Assembly (NCBI GenBank): GCA_026395755.1
Contig: JAPLYC010000021.1
Location: forward strand, 1-35,133
Direction of reading: 5' to 3'
Length of the DNA stretch: 35,133 nucleotides
Origin: Candidatus Parcubacteria bacterium
GTDB taxonomy: Bacteria; Patescibacteriota; Patescibacteriia; CAIXNZ01
Made by a program: the position numbers and the translations under genes. Every line of letters starts with the position of its first letter. The stretch's first letter is position 1. Under the pieces are notes generated by a model, which had not been told where the DNA came from, searched no databases, and worked only from the letters and a program-made list of their open reading frames with translations. Below are positions 1 to 35,133 of the stretch, in pieces.

Positions 1-78
1 GGCAGATGCTCGAAAACATGTCCCGCAGATATTGATATATTTACGACTATTAAGGAAATTTTGAAAGTGAAAAAGTAG
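1..78 (+). CDS. hydB: Sulfhydrogenase beta subunit HydB, C-terminal end (partial)
   Basis: Only the last 25 residues are inside the window, ending at the TAG at 76-78. They carry a C-x3-C-P motif (GRCSKTCPADIDI), the end of a CxxCxxxCP 4Fe-4S ferredoxin-type signature, followed by a short helix rich in Lys. This is how the beta subunit of group 3b hydrogenases (related to anaerobic sulfite reductase subunit A) normally ends. That protein passes electrons between the small subunit and the flavin subunit. The identity rests mainly on context: hydG lies directly downstream, then hydD and hydA. Another Fe-S protein cannot be excluded from 25 residues. Confidence 0.65.
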   Translation, partial: GRCSKTCPADIDIFTTIKEILKVKK

Positions 79-161
79 TTCTGTCCGGATGGATTGGTTT
101 AATGATTAATGAATAATTTTTAATTTATAAAAAAGTTTTAATTTTTAATGATTAAATATAT

Positions 162-539
162 ATGGGGGAAGAAAAGGCCATTTTTGATTTAGAGGAAAGA
201 ACTGGCAAATTTGGTGAAGATATAATTGATTTTGCGAAGACTTTGCCTGAAACGATTATAAATAAGCCTTTAATCAGTCAGGTAATAAGGTCTGGGACTA
301 GTTTGGGCGCAAATTACATGGAAGCAAATGGAGCCGAGTCTAAAAAGGATTTTGTGCATAAAATTTCTATTTGCAAAAAGGAGGCAAAAGAAACAATGCA
401 TTGGTTCAGAATGATTGCTAAGGCTAATTCTGATAAAAAAGAAGTTTGCGGGAAGCTTTATCAGGAAGTTCATGAATTAACCAAGATATTTGCAAGGACC
501 TTAAGTACCTGCAGAAAAAATAGTAATAACGATAATTAA
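162..539 (+). CDS. Four-helix bundle protein (S23 / 23S rRNA-intervening-sequence family)
   Basis: A 125-residue, all-helical protein with the family hallmarks: a conserved start of helix 2 (LISQVIRSGTSLGANYMEA, about residues 38-56), then a Lys/Glu-rich helix with KISICKKEAKET and a HWFRM motif. Family members form small homomeric four-helix bundles. They were first seen inside intervening sequences of 23S rRNA, but here the gene stands alone between hydB and hydG. The biochemical role of the family is unknown. The length matches the family norm of about 115-130. There is no clear SD upstream. The gene is probably a casual insertion in the hydrogenase operon rather than a hydrogenase subunit. 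Confidence 0.85.
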   Translation: MGEEKAIFDLEERTGKFGEDIIDFAKTLPETIINKPLISQVIRSGTSLGANYMEANGAESKKDFVHKISICKKEAKETMHWFRMIAKANSDKKEVCGKLYQEVHELTKIFARTLSTCRKNSNNDN

Positions 540-616
540 ACAATTATCACATTAATAATTATTTAAAAATTAGGCATTAAAAATTAGTAATTAGACCGAG
601 CCATTATATATTAACT

Positions 617-1429
617 ATGCTAAACGATTACAAAACCTACAATTGTAAAATAATAAAAATCACCCCCGAGGGTTCTGATTCCAAGACCCTGACTTTAAGC
701 ATGCCTTATAAAGGTTTTACTTTTTTAACTGGTCAGTATGTTATGGTTTCAGTCCCCGGATTTGGTGAAGGGGCAATTTCGTTGACTTCTGATTTTAATG
801 AAAAAAAGTTTTTTCAGCTGACCATCCGCAAAGTCGGTGTCTTGACTTCGGCAGTCCATGATTTGAAATTAGGGGATTTGGTAGGTATCCGCGGTCCTTA
901 TGGCCGGCCGTTTCCGGTTGACCTGGCTAAGGGCAAGAATATTCTAATTGTTGCCGGCGGTATTGGCGTTGAGCCTTTCAGACCATTGATACTTGATGCC
1001 GTCAGAAATCCGAAAAAATACCAGAAAGTTTATATATTTTGCGGCAGCCGCGATGAAAGTACTTTGCTTTATGCCAAAGAATATCCGGCCTGGAAAAAAA
1101 CTTGCGATTTAAACATAACGCTTGATAATCCTAAAACTAAAAAATATACCAAAGGCCAGGTGACAGCTTTGTTTGATATTAAAAATATTCCGGTTGATGC
1201 TTTGGCTTTTATGTGCGGCCCGCCGGTGATGTATAAGTTTGTCATGGCGAAAATGCTGGAGAAAGGATTTAAGCCGGAAAATATCTATGTTTCTTTAGAA
1301 CGCCATATGGACTGTGCTCAGGGTGTGTGCCAGCATTGCGCAGTTGGGCCATATTATGTCTGTAAAGATGGACCGGTATTTTCTTATGCTGAATTACTGA
1401 GTTTTAAATCTTGGCTAAGTCCTATATAG
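617..1429 (+). CDS. hydG: Sulfhydrogenase gamma subunit HydG (FAD/NAD(P)-binding, 2Fe-2S)
   Basis: A 270-residue ferredoxin-NADP reductase-fold protein. The N-terminal FAD-binding barrel has GQYVMVSVPG (39-48) and a SLTSD segment. The NAD(P)-binding Rossmann half begins with VAGGIGVEPFRPL (112-124), followed by the FCGSR and MCGPPVM motifs. The C-terminus carries a 2Fe-2S site C233-x4-C238-x2-C241-x7-C249, the dihydroorotate dehydrogenase K / HydG arrangement. In group 3b hydrogenases this subunit exchanges electrons between NAD(P)(H) and the Fe-S chain, in the cytoplasm. Length and motifs are complete. It follows hydB after an intervening four-helix-bundle gene and lacks an obvious SD. Confidence 0.92.
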   Translation: MLNDYKTYNCKIIKITPEGSDSKTLTLSMPYKGFTFLTGQYVMVSVPGFGEGAISLTSDFNEKKFFQLTIRKVGVLTSAVHDLKLGDLVGIRGPYGRPFPVDLAKGKNILIVAGGIGVEPFRPLILDAVRNPKKYQKVYIFCGSRDESTLLYAKEYPAWKKTCDLNITLDNPKTKKYTKGQVTALFDIKNIPVDALAFMCGPPVMYKFVMAKMLEKGFKPENIYVSLERHMDCAQGVCQHCAVGPYYVCKDGPVFSYAELLSFKSWLSPI

Positions 1430-1564
1430 GTAACTAAAAAGACAAATTAAATTACTATATGTAATATTAAATTTAAAGATTCAAATTGTGCTTTAAAATC
1501 TAAATAACTCTAGTTGAGTGGTTAATTCGATAATTGGCTGCCGATCTGAGCAAGAAACTACTTT

Positions 1565-1963
1565 ATGCAATACAAAAAATATCCCGAGCGTTTTTATCTT
1601 AACACAGCCTCCATGCCGTTTATCTATTTCATGATTATTCCCATTGCTTTTCTGGATTTGTGTCTGATTGTTTATTTGAATGTGTGTTTTCGCTTATATA
1701 AATTACCGCTGATCGAACGTTCGAAATATATAAAGATCGACCGTCAAAAATTACAGTATTTGACCTGGTATGAAAAGATACACTGCGCTTATTGCGGTTA
1801 TGCCAATGGGGTAGCGCATTATTTTACAGTCATTGCCGCGGAAACTGAAAAGTACTGGTGCGGCATTAAGCAGGAGAAAGATCCGAATTTTATTCCGCCG
1901 GAACATCATAAGGATTTTATCGAATTTGGCGATGAAAAGGCGTATAAGAAATTTGAAAAATAA
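1565..1963 (+). CDS. Uncharacterised small membrane-anchored protein with CxxC motif
   Basis: A 132-residue protein. One or two hydrophobic segments span about residues 17-44 (MPFIYFMIIPIAFLDLCLIV onward). A conserved-looking soluble part follows: YLTWYEKIHCAYCGYANG (CxxC at about residue 75-78) and, later, ETEKYWCGIKQEKDP with a third Cys. Proteins of this shape, with a WYEK-x-C-xYCxYANG motif and a W-C-x-I-K segment, recur in diverse bacteria with no assigned function. The cysteines could bind metal or form a redox pair, which is inference. The gene lies between hydG and the inserted minus-strand cassettes, so a link to the hydrogenase is possible but unproven. No SD is evident. Confidence 0.7.
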   Translation: MQYKKYPERFYLNTASMPFIYFMIIPIAFLDLCLIVYLNVCFRLYKLPLIERSKYIKIDRQKLQYLTWYEKIHCAYCGYANGVAHYFTVIAAETEKYWCGIKQEKDPNFIPPEHHKDFIEFGDEKAYKKFEK

Positions 1964-1984
1964 TTCGTCTGCTTTTGTCGAGGC

Positions 1985-2014
1985 TAACCACTTTCGCTAA
2001 AGCATCAGTGGTTA
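1985..2014. repeat. Intergenic inverted repeat
   Basis: Arms TAACCACT (1985-1992) and AGTGGTTA (2007-2014) are perfect complements around a 14-nt loop containing TTCGCTAAAGC. No T-tract follows on the plus strand. It resembles the dispersed palindromes found elsewhere in this window. Confidence 0.4.
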
Positions 2015-2027
2015 AGCTTTGGTGGAT

Positions 2028-2058
2028 AAAAAAAGCCCGTCGCAGTGAAGCAACGGAC
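2028..2058 (-). terminator. Intrinsic terminator of the 80-residue orphan gene
   Basis: Read on the minus strand, GTCCGTTGC pairs with GCGACGGGC (one G-U pair and one mismatch-tolerant position) around a 6-nt loop, followed by seven T. It lies about 15 bases past the stop codon of the gene at 2074-2316. Confidence 0.8.
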
Positions 2059-2073
2059 TTGGATGCAGTACTT

Positions 2074-2316
2074 TTAAATTGCCTGAATGGACATGGGGAT
2101 AAGCTGAGGCAGTGGTTGTTTGTCTATGGCCTCGGTAACCACACAGCCATTTTTTTTCAGCTTAGCGACTTCGTTCACGGTGAGCGGGACGGCTATGCAC
2201 CCCGGTTCCACCGGAAACATTTTCCTTGTGTAAATGCCGCTTTTGATCAGGGCATTCATCACGGCCGCAGTGCCTCCAGATTTACTGACATGAAATATTT
2301 TCAGTTTCATAACCAT
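2074..2316 (-). CDS. Orphan protein, 80 aa, function unknown
   Basis: An 80-residue protein beginning MVMKLKIFHVSKSGG, with a Cys at about position 40 (VEPGCIAVPLTV) and another near 57 (KKNGCVV). No family is recognised. The gene is nonetheless convincing: AAAGGAGG lies 7-8 nt before the ATG at 2316, a consensus promoter lies upstream (2342-2370) and an intrinsic terminator lies just after the stop. The repeated pattern of short strands and charged turns suggests a small soluble alpha/beta domain, which is speculative. It is transcribed against the surrounding hydrogenase genes as a single-gene cassette. Confidence 0.72.
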   Translation of the reverse strand: MVMKLKIFHVSKSGGTAAVMNALIKSGIYTRKMFPVEPGCIAVPLTVNEVAKLKKNGCVVTEAIDKQPLPQLIPMSIQAI

Positions 2317-2341
2317 GCGTTATCCTCCTTTCGGATTATAT

Positions 2342-2370
2342 ATATTACCATATAAATAGAATCTTGTCAA
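2342..2370 (-). promoter_or_regulatory. Sigma-70-type promoter for the 80-aa orphan gene
   Basis: On the minus strand: TTGACA (2370-2365), a 17-bp spacer, then TAATAT (2347-2342). The SD and the ATG at 2316 follow within about 30 nt. Confidence 0.8.
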
Positions 2371-2399
2371 GCCAGTAATTTATTCTTTAAAAATAGTAT

Positions 2400-2432
2400 A
2401 AAAAAAGCCCGCCGGTTGGTGTTCCGGCAGGC
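2400..2432 (-). terminator. Intrinsic terminator of the 125-aa orphan gene
   Basis: Minus strand: GCCTGCCGG, an 8-nt loop, then CCGGCGGGC and a run of seven T. It sits 10 bases after the stop at 2442. Confidence 0.85.
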
Positions 2433-2441
2433 TGTTGCGCC

Positions 2442-2819
2442 TCAGCTGAACCTGTCAATGAGGTGCATCTTGGCCACCACCTTCTGGTAGTGACAGGGTA
2501 TGGCGTCGAGGTCAAAACCGTTTGGCAGATAGGCGTGAGCCAGAAGAGCGGCTTCATTGATCTCCCAGACACGGAGGCAATCGTTGTGGGTGCAGGCGAT
2601 GTTGACTTTGCCGTTTTCCGTCTTTACCCAGTAGCCGATGCTGCCCCAGATGATGCCGGCATAGGCGAGGTCATGCTCCGAGTGAAGGAATCCGAGCTTT
2701 TCCATCAGTTCCAGATTGGTCAGTTGTAATGCTTTGATTTGACTGGACCATCGGGAAATCCCGGAAGTCGTGGTTCTTCCCCTCGTAAAACACAATTCCA
2801 GCATCAAGCTTTGTGACAT
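2442..2819 (-). CDS. Orphan protein, 125 aa, possible compensated frameshift near N-terminus
   Basis: An open frame of 125 codons with AAAGGAG before the ATG at 2819, a consensus promoter (2875-2903) and a terminator at 2400-2432. The C-terminal two thirds (LELMEKLGFLHSEHDLAYAG onward, then VWEINEAALLAHAYLPNGFD) look like a normal globular protein. The first about 30 residues in this frame are Ser/Thr/Arg-rich and unnatural. Over the same stretch the neighbouring frame reads TKLDAGIVFYEGKNHDFRD, which looks much more protein-like. Either the N-terminus is genuinely odd, or two compensating indels (natural or assembly errors) separate the frames. No family is recognised. Confidence 0.6.
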   Translation of the reverse strand: MSQSLMLELCFTRGRTTTSGISRWSSQIKALQLTNLELMEKLGFLHSEHDLAYAGIIWGSIGYWVKTENGKVNIACTHNDCLRVWEINEAALLAHAYLPNGFDLDAIPCHYQKVVAKMHLIDRFS

Positions 2820-2874
2820 GATAGCTCCTTTCTGTGAGTAAACTATTGAAAAACACTATTTTAGCCATCAATAT

Positions 2875-2903
2875 ATAATAGCATATTTTAACAATATTGT
2901 CAA
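2875..2903 (-). promoter_or_regulatory. Sigma-70-type promoter for the 125-aa orphan, overlapping hypC start
   Basis: Minus strand: TTGACA (2903-2898), a 17-bp spacer, TATTAT (2880-2875). The -35 box shares its first base with the hypC start codon on the other strand, so transcription initiation leftward and hypC translation start share the same bases. Confidence 0.8.
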
Positions 2904-3118
2904 TGTGTTTAACAATACCAGGTAAAATTAAGCGAATTTCAGGCAAAACAGCCGTGATTGAGCAGAATAATAAATTACGCAAGATCAGCCTTGCTATTTT
3001 AGACAAGTTGAAAATTGGGGACTGGATTTTGGTATTAAATAATATGGCGGTTGAAAAAATTTCCAGCTTAGAAGCCAAAAAGATTATTAATTTGTATAAA
3101 TATGAACAATCTAAATAA
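2903..3118 (+). CDS. hypC: Hydrogenase maturation chaperone HypC
   Basis: A 71-residue HypC/HupF-family OB-fold chaperone, which together with HypD assembles and delivers the Fe(CN)2CO unit to the large subunit. The start is set at 2903 because family members begin M-C-L-x-I-P-G, and Cys2 is the catalytic iron ligand exposed after Met removal. A TTG six bases earlier would bury it. MCLTIPGKI and the GDWILVLNNMAVEKI segment (G-D-x-V-L-V-x-x-G-x-A-I in relatives) are both present. It overlaps the EamA transporter gene by 17 bases. There is no SD. Confidence 0.93.
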   Translation: MCLTIPGKIKRISGKTAVIEQNNKLRKISLAILDKLKIGDWILVLNNMAVEKISSLEAKKIINLYKYEQSK

Positions 3119-4013
3119 AGGTTTAGCGCTTGTCTTAGGCAGTGCTTTAATTTCCGGAGTGTCAATCTTTTTAAATAAGTTTGCTGTTTCGGCCATCAGT
3201 AATTCTGATGTTTTTACTACTGTTAAAAATTTGGCTGTCGGTTTGGTTTTAACTGGATTGATTTTACTGCCTATTTATTTCAGTAAGTTAAAAAATCTCA
3301 AAATAGGTGAGTGGCTGAAATTATTTTTAATCGGTTTTATCGGCGGCAGTATCCCTTTCCTGTTATTTTTTAAAGGTTTGAGTATGACCAACGCCAGCAG
3401 TGCTGCATTTATCCATAAGACTCTTTTTCTTTGGGTAAGCTTTTTGGCCGTCTATTTTCTCAAAGAAAAACTGGGACGTTTGCAATATTTTGCCTTAGCC
3501 TTATTATTCCTGGGTAATTTCACTATGCTGGGTTTCAAGATGTTTAGTTTATCGCAGGGTGAATTATTGGTTTTGGGTGCAACCTTAATGTGGGCCATTG
3601 AATTTGTAATTGCCAAAAAAGTCCTAGCCAGTGTACCCGCGGAAATAGTAGCCTGGGCCAGAATGTTTTTCGGCGCAATTATTCTTTTGAGTTATTTGGT
3701 TTTTAGCGGCCAAACCGCGAGTTTGATATCTTTAAATTCCGGCCAATGGTTTTGGGTGGCCATCAGCAGTATCTTGCTTTTAGGTTATGTGTTTACCTGG
3801 TATAAAGCTTTGGCCAAACTGCCTGTAGTCGTTGTTACCTCTGTTTTAGTTTTGGCTTCGCCGATTACCACGTGTTTGGAATTAATTTATAGTCATAAGA
3901 TTAATAATTATCAAATAGGCGGCAGTGTTTTGATTGTTACTGCGATAATTTTGATTTTTTATTCATTAAAAAAATTAAATGAAAGCCCCATTGTCAGCCA
4001 GCAATTCAATTAA
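3102..4013 (+). CDS. EamA/DMT-family transporter
   Basis: A 303-residue polytopic membrane protein with ten predicted hydrophobic segments in two EamA repeats: repeat 1 about residues 5-145, repeat 2 about 155-290. Repeat ends carry the typical A-A-F-I-H-K/L-F-L-W pattern in the first half and WAIEFVIAKKVL opening the second. DMT-superfamily permeases export or import small metabolites such as amino acids; the substrate cannot be read from the sequence. It sits translationally coupled between hypC (17-nt overlap) and the next gene (35-nt overlap), so it belongs to the hyp/hyd operon. A nickel, cofactor or metabolite role tied to the hydrogenase is only inference. Confidence 0.88.
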   Translation: MNNLNKGLALVLGSALISGVSIFLNKFAVSAISNSDVFTTVKNLAVGLVLTGLILLPIYFSKLKNLKIGEWLKLFLIGFIGGSIPFLLFFKGLSMTNASSAAFIHKTLFLWVSFLAVYFLKEKLGRLQYFALALLFLGNFTMLGFKMFSLSQGELLVLGATLMWAIEFVIAKKVLASVPAEIVAWARMFFGAIILLSYLVFSGQTASLISLNSGQWFWVAISSILLLGYVFTWYKALAKLPVVVVTSVLVLASPITTCLELIYSHKINNYQIGGSVLIVTAIILIFYSLKKLNESPIVSQQFN

Positions 4014-4758
4014 CGGAGTCTTGCGCTGCGGAAAATATGCTTTTATGCCCAATTATTATGCTTATTGCGGGCCTGATAAGAATAAGACTTTATTTGAATA
4101 CTGCAGTCAAAACTATTACGAACCGACTTTGAATCGGATTTTATCTGAATTTGAGGTTATGCATCCGTATCTAAAATTAATCGCCGGTAATAATTATTTG
4201 AAAGATGAATTTGCACCCGAAGTAGTTGAGGCTTATTGGTTGGGCAATCAGCTAACCGAAGGGGTTAATATTAAAAATTTGTATCGTCATTTTACTGAAG
4301 ATAAAAATTTAAAAAGTAAGATAAAAAAAAGTACCATTGATAAAGTTTTAGGCTATGTGCCTGAATTGGCCAAGCCGCATCATAATTTTCATGTCATGAA
4401 TATCTGGCTGCGGGCCGGTAAGGTGAATATTAAACACACCTTAAAATCAATTGATGAATGCCGGATTTCCTGGGGTAAAGTTAAGGAAATTAAAAAATCT
4501 TCAGTTATTGTTGATTATCAGCCTTTGATTATTTTTAATGATAAATTAGCGTCTGGTGAGATCATATCCAGGGAAGTCTTGACTCAATTTAATGATCAGG
4601 GATTTGTAAACAATATAAAGATAGGGGATATTGTTACTATTCATTGGGGCTGGGTTTGTGAGAAAATAAATTCCGAGCAATTAAAAAATTTACAAAAATA
4701 TACCAGGGAAAGTTTGGCTATTTTTAATCAACAGGCTAAAGAATTTTTGTATGCTTAA
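3979..4758 (+). CDS. Hydrogenase-cluster protein of unknown function (DUF6390-like)
   Basis: A 259-residue soluble protein. The N-terminal part contains VLRCGKYAFMPNYYAYCGPD (about residues 14-33), a signature I associate, with moderate certainty, with the DUF6390 group found near hydrogenase genes. The middle has PHHNFHVMNIW. The C-terminal third ends with a beta-rich domain whose IGDIVTIHWGWVCEKI segment is reminiscent of the end of HypC-like OB folds. It overlaps the transporter upstream by 35 bases and hydD downstream by 8, which indicates coupled expression with the small subunit. A role in cofactor assembly or metal insertion is inferred from position only. The exact start is uncertain: an internal ATG at about 4045 is possible but would remove the RCGKYAF motif. 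Confidence 0.7.
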   Translation: MKAPLSASNSINGVLRCGKYAFMPNYYAYCGPDKNKTLFEYCSQNYYEPTLNRILSEFEVMHPYLKLIAGNNYLKDEFAPEVVEAYWLGNQLTEGVNIKNLYRHFTEDKNLKSKIKKSTIDKVLGYVPELAKPHHNFHVMNIWLRAGKVNIKHTLKSIDECRISWGKVKEIKKSSVIVDYQPLIIFNDKLASGEIISREVLTQFNDQGFVNNIKIGDIVTIHWGWVCEKINSEQLKNLQKYTRESLAIFNQQAKEFLYA

Positions 4759-5542
4759 GAAAACAAAAAAACCATCCGTCGCCATTTTCGGGCTGACTTC
4801 CTGCGAAGGCTGCCAGTTCGCGATTTTGGATTTGCATGAGAAGTTTTTAGAATTGACTAAATACATAGATTTAGATGAATTCCGACTGATTGAGGATGAA
4901 AAGGAGCGTTCGCATTATGATATTGCTTTTATTGAGGGTAATCCTGTGACAACTGAGAACCTGCATATTTTAAAGCGCATCCGTAAAATATCAGATGTGG
5001 TGGTGGTGCTGGGTAATTGCGCTGATCTGGGAGGCGTCTGGGAAATTAAAAATTATCACGATTATAAAAAGCTTGGCTGTTATGTATATAAGACATGCAA
5101 AACCTTGGAGAATAGGGAAGTGATTGAAGTGCCTAAGGCGATTAAAGTTGACCTGGTAATCCCTGGCTGTCCGATCAATGCTCAGAATTTTTTAGACCTG
5201 GTTTATTCCGTACTAAATAAGAAACCCTGGGGTTTATTCCAAAATCCGGTTTGCTGGGAATGCCAGATTAATAAAAATCCCTGTTTGTTGCAGCAGGGCA
5301 AGATTTGCTTGGGCCCGATTGCTTTGGCCGGCTGTAATGCGGTCTGTTTAAATTCTCGTCAGGAATGCTGGGCTTGCCGGGGGATATTAGATCAGGCTGA
5401 TGAGAAAATCAAGAATTTAATAAAGATCATGCAAAATCATGGCTGGAGTCTGGCTGAAATACTGGAGAAAATGGAATTTTTCGGAGCGCGTGATCGAATT
5501 GAAGCGGCCTTACAAAAGCCGGAAGATAAGAAAAAAAGTTAA
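4751..5542 (+). CDS. hydD: Sulfhydrogenase delta (small) subunit HydD
   Basis: A 263-residue NADH dehydrogenase 20 kDa / F420-nonreducing-hydrogenase-type small subunit. Proximal 4Fe-4S cluster ligands are visible as C18-E-G-C21, C90 (GNCADLGG) and C140 (IPGCPIN). Eight further cysteines between 168 and 209 (CWEC, then C178, C186, C195, C199, and CWAC) can hold two more 4Fe-4S clusters, as expected for group 3 hydrogenases. It relays electrons from the NiFe site in HydA to HydB/HydG. There is no Tat signal, in keeping with a cytoplasmic enzyme. It overlaps the upstream gene by 8 bases and is followed by a terminator. Confidence 0.93.
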   Translation: MLKKTKKPSVAIFGLTSCEGCQFAILDLHEKFLELTKYIDLDEFRLIEDEKERSHYDIAFIEGNPVTTENLHILKRIRKISDVVVVLGNCADLGGVWEIKNYHDYKKLGCYVYKTCKTLENREVIEVPKAIKVDLVIPGCPINAQNFLDLVYSVLNKKPWGLFQNPVCWECQINKNPCLLQQGKICLGPIALAGCNAVCLNSRQECWACRGILDQADEKIKNLIKIMQNHGWSLAEILEKMEFFGARDRIEAALQKPEDKKKS

Positions 5543-5561
5543 GACAAATTGTTATAAAGGC

Positions 5562-5587
5562 TTGGACACCTTTGGTGTTCAAGTTTT
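5562..5587 (+). terminator. Intrinsic terminator after hydD
   Basis: TTGGACACC pairs with GGTGTTCAA around a 3-nt loop, followed by GTTTTTG. It ends the hypC-hydD transcript. Confidence 0.7.
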
Positions 5588-5600
5588 TGTGCTCAAATCC

Positions 5601-5628
5601 TTGACAAAATAAGTTTTCTATGTAAAAA
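5601..5628 (+). promoter_or_regulatory. Promoter of candidate small RNA
   Basis: TTGACA (5601-5606), a 16-bp spacer and TAAAAA (5623-5628). The -35 box is consensus, the -10 weaker. Transcription would start near 5635. Confidence 0.6.
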
Positions 5629-5634
5629 TCCATT

Positions 5635-5786
5635 TGCGTACGGGAAGCCTGATTTGCGGTTCCTCCTGCAAAAAAGGTAACCTGTTCGCACCCTCCTTTA
5701 ACCCTCGTTGGATTTTCCTTGTGATCGGCAAAATTGGCAAGGGTCCACACGAGGCTGGGAGAGCGCCTGCGGCTCTCCCTTTTTTA
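5635..5786 (+). ncRNA. Candidate structured small RNA, about 150 nt, no family recognised
   Basis: A promoter (5601-5628) and a strong intrinsic terminator (5757-5786) bracket about 150 nt without a convincing ORF. Hairpin A: GGTTCCT (5658-5664) with AGG-T-AACC (5675-5682). Hairpin B: CCTCGTTGGA (5703-5712) with TCCA-C-ACGAGG (5744-5754), enclosing a second helix CCTTG/CAAGG (5717-5721 / 5738-5742). The linker between A and B contains ACCCTCCTTTAA (5690-5701), which is complementary to the AAAGGAGG SD used by the orphan genes here. I could not match it to tmRNA, 6S, SRP or RNase P RNA signatures. Confidence 0.5.
5757..5786 (+). terminator. Intrinsic terminator of candidate small RNA
   Basis: Perfect 8-bp stem GGGAGAGC / GCTCTCCC (5757-5764 / 5772-5779) with a 7-nt loop, then seven T. 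Confidence 0.88.
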
Positions 5787-5787
5787 A

Positions 5788-5853
5788 TTACGTAAAGCGT
5801 ATAACGTCTATCGGTTACGATGCCCGTTTCGTTAGGCGTCAGGCGTTGTTCGT
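5788..5853. repeat. CG-dinucleotide-rich intergenic repeat
   Basis: The stretch is packed with ACG/CGT words (ACGTAAAGCG, TATAACGTC, TCGGTTACG). It contains GTTTCGTTAGGCGT at 5826-5839, which recurs exactly, inverted, in the repeat at 25549-25640. It does not code. Confidence 0.55.
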
Positions 5854-5884
5854 AAAAAAGACGAGAATGAATCTCGTCTTTTTA
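5854..5884 (-). terminator. Intrinsic terminator (bidirectional) after 123-aa membrane protein
   Basis: AAAAAAGACGAGA / TCTCGTCTTTTT hairpin with a short loop. T-runs follow on both strands, so it can stop the minus-strand gene at 5907-6278 and any rightward transcript. Confidence 0.85.
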
Positions 5885-5906
5885 AATCGGTCAGATACAG
5901 CTTTGC

Positions 5907-6278
5907 TTAGTGGTCGTCATCAATCCTGTTTTGACTAATATCACCTCCACCTCCACTGTTCCAACCCAATTTATCAGACAGCCACATAAATGGCCGTAGA
6001 CATATGAAAGTTATGATGACCAGACTCAAAAACCAGATAAACGGAGTAAATCCATAGCCTTCATACGCTGGCATGACTTTAGCCATGAAAAACAGGTAAG
6101 CTAAGTTACCAAGTACCAGCGAAAGTAACAGCCACCAGATTGCTTGTAAGGTTTTTTTTATATAATCCTGTTCAGTCATATTCATCACTATGTGGATGAA
6201 TATGAAGATCGGGATTGATAAGTAGGCTGCCCCGCAAAATACTTCGAAATCAGTGCCAATGGTTTTGAGGTAGAGCAT
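5907..6278 (-). CDS. Orphan membrane protein, 123 aa
   Basis: AAAGGGGGG lies just before the ATG at 6278. Three hydrophobic stretches are visible: about residues 14-32 (FCGAAYLSIPIFIFIHIV), 47-65 (IWWLLLSLVLGNLAYLFF) and 79-96 (FIWFLSLVIITFICLRPF). The C-terminal tail is polar with a GGGG run and an Asp-rich end (RIDDDH). No family is recognised. It is a single-gene cassette with its own promoter (6335-6363) and terminator (5854-5884), oriented against the hydrogenase genes. Confidence 0.7.
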   Translation of the reverse strand: MLYLKTIGTDFEVFCGAAYLSIPIFIFIHIVMNMTEQDYIKKTLQAIWWLLLSLVLGNLAYLFFMAKVMPAYEGYGFTPFIWFLSLVIITFICLRPFMWLSDKLGWNSGGGGDISQNRIDDDH

Positions 6279-6334
6279 GTTTCCCCCCTTTGGTTAAAAG
6301 GACTATTATTTTGTGCCTAGATAGAACTATTTAT

Positions 6335-6363
6335 AAAATACTACTTTTAGCAATATTTTGCAA
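6335..6363 (-). promoter_or_regulatory. Promoter for 123-aa membrane protein
   Basis: Minus strand: TTGCAA (6363-6358), a 17-bp spacer, TATTTT (6340-6335). Both hexamers depart from consensus at two positions or fewer. Confidence 0.6.
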
Positions 6364-6396
6364 AAGGCTTAAGGATAACCTTTATTTGAAATTATT

Positions 6397-6424
6397 AGCC
6401 CCCGCACCGAATGGTGCGGGGGCT
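6397..6424. repeat. Strong GC-rich palindrome
   Basis: Perfect 12-bp inverted repeat AGCCCCCGCACC / GGTGCGGGGGCT with a 4-nt loop. No T-tract adjoins on the minus side, so it is not a classical terminator, though it lies downstream of the 58-aa gene. The word AGCCCCCGCACCG recurs in the hairpin at 33267-33302. Confidence 0.65.
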
Positions 6425-6453
6425 GACGCGGGGGACGACGCATGGACCGTGAA

Positions 6454-6630
6454 TTAACGATTGTGGTCGATGCCACAATTGCAGTGACCGCCTTCGTCAA
6501 TGGCACCGCCGCAACTATTGCAGTAATTGCCATTGCGACCCGGATAAGTTCTTCCAGCGTTAATCTGAATAACTTTCCCGGGGGTAGGTACTACCTTGAG
6601 TTTGGTTTTTTTCGGTCGATTATTTTTCAC
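6454..6630 (-). CDS. Tiny zinc-knuckle-like protein, 58 aa
   Basis: A GTG start at 6630 is preceded by AGGGAGGATTTCAA and a consensus promoter. The 58 residues have a basic N-terminus (KNNRPKKTKLKVV) and a C-terminal cluster YCNSCGGAIDEGGHCNCG. Cys 37, 40, 50 and 52 and nearby His 49 and 56 could bind one zinc. The plus-strand reading frame over the same bases is low-complexity and has no SD, so the minus strand is preferred. No family is recognised. Its single-gene cassette form matches the other orphan genes. RNA or protein binding through the zinc site is conceivable but not shown. Confidence 0.7.
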   Translation of the reverse strand: MKNNRPKKTKLKVVPTPGKVIQINAGRTYPGRNGNYCNSCGGAIDEGGHCNCGIDHNR

Positions 6631-6710
6631 TTGAAATCCTCCCTATGATATGGTTTGAACGGCGTTTTAAGCTGATTTTATTGTTTCTGTTCAGCTAAAT
6701 CCTTTTCCTA

Positions 6711-6739
6711 AGAATAACAAGGAAATTTTTGTTTGTCAA
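6711..6739 (-). promoter_or_regulatory. Sigma-70-type promoter for 58-aa zinc-knuckle gene
   Basis: Minus strand: TTGACA (6739-6734), a 17-bp spacer, TATTCT (6716-6711). Confidence 0.8.
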
Positions 6740-6765
6740 GATTGGGCTAAAATGGGGAATTTTGG

Positions 6766-6771
6766 TATAAT
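6766..6771 (+). promoter_or_regulatory. Probable -10 element upstream of orf75-hydA
   Basis: A TATAAT hexamer in TTTTGGTATAATATAA. No good -35 lies 16-18 bp upstream (TTGGGC at 18 bp is the best). It would drive the 75-aa gene and hydA with a leader of about 80 nt. Confidence 0.4.
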
Positions 6772-6855
6772 ATAAATAGATTTTGGATCTTAGATTTTAG
6801 GTTTTAGTTAATAATCCAGAATCTAAAAGCTAATACACTAAAATCCATCAAATTT

Positions 6856-7083
6856 ATGACACAATTTTTAGATTTCAATTTAAGTCAGGCTTACAATGAA
6901 ATTAAGGAAAATGCCGAGGCAGAACCGGTAACCAGCAAAGAAGCTTGGAATGATATGGTGGAGGTTTATATCAATGATAAAATTGATTCCGGCGAATTGG
7001 ATAAGGATGAAGATTATGAGGCCATGATTGAAGAATTGAAATCCATGTGGGGGGAGTATGAGAAAAATTTGAATATTAGGTAA
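6856..7083 (+). CDS. Small acidic protein of unknown function, upstream of hydA
   Basis: A 75-residue, strongly acidic, probably helical protein (MTQFLDFNLSQAYNEIKEN, then a Glu/Asp-rich middle SGELDKDEDYEAMIEEL). It has no Cys and no membrane segment. It immediately precedes hydA (56-nt gap) in the same orientation and would share its transcript. No family is recognised. A small assembly or stability factor for the hydrogenase is possible from location alone. No SD. Confidence 0.65.
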   Translation: MTQFLDFNLSQAYNEIKENAEAEPVTSKEAWNDMVEVYINDKIDSGELDKDEDYEAMIEELKSMWGEYEKNLNIR

Positions 7084-7139
7084 TTAGGAATTTTAAATTT
7101 GAAATTTGGGATAGAAATAATTTTTTCAATTTTATATTT

Positions 7140-8405
7140 ATGGCATTAAAAACAATTAAAATTAACCATATTGCCAAAATGGAAGGGCACACCGGGTTTG
7201 TGGCTTCGATATTAGATGGTGATGTCAAACAGGCCAAATTTGATACCCTGGAAGGCGCGCGTCTGATTGAAGGTATTCTTTTGGGCCGCGATTATTTTGA
7301 AGTGCCCATGATAACGGCGCGTATCTGCGGCATTTGTCCGATCGTGCATTTCTTATCAGCCACGCAGGCGATTGAAGACGCTTTTGGAACTAAAGTCAGC
7401 AGCCAGACAGTGGCATTAAGGAAAATCATGGAATTGCTGCAGATTGTGCATTCACATTCATTGCATGTGTTTTTCCTGTCTTTGCCTGATTTTTTTGGCA
7501 TTGAAAATGATCTGAATTTTATAAAAAAATTCCCCAAGGAAACAAACATGGCTTTGCGGGTGCGTAAGCTGGCCATTGAGCTGGTGAAACTAATTGGAGG
7601 CAGGGTCGTTCATCCTTTAACCATGGAAGTGGGCGGATTTAAAAAATTGCCTTCAATGGAAGAAATTAACAAACTGATGAAGGGTTTTGCCCCGGTTTTT
7701 GAAGACGCGCTGTCACTGGCAGAATTTACCGGCAAGATTCAGTTTCCGAAATTCAGGCGCCAGCAGGAATTTATTGCGCTGTATGATAAGGATGAGTATG
7801 AAGTTTTAAAAGGGGATATTGTTTCCAGCAGTGGCAAAAGGTATACGGCCAAAGAATTTGAGCATCAAATCAGGGAACTTCATCAGCCGTTGGAAAATGT
7901 TAAACGGGTAAATTTGGGCGACAAGCCATATTACACAGGCGCTTTGGCGCGCATAAATTTAAATTTTGCCAAATTAAATCCGCAGGCCAAGAAACTCTGG
8001 CTGCAAAAAGGCCTGACCTTGCCGGTGGAAAATACTTTTTATAATGTCTATGCTCAGGCAGTTGAAATCGTCCATGCTCTGGAAGAAATTAAAAAATTAC
8101 TTGCTGAACTCGGAAAAATTGACCAGAAAAACACTAAAGTTAAAGTTATACCTAGAGCCGGCGAAGGCTATGGCGCAGTTGAAGCTCCGCGCGGTATTTT
8201 ACTGGATTATTATAAATTTGATGCCAAAGGCAAAGTACTGGAAGCCAATATCATTACGCCGACTGCTCAATTTCTTGCCAACATGGAAGCTGACTTGAAG
8301 GACTACTTGCCTTCTGTGTACAAATTGCCGGTTCATGAACGAAGACAAAAAATTAGGGCCCTGATAAGGGCATATGATCCGTGTATATCTTGTGCTACTC
8401 ATTAA
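7140..8405 (+). CDS. hydA: Sulfhydrogenase alpha (large, NiFe) subunit HydA
   Basis: A 421-residue group 3-type [NiFe]-hydrogenase catalytic subunit. The N-terminal L1 motif is R61-I-C63-G-I-C66 and the C-terminal L2 motif D413-P-C415-x-x-C418-x-x-H421; these four Cys hold the NiFe(CN)2CO centre. The early KMEGHTGF (Glu15, His17) and the REL..PLENVKR region also match the family. The enzyme interconverts H2 and protons using NAD(P)(H) through HydD/B/G, in the cytoplasm. Oddly the ORF stops right after the final His, so there is no C-terminal peptide for a maturation protease to remove. It is downstream of the 75-aa gene and has no SD. Confidence 0.95.
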   Translation: MALKTIKINHIAKMEGHTGFVASILDGDVKQAKFDTLEGARLIEGILLGRDYFEVPMITARICGICPIVHFLSATQAIEDAFGTKVSSQTVALRKIMELLQIVHSHSLHVFFLSLPDFFGIENDLNFIKKFPKETNMALRVRKLAIELVKLIGGRVVHPLTMEVGGFKKLPSMEEINKLMKGFAPVFEDALSLAEFTGKIQFPKFRRQQEFIALYDKDEYEVLKGDIVSSSGKRYTAKEFEHQIRELHQPLENVKRVNLGDKPYYTGALARINLNFAKLNPQAKKLWLQKGLTLPVENTFYNVYAQAVEIVHALEEIKKLLAELGKIDQKNTKVKVIPRAGEGYGAVEAPRGILLDYYKFDAKGKVLEANIITPTAQFLANMEADLKDYLPSVYKLPVHERRQKIRALIRAYDPCISCATH

Positions 8406-8420
8406 ATTATAAATTTATTC

Positions 8421-8490
8421 CCTGCTTTAGCAGGCACCGGACGGTTGCCCACTTCCACCTTCGCTGCGCTATGGTGGACAAGAAAGTGGG
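8421..8490. repeat. Composite palindromic intergenic repeat
   Basis: CCTGC-TTTA-GCAGG (8421-8434) is followed by a nested hairpin: outer CCCACTT/AAGTGGG (8448-8454 / 8484-8490), inner TCCACC/GGTGGA around TTCGCTGCGCTAT. This type of TCCACC..GGTGGA palindrome is a familiar dispersed element of CPR-type genomes (recollection, not a search). Confidence 0.6.
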
Positions 8491-8505
8491 GTATAAAGGA
8501 TTTAA

Positions 8506-9222
8506 ATGTTTAGATTTTTTATAAAATCCGCCATCGAAGACCCTCAACATATCGTCATTACCGATAAGGAAACGGTCAATAAAATCACCAAGGTTCTGCG
8601 TTTTGGAATCGGTGATGTTTTTGTGATTCTTGACAATACCGGGGAGGAATATGAAGTGAGAATTCAGGAAATAAAAAATAAGCAGGTTTTATGCACTTTG
8701 GTCAGCCGGTTGAATATTGACCGGGAATTGCCAGTGGAGATTAACCTCTATCAGTCTTTATTAAAAAAAGATAAACTGGAATGGCTGTGCCAGAAAGTCA
8801 CGGAAATCGGGGTTAAGCGCATTATTCCGGTTATTTCGGAAAATTGCGTGGTTAAGGAATTAAATCTTAATAAAACAAGCCGATACAAAAAAATTATTGA
8901 AGAAGCCACGATCCAAAGCGGGGGTAAAATTCCGCCCAAATTCGAGTCGGTTGTTCAATTTGAAAATGCGATTAAAAATTTGCATCCGCGCGCTTTGAAT
9001 TTGATCTGTCATGAGGAAGAACAGGATTTGCTTTTGGCCGAAGTTTTGGCTAAAAATTCCGAAAAAATCATCAATTTATTTATCGGCCCGGAAGGCGGAT
9101 TTTCCCAGTTTGAAATTGATTTAGCGAGGCAAAATTCGCTGGTTTTGGTAAGTCTGGGCAAACGCATCCTGCGTGCTGAAACCGCGGCCGTTATTAGCAG
9201 CGGTCTTTGCGCGAGTATTTAA
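8506..9222 (+). CDS. rsmE: 16S rRNA m3U1498 methyltransferase RsmE
   Basis: A 238-residue SPOUT-class methyltransferase that methylates N3 of U1498 in 16S rRNA using SAM. The N-terminal PUA-like domain (KVLRFGIGDVFVILDNTG, about 30-47) is followed by the SPOUT core: KDKLEWLCQKVTEIGV, then FIGPEGGFSQFEID (about 197-210) and LGKRILRAETA near the C-terminus, which form the SAM-binding knot. The length is normal. It begins about 100 bases after hydA, beyond a palindromic repeat, and is followed after 5 bases by the acyltransferase gene. Confidence 0.93.
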   Translation: MFRFFIKSAIEDPQHIVITDKETVNKITKVLRFGIGDVFVILDNTGEEYEVRIQEIKNKQVLCTLVSRLNIDRELPVEINLYQSLLKKDKLEWLCQKVTEIGVKRIIPVISENCVVKELNLNKTSRYKKIIEEATIQSGGKIPPKFESVVQFENAIKNLHPRALNLICHEEEQDLLLAEVLAKNSEKIINLFIGPEGGFSQFEIDLARQNSLVLVSLGKRILRAETAAVISSGLCASI

Positions 9223-9227
9223 ATTTT

Positions 9228-10295
9228 ATGGAATTTGTAAATGTATTAATTATAGCCCTGATTATTATACCGTTACCATGGTTGCGCAATCTTTATTTTG
9301 CCGAAAATTGTCCGATCAATGAAAAAATCATTAAGCAGAGAATGGTTTTTTTTGATTGGCTCAAAGGGCTGGCGATTATTGCCGTAATTCTTATTCATGT
9401 CGCTTATTTTTTCCATGATCATCCTTACATGGATAATAATTTAACCTTCATCATTTTTTTCAATAATCTGGCCAGATTTGCCATCCCGGTTTTCCTAATC
9501 TGTTCCGGTCTATTATTAAATCCCATAAAAGGCGAAAAGGAGTATATCGATTTTTATCGACGTAAGCTGTGGAGAAATTTTTTGCCCTATATTCTATGCA
9601 CTATTGTCTTTGCTTTGTTTCTGCGCCTGAATGTCACTGATTTCTTTGCAAGTTTAATCTCCGGAAAGATTGCGCCCCCTTACTATTTCATTATTGTATT
9701 ATTGGAGCTTTATCTGATTTATCCGGTTTTAGATATTTTTATCAGATCAAAATATTTTTTACCGATTACTTTTTTTATCAGTTTAGTGAGCGGATTTTTT
9801 ATTGAATTGCAGTTTTTTGGCGGAATTCCGACTTTACTGCCGTATCTTTTCTTTTTCTGCTATGGCCTGCGTTGTCGGGAAAAGTTTTTGAATTATCAGA
9901 AAAACAAGGAAGAACTGGCTTTGTGGCTGGCCATTGTTATTTTTTATCTCATTTTTACTTTAATTATGCCGATTTGGTATTATAATGTCCGTTTATTTTA
10001 TGGGCTGGCCATCTTTAATCTGCTTTTTTATTTTAAGGATAAAATTTTTAAGGAAAACTGGATCGGCAAGATTTTTATTGCTTTCGGCAAAAACAGCCTC
10101 TGGATTTATCTGATTCATTTTACTATAATGTCGGTAATTTATTATTATTGTAGTTTATTGAATATTAACTATTATCTGAATTTTGCTTTAGTTTTTTTGT
10201 TCACTATAATCGTTAGTTTCTTCTTGGCTAAATTAATCCAGCTGATTTATGATTATACGTTAATTAAGGTTTTGAAATTTAATATCAAGCGATAA
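9228..10295 (+). CDS. Acyltransferase-3-family membrane protein
   Basis: A polytopic protein of 355 residues from the ATG at 9228 (a TTG at 9207 in frame would overlap rsmE and is less likely). It has about ten hydrophobic segments. The first cytoplasmic edge reads FFDWLKGLAIIAVILIHVAYF, matching the R/D-x-L-K-G-x-A-I-x-x-V-x-x-x-H motif of acyltransferase-3 proteins, whose His is catalytic. IPVFLICSGLLL follows. Such enzymes O-acylate cell-envelope glycans; the acceptor here is unknown. The hydrophobic core is intact. It is flanked by rsmE and hypA with almost no spacing, so it is operonic. Confidence 0.85.
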   Translation: MEFVNVLIIALIIIPLPWLRNLYFAENCPINEKIIKQRMVFFDWLKGLAIIAVILIHVAYFFHDHPYMDNNLTFIIFFNNLARFAIPVFLICSGLLLNPIKGEKEYIDFYRRKLWRNFLPYILCTIVFALFLRLNVTDFFASLISGKIAPPYYFIIVLLELYLIYPVLDIFIRSKYFLPITFFISLVSGFFIELQFFGGIPTLLPYLFFFCYGLRCREKFLNYQKNKEELALWLAIVIFYLIFTLIMPIWYYNVRLFYGLAIFNLLFYFKDKIFKENWIGKIFIAFGKNSLWIYLIHFTIMSVIYYYCSLLNINYYLNFALVFLFTIIVSFFLAKLIQLIYDYTLIKVLKFNIKR

Positions 10296-10296
10296 T

Positions 10297-10551
10297 ATGC
10301 ACGATTTACACGAGGCCAACAAAATACTTAAAGTCATTTTTGATTATGCCGGGCGAAATAAGTTAAGAAAGGTCACCAAAGCGAAAATTGAACTGGGCAG
10401 TATAATTGAACATGGGGCTGAGATTTCAGCAGAAAATCTGGTGTTTAATCTGCAAATGCTGGCTCGGGGCACTTTAGCTGACGGTTTTAAAATAGAGGTA
10501 AGGCAAACTAAAATTGACGGCTGGGTGCTAAAAGAGATTGAAGGGGAGTAA
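10297..10551 (+). CDS. hypA: Short HypA-like nickel metallochaperone lacking the zinc domain
   Basis: An 84-residue protein matching the N-terminal nickel-binding domain of HypA/HybF: MHDLHEANKILKVI (Met1-His2 provide the nickel site; the usual Glu3 is Asp), then KVTKAKIELGSIIEHG and SAENLVFNLQMLARGT. Typical HypA is about 113 residues with a C-terminal CxxC..CxxC zinc loop after the equivalent of residue 70. Here the chain stops after IDGWVLKEIEGE and contains no Cys. No out-of-frame zinc loop is visible downstream, so this looks like a natural short form. HypA delivers nickel to the large subunit (HydA). It starts 1 base after the acyltransferase stop. Confidence 0.8.
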   Translation: MHDLHEANKILKVIFDYAGRNKLRKVTKAKIELGSIIEHGAEISAENLVFNLQMLARGTLADGFKIEVRQTKIDGWVLKEIEGE

Positions 10552-10618
10552 TCTTTTCCTTTTTACAGTAGTACGGACTATCAATAATGGTGGATTTTTT
10601 AAATTGCTTTAAATTTGC

Positions 10619-10624
10619 TATAAT
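10619..10624 (+). promoter_or_regulatory. Probable -10 element for pgk
   Basis: TATAAT in TTTGCTATAATATATC, with only an A/T-rich -35 region. It would leave a leader of about 85 nt before the pgk ATG. Confidence 0.45.
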
Positions 10625-10633
10625 ATATCTGAA

Positions 10634-10687
10634 ACACGAATTTGATCATTAATGTACACGAATCGTGATATTAGTGTTAATTCGTGT
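10634..10687. repeat. Inverted repeat of ACACGAAT units upstream of pgk
   Basis: ACACGAAT (10634-10641) is mirrored by ATTCGTGT (10680-10687), with a further TACACGAATCGTG palindrome between them. It lies in the predicted pgk leader. It could be a dispersed repeat or a regulatory hairpin. Confidence 0.5.
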
Positions 10688-10712
10688 ATATAAATTAGTG
10701 TTTCAGTACTCT

Positions 10713-11900
10713 ATGAAACTTAAAACAATCGACACGTTAAAAAATTTAAAAAACAAGACGGTTTTGGTCAGGGTTGACTATAATGTCGCTCTTAAACATG
10801 GCAAGATTCTGGAAACTGAACGAATTGAACGCAGTTTTGAAACCATAAATTATCTGGTCAAGAAAAAGGCCAAGGTTATTTTAATGTCGCATCTAGGCAG
10901 CCCGGAAGGCAAGTATGTTAAGGATTTAAGCTTAAAACCAATTGCATATTTTTTGGACAGTCGGGGCAAGAAAAAAGTTGCTTTTGTAAACGAGTGCACG
11001 GGGGAACATGTTAAGTCTCAGGCTAAGAAATTAAAGCCCGCGCAAATTTTGCTTTTGGAAAATTTACGATTTAACCCGGGTGAAGAGAAAAATGACCTTA
11101 AATTTAGCCGTGAACTGGCGTCTTTGGCTGATATTTACGTTAATGAGGCTTTTTCCGTCTGCCATCGCGCGCACGCCTCGGTTAGCGCTATAACCAAATA
11201 TTTACCAGCCTATGCAGGCTTTAACCTGGCTAATGAAGTGGAGAATTTAAGCAAATTATTGGGCGGCTTTAAACGACCGGCTGTGGCAATAATCGGCGGT
11301 GTTAAAATTTCAACTAAAATTAAAGTAATTCAAAATTTACTTAAACGTTATGATCAGGTGCTGATTGGCGGGGCTTTGGCCAATAATTTTTTTAAAGCTC
11401 AAAACAGAAATATCGGCAATTCAGTTTTTGAAAAAGATTATGTGGCGCTGGCGAAAAATTTACTGAAAAATGCCAAAGGGAAAATTATTTTGCCTATAGA
11501 TCTTAGAATTACTAAGAAAATAAAACCCGGGGCAAAATTTGTTTCAGTCAAATTAGATGAATTGAAGAATCACCAGAATTTTCAGATAGCCGATATTGGC
11601 CCGAAAACCGAGAATTATTTTGAAAGTTTTATCCATAGATCGAAAACTTTAGTTTGGAACGGACCAATGGGCGTTTTTGAAATTGAACCGTTTAATCACG
11701 GATCCAATTACATTTGCCAAAAAGTCGCTTCCCATGCCAAAGGGCCTGCTTTCGGAGTCGTGGGCGGGGGAGAGACTATTGCGCTTTTGGATAGAATGCA
11801 TTTAAAGGCCTGGCCGGATTTTGTCTCAACAGCCGGCGGAGCAATGTTGGAATTTCTTGAAGGGAAGGTACTCCCGGGTATTAGACCATTAATGAAATAG
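10713..11900 (+). CDS. pgk: Phosphoglycerate kinase
   Basis: A 395-residue enzyme of lower glycolysis: 1,3-bisphosphoglycerate + ADP to 3-phosphoglycerate + ATP, cytoplasmic. The start at the ATG at 10713 gives the usual N-terminus MKLKTIDTLKNLKNKTVLVRVDYN; an upstream in-frame ATA/ATG extension would add unrelated residues. Seen: VLVRVDYNV (substrate-binding Arg/Asp), LMSHLGSP, LLENLRFNPGE, NEAFSVCHRAHAS, IIGGVKISTKI (ADP site), LVWNGPMGVFE and the C-terminal GGGETI and STAGGAMLEFLEG. The length is normal. It is the first of the pgk-eno-gpmI-gpmI series. Confidence 0.96.
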   Translation: MKLKTIDTLKNLKNKTVLVRVDYNVALKHGKILETERIERSFETINYLVKKKAKVILMSHLGSPEGKYVKDLSLKPIAYFLDSRGKKKVAFVNECTGEHVKSQAKKLKPAQILLLENLRFNPGEEKNDLKFSRELASLADIYVNEAFSVCHRAHASVSAITKYLPAYAGFNLANEVENLSKLLGGFKRPAVAIIGGVKISTKIKVIQNLLKRYDQVLIGGALANNFFKAQNRNIGNSVFEKDYVALAKNLLKNAKGKIILPIDLRITKKIKPGAKFVSVKLDELKNHQNFQIADIGPKTENYFESFIHRSKTLVWNGPMGVFEIEPFNHGSNYICQKVASHAKGPAFGVVGGGETIALLDRMHLKAWPDFVSTAGGAMLEFLEGKVLPGIRPLMK

Positions 11901-11939
11901 TGAATTTCGTAGCCACTAATTTTGCTTACACTCTTTTTT

Positions 11940-12164
11940 ATGAACTTAAGGGATTTAGATAAATTACAACAAATCGAAGACAAATTAACCGCGATACGAG
12001 AAATTTTAAACCCTGAGGACTCGCCTTATATTTGCGATACTATTGTTAGCAGTATTGCTGATGAAGAATTACCGCTTCTTATAAAAGAAATGATGGTAAA
12101 AATGGGTTATAAAAATAAGCTAATTGATCAAATATTAAAGATAGTTGAGGAAATACAAAAATAA
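11940..12164 (+). CDS. Small protein of unknown function, 74 aa
   Basis: The ATG at 11940 gives MNLRDLDKLQQIEDKLTAIREIL; a TTG six codons earlier is less likely. The protein is entirely helical in appearance with a leucine-heptad-like start and a C-terminal helix KLIDQILKIVEEIQK. One Cys. It lies 39 bases after pgk on the same strand. No family is recognised and no SD is seen. Confidence 0.5.
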   Translation: MNLRDLDKLQQIEDKLTAIREILNPEDSPYICDTIVSSIADEELPLLIKEMMVKMGYKNKLIDQILKIVEEIQK

Positions 12165-12174
12165 TTTTCTTACG

Positions 12175-12290
12175 TTTTTCGGTCTTATTTGGCGTATCGT
12201 TTCACGCCTGCCTGCCGGTAGGCAGGTTATCCGTATGACGAAACGAATGTCGACACCGTAAAACGATAGCCGTACCCCGTTACCTTAAAT
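12175..12290. repeat. CG-rich intergenic repeat with nested palindrome
   Basis: Noncoding stretch dense in CGT/ACG words (GGCGTATCG, GACGAAACG, CCGTAAAACG) resembling the repeats at 5788-5853 and 25549-25640. It contains the palindrome CCTGCC..GGCAGG (about 12208-12227). Confidence 0.5.
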
Positions 12291-12343
12291 AGATAAATGC
12301 GTATTGTATTATATAACTTAATTAATATTTAACTCTAAAAACT

Positions 12344-13117
12344 ATGAACTCTTTTTGGCCAAAGATCAAAGAAAATCCGGTTTTTGCCATTATTTTGGCA
12401 ATCTTACTGGTCGTGCTCGTTGTTAGTTTCATTTTTTGGGCGCGCAATCTGAACAAACAAAATTATTACATTGGTAAAAGTACTGATATCCAAAGGACTA
12501 TCAGTATCAGCGGTGAGGGCAAGGTAACGGTTATTCCAGATATCGCTAATATCACATTAGGTTTGTCTGTGGAAAAATCCAAAGTTTCCGACGCCCAAGC
12601 GGAAAATTCCAAGACCATGAATTCTCTGATTGATAAATTGAAAGCCCTGATAATTGATAAGGCTGATATTACCACAACTGCTTATAGTATTTACCCAAAT
12701 TACGATTACTTTAATAATAAACAGACTTTGCGCAGTTATACGGTTTATCAGGAAGTACAGGTTAAATTGCGTCAGACAGACAAGGTTGATCAGGTCTTAA
12801 AATTGGCCGGAGAATTGAATCTGAACCAGATTGGCGGCTTGTCTTTCAGTGTGGATCAACCGGAAAAGTATAAACAGGAAGCCAGAATTAAAGCTTTGGA
12901 AAATGCTAAACAAAAAGCCGATGATCTGGCAAAGATTATGAATGTTAAACTGGGCAAAGTGGTTTCTTTCAGCGAAGGTGATAATTATGTGCCCCAGCCA
13001 TATTATTCCAGTTACAAAGGTGCGGAAATGGGCGGAGGCGCCGCAGCTGCACCGGCAGTTGAAGCAGGCAGTCAGGATATTGTGATTACAGCTACTGTCG
13101 TGTATGAATTGGACTAA
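12344..13117 (+). CDS. SIMPL-domain (DUF541) membrane-anchored protein
   Basis: A 257-residue protein with one N-terminal membrane anchor (about residues 13-33, PVFAIILAILLVVLVVSFIF) and an exported SIMPL domain: SISGEGKVTVIPDIANITLGL (about 48-68) is the family's opening strand pair, then TTAYSIYPNYDY and GGLSFSVDQPEK, ALENAKQKADDLAKIMNVKLG. DUF541 proteins form periplasmic or surface oligomers; their function is poorly known and sometimes linked to oxidative stress. The end carries a GGG-AAAAP linker before the last strand (DIVITATVVYELD). The length is complete. Confidence 0.88.
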   Translation: MNSFWPKIKENPVFAIILAILLVVLVVSFIFWARNLNKQNYYIGKSTDIQRTISISGEGKVTVIPDIANITLGLSVEKSKVSDAQAENSKTMNSLIDKLKALIIDKADITTTAYSIYPNYDYFNNKQTLRSYTVYQEVQVKLRQTDKVDQVLKLAGELNLNQIGGLSFSVDQPEKYKQEARIKALENAKQKADDLAKIMNVKLGKVVSFSEGDNYVPQPYYSSYKGAEMGGGAAAAPAVEAGSQDIVITATVVYELD

Positions 13118-13170
13118 CTAAAAACTAAGAACTTAAATCTAAAAACTAAAACTAAAAATTTATAACTCTT

Positions 13171-14430
13171 ATGTTTTCCTCCAAGAAAATAAAAAAAATA
13201 ACAGCTCGGGAAATACTTGATTCGCGCGGAAATCCGACTTTGGAAGTTAAGGTTTTACTTAGCAGCGGAATTATTGGCAAAGCCTCAGTTCCGTCTGGCG
13301 CGTCCACCGGCAGCCATGAGGCAGTGGAACTGCGTGATAATGATAAACGGCGCTATGGCGGCAAAGGCGTTTTAAAGGCTGTAAAAAACGTCAATGATCC
13401 GATTAATTATCTGCTTAAAGGACTGGATGTGACTAGACAGCAGGATATTGACCGCCTTATGATCAAGCTGGATAATACGCCAAATAAAAAAGAAATAGGC
13501 GCCAATGCTTCTTTGGGAGTTTCTTTGGCTTGCGCCAGAGCTGGTGCCTTGTCCTTAAACATGCCCTTGTACAAATATTTACGTCATGTTTATAAAATCA
13601 ATTATCCTAATTATAAACTGCCCGTGACATTAATGAATGTTTTAAACGGCGGTAAGCATGCCAATTGGGCCACTGATATTCAGGAATTTATGATTGTACC
13701 GAAAGCCGGTACTATGGCCAAACGAGTACAAATCGGGAGCGAAGTTTTTCATGTTTTAGCGGATATTTTGAAGGCTAAGGGATTTTCAACTTTAGTCGGT
13801 GATGAAGGCGGTTACGCAGTTAATTTTAAGAAAAATGAAGATGCTTTAGCGTCTATGGCTTTGGCCATCAAAAAATCAGGTCATACTTTAGCTAAAGATG
13901 TCGGTTTGGCCATTGATTCAGCCAGCACGGAATTTTATAACAGCAAAACCAAGAAATATAGGTTTGACCGGAAAATTGTTAGTTCTCAGATTTTGATTAA
14001 TCTTTACAGCCACTGGCAGAAAAAATATAAACTAGTTTCTATCGAAGACGGATTGGCTGAAGATGATTGGTCCGGATGGAAAAAACTGACGGATAAATTG
14101 GGAGAGAAATGCCTGCTGATTGGCGATGATTTATTTGTGACTAATGAAAAACGTCTGCAAAAGGGAATTAATGAGGGAGTGGCTAATACCATTTTAATTA
14201 AGCCCAACCAGATTGGGACTTTGACTGAAACCGTGGTGGCCATTTATTTAGCCAAGAAAAACGATTATAAAGTGGTTATTTCCCATCGCAGCGGCGAAAC
14301 AGCTGATACTTTCATTTCTGATTTAGCCGTGGCAGTTAACGCCGATTACATAAAAGCCGGATCTATGTCACGTTCGGAACGGGTGGAAAAGTACAATCGG
14401 CTGATGGAAATTGAAGAGGAATTACGGTAA
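13171..14430 (+). CDS. eno: Enolase (phosphopyruvate hydratase)
   Basis: A 419-residue enzyme converting 2-phosphoglycerate to phosphoenolpyruvate. Seen: the N-terminal REILDSRGNPTLEV and SGASTGSHEAVELRD, the GGKHANWATDIQEFM loop (canonical GGxHAxNxxDxQEFM), GDEGGYAVNF (catalytic Glu), SIEDGLAEDDW and GDDLFVTN (Mg ligands), ILIKPNQIGT (catalytic Lys), SHRSGETAD (active-site His) and the C-terminal KAGSMSRSERVEKYNRLM. All catalytic residues are present. It starts 53 bases after the SIMPL gene and is followed after 12 bases by the desulfurase-like gene. No SD. Confidence 0.96.
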   Translation: MFSSKKIKKITAREILDSRGNPTLEVKVLLSSGIIGKASVPSGASTGSHEAVELRDNDKRRYGGKGVLKAVKNVNDPINYLLKGLDVTRQQDIDRLMIKLDNTPNKKEIGANASLGVSLACARAGALSLNMPLYKYLRHVYKINYPNYKLPVTLMNVLNGGKHANWATDIQEFMIVPKAGTMAKRVQIGSEVFHVLADILKAKGFSTLVGDEGGYAVNFKKNEDALASMALAIKKSGHTLAKDVGLAIDSASTEFYNSKTKKYRFDRKIVSSQILINLYSHWQKKYKLVSIEDGLAEDDWSGWKKLTDKLGEKCLLIGDDLFVTNEKRLQKGINEGVANTILIKPNQIGTLTETVVAIYLAKKNDYKVVISHRSGETADTFISDLAVAVNADYIKAGSMSRSERVEKYNRLMEIEEELR

Positions 14431-14442
14431 TTCTGTAGCATT

Positions 14443-15762
14443 ATGATAGATACCAAAAAAATAAGAAAATTCTTTCCAGCGATAAAAGCGGGAAGAATCA
14501 TTACTAATAATGCAGCGAGTACTCAAGTCCCCGTTCAATTATTAGAATTGTTGAAAAAACTCGTCGTCCAATATGACAATGTCCATCGTGGCCAGTCGCA
14601 TTCTTCAATATTAACTACCGAAGAGTTTGAGTCCTCTTATGATACCATCGCGCAGTTTATTGGCGCTCCTTCACGAAAAAATATTATTTTATACAGAAAT
14701 GCCACCGAGGCGATTAATGCGGTGATGTATTCTTTGATGACTGAATTTAAAGACGGAGATAACATAGTCACGACATTCATGGAACATAATTCAAATTATG
14801 TCCCCTGGTATGGATTATGTAAAGAAATACTGCCGAAATTTGGCATTAACGTGGAATACAAAATCGTAAAATTTGACACAGAGACTGGAGCGCTTGATCT
14901 GGATCATCTTAAATCTCTGGTGGATCAAAGAACCAAAATAGTATGCTGCAGCGGGGCGTCAAATTTTTTAGGAACAATAAATCCGCTTAAAGAAATAAAA
15001 GCCATCGCCGATTCAAGCGGATATCTTCAGCCAAATGGAGACAAAAGATCCTATCTTTTGATCGATGGTTCTCAGCTCGTTCCAAATACATATGTCGATG
15101 TAGGCGAATTAGATATTGATTTTCTTGTCTGGTCTTTCCATAAAATGCTCGCGCCCTTTGGCGTAGGTGCATTATATGCGAAAGAAGAATTACTTTTAAA
15201 AATGAGGCCGTTTCTTTATGGCGGCGATATGATTGCCGAAGGAATGGTCAGCCCGGAAAAGGTCGCTTATAATTCACTCCCTTGGAAGTTTACGGCTGGA
15301 ACCCCAAATATTTTAGGGACGATTCTTTCTAGCCAGGCAATAAGATTATTAATGGACTTTTCTTTAAATCCGGGAAAGCAGAAATACTTTATGACTGATA
15401 AAAAGTTGGAAAGGAAAGATGTTAAAAAGGCGATGGACAATATTGAAGTTCATGAAAAAATACTAATCGGAGAAGCCTTGAAAATATTGGGTGATATATC
15501 TTCGTTAAATATTTATGGCCCCAAAACCGCAGCCAACAGGACTGCTTTGGTCGCCTTTACTTGTAAAAACAAAAGTCCATTTGAAATTGCAGAAAAATTA
15601 AGTAATTTGGGAATAGAATCAAGGGCTGGTTGTCATTGCGCAACCTTGGCGCATCGATATTATGAATTAAATCCTCCTGCCAGCTGTAGATTGAGTTTTT
15701 ACATATACAACGATATTGAAGATGTGAGAAAAGCATGTTTAGCTGTTAAAAAATGCATTTAA
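14443..15762 (+). CDS. Class V aminotransferase / cysteine desulfurase-like enzyme
   Basis: A 439-residue PLP enzyme of the SufS/CsdA-like group. Seen: NNAASTQVP at the start of the substrate site, NATEAINAV, MEHNSNYVPW (His stacking on PLP), LLIDGSQLVPN (Asp of the PLP pyridine site), SFHKMLAPFG with the Schiff-base Lys at 234, GTPN, and SRAGCHCAT with Cys397/Cys399. The position fits the R-x-G-x-x-C loop of cysteine desulfurases, so sulfur transfer from cysteine is likely. Selenocysteine lyase or another class V activity cannot be excluded. There are two insertions relative to minimal SufS (for example DKKLERKDVKKAMDN). The next gene is DUF4395-like, a family often near sulfur-metabolism genes. 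Confidence 0.85.
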   Translation: MIDTKKIRKFFPAIKAGRIITNNAASTQVPVQLLELLKKLVVQYDNVHRGQSHSSILTTEEFESSYDTIAQFIGAPSRKNIILYRNATEAINAVMYSLMTEFKDGDNIVTTFMEHNSNYVPWYGLCKEILPKFGINVEYKIVKFDTETGALDLDHLKSLVDQRTKIVCCSGASNFLGTINPLKEIKAIADSSGYLQPNGDKRSYLLIDGSQLVPNTYVDVGELDIDFLVWSFHKMLAPFGVGALYAKEELLLKMRPFLYGGDMIAEGMVSPEKVAYNSLPWKFTAGTPNILGTILSSQAIRLLMDFSLNPGKQKYFMTDKKLERKDVKKAMDNIEVHEKILIGEALKILGDISSLNIYGPKTAANRTALVAFTCKNKSPFEIAEKLSNLGIESRAGCHCATLAHRYYELNPPASCRLSFYIYNDIEDVRKACLAVKKCI

Positions 15763-15783
15763 TTTTTAAATTTAAATACATCT

Positions 15784-16209
15784 ATGCAACAATGTCAAAT
15801 TCATGACAGTTCTTTAAAGTTTTCCCGAGCAGTTTACGGGGTTTTAGTTTTAATTGCCGTTTTAATTCATAGCCCATGGTTAGTACTAGCAACAAGTATT
15901 TTGGTTATTTTGGGTGCTATTTCATTAAAATTGAATATTGCCTATCAGTTTCACGTTTTAGTTTTAAAGAAAATACTCAAAGACAAATCTACCTCGGTGC
16001 TAAAAGATTCGGGAGAATTGAGCTTTGTTGCCGGCATGACTGGGATTTTGCTTTTAGTGGGATTTTTTTGGCTTAATTATGGGAAAATTGATGATTTCGC
16101 GTGGGGTTATATTTTAATTGTGGATTTGCTTATATTTTTGGCATGTTTTGTCGGTTTTTGTGTGGCTACCTTAATGTATGTTTTACTCAAAAAGATTTTT
16201 AAAAAATAA
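15784..16209 (+). CDS. DUF4395-like integral membrane protein
   Basis: A 141-residue protein with four hydrophobic segments (about 15-30, 31-47, 83-99, 107-138). The opening LKFSRAVYGVLVLIAVL and W-L-V-L-A-T pattern resemble DUF4395 membrane proteins, though I cannot confirm it by search. Function unknown. It is 21 bases downstream of the desulfurase-like gene and 2 bases before the histidine kinase, so it is in the same operon. Confidence 0.65.
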   Translation: MQQCQIHDSSLKFSRAVYGVLVLIAVLIHSPWLVLATSILVILGAISLKLNIAYQFHVLVLKKILKDKSTSVLKDSGELSFVAGMTGILLLVGFFWLNYGKIDDFAWGYILIVDLLIFLACFVGFCVATLMYVLLKKIFKK

Positions 16210-16211
16210 AA

Positions 16212-17324
16212 ATGAAAAATCACAGAAAGAAGATTGCAGTCGGAGAGGCAGGATATCTAAATTGGAATTGCTGGCTGGTTAAAAATCTTAATTATTCTCC
16301 GTATAAGCGTTGCCAATTTTGTAAATTTAGATTTCGCAATTGTTTGTTTTTACATTATCAGGTAATTAGCCTGATATTAATATTTTTTTTCCTGGGTCTT
16401 TTTCTTTTAATCGAGGGGACGGTATCATCTCTAATAATTATTACCATTTTTACTTTGGTTATAGTTTACGGTTACTTTTTTAATCAGAGTACGGGCAGGA
16501 TTATTGAAGCCAATTTTGCCCAGACAAAAGCCAAAGAGGCGCTGGAAGAGTTAACCGAAAATCTTGAGGAAAAAGTTGACGAACAAACCAAGGATATCGT
16601 TGAAAAAAATACCCGATTGGAAAGATTACTGAAGGTTAAATCTGAATTTTTAGATATTGCCTCTCATCAGCTGCGCACTCCAGTAAGCGTTATTTGCGGT
16701 ATTCTGGATATGTTTAAAAGCGGGGCTATGGATTCGTTGCCTAAGGATAAACAGATGAAATTTATTGAAAATGCTTTTTTAAAAGGACGCAAATTGAATG
16801 CCGTAATTGATGATATTTTAGATGCTAGTGATTTGGATGAAAAGGAATTAGATCTTAAAAATTCATTAAAGGATTTAGACTTTTCCAGTTTAGTTAAAAA
16901 TATTGTTAATTATAGTAAAATGGAGGCGGAAGGGAAAAGGATTATTATTAATACGGATATAAGCGATAATATAATAGTAAAAGGCGATAAAAAGTATCTT
17001 GAGCAAGCAATCAGTAATATAATTGATAATGCTATTAAATATACGCCTGGCGGAAAAAACATAGAGATAAAACTTGAAAAAGTAGGGAATAAAGCAATTT
17101 TAGCGGTAAAGGATGAAGGTATCGGTATCCCGAAAAAGGAACAGGCTAGTTTATTTAAAAAATTCAGCCGGGCTACAAACGCTAAGGAAATGCATACGGA
17201 TGGATCTGGCTTGGGCCTCTTTATTGTTAAGAATATAATAGGTGCTCATCCTGAAGGAAAGATTTGGTTTGAATCAGAAGAATCAAAGGGGACAACTTTT
17301 TATATTCAACTATTAATTGTATAA
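16212..17324 (+). CDS. Membrane-bound sensor histidine kinase with N-terminal cysteine motif
   Basis: A 370-residue kinase. An N-terminal cytoplasmic leader carries C34-x2-C37-x6-C44 (YKRCQFCKFRFRNC), then two membrane helices (about 51-69 and 71-90) with almost no extracellular loop. A coiled-coil (100-140) links to the HisKA domain with H-box FLDIASHQLRTP (His152) and the HATPase domain: N-box NIIDNAIKYTPGG, G1 KDEGIGIP, F-box FKKFSRA and G2 GSGLGLFIVKNI. It autophosphorylates and should signal to the response regulator encoded 4 bases downstream. The sensed cue is unknown. The Cys motif could bind metal or sense redox state. Confidence 0.92.
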   Translation: MKNHRKKIAVGEAGYLNWNCWLVKNLNYSPYKRCQFCKFRFRNCLFLHYQVISLILIFFFLGLFLLIEGTVSSLIIITIFTLVIVYGYFFNQSTGRIIEANFAQTKAKEALEELTENLEEKVDEQTKDIVEKNTRLERLLKVKSEFLDIASHQLRTPVSVICGILDMFKSGAMDSLPKDKQMKFIENAFLKGRKLNAVIDDILDASDLDEKELDLKNSLKDLDFSSLVKNIVNYSKMEAEGKRIIINTDISDNIIVKGDKKYLEQAISNIIDNAIKYTPGGKNIEIKLEKVGNKAILAVKDEGIGIPKKEQASLFKKFSRATNAKEMHTDGSGLGLFIVKNIIGAHPEGKIWFESEESKGTTFYIQLLIV

Positions 17325-17328
17325 GATT

Positions 17329-17715
17329 ATGTCAAATAAAAAGTACAAAGTCTTAATGGTAGAAGACGATCCTGATCAAATAATGATGTATCAGACGCAG
17401 TTTGAGTTAGAGGGGTTCAAATTTTTTAACGGTAAAAAATATTCTGAGATAAGGGAAATTATTGAAAAGGAAAGCCCGGATATAATTTTATTGGATTTGA
17501 TTTTAGGCGCTGAAGTAGGAACGGATATTCTCAAGGTGCTTAAAAAGGAAAAAATAACCGATAAAATACCGGTATTTATTTTTACTAATTTGAAAGATGG
17601 GAAAAGCGATGAAGAATATATGAAAATGGGTGCTCGCGGGTATTGGACAAAAACAAAATATATGCCGAAGCAGCTATGTGAAATGATAACGAAATTTTTA
17701 TCAAAAAAAGCTTAA
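17329..17715 (+). CDS. Single-domain response regulator
   Basis: A 128-residue CheY-like receiver. The start at the ATG at 17329 gives MSNKKYKVLMVEDDPDQI; the TTG at 17317 is inside the kinase gene. The acidic pocket E12-D13-D14, phosphoacceptor Asp56 (IILLDLILG), the Thr of FIFTNLKD and the Lys of YWTKTKY are all present. There is no DNA-binding output domain, so it acts by protein contact. It is paired with the kinase just upstream. Confidence 0.92.
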   Translation: MSNKKYKVLMVEDDPDQIMMYQTQFELEGFKFFNGKKYSEIREIIEKESPDIILLDLILGAEVGTDILKVLKKEKITDKIPVFIFTNLKDGKSDEEYMKMGARGYWTKTKYMPKQLCEMITKFLSKKA

Positions 17716-17782
17716 TTTCTGCTGTAATTTTAGTAAAAGGCTGAGTAGTTTATGAGTCATGGTTTTATCATGATTTTTTTAT

Positions 17783-17811
17783 TTGAAAAAATTTGTAAAA
17801 TGCGCTAAAAT
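17783..17811 (+). promoter_or_regulatory. Promoter of gpmI copy 1, predicting leaderless mRNA
   Basis: TTGAAA (17783-17788), a 17-bp spacer, TAAAAT (17806-17811). The ATG at 17820 is only 8 bases after the -10, so the transcript should begin at or just before the start codon. Confidence 0.75.
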
Positions 17812-17819
17812 ATAAGTAT

Positions 17820-19397
17820 ATGAAACAGGACAAAAAAGCCAATTTTTTGCCGATTGTTTTGGTTATTTTAGACGGTTGGGGCATTGCACCGGCTGCGCCT
17901 TCAAACCCAATTTCTTTAGCTAAATTGCCTAATTGGGATTTTTTTAATCGTCATTATCCCCATACAGAATTAATTGCCTCAGGCGCAGAGGTCGGTTTGC
18001 CTCATGGCCAGGACGGCAATTCTGAAGCCGGACATATGAATATCGGTGCCGGCCGGGTGGTTAAGCAAGACGCGGTGATTGTTTCGGAAATGATTAAAAA
18101 TAAAAAGTTTTTTAAAAGTCCGGCTTTATTATCCGCAATCAAACACGCAAAGAAGTTTAAATCCAATCTTCATGTTATGGGCTTATTGTCCAATGGGGAA
18201 AGCGCACATTCTGATCCCCAGCATTTATATTCTTTGTTAAAATTTTTTAAACAGCAAAAGTTTCATCGCATATATTTGCATCTTTTTACTGACGGACGAG
18301 ATTCTCCACCGCATGCAGCCGCCAGGCTGATTAGTAAATTGATAAATAATTTTCAGAATAATGAAATTATTTCCACGATTATGGGTCGCTATTATGCCAT
18401 GGATCGGATTAAGAAATGGTCGCGTACGGAAATGGCCTATGATGCCATGGTTTTAGGTCATGGCATCAAAGCTGATAATCCCTATCATGCAATTACGCAG
18501 GCATATAATCGTGGGGAAATTGATGAATTTATTACGCCGACGATTATTTTAAATCCGGTTAAAAAGGCAAAATTTATCAATAATAATGATTCAATAATTT
18601 TTTTCAATTTGCGTTCGGACCGGGCCAGGCAGATTACTAAAACTTTTGTTCAGGAGAAATTTGAAGCTGAAAACAGCGGTGCATTCAAACGTAAAAAGAT
18701 TCTGAAAAATCTATGTTTTGTGGCTATGACTGATTTCGGACCGGATTTGGATGATATTAAAACAGTATCGCATGGAATTGTCTTAAATAATACTTTACCG
18801 ATTGTTTTGAAAAATTACCGTCAGCTTTATCTGGCTGAGCGGGAAAAATATGCTCATGTGACTTATTTTTTCAATGGCGGATATAATCATCCTTTAAACG
18901 GCGAAAAATGGGATGTGCTTGCATCAAAAGGCATGACAAATTACGAGCATTATCCTCAAATGTCCATTTATCCCCTGACTGATATAATTTTAAAAAATTT
19001 GCAAAAGAAGAAAGATGATTTTATTACGGTTAATTTTGCTAATGCTGATATGATCGGGCATACCGGGAATTTAAAGGCCGGTATAAAGGCGGTACAGATT
19101 GTTGACGCTTGTTTGGGAAGAATTTATAAAGAAATATTGAAAGCTAAAGGGACTTTGATTATCACGGCTGATCATGGCAATGTTGAAGAAATGCTTAATC
19201 TTAAGACAGGGGAAATGGATACGGAACACAGCAATAATCCCGTGCCTTTCATTATAATTAATAATAAATTTAAAAAATTTAAATTAAAGAGCGAGGGTAA
19301 ATTGGGGGACATCGCACCTACGATTTTGACTTTGATGGGAGTAAAGCAACCGAAGGAAATGACGGGTCATTCTTTAATTCTAAAGTATAAAGGCTAA
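17820..19397 (+). CDS. gpmI: 2,3-bisphosphoglycerate-independent phosphoglycerate mutase, copy 1
   Basis: A 525-residue iPGM of the alkaline-phosphatase superfamily that interconverts 3- and 2-phosphoglycerate using two Mn ions. Seen: VLVILDGWGIAP (metal Asp), GNSEAGHMNIGAGR with the phosphorylated Ser68, FTDGRDSPP, IMGRYYAMDR, LRSDRARQI, EKYAHVTYFFNGG (active-site Lys), NFANADMIGHTGN and TADHGNVEEM (metal Asp and His). The length is normal (about 510-550). The usual MDRD reads MDRI here, a minor departure. Predicted leaderless. A second, divergent copy follows after 80 bases. Confidence 0.95.
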   Translation: MKQDKKANFLPIVLVILDGWGIAPAAPSNPISLAKLPNWDFFNRHYPHTELIASGAEVGLPHGQDGNSEAGHMNIGAGRVVKQDAVIVSEMIKNKKFFKSPALLSAIKHAKKFKSNLHVMGLLSNGESAHSDPQHLYSLLKFFKQQKFHRIYLHLFTDGRDSPPHAAARLISKLINNFQNNEIISTIMGRYYAMDRIKKWSRTEMAYDAMVLGHGIKADNPYHAITQAYNRGEIDEFITPTIILNPVKKAKFINNNDSIIFFNLRSDRARQITKTFVQEKFEAENSGAFKRKKILKNLCFVAMTDFGPDLDDIKTVSHGIVLNNTLPIVLKNYRQLYLAEREKYAHVTYFFNGGYNHPLNGEKWDVLASKGMTNYEHYPQMSIYPLTDIILKNLQKKKDDFITVNFANADMIGHTGNLKAGIKAVQIVDACLGRIYKEILKAKGTLIITADHGNVEEMLNLKTGEMDTEHSNNPVPFIIINNKFKKFKLKSEGKLGDIAPTILTLMGVKQPKEMTGHSLILKYKG

Positions 19398-19477
19398 ATT
19401 AATTTAGAATAATTAAATTTTTAAAATGTTTTCCAATATTTAGACTTAAAAACTTAGCCTTTAGACTTTATAAAATT

Positions 19478-21070
19478 ATGCCTAAATTAAAATACAAACC
19501 GGTAATTTTGGTAATTTTAGACGGATGGGGAGTGGCGCCTGATTCCCCGGGTAATGCCATTACTAGAGCCAAATTGCCGAATTTTAAAAAATATATTTCA
19601 ACCTATCCTGCCATGACTTTGATGGCGTCGGGAGATTCGGTCGGTTTGCCTTGGGGTGAGATCGGCAATTCAGAAGTCGGGCATACAAATCTTGGCTCTG
19701 GTTTTATTTTTTATCAAACTTGTCCCCGTATTACGAAAACCATTGCTGACGGTTCTTTTTATAAAAATGAGGCATTTATAAAGGCGATTGAACATGCCAA
19801 GAAAAATAAATCAAAATTGCACCTGATGGGTTTAATTTCTTCTGGTGGCGTGCATTCACATATTGAACATTTATATGCGCTGCTGGAATTGGCCAAAAAA
19901 GAAAAAATAAAGCAAGTTTATATTCATGGATTTATGGATGGTCGCGATACGATTTATAATAGCGGTAAAAAGTTTATTGAAGAATTACTGGCTAAAATTA
20001 AAGAAATCGGCATTGATGCCAAAATAGCGTCTTTGTCCGGGCGTTTTTATGCCATGGATCGAGATAATCATTGGGAAAGGACGGAAAAGGCTTTTAAGGC
20101 CATGGTTTTGGGTGAAAGCGAGAATAAATTCAGTGATCCGATTAAGGCGATTGAAATGTCTTATGAAAGTAAAATTTACGATGAAGAATTTGTCCCGACT
20201 GTGCTTATGGCCAAAGATCAGCCCATAGCTAAAATTGAAAATAAAGACGCTGTTATCTTTTTTAATTTTCGTTCTGATCGCGCCAGGCAGATAAGTGAAA
20301 GTTTCGTCCTGCCGGAGTTTAACAAGTTTGACCGCAAAATTGATTTTAAAAATTTATTTTTTTGCGCCATGTATCTTTATGATAAGGATTTACCGTTAGA
20401 TGCTGTGGCATTTTTTCCCTTTGAAATTAATATGCCGCTGGCTAAAGTCATTAGTGACGCCAAGTTAAAGCAGCTGCATATTGCGGAAACTGAAAAATAC
20501 GCTCACGTCACTTACTTTTTTAACGGCGGTATGGAAAATCCATTTCCAGGAGAAGACCGCATTGTGATACCTTCACCTCGCGTTTCTTCATTTGCTGAAA
20601 AGCCCGAGATGTCGGCTTTGAAGGTTACTGATGAAGTTATAAAGGCAATTACGGAAAATAAATATGATTTTATCGTGATTAATTTTGCCAATGCTGACAT
20701 TGTCGGCCACACAGCTGATTTAAAAGCGACAATTAAGGCTGCGGAAACTGTTGATAAATGCTTGGGTAAAATTGTTACTTTGGCATTAAGTAAAAATGGC
20801 GTAGTTTTGGTTACTTCTGACCATGGCAATGCTGAAGAATTGCAAAATATAAAAACCAGTGAAATTGATAAAGAACATAGCACTAATACTGTCCCGTTCT
20901 TTATTATCGGCAATGAATGGGAAGGCAAAAACATTGGCCTGCCAGACACGGTCGGCGGAGATTTGAGTCTGGTTCAACCGTCAGGAATTTTAGCGGATGT
21001 GGCGCCCACTGTTTTGAATATAATGGGAGTGAAAAAGCCGGAGGAAATGACAGGGGCATCCTTGATTTAG
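19478..21070 (+). CDS. gpmI: 2,3-bisphosphoglycerate-independent phosphoglycerate mutase, copy 2
   Basis: A 530-residue iPGM, clearly homologous to copy 1 but much diverged. Seen: VLVILDGWGVAP, GNSEVGHTNLGSG with catalytic Ser65, FMDGRDTIYN, LSGRFYAMDRDNHW, FRSDRARQI, EKYAHVTYFFNGG, NFANADIVGHTADL and TSDHGNAEEL. All metal-binding and catalytic residues persist, so it should be active. The GAGR after the Ser loop is GSGF here, and there is a C-terminal insertion around GLPDTVGGDLSLVQPSG. It may differ from copy 1 in substrate or regulation; nothing in the sequence says how. Confidence 0.94.
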   Translation: MPKLKYKPVILVILDGWGVAPDSPGNAITRAKLPNFKKYISTYPAMTLMASGDSVGLPWGEIGNSEVGHTNLGSGFIFYQTCPRITKTIADGSFYKNEAFIKAIEHAKKNKSKLHLMGLISSGGVHSHIEHLYALLELAKKEKIKQVYIHGFMDGRDTIYNSGKKFIEELLAKIKEIGIDAKIASLSGRFYAMDRDNHWERTEKAFKAMVLGESENKFSDPIKAIEMSYESKIYDEEFVPTVLMAKDQPIAKIENKDAVIFFNFRSDRARQISESFVLPEFNKFDRKIDFKNLFFCAMYLYDKDLPLDAVAFFPFEINMPLAKVISDAKLKQLHIAETEKYAHVTYFFNGGMENPFPGEDRIVIPSPRVSSFAEKPEMSALKVTDEVIKAITENKYDFIVINFANADIVGHTADLKATIKAAETVDKCLGKIVTLALSKNGVVLVTSDHGNAEELQNIKTSEIDKEHSTNTVPFFIIGNEWEGKNIGLPDTVGGDLSLVQPSGILADVAPTVLNIMGVKKPEEMTGASLI

Positions 21071-21100
21071 TTTATAGTTAAAAGTTTAAAGTGCAAAGTT

Positions 21101-21132
21101 ATGCCGCGAAGCGGCATCCCGTTACTGCGGGA
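21101..21132. repeat. Double palindrome upstream of mutM
   Basis: ATGCCGC-GAA-GCGGCAT followed at once by TCCCG..CGGGA. A dispersed-repeat-like element in the gpmI-mutM gap. Confidence 0.5.
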
Positions 21133-21171
21133 CAATTACTAATTAAAAGTTATTGATCGATTTTTATTTAA

Positions 21172-22038
21172 ATGCCAGAACTTCCTGAAGTAGAAACAAT
21201 TAAATGCGGATTGGAAAAAAGTATAACAGGGAAAACGATTTCCGGTTTTGATTCTGATTGGCATAAAATGCTTAATAAACCGTTACGAGATTATCAGCGT
21301 CTGCTGAAAGGACTTAAAATTACAGTTGTAAGGCGCAGGGCCAAGATGCTGATTCTTGATTTAAGTAAGGATTGGCATTTTTTAATTCATTTGAAAATGA
21401 CAGGGCAATTGGTTTACGCCAGTAAAGTGAAGTGCGTAGTCGGCGGGCATCCGATTGAGCAGGGTTATGACTGTTTGCCCAATAAATTTACCCACGCGAC
21501 GATTAGTTTTACTGACAAGAGCCATCTGTATTTTAATGACATTCGCAAATTCGGTTGGATTAGATTATTTAACTCTGAACAATTGGCTAAGCACCTGGAG
21601 GATATGAAGCTTGGCGTGGAGCCTTTGAGTCCTGCATTTACCATAAAGTATCTGAAAAACTGGATTTTAAAGCGCCCCAATAACCAGATAAAAAAGTTTT
21701 TAATGGATTCAACGGTAGTCGTTGGTGTGGGTAATATTTACAGCGATGAAGTTTGCTTTTACGCCAGTATAAGGCCTACGCGTAAAGTTAAAGAGTTAAA
21801 AGACAAAGAAATCAGTTTAATTTATAAAGGTATCAGAAATATTTTACAGGCATCGATTAAAGCCCAAGGTACGACTTTTCGCGATTTTCGTAACGCTGAC
21901 GGCGAGGCTGGAGGCTATTCTAAAAAAATAAAAGTTTACGGCAAGTATGGAAAAAAATGCCCGATTTGCAGGAGTAAGATTGAACGGATTAAAATGGGCG
22001 GTAGGTCCTCATCATATTGCCCCAAATGTCAAAAATAG
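21172..22038 (+). CDS. mutM: Formamidopyrimidine-DNA glycosylase (Fpg/MutM)
   Basis: A 288-residue bifunctional glycosylase/AP lyase that removes 8-oxoguanine and formamidopyrimidines. The mature N-terminus is Pro2-Glu3 in MPELPEVETI (catalytic proline). RRAKMLIL holds the conserved Lys near 60, and FNDIRKFGWI the damage-pocket loop. The helix-two-turn-helix contains VVGVGNIYSDEVCFYASIRP. The C-terminal zinc finger is C263-x2-C266 and C283-x2-C286. All key elements are present and the length is normal. Confidence 0.96.
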   Translation: MPELPEVETIKCGLEKSITGKTISGFDSDWHKMLNKPLRDYQRLLKGLKITVVRRRAKMLILDLSKDWHFLIHLKMTGQLVYASKVKCVVGGHPIEQGYDCLPNKFTHATISFTDKSHLYFNDIRKFGWIRLFNSEQLAKHLEDMKLGVEPLSPAFTIKYLKNWILKRPNNQIKKFLMDSTVVVGVGNIYSDEVCFYASIRPTRKVKELKDKEISLIYKGIRNILQASIKAQGTTFRDFRNADGEAGGYSKKIKVYGKYGKKCPICRSKIERIKMGGRSSSYCPKCQK

Positions 22039-22040
22039 CA

Positions 22041-22074
22041 AATAAAATACCCGCAGAAAATTTTCCGCGGGTAT
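22041..22074 (-). terminator. Intrinsic terminator after the CPBP protein gene
   Basis: ATACCCGC / GCGGGTAT stem (extended by GGAAAA/TTTTCT pairing). On the minus strand it is followed by TTTTATTT. It also sits 3 bases after the mutM stop and may serve both genes. Confidence 0.75.
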
Positions 22075-22114
22075 GTGATTGAAAATTGTTGTTTGAGTAT
22101 CAAGGGCCGATACT

Positions 22115-22945
22115 TCAGGAATCAGATTCTTCCCCGAATGTTTTACGTTTGCAGTAGCTAAGGTAAACATATTCTTCACAGAATAATACGACGTCATAGA
22201 TTATATGGGCAAGAATGGCTGTAGGAATCCCGTAGTTGAACATTAGCCAGAAAAAGAATAAACCCACATACCAGCTGTTGAGCCAACCGATTGGTCCCTG
22301 GTATTTATGCCCCTCTCGGAAGGCCGCATTGACTGTCAGCATAGCAGCGCCAACAAACCAGCCAAGCGGATTGTAGATGTATCCCTGCAGTAGGTCAAAG
22401 GACATCCAATTGCTGATTGGGGCTATGATAGTTAGAAATACCCACTTCACAATGCCATGATCCATAAATCCCAGTAAAATGAAGTTCATCAATTTGGTGA
22501 TGGCAATACTGTTGAAGAAGAAAAGCCAACGAAAGCCGATTTCCTCAAAAATACCAGCTCGGAGGCTATCAAAGATGCCTTTCCCGATAAATACGTCGGG
22601 GTCAACCTGCTTTATTATTTCTCGGGAAAGCCAAACGGGACGAAAGATGATTGAAATCGTTTTAAGGAAAATGCCCCAGCCAAATATGGGTAAGGCGGCC
22701 TGTAATCCTTCTTTGATAGTAAACTTGATATGCCAAAATTCAAAGAAAGAGAACGGAATGATGTTGGTATTCCATTCATTGTCAATCGCTTTGTAAATTA
22801 ATATCAGAATAAAAGCAATGACCATGCTAGAATAAAAACCGGATTGTTGTTGTTGGATTTTTTTCTGCAGATCCTGATCCTGATCTTGCTGGGGATTCAT
22901 GGAAGGGAATTGAGACAGTGATCCCAGACTTAACCACTTGCGCAT
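22115..22945 (-). CDS. CPBP-family intramembrane glutamic protease-like protein
   Basis: A 276-residue polytopic protein. AAAGGAGG lies about 7 nt before the ATG at 22945 and a promoter lies at 23016-23044. A Gln/Asp-rich soluble N-terminus (QQDQDQDLQKKIQQQQ, about 19-34) precedes about seven hydrophobic segments. The CPBP (CAAX protease/bacteriocin-processing) signature is present: FEEIGFRWLFF (E-E-x-x-x-R) and, near the end, LAHIIYDVV (H-x-x-x-D), with an intervening NAAFREGH. Such proteins cleave prenylated or signal-like peptides or confer bacteriocin immunity; the substrate is unknown. Unlike its neighbours it uses a strong SD and its own terminator. Confidence 0.75.
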   Translation of the reverse strand: MRKWLSLGSLSQFPSMNPQQDQDQDLQKKIQQQQSGFYSSMVIAFILILIYKAIDNEWNTNIIPFSFFEFWHIKFTIKEGLQAALPIFGWGIFLKTISIIFRPVWLSREIIKQVDPDVFIGKGIFDSLRAGIFEEIGFRWLFFFNSIAITKLMNFILLGFMDHGIVKWVFLTIIAPISNWMSFDLLQGYIYNPLGWFVGAAMLTVNAAFREGHKYQGPIGWLNSWYVGLFFFWLMFNYGIPTAILAHIIYDVVLFCEEYVYLSYCKRKTFGEESDS

Positions 22946-23015
22946 TGCATCCTCCTTTGTTTTTAACTCGGGTTGAAAATTACCTTGTAAAGAACTATAA
23001 TTTAAGAGTTATTTA

Positions 23016-23044
23016 AACTTAGCAAAAATTTAATTTCTTGTAAA
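23016..23044 (-). promoter_or_regulatory. Promoter for CPBP-like gene
   Basis: Minus strand: TTTACA (23044-23039), a 17-bp spacer, TAAGTT (23021-23016). It gives a 5' leader of about 60 nt. The rest of 22946-23187 holds only imperfect CCAATAACC-type repeats. Confidence 0.6.
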
Positions 23045-23187
23045 GGGTTACTGGTGTTAATAACCAATATTCAATAATCAATTACCAAACAATAACCAAT
23101 AACTAAATTTTAAGTTCTAAAAATAGTTTCGGCATTAGTTATTTGAGTTTTGAATTTGTTTGGTTATTGAGATTTGGTTTTTGGTGA

Positions 23188-23604
23188 TTAAGCTAAGATG
23201 GCAATAATAATACCGAGAATTATTCCGGCTAATGCCTGAATATAAGTATGTCCGAGTCTTTCCTGTAAATAAGGATATTTATCTTCTTTATCATCAGGTA
23301 GTTCCTTGATTAGCTTATTCAGAATTTTGCCGTGAAAGCCCAGCTGATAACGTAAGCCGACAGCATCGCGAATCGTTAAAAAAGCATAAGCAAAGGCAAT
23401 GGCAAAATAACCGGAGCTTAAACCGAATTCCTTGGCCATGACTGTTGCCAAGGCCGCGACCATGGCTGAATGAGATGAAGGCATACCCCCGTAATGATTG
23501 AAATTGCTCCAGGAAAATTTGCCTTTGACCGAATCAATAAGGACCTTAATTAATTGGGCGATGATTAATGCGAGAAAAGGGACTAGAATAAGTTTGTAAG
23601 GCAT
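23188..23604 (-). CDS. Divergent PAP2 family protein (DUF212, YuiD-like)
   Basis: A 138-residue membrane protein with the family's signature GGMPSSHSAMVAALATVMA (about residues 39-57), which contains the PSSHS core of acid phosphatase/vanadium haloperoxidase enzymes. AFAYAFLTIRDAVGLRYQLG and ERLGHTYIQALAGIILG follow. These match DUF212 proteins throughout. The catalytic role is unproven in the family; lipid-phosphate dephosphorylation is plausible. It is convergent with nothing and divergent from uppP (80 bases between starts), which handles a lipid pyrophosphate. Confidence 0.9.
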   Translation of the reverse strand: MPYKLILVPFLALIIAQLIKVLIDSVKGKFSWSNFNHYGGMPSSHSAMVAALATVMAKEFGLSSGYFAIAFAYAFLTIRDAVGLRYQLGFHGKILNKLIKELPDDKEDKYPYLQERLGHTYIQALAGIILGIIIAILA

Positions 23605-23623
23605 AAGGTTGGATTTAAGATTT

Positions 23624-23653
23624 TCCGCCAGAGGCGGATCCGCCTACGGCGGA
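23624..23653. repeat. Double GGCGGA/TCCGCC palindrome
   Basis: TCCGCC-AGA-GGCGGA directly joined to TCCGCC-TAC-GGCGGA. It lies between the divergent starts of the PAP2-like gene and uppP. A familiar dispersed element in CPR-type genomes (recollection). Confidence 0.65.
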
Positions 23654-23684
23654 AGGATTCATTATTTTTTATAGCTAAATAAAT

Positions 23685-24500
23685 ATGACTATACTATCTT
23701 CGTTTTTCTTAGGAATAATCCAGGGCTTAACTGAATTTTTGCCGATTTCCAGCTCGGGGCATCTGGTGATTTTTCATGATATTTTTAATTGGCAGACGGC
23801 TGATAATCTGGCTTTTGATGTTTTTTTGCACTGGGGTACTCTGTTGGCCCTGGTAATTTATTTCTATAAGGATATTATACGTTACTTAAAGGCTTTTTTA
23901 AAGAGTTTGATCAAGTGGGAAGTGGCTACAACCTTAGATCAGAAAATCGCCTGGCTGATTCTGCTTTCAACGATACCCGCTGTTATTGTTGGTTTGTTTT
24001 TGGAAGATATGATTAACATCATTTTTCGTAATTTATTAAGCGTGGCAATCTTTTTGATCTTTGTCGGCTTAATATTTTTATTGGTAGAAACATTTACCCA
24101 AAAAAAGTCTGATTTGAAGAGTTTAACCTGGTCCAAATCGTTACTTTTGGGTTTAGCGCAGGCTCTTGCCTTGATCCCTGGTGTTTCGCGCTCAGGCGCG
24201 ACTATCAGCGCGGGCATGGCTTTAAATTTAAACAGGGAAGTGGCAGCCCGTTTTTCATTTTTAATGTCTATACCTATTGTCTTGGCTGCTGGAATTAAAA
24301 AGGCTTGGGATTTAAGGCAATTAGCCTTAAACGGACAAGATTTAATTATTTATCTTGCCGGCTTAATAGCGGCCTTGCTGATCGGTATTATAACCATTAA
24401 ATATTTGCTGGTTTATTTGAGAAATCATTCTTTGAATATTTTTGCTTATTACCGTATAATAATAGGTATCGCATTATTAATTTATTTATTATTGAAATAA
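23685..24500 (+). CDS. uppP: Undecaprenyl-diphosphatase UppP/BacA
   Basis: A 271-residue integral membrane phosphatase that dephosphorylates undecaprenyl pyrophosphate to recycle the lipid carrier for peptidoglycan synthesis. The two signature regions are GLTEFLPISSSGHLV (Glu and Ser motif, about 14-28) and LIPGVSRSGATISAGM (about 162-177, with the catalytic Ser/Arg). Eight or so hydrophobic segments. The length is normal. Its TAA shares a base with the ATG of mltG, so the two are coupled, consistent with a shared cell-wall role. Confidence 0.95.
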   Translation: MTILSSFFLGIIQGLTEFLPISSSGHLVIFHDIFNWQTADNLAFDVFLHWGTLLALVIYFYKDIIRYLKAFLKSLIKWEVATTLDQKIAWLILLSTIPAVIVGLFLEDMINIIFRNLLSVAIFLIFVGLIFLLVETFTQKKSDLKSLTWSKSLLLGLAQALALIPGVSRSGATISAGMALNLNREVAARFSFLMSIPIVLAAGIKKAWDLRQLALNGQDLIIYLAGLIAALLIGIITIKYLLVYLRNHSLNIFAYYRIIIGIALLIYLLLK

Positions 24501-25540
24501 TGAATAAAATTTTCGCTATAGTTATTGTTATAGTTATTGTTATAGTATTAACTGCTGGCTGGGTTTTTAAAATAGTTTTTATTGCGCAAAGCGGAACCGG
24601 AATATCTAAGGCCTTTGTGATTAAGACGGGCAGCGGTGTCAATCAGATAAGCCGGGATTTAAAAAAAGAAGGTTTGATTGACAGCTCTTCTGTTTTTGAA
24701 ACTTATGTCTGGCTGAAAAAGGCCGAAGGCAAGATTCTGGCAGGAGAACATGAAATCAAAGACACTTGGAGCCTGCGTCAATTGACCAATGCGTTAACTT
24801 CAGGCAATACTCTGGATAATGAATTAAATATTAAGATAATTGAAGGCTGGGATCTTTATGATCTGGCGGAATATTTTGAAAAAATAGGTTTGGCTAAAAA
24901 AGAAACTTTTTATGCTTTAAGCGGTCAGCCGGGGAAACATGATAACACTGAAATGCCTGCTTGGGTTAAAGACTATGAATTTTTAAAGGAAAAACCTGAG
25001 GGGGTGAGCTTGGAAGGCTATTTATTTCCTGATACATACCGGGTATTTAAAAATTCTAATCTTAAAGACATAATAACCAAAATGCTGGATAATTTTGACA
25101 AGAAAGTCAACAGCAAGATTTTAGGTGATATTATCGGTCAGAATAAAAAGCTTTATGATATTTTGACTTTGGCTTCAATCGTTGAAAAAGAGGCGCAGAC
25201 GCCAGAAGACAAAAAAAAGGTAGCCGGAGTTTATTATAATCGTTTAAAAATCGGCATGGCTTTACAGGCAGATCCGACGGTCAATTATATTACGGGAAAA
25301 CAAACAGATCGTCCCAGTCTGGATGACCTGAAAGTCGAGAATTTATATAATACTTATAAATATCCGGGCTTGCCGCCTGGTCCGATCTGCAATCCCGGGA
25401 TGGATTCGATTTTAGCCACGGTTTATCCCGATAATAATGATTACTTCTATTTCATTAATACGCCGGAAGGTAAATTGGTTTTCGCCAGGACCTTGGAGGA
25501 ACATGCGGCTAATCGTGCTAAATATTTTAAGGATAATTAA
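24500..25540 (+). CDS. mltG: Endolytic transglycosylase MltG (YceG-like)
   Basis: A 346-residue protein with an N-terminal membrane anchor (about 2-27), a LysM-like region (VKTGSGVNQISRDLKKEGLI, about 40-60) and the YceG catalytic core: EGYLFPDTYR (about 173-182), ASIVEKEAQTPEDKKKVAGVYYNRL with the catalytic Glu, LQADPTVNY and YNTYKYPGLPPGPICNPG. It cuts nascent glycan strands and sets their length. The anchor is encoded by a near-perfect 12-base repeat (24517-24547) giving alternating Ile-Val. All core motifs are complete. Coupled to uppP. Confidence 0.95.
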   Translation: MNKIFAIVIVIVIVIVLTAGWVFKIVFIAQSGTGISKAFVIKTGSGVNQISRDLKKEGLIDSSSVFETYVWLKKAEGKILAGEHEIKDTWSLRQLTNALTSGNTLDNELNIKIIEGWDLYDLAEYFEKIGLAKKETFYALSGQPGKHDNTEMPAWVKDYEFLKEKPEGVSLEGYLFPDTYRVFKNSNLKDIITKMLDNFDKKVNSKILGDIIGQNKKLYDILTLASIVEKEAQTPEDKKKVAGVYYNRLKIGMALQADPTVNYITGKQTDRPSLDDLKVENLYNTYKYPGLPPGPICNPGMDSILATVYPDNNDYFYFINTPEGKLVFARTLEEHAANRAKYFKDN

Positions 25541-25548
25541 TAATTCGT

Positions 25549-25640
25549 AATACGTTACTCGGTATCGGTTAACGTTACGTCAATCGTTTGACGTATAACG
25601 TAACGCCTAACGAAACCGACTGACGATAAACGGACATAAA
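25549..25640. repeat. CG-rich intergenic repeat
   Basis: Noncoding stretch dense in TAACG/CGTTA words, with an internal inverted repeat (AACGTTACGTCAA..TTGACGTATAACGT). It contains ACGCCTAACGAAAC, the exact complement of the 14-mer in the repeat at 5788-5853. Confidence 0.6.
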
Positions 25641-25643
25641 AAT

Positions 25644-26222
25644 ATGTTAGACCCAAAATTTTTTGCCAAACTTAAGAAAGAATATAATTCTTACGATATC
25701 AATCGCAGAATTATAATCAAGCACAGCAATGACATCTTGAAATTTGCCAAGATGGCGATTTTTGCCCTGCATCGGGATAATGTTAGCGAAGCGGAAAAAT
25801 GCCTTGAAGAAGCTGATAAATTATTTCAGTATCTGGGTACTAAAATTAAATTGGAAAAGGGCTTGGATTTTGAAGGCGCTTATTTGGCGGCTATGGAAGA
25901 ATATGTGGAAGCCAAGTTGTTTCATCATTACCTTAAAACCGGCAAGGTAACGGCCATATCAGGCCTTAAAATCGATTGTGACAGCTATTTAGGGGGATTA
26001 AGTGACTTTACCGGCGAACTAGTCAGAAAAGCCATTTATCTGGCCACCAGGCACCGTTATGACGAAGTTGCCGCCTGTGAACAGACGATTGAAGCCGTGG
26101 TCGGCGAATTGCTTCAGTTTAATTTGCTGGGTCCATTAAGACCTAAATTTGATCAGTCGAAAAATAATTTGCGAAAGATTGAGGAAATTATGTATGATTT
26201 GGAAATTAAGAAAAGGAATTAG
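25644..26222 (+). CDS. Translin-family protein
   Basis: A 192-residue, all-helical protein with the translin/TRAX features: YDINRRIIIKHSNDILKFAKMAIFALHR (helix 1-2, about 17-44), FEGAYLAAMEEYVEAKLFHHYL with acidic residues (Glu at about 77-84), LSDFTGELVRKAIYLATRHRYDE (about 125-147) and a C-terminal helix LRKIEEIMYDLEIKKRN. Translins are oligomeric nucleic-acid-binding proteins, and TRAX-type members are RNases. They are common in eukaryotes and archaea but sparse in bacteria. The acidic triad of nucleolytic TRAX cannot be confirmed without alignment. No SD. A terminator follows at 26264. Confidence 0.8.
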   Translation: MLDPKFFAKLKKEYNSYDINRRIIIKHSNDILKFAKMAIFALHRDNVSEAEKCLEEADKLFQYLGTKIKLEKGLDFEGAYLAAMEEYVEAKLFHHYLKTGKVTAISGLKIDCDSYLGGLSDFTGELVRKAIYLATRHRYDEVAACEQTIEAVVGELLQFNLLGPLRPKFDQSKNNLRKIEEIMYDLEIKKRN

Positions 26223-26263
26223 GTAATTAGGAATTTGGGATTGGATAATTGAATTTAGATATT

Positions 26264-26293
26264 AAAAAAGGGCTCCGCGTGGCGGAGCCCTTT
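26264..26293. terminator. Bidirectional intrinsic terminator
   Basis: Perfect 12-bp stem AAAGGGCTCCGC / GCGGAGCCCTTT with a 3-nt loop and A-run/T-run flanks. It serves the translin gene (plus) and the 398-aa gene (minus), whose stop is 5 bases away. Confidence 0.88.
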
Positions 26294-26297
26294 ACTG

Positions 26298-27494
26298 TTA
26301 TTTTCCCGGCAATGGAGCGGTAACCGAGCCGACGCTGATGCCATCCGCGCCCTGAATTCTGCAAATTATCTTCTGCTGGCTTAGCGCTTGTTGTGAATTC
26401 CCGAGTTTTTCGTCGAGAGTTTTGAACAGATGGTAAATAACGTCATTCTTTTTTTCATCATCAGTTTTTTGATCTTTGGGTTTTTGCGGTTGATAGATTG
26501 CCGCGTAATGATCAAAAACTTTTTTGATGATAATGTGAAAATCACGCAGTCTTTTCTGGTTACGGCAATGAACATGCATCTTGTAGAGCAATGGCCCCAG
26601 TGTATTATTGAGCATAGTCTCGTTGAAATTACTCTTGAATTTTTCTGCCGTATCAAGCAGGTCTTCAATAGTAATTTGGTAATTCTGGTCTTTGAACTCA
26701 ACAACGAGCGTTTGGGGCTCAAGTTCCGGCGTGCGGATCCCCAGAGGTTTAATCGGCAAAGGTGCCGGCGAAACTGGTTCGTCTTTGACCTCATCTGTCA
26801 GATCATAGATAGGTTCAGGCTCTTCAGGCTTTTCAGTCAGCTTTCTGAGCATCATATTATCAAGGTCATTCAGCAGGTTGGCGTTAGAGCGCAAGGATTC
26901 AATTTCCTGAAGTATGATCTTTCGGATTTCATCAGGCGTGCAAAGCAGGAAAATTTTGCTGATGAAATCGATGAACGCTTTAGCTTCATTCTCAAAATGG
27001 AATTTCAGCCGGTTGATGTCCTTGGGATTTTGGTTGGCTGTTTCCATGAAGAATTCTCTGACGGTATAGGTCAAAAGTTTCAGTCGTTCATAATTGAGTT
27101 TGGTCGCCAGAGTAACTCTGATGCCGTTACCAGGATGCTTTTTTTTGTTCTCCTGCTGTTTGGCCGCCAATTCCTCTTCATTTTCCAGGTCACGGCGCTT
27201 TTGTTCAAAATCATTGAAATAAGGGTTGTAGGTAACTTCAGTCTGCCAGAAATTAGCGACTTCATTCCGGTCGCTAAAATATTCAGATCCGATTTTGAGC
27301 AACTCTGATTTGGTAATCCAGACGCCCTGATCGTTGCATTCCTGCAGGATGTATTCCAGCTTGGGTTTGAAAATGATGCCGGCAATGAATAAATCATTGT
27401 GCGTGCAGGCATCTTCAATTTCAGTGACGGCAAAATTGTCCAGATAGCTTAAAAAAATCTCCCGAAATTTAACGGGAATATCCTTGGAAGTCAT
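26298..27494 (-). CDS. Unknown protein, 398 aa, paralogue of the next gene
   Basis: AAAGGAGG lies about 6 nt before the ATG at 27494, with a promoter at 27575-27603. It is soluble and helix-rich, with a Glu/Lys-rich segment (about 99-120) and a Pro/Glu linker (about 228-265, with EEPEPIYDL) before a C-terminal domain QNYQITIEDLLD..RDFHIIIKKVFDHY. No known family is recognised. It is homologous over its length to the gene at 27655-28800: FKPKLEYIL..VWITKSEL matches FKVKWQKVK..SWITLYEA, and the C-terminal domains align. A long open frame on the opposite strand is a shadow without SD. Confidence 0.8.
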   Translation of the reverse strand: MTSKDIPVKFREIFLSYLDNFAVTEIEDACTHNDLFIAGIIFKPKLEYILQECNDQGVWITKSELLKIGSEYFSDRNEVANFWQTEVTYNPYFNDFEQKRRDLENEEELAAKQQENKKKHPGNGIRVTLATKLNYERLKLLTYTVREFFMETANQNPKDINRLKFHFENEAKAFIDFISKIFLLCTPDEIRKIILQEIESLRSNANLLNDLDNMMLRKLTEKPEEPEPIYDLTDEVKDEPVSPAPLPIKPLGIRTPELEPQTLVVEFKDQNYQITIEDLLDTAEKFKSNFNETMLNNTLGPLLYKMHVHCRNQKRLRDFHIIIKKVFDHYAAIYQPQKPKDQKTDDEKKNDVIYHLFKTLDEKLGNSQQALSQQKIICRIQGADGISVGSVTAPLPGK

Positions 27495-27574
27495 GATTAT
27501 TCCTCCTTTAGTTTGTGAAAGAACCTTGGAAAATTATATTAAAATCAACCCTGTAACTGTAAAGTTTATCCTTT

Positions 27575-27603
27575 AATTTAGCACAATTATATAAATTTGT
27601 CAA
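27575..27603 (-). promoter_or_regulatory. Sigma-70-type promoter for 398-aa gene
   Basis: Minus strand: TTGACA (27603-27598), a 17-bp spacer, TAAATT (27580-27575). Confidence 0.8.
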
Positions 27604-27635
27604 TTATGTATTCTTAGAAATCGCCAAAGTAAGCA

Positions 27636-27669
27636 AAAATAAAAGGCCGGGGGTTTAAGTCCCGGCCTT
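27636..27669 (-). terminator. Intrinsic terminator of the 381-aa gene, containing its stop codon
   Basis: Minus strand: AAGGCCGGG (27669-27661) pairs with CCCGGCCTT (27651-27643), then TTATTTTT. The TAA stop at 27657-27655 lies in the loop. Confidence 0.8.
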
Positions 27670-28800
27670 ATTTTGTGCTTGTTTAGCCAGACGCAGGCTG
27701 GCCAGCAGGGCAAGATCATTACCCATTTCAGTTTTTAAAATAGCCAGGCTGGAGATCAGATTGCCCATTTTTTTCATCAGTTCCGAGTCCTCATCTCTGG
27801 CCCATTGCTGCTGGAAAAGATTCTCCACTTTTTCAATGATAAGCCAGAAGTTTTCCAGCTTGTCTTCATCCCGGGCATGTCTGCGGAATGTTCTCAGCTG
27901 GTCAGTAACCCGATCATAGATTTCATCGAGGGAATAATCATTAATCATCTTCAGCAATAAGTCCGAGATGCTTTCGACTGTGATTTTATATTCCTTGCCT
28001 TCCAGATTTATGATTAATGAATGCTGTTCCTCGTTCAGGCTGACCACCGGCTCTCTGGTTTTTAAAGGATTAATTCCTTCGTCCACTAGAGCATCGGCAA
28101 AGACGCTGTCAAATTCGTCTTCGAGACTTTCATTCCCCAATCTCACCTTTGACGGCAGTTCAAAGTCAACGGGATCATAACCAGCCATAATTTGCTGGTA
28201 ATACTTGGCAATATAGTTGAGATAACTTCTCGGCAGTCTGGGAAACTCCGAATTGATCAGCTTTTCAAGATCTTCGAGGGAACAGCGAATCTGATAGCTT
28301 TTTAGCTTGTTGACCACAATTTGCAACTCTTGAGGAAAGATGACATCCAGACGCCTTAAAAATTCCGAATCCTGCATGATTTTAGTTTCCAGCATGTAGG
28401 TATTGATAATCGCCCTGATAATGGTTGTGCGATCAATCTCATGTTTTTCTTCGGAAGTTGCGGTCTGACGTTCCTGCCACAGAGCGTCCAAAGATTTTTT
28501 CTTCCCAAAAAGGAAGAGATCTTGGTCAGTCGGCAGGATGCTTTCCCAGATTTCGCTATTCTCAATTTTGTACATCTTCATGAAAGCCTCTATGAGCTCC
28601 CTGGCTTCATATAGAGTGATCCAGGAATTGATGTCAATCAAAATCCTTTTGACTTTTTGCCATTTGACTTTGAAAGTAAAAATGGCGACATCCTGGTCAT
28701 CAGTTTGAATGGCGTTGAGGATGTTGAAAAAATCGCCGTTTTCAAAAACAGTCTCCAGCGCCAAGCCGAAGATTTTTCGTCTGGCTTTATTTGACAGCAT
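27655..28800 (-). CDS. Unknown protein, 381 aa, paralogue of the 398-aa protein
   Basis: The start is chosen at the ATG at 28800 because AAAGGAGG lies just upstream; an in-frame ATG 22 codons earlier has no SD. It is soluble and helix-rich, beginning MLSNKARRKIFGLALETVFE. Homology to the neighbouring 398-aa protein is visible in three blocks: the N-terminal FKVK..INSWITLYEARELI, the middle LKSYQIRCSLEDLEKLIN, and the C-terminal KEYKITVESISD..LENFWLIIEKVENLF. The stop lies inside the terminator hairpin. Each paralogue has its own promoter and terminator, so they are separate units. Function unknown. Confidence 0.8.
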   Translation of the reverse strand: MLSNKARRKIFGLALETVFENGDFFNILNAIQTDDQDVAIFTFKVKWQKVKRILIDINSWITLYEARELIEAFMKMYKIENSEIWESILPTDQDLFLFGKKKSLDALWQERQTATSEEKHEIDRTTIIRAIINTYMLETKIMQDSEFLRRLDVIFPQELQIVVNKLKSYQIRCSLEDLEKLINSEFPRLPRSYLNYIAKYYQQIMAGYDPVDFELPSKVRLGNESLEDEFDSVFADALVDEGINPLKTREPVVSLNEEQHSLIINLEGKEYKITVESISDLLLKMINDYSLDEIYDRVTDQLRTFRRHARDEDKLENFWLIIEKVENLFQQQWARDEDSELMKKMGNLISSLAILKTEMGNDLALLASLRLAKQAQNKAGT

Positions 28801-28856
28801 GGTTTGCCTCCTTTTCATTGTAAAATGACAATTTTTGTAACTAATTTCGATTCTTA

Positions 28857-28885
28857 ACTTTAGCATTAGTTTATTGAATTGTCAA
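28857..28885 (-). promoter_or_regulatory. Sigma-70-type promoter for 381-aa gene
   Basis: Minus strand: TTGACA (28885-28880), a 17-bp spacer, TAAAGT (28862-28857). It lies back-to-back with the methyltransferase promoter. Confidence 0.8.
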
Positions 28886-28893
28886 TGTCGGGC

Positions 28894-28922
28894 TTGTAAT
28901 ATAGGCTGAAATAAGCTAAATT
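28894..28922 (+). promoter_or_regulatory. Promoter of methyltransferase gene, predicting leaderless mRNA
   Basis: TTGTAA (28894-28899), a 17-bp spacer, TAAATT (28917-28922). The ATG is at 28929, 6 bases further on, where transcription should start. Confidence 0.7.
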
Positions 28923-28928
28923 ATTTGT

Positions 28929-29492
28929 ATGACCATTGATGACAAAATCGACAGTTTGCTCAAGAAACTTGAGGAACTCAATAATGAAGGCGGCCAGTGG
29001 AATATTTCCAGGGAAACCGGCCAGTTTTTGTATCAGCTGATTTTAGAGAAAAAACCGCAGGTGATGATGGAAATAGGGGCATCAAACGGCTATTCAACCA
29101 TTTGGCAAGCTATGGCTGCCAGGCATGTGGGGGCAAAGTTTTATACTTTTGAATTTGTACCTGACAAAGTCCGTGATCTGGTTCATAATTTGCAGATTGC
29201 AAAGTTGATTCAATATGTAAATATCATTCCTGACGATGCCAATAAACGGTTGAAACACTGGGAAGAAAAAATTGACTATGTTTTTCTCGACGGTCGTAAA
29301 AATGAGTATCTGGCGCAATTGAAATTATTGGAACCTCACCTTAATGAAGGCGCGTTAATTGTCGCTGACAATGTTATTTCGCATAAACACGTGCTTGAAG
29401 ATTATTTATATTACATTGCCAATGATAAAAAATATAAAAGTGAGTTAAAGGATCTCGGGACTGGCTTGGAGCTTAGCTATTATAGCGGTTGA
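28929..29492 (+). CDS. Class I SAM-dependent O-methyltransferase
   Basis: A 187-residue O-methyltransferase of the catechol-OMT/MTF3-like group. Motif I is VMMEIGASNGYSTIW (about 40-54). The acidic end of strand 2 is FYTFEFVPDKV. The DYVFLDGRKNEYLAQL segment (about 116-131) carries the metal/catalytic Asp, and LIVADNVISH (about 144-153) the second Asp-Asn pair typical of metal-dependent OMTs. The substrate is unknown. It is predicted leaderless, and its stop abuts the TTGACA of the next gene's promoter. Confidence 0.88.
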   Translation: MTIDDKIDSLLKKLEELNNEGGQWNISRETGQFLYQLILEKKPQVMMEIGASNGYSTIWQAMAARHVGAKFYTFEFVPDKVRDLVHNLQIAKLIQYVNIIPDDANKRLKHWEEKIDYVFLDGRKNEYLAQLKLLEPHLNEGALIVADNVISHKHVLEDYLYYIANDKKYKSELKDLGTGLELSYYSG

Positions 29493-29521
29493 TTGACAAC
29501 AGGCTTTCTGTCTGATAAATT
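29493..29521 (+). promoter_or_regulatory. Sigma-70-type promoter for 112-aa gene
   Basis: TTGACA (29493-29498), a 17-bp spacer, TAAATT (29516-29521). The -35 starts at the base after the upstream stop codon. Confidence 0.8.
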
Positions 29522-29548
29522 GGGCTCAAACGTCAAAGGAGGGAAAAT

Positions 29549-29887
29549 ATGTCTGCAGCAGAAATTTCAAAAATAGGGATAGCTACTCGAAGAGAAGTTA
29601 GAAAAAAAATCGAAGCGCATAAGCAAGAGATGCAGGCCAGCGGTAAATATTGCTTCATCTGCGCGATCTGCGGTAAAAAAGGTCCTAAGTTTGCGGAAAA
29701 AGACAAATCTTCCGGGCAGATTATTATAATGTCTGATGCCCCCGGATTGGATAGGTGGCCGATCAAAGTAGTATCTGCCGAAGGCAAGATAACTGCGCAG
29801 CAGCTACCCGCATCGGGATTCGGTTGTATGGCAACAACCTTTACTACCGTCAGAATCTGTCCCAGCTGTTCTCGTAAAAATCATTAG
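29549..29887 (+). CDS. Orphan zinc-finger-like protein, 112 aa
   Basis: AAAGGAGG precedes the ATG at 29549 with good spacing. A helical, basic N-terminus (ATRREVRKKIEAHKQEM) precedes a split cysteine cluster: YCFICAICGKKG (C35, C38, C41) and, at the end, RICPSCSRKNH (two Cys). This could form one four-Cys zinc ribbon with the intervening IIIMSDAPGLDRWPIKVV as a beta insertion. No family is recognised. It is a standalone cassette with promoter, SD and terminator. Confidence 0.72.
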   Translation: MSAAEISKIGIATRREVRKKIEAHKQEMQASGKYCFICAICGKKGPKFAEKDKSSGQIIIMSDAPGLDRWPIKVVSAEGKITAQQLPASGFGCMATTFTTVRICPSCSRKNH

Positions 29888-29899
29888 GTTGTTATCTGA

Positions 29900-29927
29900 G
29901 GGCAAGGTGAAAATCCTTGCCCTTTTT
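29900..29927 (+). terminator. Intrinsic terminator of the 112-aa gene
   Basis: GGGCAAGG (29900-29907) / CCTTGCCC (29915-29922), 7-nt loop, then five T. Confidence 0.88.
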
Positions 29928-29954
29928 AAATTTTCAAAGTAAACTAAAGTTAGT

Positions 29955-30422
29955 ATGAAGATAAAGATTATTACAATTTCTAAAACCAAATCAGAATACG
30001 AAGAAGCCGAAGCTGAATTTTTAAAGCGCCTAACCAGATACGCTCAGGTTGAAATTGTAAATTTGAAGGAAGAACCGATTACCAAAAATCGCGCTATTGA
30101 TGAAATTATGGAAAGAGAAGGGGAAAAAATTATAAATAGTTTAGATAATGATTATTATAATATTGCCTTGCATATCATGGGTAAAGAAATTAGTAGTGAG
30201 GAATTAAGCAATCTAATCAAGGAAATTAAGGACTTTAAAGGCGGGAAGATTTGTTTTATAATTGGAGGGCCTTTAGGTTTATCTCAGCAGGTTATAGCTA
30301 AAGTTGATCTGGCTTTATCTTTTTCCAGGATGACCTTCACGCATCAGATGATAAGACTAGTACTTTTAGAACAGATTTATCGCAGTTTTGAAATAATTAA
30401 GGGTAGTGATTATCATAAGTGA
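29955..30422 (+). CDS. rlmH: 23S rRNA (pseudouridine1915-N3)-methyltransferase RlmH
   Basis: A 155-residue SPOUT methyltransferase that methylates pseudouridine 1915 in 23S rRNA. It starts MKIKIITISKTKSEYE. The family motifs LHIMGKEISSEELSNLI (canonical LDxxGKxxSSExFA), ICFIIGGPLGLSQQV (SAM knot) and LSFSRMTFTHQMIRLVLLEQIYRSFEI (canonical S-x-S-x-M-T-x-x-H-x-x-x-R-x-x-L-x-E-Q-x-Y-R-A) are all present. The length is normal. TAAAGT lies 4 bases before the ATG, so the mRNA may be leaderless. Confidence 0.95.
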   Translation: MKIKIITISKTKSEYEEAEAEFLKRLTRYAQVEIVNLKEEPITKNRAIDEIMEREGEKIINSLDNDYYNIALHIMGKEISSEELSNLIKEIKDFKGGKICFIIGGPLGLSQQVIAKVDLALSFSRMTFTHQMIRLVLLEQIYRSFEIIKGSDYHK

Positions 30423-30471
30423 TTTGGATTTTGGATTATAGATTTTAGATTGCAATTAATTTGTAGGAAAT

Positions 30472-31173
30472 ATGAAAAAATTTAAAGAAACAATTGTAAT
30501 TTCTGTCGGCGGGTCTTTGATTTATCCAGAGGAATTGGATTTAAATTTTATTTTAAGGTTGAAAGAAGTTATTTTTAATTTTGTTAAAGATGGTTATCGC
30601 ATTGTGTTAATTACGGGTGGGGGTAAACTGTGCCGTAAATACAATCAGGCAGCACAAGGTTTTAATAAAAATATTACAGCTGAAGATTTGGACTGGCTGG
30701 GTATCAGGGTTACAAAGTTAAACGCGGAATTTTTACGATTATGTTTGGGGGAGTATTGTTATGAAAAAATAATTGAAAAGCCGAACCAAAGGATATTTTC
30801 ACAAAAGTCAGTATATATTGCCGCCGGTTGGAAACCCGGCGCTTCTTCAGATAACATGGCAGTTAATCTTGCGAAAAAGTTTAAGGCTCAAAAGGTTATT
30901 AATTTATCCAATATTGATTATGTGTATGATAAGGATCCGAATAAATATCCCGACGCCAAACGCATTGAGCAAATTAATTGGCCTGAATTTATTAAGCTAG
31001 TCGGAACAAAGTGGGATCCGGGGGCACATGTGCCTTTCGATCCCATTGCCAGCGAACTAGCTGCTAAATTAAAATTGGAAGTCGCGATTCTAAACGGTAA
31101 TAAAATCTGGAACTTAACCAGCTATTTAAGCGGCGGCAGTTTTATCGGTACTATAATTAAAACTAAAATCTAG
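30472..31173 (+). CDS. pyrH: UMP kinase, archaeal type
   Basis: A 233-residue amino-acid-kinase-fold enzyme that phosphorylates UMP to UDP. Seen: VISVGGSLIYPEEL (phosphate-binding Gly loop), LITGGGKLCRKYNQAA, AAGWKPGASSDNMAVNLA (Ser/Asp site), NLSNIDYVYDKDPNKYPDAK (ATP site) and KWDPGAHVPFDPIAS. The short length and the DWLGIRVTKLNAEFLR, GWKPGASSDN and WDPGAHVPFDP segments match the archaeal UMPK type rather than the bacterial PyrH of about 240 aa with a GTP-regulatory site. Six bases before alaX. Confidence 0.9.
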   Translation: MKKFKETIVISVGGSLIYPEELDLNFILRLKEVIFNFVKDGYRIVLITGGGKLCRKYNQAAQGFNKNITAEDLDWLGIRVTKLNAEFLRLCLGEYCYEKIIEKPNQRIFSQKSVYIAAGWKPGASSDNMAVNLAKKFKAQKVINLSNIDYVYDKDPNKYPDAKRIEQINWPEFIKLVGTKWDPGAHVPFDPIASELAAKLKLEVAILNGNKIWNLTSYLSGGSFIGTIIKTKI

Positions 31174-31179
31174 TAAAAT

Positions 31180-31620
31180 ATGAAAGAAGTTTACCCTCCA
31201 ATGCACACCGCAGAGCATCTGCTCAATCAGACCATGATTCGTTTATTTGGCACTAAACGTTGTTTTAGCGCGCATATTGAAGAGAAAAAATCCAAGTGCG
31301 ATTATCATTTTGCCCGCGATTTGACTAGCGAGGAAGTTAAAAACCTGGAAGATAAAATTAATGAAGTAACCGCTTCTGATTTGCCGGTTAAGGAAAGTTT
31401 TAAGATTCGTGAATTCGCATCCAGAGAATATGACCTTACTCGTCTCCCTGAAAATGAAGATAGGAATATTCGCATTATAAAAATAGGGGATTATGACGCC
31501 TGTCCTTGTATCGGGCCTCATGTAACTTCAACCAAAGAAATCGGCGAATTTAAAATTATTTCCCATGATTATTCGGATGGAATTTTAAGAATCAGATATA
31601 AATTAAATTCGGCTTCATAG
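31180..31620 (+). CDS. Free-standing alanyl-tRNA editing domain protein (AlaX-like)
   Basis: A 146-residue protein of the tRNA synthetase second-additional-domain fold. The zinc ligands of AlaX/AlaRS editing sites are present: H-x3-H in MHTAEHLLNQ (about residues 9-13) and C-x3-H in DACPCIGPHVTS (about 107-115). Such proteins hydrolyse Ser- or Gly-mischarged tRNA(Ala) in trans. It lacks the N-terminal domain of longer AlaX types, so it is of the short class; a related threonyl editing role is possible. It starts 6 bases after pyrH and ends at a terminator. Confidence 0.88.
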   Translation: MKEVYPPMHTAEHLLNQTMIRLFGTKRCFSAHIEEKKSKCDYHFARDLTSEEVKNLEDKINEVTASDLPVKESFKIREFASREYDLTRLPENEDRNIRIIKIGDYDACPCIGPHVTSTKEIGEFKIISHDYSDGILRIRYKLNSAS

Positions 31621-31655
31621 AAAAGACCCTGCATCTATAACGAGCAGGGTCTTTT
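31621..31655. terminator. Bidirectional intrinsic terminator
   Basis: Perfect 12-bp stem AAAAGACCCTGC / GCAGGGTCTTTT with an 11-nt loop, between the convergent alaX (plus) and 97-aa (minus) genes. Confidence 0.9.
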
Positions 31656-31700
31656 AGAACGGAGTTGATTTCTTTGCATCATTCATTATTTAACTCCTTT

Positions 31701-31994
31701 CTAGCTGCTGAAACATCGTTCCAGCTGTTTTTGGGTGAGTTGAGGTTCGGAGCAATAAATAGAGATTACCTGGATAGATGCGTTGCCGCGCACCTTGGCC
31801 TGTAATCCTCCGTTTATTTTTCTGAACTTAACCCGGTTGGGTCCGCCTTGTTTACTGTTAACATACCGAATAATGTTAAGAGTAATTTTACGGACTGTGC
31901 TTAGCTTACGAGCCTGGTCAACGAGCGGAATCGCCGCGTCAATCAGAGTCGTATGCTTGCCGCCGATCTTGCCACCGAACATTTTGTTTTTCAC
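31701..31994 (-). CDS. DUF2103-like small basic protein
   Basis: The GTG start at 31994 is preceded by AAAGGAGGTGATGAAAT (spacing about 9); the ATG one base out of frame runs straight into a stop. It is 97 residues: GGKHTTLIDAAIPLVDQARKL, then a basic strand pair RVKFRKINGGLQAKVRGNASIQVISIYC. The K-H-S/T-T-x-I-x-x-A start and the G-G-L-x-x-x-V-R-G-x-x-S-x-Q-x-x-x-x-Y end match DUF2103, a small family of unknown function sometimes described as metal-binding. The match is from memory. It is its own unit, with consensus promoter and terminator. Confidence 0.7.
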   Translation of the reverse strand: MKNKMFGGKIGGKHTTLIDAAIPLVDQARKLSTVRKITLNIIRYVNSKQGGPNRVKFRKINGGLQAKVRGNASIQVISIYCSEPQLTQKQLERCFSS

Positions 31995-32068
31995 ATTTCA
32001 TCACCTCCTTTGATTTAATGTTAGGGCAAGGCAAGTTAAATTTTTTTTGGGATAGTAGTGAATAAAGC

Positions 32069-32097
32069 AGTATAGCAAGAAAAAATGATCTTGTCAA
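32069..32097 (-). promoter_or_regulatory. Sigma-70-type promoter for DUF2103-like gene
   Basis: Minus strand: TTGACA (32097-32092), a 17-bp spacer, TATACT (32074-32069). It is divergent from the promoter at 32114. Confidence 0.82.
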
Positions 32098-32113
32098 CGG
32101 TTCGAGGTTAACA

Positions 32114-32142
32114 TTGACAAACTATAAAATTAATGATATATT
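32114..32142 (+). promoter_or_regulatory. Sigma-70-type promoter for the 126-aa/69-aa operon
   Basis: TTGACA (32114-32119), a 17-bp spacer, TATATT (32137-32142). Confidence 0.82.
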
Positions 32143-32181
32143 ATTAAATCGTAATTTCCGCAGTATTTTAAGGAGGTACCT

Positions 32182-32562
32182 ATGATTTATGAATATCGTG
32201 ATCAGGTTTTGCAACCGGGCCAACCCATTTCAGTCATCTTCAAGAGTCCAATCGGACCTTGGGTGATCATTACGGTTGATCCTGATATGCACCAGGCTTT
32301 GCAAGCCATGAATTATGGATCTTTACAGGCCGTTAACGACGACTTTGCAATTCGCAGGCATCACTGGCCTTGCGAATTTGAAGCTTTTGTTAGTCAGCTG
32401 AATTACAAGCTGATGAAAAAGATTCTGGCTGAACTCAATCATTGTCAGCCAAGTGAAATCGCAGTCAAGACGCTTCCCGCGTGTACGGGAAAACCGGATT
32501 TTCGAGAATTGGCCAGAATGCTGGCCAGTGATCCTGAGTATTTGGCTCAGGAAGGCTGGTAA
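32182..32562 (+). CDS. Orphan protein, 126 aa
   Basis: AAGGAGG precedes the ATG at 32182. It is a soluble, mixed alpha/beta protein (MIYEYRDQVLQPGQPISVIF, FKSPIGPWVIITVDPDMHQAL) with a His/Trp-rich middle (RRHHWPCEFEAF) and three Cys. No family is recognised. It is the first gene of a two-gene operon with the 69-aa membrane protein, from a consensus promoter to a shared terminator. Confidence 0.72.
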   Translation: MIYEYRDQVLQPGQPISVIFKSPIGPWVIITVDPDMHQALQAMNYGSLQAVNDDFAIRRHHWPCEFEAFVSQLNYKLMKKILAELNHCQPSEIAVKTLPACTGKPDFRELARMLASDPEYLAQEGW

Positions 32563-32581
32563 ATCTGGAAGGAGGCTGAAA

Positions 32582-32791
32582 ATGTCTGATGACGATCGTT
32601 ATCTTGTTAAAATTGCGATACTGTCCGCAATTTTGGTAGCGATTTTTATCAAAATTACGGGCCTGAACAACGACTGGTTTGTCTATCTCTTTATTGCCAG
32701 CTTTTTCTTTTGCGCCTGGTATAACAGAGATGTCAAATTGGTTTTCGCTGTTATCGGCGAAGTCCTAAAATACCTTTTTCGAAAGCATTAA
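32582..32791 (+). CDS. Orphan small membrane protein, 69 aa
   Basis: GGAAGGAGG lies about 8 nt before the ATG at 32582. MSDDDRYLVKIAIL opens into a hydrophobic helix (about 9-25), then a second (about 32-46, FVYLFIASFFFCAWY) and a third amphipathic one ending LKYLFRKH. No family is recognised. Second gene of the 32182 operon; the stop overlaps the start of the terminator. Confidence 0.72.
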   Translation: MSDDDRYLVKIAILSAILVAIFIKITGLNNDWFVYLFIASFFFCAWYNRDVKLVFAVIGEVLKYLFRKH

Positions 32792-32821
32792 TCCTCACTG
32801 CGACGCGGTGGGGATTTTTTT
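32791..32821 (+). terminator. Intrinsic terminator of the 126/69-aa operon
   Basis: ATCCTCAC / GTGGGGAT (32791-32798 / 32808-32815) with a loop of about 9 nt and seven T. Confidence 0.85.
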
Positions 32822-32835
32822 CTGGCTTTGGCAGC

Positions 32836-32864
32836 TTGACTTTTTTTCTCGGATGTGCTAAGAT
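32836..32864 (+). promoter_or_regulatory. Promoter of the tandem riboswitch transcript
   Basis: TTGACT (32836-32841), a 17-bp spacer, TAAGAT (32859-32864). Start near 32871, about 20 nt before the first aptamer. Confidence 0.78.
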
Positions 32865-32890
32865 GTAATCATAGTTAAAAACTGAATAAT

Positions 32891-33001
32891 CATTATCCAG
32901 AGAGTGGGCAAGGGAACTGACCCGTTATAAGCTCACCAGCAACCTGTGGCTTTTGGCCATAAGGTGCTAAATTCAGCCCCGCGTGCGGGGGAAGATAATA
33001 A
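32891..33001 (+). promoter_or_regulatory. SAM-I (S-box) riboswitch aptamer 1
   Basis: P1: ATTATC (32892-32897) with GATAAT (32994-32999). P2: GTGGGC/GCTCAC and GGG/CCC. The core AGCAACC and AAGGTGCTAAATTC are the SAM-I consensus. P3: CCT-TGGC/GCCA-AGG. P4: GCCCCGC/GCGGGG. The P2 loop CTGA can pair with TCAG in the J3/4 strand, the diagnostic pseudoknot. The kink-turn strand reads GTTATAA instead of the usual GATGAA, so this copy may be weakened. It binds S-adenosylmethionine. Confidence 0.9.
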
Positions 33002-33014
33002 GTAATATATTTAG

Positions 33015-33047
33015 ATCTTACCCCCTTCTCGCGTGTAAGATTTTTTG
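33015..33047 (+). terminator. Expression platform terminator of riboswitch 1
   Basis: ATCTTAC (33015-33021) / GTAAGAT (33035-33041) followed by six or more T. Its 5' side is close enough to the 3' strand of P1 for mutually exclusive folding. Confidence 0.75.
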
Positions 33048-33081
33048 TTTTTTAACTGCAGTACTTTAACAATTGAATATA

Positions 33082-33194
33082 ATTATCAAGAGCGCAATAG
33101 GGAACAGGCCCGATGACTGCGCAGCAACCTTCTTCCGAAGCTTAGGCAAAGGAGGAAAGGTGCTTATTCCTGCCCCAAAAGGGGAAAGATAATA
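33082..33194 (+). promoter_or_regulatory. SAM-I (S-box) riboswitch aptamer 2
   Basis: P1: ATTATC (33082-33087) / GATAAT (33188-33193). P2: GCGCA/TGCGC and GGG/CCC with a canonical kink-turn strand GATGA. The core GCAGCAACC and AAAGGTGCTTATTCC are consensus. P3: CCTTCTTCC/GGAGGAAAGG. P4: GCCCC-AAAA-GGGG. The P2 loop CAGG pairs with CCTG of J3/4; compared with aptamer 1 (CTGA:TCAG) this is compensatory change, strong support for both. Also SAM-binding. A TATAAT overlaps its 5' edge but has no -35. Confidence 0.93.
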
Positions 33195-33231
33195 CTTATG
33201 GCTATTTGCCATTTGCCATATGCCAACAATC

Positions 33232-33261
33232 AGTCTTTCTCTTTTGGGAAAGGCTTTTTTA
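33232..33261 (+). terminator. Expression platform terminator of riboswitch 2
   Basis: AGTCTTTCTC (33232-33241) / GGGAAAGGCT (33246-33255), all ten positions paired including G-U, with a tract of six T. Between aptamer and terminator lie GGC/GCC-rich words that could form an antiterminator. Confidence 0.8.
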
Positions 33262-33266
33262 TTTGT

Positions 33267-33302
33267 CCCGCACCAGCCCCCGCACCGCGGGGTTGGTGCG
33301 GG
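33267..33302. repeat. GC-rich palindrome downstream of riboswitch 2
   Basis: CCCGCACCA (33267-33275) / TGGTGCGGG (33294-33302), inner CCCCGC/GCGGGG. No T-tract. It shares AGCCCCCGCACCG with the palindrome at 6397-6424. It lies in the leader of the zinc-ribbon gene. Confidence 0.6.
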
Positions 33303-33399
33303 ATTTCGCGTCCATCTGTAATTAAGAGAGATGTAAATCTCCGGGGGTGGAAGCTTACTTATCGTGCCAAAGTGTTCTTTAAAACCAAAAGGGAGGTAA

Positions 33400-34023
33400 A
33401 TGAAAATGAAAAAGATAGGGAGGAGTTATAAGTATGATTCAAGTTGCTTTCGCATGGGCGCACATCCAAGAGATGACTCAACCAAGTATTATTATACTGA
33501 ATACGTTGAGTATGCTAAAGATGGCCGGCCGTATTTTATCCGCCAATGGGATGGTGGAGGTGAAGATTTTGATAGTGAACCCATGTCAGCCGAAGGCAGA
33601 AAGCTCTTTCCAAACTTGACTCAAAAGTGTCCTGGGTGCGGGAGGCCTTTAAACCTTACTGAAGACACCTGTGATAATTATATGTGTATAAGGCCTATTG
33701 ATAACCCGATAATCATAGGACCAGAACCAGATCTAGATCCTGCCCAAAGGTTGTTGGAATTGCTTTTTAAAGATTGTCAGGAGCTGAAGGTTAGCCCTCA
33801 TTGGAAGGGCAGTGTTAAGGATGAAGCAGAGCATAGGCAAAAGGCAATTGTTGATTTGTGCGAAGTCCTGCTGGTTATTCGCATAGATCTGGAAATTAAG
33901 AAGGTTTGGGCAGACAAAGTAAAACAGCTGGCTGAAGATGTTAAAAATTACGGCTCATATGCAAGTAACGCAGCCTATGTTTTAGACGAGTTGTTTCGTA
34001 AGAGATTTAAACTCTTGGACTAA
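33400..34023 (+). CDS. Zinc-ribbon protein of unknown function, 207 aa, riboswitch-linked
   Basis: AAGGGAGGTAA precedes the ATG at 33400 (a second ATG lies 2 codons on). The N-terminal domain (about 1-105) reads KIGRSYKYDSSCFRMG, YYTEYVEYAKDGRPYFIRQWD, then a likely zinc ribbon CPGCGRPLN..DTC..YMC. The C-terminal about 100 residues are a separate helical domain (RLLELLFKDCQELKV to DELFRKRFKLLD). No family is recognised. It is the first gene after the two SAM-I riboswitches, and no promoter is seen between, so it is probably under SAM control. The N-terminal domain is duplicated in the next gene. Confidence 0.75.
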   Translation: MKMKKIGRSYKYDSSCFRMGAHPRDDSTKYYYTEYVEYAKDGRPYFIRQWDGGGEDFDSEPMSAEGRKLFPNLTQKCPGCGRPLNLTEDTCDNYMCIRPIDNPIIIGPEPDLDPAQRLLELLFKDCQELKVSPHWKGSVKDEAEHRQKAIVDLCEVLLVIRIDLEIKKVWADKVKQLAEDVKNYGSYASNAAYVLDELFRKRFKLLD

Positions 34024-34050
34024 AAGTCTGAGGAAAATCAGAATGAAAAT

Positions 34051-34078
34051 GACCTGAGCAAGTCTTAAAACTGCTCAA
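34051..34078 (+). repeat. Direct repeat, copy 1 (duplication border)
   Basis: 28 bases beginning GACCTGAGCAAGTCTTAAAA and ending CTGCTCAA match 34481-34508 at 24 of 28 positions. It marks the 3' end of the duplicated unit. Confidence 0.7.
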
Positions 34079-34103
34079 AACAAAATGAAAGGGGAAAGGG
34101 AAT

Positions 34104-34487
34104 ATGAAAAAGATAGGTAGGGATTTTAAGTACGATCAAAGTTGTTATCGGATGGGAGCAAAACCAGGCCCGAATTCCATTAAAAGGTTCTACACTGAAT
34201 ATGTGGAATATAGTGCTGCTAGAAACCATTACTTTATCCGTAGATGGGATAATGGACTTATAGAGTTTGACAGTGAGCCTTTGTCAGCAGAAGGCAAGCA
34301 ACTGTTTCCTAATCTGACTCGATATTGTCCTAATTGTCATGAGCCATTAAATTTTACTAAAGATCACTGTACTAATTGGCCTTCTTGTGGGCGATCTATT
34401 GATGATGATAATCGTATCAGAGTCAGGTCTGAACATGATTTCAATTTAGCAGATAACATTGCAGTCAATAGTACAAAAAAGACCTGA
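34104..34487 (+). CDS. Zinc-ribbon protein of unknown function, 127 aa, paralogue of preceding gene
   Basis: A GGGGAAAGGGAAT region precedes the ATG at 34104. The protein is colinear with residues 3-110 of the 207-aa neighbour: KIGRDFKYDQSCYRMG, FYTEYVEYSAARNHYFIRRWD, FDSEPLSAEGKQLFPNLT and a zinc ribbon CPNCHEPLN..DHC..WPSCGR. It lacks the helical C-terminal domain and ends SEHDFNLADNIAVNSTKKT, with the stop inside the repeated 28-mer. It is probably co-transcribed with the upstream paralogue and so may share its SAM-riboswitch control. Confidence 0.75.
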   Translation: MKKIGRDFKYDQSCYRMGAKPGPNSIKRFYTEYVEYSAARNHYFIRRWDNGLIEFDSEPLSAEGKQLFPNLTRYCPNCHEPLNFTKDHCTNWPSCGRSIDDDNRIRVRSEHDFNLADNIAVNSTKKT

Positions 34488-34508
34488 TTAAGTCTTATAA
34501 CTGCTCAA
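34481..34508 (+). repeat. Direct repeat, copy 2 (duplication border)
   Basis: 28 bases beginning GACCTGATTAAGTCTTATAA, matching 34051-34078 with four differences. Confidence 0.7.
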
Positions 34509-34517
34509 GGCAATTTT

Positions 34518-34548
34518 AAGCCCTTGTGGTTATCCATGAGGGCTTTTT
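34518..34548 (+). terminator. Intrinsic terminator after the zinc-ribbon pair
   Basis: AAGCCCT / AGGGCTT with inner GG/CC pairing in the loop, then TTTTT. It closes the riboswitch-led transcript. Confidence 0.82.
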
Positions 34549-34566
34549 ACTTTTCCCCAAAAAACC

Positions 34567-34594
34567 TTGACAAATTTATACTATAAGGTAAAAT
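34567..34594 (+). promoter_or_regulatory. Promoter of leader-peptide transcript
   Basis: TTGACA (34567-34572), a 16-bp spacer, TAAAAT (34589-34594). The ATG at 34603 is 8 bases beyond the -10, so the RNA should start at or 1-3 nt before it. Confidence 0.82.
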
Positions 34595-34602
34595 AAATAC
34601 AT

Positions 34603-34680
34603 ATGAACATCATTAAACAAGTTTGGTTTACCTATTTCTTTTTTAGCGGACTGCCAAAGCCAGCTTGTTTGAATGTGTAA
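34603..34680 (+). CDS. Putative leaderless aromatic-rich leader peptide, 25 aa
   Basis: An ATG immediately after a strong promoter opens a 25-codon frame, MNIIKQVWFTYFFFSGLPK..., ending PACLNV and TAA. Six of seven residues 8-14 are aromatic (W8 F9 Y11 F12 F13 F14), as in leader peptides of phe/trp/aro attenuators. The frame ends just before a terminator-like hairpin whose 5' arm can pair with the end of the peptide's own coding sequence. No SD is needed if the mRNA is leaderless. The peptide itself need have no function. Confidence 0.55.
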   Translation: MNIIKQVWFTYFFFSGLPKPACLNV

Positions 34681-34735
34681 AATAATTTCCTAAATTATTC
34701 AAATATAAAGAGCTGGCCAAATAGGTCAGCTCTTT
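34630..34735 (+). promoter_or_regulatory. Attenuator-like mutually exclusive RNA structures
   Basis: Terminator-like hairpin: AAAGAGCTGGCC (34707-34718) / GGTCAGCTCTTT (34724-34735), loop AAATA, weak T-tract TTTAAAGTTT. Competing nested helices: TTTGAAT (34668-34674) with ATTCAAA (34697-34703); GCCAGCT (34659-34665) with AGCTGGC (34711-34717); ACCTATTT (34630-34637) with AAATAGGT (34719-34726). A ribosome stalled at Phe12-14 would leave 34659-34674 free to form the antiterminator; one at the stop codon would cover it. Confidence 0.55.
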
Positions 34736-34753
34736 AAAGTTTATATTGAATAG

Positions 34754-34784
34754 CCCTCCTACGCTCCTTTGGAGCTTCGGAGGG
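34754..34784. repeat. Palindromic repeat upstream of 49-aa gene
   Basis: CCCTCC-TAC-GCTCC-TTTG-GGAGC-TTC-GGAGGG, a nested perfect hairpin. Familiar as a dispersed CPR element (recollection). Its 3' arm is directly followed by the SD AAGGAGGG of the next gene, and its 5' arm CCCTCC could pair with that SD. Confidence 0.6.
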
Positions 34785-34797
34785 CAAGGAGGGCAGT

Positions 34798-34947
34798 ATG
34801 AACCGGAAACAAAGGCGGAAGTTAAAGAGGATATTTAGTAAGAATGGCGGCAAAAAAAGTTTAAATCCTTATTTTGTCGCCTCAAGCGGATTGGTATTGG
34901 ATTTCAGTTCTAAAGGAGGGTATAGGGATGTTGTCAAAGGAAACTAA
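34798..34947 (+). CDS. Small basic orphan protein, 49 aa
   Basis: AAGGAGGG lies 5-6 nt before the ATG at 34798. 49 residues: a very basic start (MNRKQRRKLKRIFSKNGGKK), then SLNPYFVASSGLVLDFSS and a short tail. No Cys, no family recognised; nucleic-acid binding is possible from the charge. It contains the SD of the next gene, which overlaps it by 20 bases, so the two are translationally coupled. It lies downstream of the attenuator-like leader. Confidence 0.6.
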   Translation: MNRKQRRKLKRIFSKNGGKKSLNPYFVASSGLVLDFSSKGGYRDVVKGN

Positions 34948-35133
34948 GGGGGGAAACAAAAATGCATCAGTGCCGGTCGCTGACGCTGGTGTCATGGAAA
35001 CCAGATGGCTGGTAGGCAAAAGCTTGTTAAATGGGGGCAAAAAGCTCAGGCCTGATTTGCAGGAACTTCTAGATAAATTAGGGGTAACTGTCAGCAAAGT
35101 CGTGATTGATCACGGGCCTGAGCCGATGGTTTG
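34928..35133 (+). CDS. Unknown protein, N-terminal part (runs off window)
   Basis: AAAGGAGGG about 7 nt before the ATG at 34928 supports this start inside the preceding gene. 68 codons are visible: MLSKETKGGNKNASVPVADAG, then ETRWLVGKSLLNGGKKLRPDL and ELLDKLGVTVSKVVIDHGPEP, open at the edge. The mix of a disordered start and an alpha/beta-like continuation is unremarkable, and no family is recognised. The opposite-strand open frame here lacks an SD and is a shadow. Confidence 0.65.
   Translation, partial: MLSKETKGGNKNASVPVADAGVMETRWLVGKSLLNGGKKLRPDLQELLDKLGVTVSKVVIDHGPEPMV

Follow-up and report, generated by a model that had tools for sequence, protein, structure and literature searches.

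A pair of complete SAM-I riboswitches, placed in series behind one promoter, precedes genes for orphan proteins in a genome of Candidatus Parcubacteria bacterium. With a probability of about two in three, the two act as serial SAM-off switches that govern how a SAM auxotroph responds to a shortage of SAM. We infer that the ligand is SAM and that low SAM turns the operon on, and likewise the function of the proteins. SAM riboswitches are the textbook feedback devices of SAM-making cells. The surprise is in the target. Here the serial switches are intact in a tiny, host-dependent Parcubacterium without a detectable SAM synthetase.

The stretch of DNA that was analysed (the window, 35,133 nucleotides) makes up contig C28 entirely. 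The genome to which it belongs (G000) comprises 1.46 Mb on 120 contigs and is 99.19% complete with an estimated contamination of 6.57%. The same arrangement is found in the sister genome G001 (same genus, 100% complete, 1% contaminated), which matches Ca. Parcubacteria bacterium LacPavin_0920_SED5_MAG_38_14 from Lac Pavin. The third genome compared, G005, belongs to another genus of the same family. All genomes compared are draft assemblies, mostly derived from metagenomes.

Two aptamers and their expression platforms

Searching the window with cmscan gave exactly two Rfam matches above the gathering score, both to SAM-I (RF00162, cut-off 44.4 bits) and both on the plus strand: copy 1 at 32890-33001 (55.1 bits, E 3.2e-10) and copy 2 at 33080-33195 (72.2 bits, E 3.3e-15). 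The two SAM-I aptamers that had been proposed in a first-pass annotation of this DNA were thus recovered by the covariance model. The alignments confirmed the core claimed for both copies (GCAACC and GGTGC) and showed that J1/2 AGAG and GATAA are also kept. The covariation described for the pseudoknot between the P2 loop and J3-4 was found as well, with CTGA:TCAG in copy 1 and CAGG:CCTG in copy 2; the letters are identical copy by copy in G001 and read CTGG:CCAG in copy 1 of G005. The kink-turn of copy 2 is canonical. Copy 1, as had been noticed before, has an altered kink-turn strand next to its intact core, GTTATAA replacing GATGA, and this is common to copy 1 of G001 in the alignment. It also has a C at model position 9. 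The weak kink-turn of copy 1 could reduce its affinity for SAM.

Ahead of copy 1 a promoter was found where it had been expected, TTGACT-17-TAAGAT with a TG before the -10 (extended -10), at 32836-32864 on the plus strand; its counterparts align in G001 and G005. Downstream in copy 1, the 3' strand of P1/P4, GGGGGAAGAT (32987-32996), pairs with ATCTTACCCCC (33015-33025) as antiterminator 1 (32987-33025, plus strand; duplex -21.8 kcal/mol), and copy 1 of G001 pairs likewise. Antiterminator 2 (33181-33244, plus strand; -20.9 kcal/mol) joins GGGGAAAGAT (33181-33190) to the 5' half of terminator 2, a pairing also present in copy 2 of G001. The claim that each aptamer has its own terminator was borne out for terminator 2 (33232-33261, plus strand) by the terminator scanner, which matched 33232-33255 in a region that folds at -19.5 kcal/mol. 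For terminator 1 (about 33015-33046, plus strand; ATCTTAC...GTAAGAT followed by T6) it was borne out by sequence and fold, its 13-base loop being beyond the limit of the scanner. In both copies antiterminator and terminator are mutually exclusive, as in classical SAM-I off-switch platforms. Upstream of one ORF there are thus two complete riboswitches of the same class, and each of them carries an expression platform of its own. A promoter between 33261 and 33400, which the first-pass annotation had considered as a means of uncoupling the genes, was looked for, and nothing promoter-like was present on the plus strand. This interval contains a stretch of 93 bp (33266-33358, plus strand) that holds a strong GC hairpin and that G001 lacks at the corresponding point. 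Judged from this comparison, it is a probable insertion or replacement between terminator 2 and the first gene, and it could alter expression.

Binding of SAM would hold P1, which would block the antiterminator and let the terminator end transcription, so that RNA polymerase starting from the one promoter would have two checkpoints to clear. Because both would be required, the orphan operon (B and B' in G000; A-B-A' in G001) would be expressed only at low SAM. The pair of aptamers would be expected to give a tighter and steeper off-state.

The promoter, the aptamer pair and downstream orphan genes were all found again in G001. Its aptamers lie at 330-452 and 531-634 of contig C10 and are followed by A (727-1446), B (1557-2201) and A' (2287-3003), and beyond these by a leader-peptide attenuator, the gene for a small protein and rplJ-rplL. 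The order in the window is the aptamer pair, B, B' and then the same attenuator. In G005 the pair occupies the same locus, after rlmH, with no ORF before the attenuator; here, where the gene behind the pair is absent, decay has brought copy 2 down to 17.3 bits. Between G000 and G001 the first copies are 80% and the second copies 82% identical, compared with 68% (G000) and 63% (G001) for copy 1 against copy 2 within a species. Since like copies are closer across species than unlike copies within one, the duplication predates the divergence of G000 from G001 and is probably also older than that of G005. SAM-I elements adjoining rlmH were not found in six other genomes of the family (in G002 rlmH lies at a contig end), and the riboswitch DNA had no match in plasmids. 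Elsewhere in the class, a second close SAM-I pair (61 and 32 bits) was seen at G111:C8:13652-13951 (L094); this Paceibacterium has metK, and the pair precedes unidentified ORFs.

Orphan proteins and the supply of SAM

The first gene of the controlled operon in G000 encodes protein B (33400-34023, plus strand; 207 aa, CX2C-X10-CX4C). It is followed by the gene for B' (34104-34487, plus strand; 127 aa), which aligns to the N-terminal part of B, in agreement with the paralogue predicted at this position. The orthologue of B in G001 is 56% identical (dN 0.36, dS 2.2), and by this sequence measure B is under purifying selection; for B' against B, dN is 0.38 and dS is saturated. The usual SAM-I targets (methionine, cysteine and SAM genes) are absent behind the pair, and A, B and B' match no curated family. 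No Pfam, NCBIfam or PHROG family was matched above the cut-off by B or B', and neither A nor a 222-aa protein on contig C66 has relatives in the libraries searched. All hits to B belong to this genus, namely 2 of 95 relatives and one record among 84,980 species genomes; viral contigs and phage records gave no match. The earlier description of B as an unrecognised zinc-ribbon protein held as far as 'unrecognised' is concerned. For the zinc ribbon itself the basis is a CX2C-X10-CX4-5C pattern together with matches to Zn_Ribbon_1 and DZR (E 0.01-0.02) that are below the Pfam cut-off; the four cysteines of B are conserved in four sequences. The structure model of B (pLDDT 48.9) is too poor to be usable for a fold search. 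As the first controlled gene in G001 is A, the family at 33400 is one interchangeable cargo and not the defining one.

SAM synthetase (metK, PF02773) was absent from all nine family genomes searched, and the archaeal-type MAT (PF01941) from G000, G001 and G005, the controls being positive where expected in both searches. For the drafts as a whole, absence of metK is strong for the complete genomes G001 and G038 and weaker for G147, G180 and G224. The window encodes SAM-dependent methyltransferases, namely RlmH and an O-methyltransferase-like protein. Without a detectable SAM synthetase, G000 would have to get its SAM externally, and the switches would thereby report the state of the SAM supply. 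The EamA family includes known SAM importers of intracellular, host-dependent bacteria. EamA-family transporters are present in G000, and the one in the window (3102-4013, 303 aa) may be the importer of SAM here.

The orphan proteins were themselves considered as SAM importers, and this was rejected: hydropathy showed A and B, like the families F1, F2 and F3 treated below, to be hydrophilic and devoid of a membrane span, and for such soluble proteins an import role is unlikely. B' and the 222-aa protein on C66 likewise had no membrane span by hydropathy. Uptake had been among the functions suggested when a new SAM-responsive role was proposed for these genes, and that part of the proposal loses ground; the new role as such is favoured by the genus-conserved arrangement, the linkage of F1 and F3 to SAM-I and the absence of metK. 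Most likely, the orphan proteins serve a SAM-shortage response rather than being biosynthesis enzymes. They might act by sparing SAM, by adjusting SAM-using enzymes or through dormancy.

Several other elements surround these genes. A repeat element, GAGCA-AGTCTTAAAAC-TGCTC (34056-34076, plus strand), is intergenic and in both species follows genes of the SAM-I operon. Its 17-base block AAGTCTTAAAACTGCTC was found at 34056-34076 and 34480-34506, at L037:1523-1539 and 2252-2268 and at L038:9133-9149 (minus strand). One base varies in one copy, and most copies have the matching GAGCA upstream, with which the block may make a hairpin or pseudoknot that encloses a further hairpin in G001. The repeat had no Rfam match above the cut-off; it may represent an RNA element or else a recombination site behind the gene turnover. 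Further downstream is a probable leader-peptide attenuator (34567-34740; also L037:3540-3690, L038:8200-8350 on the minus strand and L040:5740-5910). It consists of a strong promoter, a 25-codon ORF (34603-34680, MNIIKQVWFTYFFFSGLPKPACLNV) rich in Trp, Phe and Tyr, and a terminator (34706-34736) whose 5' half is able to base-pair with the last part of the ORF. Four loci in three genomes conserve it (consensus KQ..F..YFF.....PACLN); two tiny proteins and rplJ-rplL are encoded behind it. Small WLVGK..LNGG proteins (34874-35131, L038:7764-8027 on the minus strand, L037:3750-4019 and L040:6143-6355) are encoded just upstream of rplJ-rplL in G000, G001 and G005, the member of G005 having no Pfam or NCBIfam match. 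A B-like gene, the attenuator and the small genes occur both on the end of C28 and on that of C66 (L038:8200-9542) with diverged sequences, which reflects either duplication in tandem or a bin that mixes two strains. Between C28 and C66 the draft assembly has a repeated region that it leaves unresolved, so the operon of G000 may extend further.

SAM-I elements across Paceibacteria

The class-wide search used stricter filters and covered 381 Paceibacteria genomes drawn out of a larger group. A SAM-I match was present in 104 of them and metK in 223, with both in 86 (odds ratio 4.9, p = 1.6e-9); in genomes with both, metK often lies directly behind SAM-I (at least 28 pairs). In the 18 SAM-I genomes without metK, recurring orphan families stand behind the aptamers. 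One of these, F1 (about 135-150 aa, motif FGFVPxxLEIKxRPEL...GEKFVN), is directly downstream of SAM-I in all seven carriers, from six families (E < 1e-20), a result that is circular for G000, G038, G147, G218 and G224, where F1 was first spotted behind SAM-I, and non-circular for G114 and G180, found by protein search alone. The F1 gene of G000 is on contig C5, behind the third SAM-I of the genome. F3 (about 100 aa) was found in six genomes (E < 1e-5), G108, G259 and G306 again by protein search alone, with SAM-I just upstream in five; the sixth, G306, has an aptamer remnant with a recognisable 5' half that is below cmscan detection. F3 is fused to F1 in G218, and to F1 and the zinc-ribbon domain F2 in G224. 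Six of the seven F1 carriers are metK-less, against 12 of the 97 other SAM-I genomes (Fisher p = 8e-5), and a few metK-positive carriers of F1 or F3 exist (G114, G108 and G259).

The F1 model (pLDDT 85.5, pTM 0.77) predicts a six-stranded beta meander flanked by helices. A fold search against the PDB and viral models returned nothing at E <= 0.001, viral contigs gave no match to F1, and among 230 genomes across the phylum only its own genome was hit. Weak matches of F3 inside serine hydroxymethyltransferase (E about 1e-4) were set aside as likely chance. Profile comparison detected no similarity of B or A to F1, of B to F3 or of B' and B to F1 and F3, so that the tie of F1 and F3 to the tandem operon is regulatory only. 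Near the third SAM-I, transposase-type ORFs of the REP-associated (Y1-like) kind were recognised by eye (L039:7083-7658 and 8327-8887), and a hairpin insertion, similar in kind to the 33266-33358 stretch, lies between this SAM-I and the F1 gene.

In these relatives SAM-I precedes gene families almost absent elsewhere, which points to an undescribed SAM-shortage response. A wider proposal is that Paceibacteria without SAM synthesis re-used SAM-I for the small soluble families A, B, F1, F2 and F3 as a dedicated response of this kind, F1 being a family that is new at the level of the fold and is expressed solely under the control of SAM. This is tentative, and we place it slightly below even odds.

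Targets outside SAM and methionine metabolism in a host without metK would also be accounted for if the aptamers had shifted to a different ligand, such as spermidine, SAH or MTA. The altered kink-turn of copy 1 and its C at model position 9 fit such a shift, and a precedent in SAM-I is documented in PMC10853860. However, the scores of both copies clearly exceed the SAM cut-off, with GCAACC, GGTGC, AGAG and GATAA kept, and neither copy was found to have the altered nucleotides in J1/2 and in the internal loop of P3 that characterise the spermidine class, the P3 core being intact, which makes a change of ligand unlikely. It is about equally improbable that the riboswitches were left behind when a metK or methionine operon was lost and that the orphan genes drifted in behind them without functional coupling. 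The frequent position of SAM-I before metK in metK-positive relatives would be expected from such an origin, as would the different genes behind the pair in G000, G001 and G005 and the 93-bp stretch before B. Yet both copies, the promoter and the antiterminators are retained in two species although B is only 56% identical, copy 2 decays precisely in G005 where no gene follows, and F1 and F3 became fixed behind SAM-I independently in several families.

Small, paralogous, fast-changing orphan proteins behind a SAM sensor, with repeats between their genes, might also suggest a defence or counter-defence module triggered by a fall in SAM, for instance through a phage SAM lyase. PADLOC gave no credible match, however (best E 0.004, for B'), and PHROGs, phage records and viral contigs gave none; this origin is regarded as very improbable. 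Two serial SAM-off switches on a SAM-shortage response remain the preferred reading.

Relation to known systems

In the literature, no description was found of orphan families being controlled by SAM-I in bacteria that lack SAM synthetase. No open-access paper brings SAM riboswitches and Parcubacteria together, which is weak evidence since subscription journals are mostly outside that search. The arrangement offers a tangible way to study how ultrasmall bacteria that depend on a host sense a cofactor which is essential to them and has to be imported, and it gives named orphan proteins a regulatory hint to their function, which is rare for such bacteria.

Tandem (pseudo-cooperative) SAM-I riboswitches are known, with 164 doubles and one triple described (PMC9481103), and the tandem as such was therefore rejected as a novelty. 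The present pair resembles them in having two complete riboswitches of the same class in series with their own terminators, but differs in being conserved before orphan genes in a SAM-auxotrophic Parcubacterial family and in the unusual kink-turn of copy 1. With the spermidine-sensing variants (PMC10853860) it shares a SAM-I-like aptamer and targets outside SAM biosynthesis; those variants are altered in J1/2 and in the internal loop of P3, whereas its P3 core is canonical. Compared with SAM-I (S-box, RF00162) in general, the aptamer structure, core, pseudoknot and transcriptional antiterminator/terminator platform are alike; the targets, in contrast, are orphan proteins instead of SAM or methionine genes, and the host family is without SAM synthetase.
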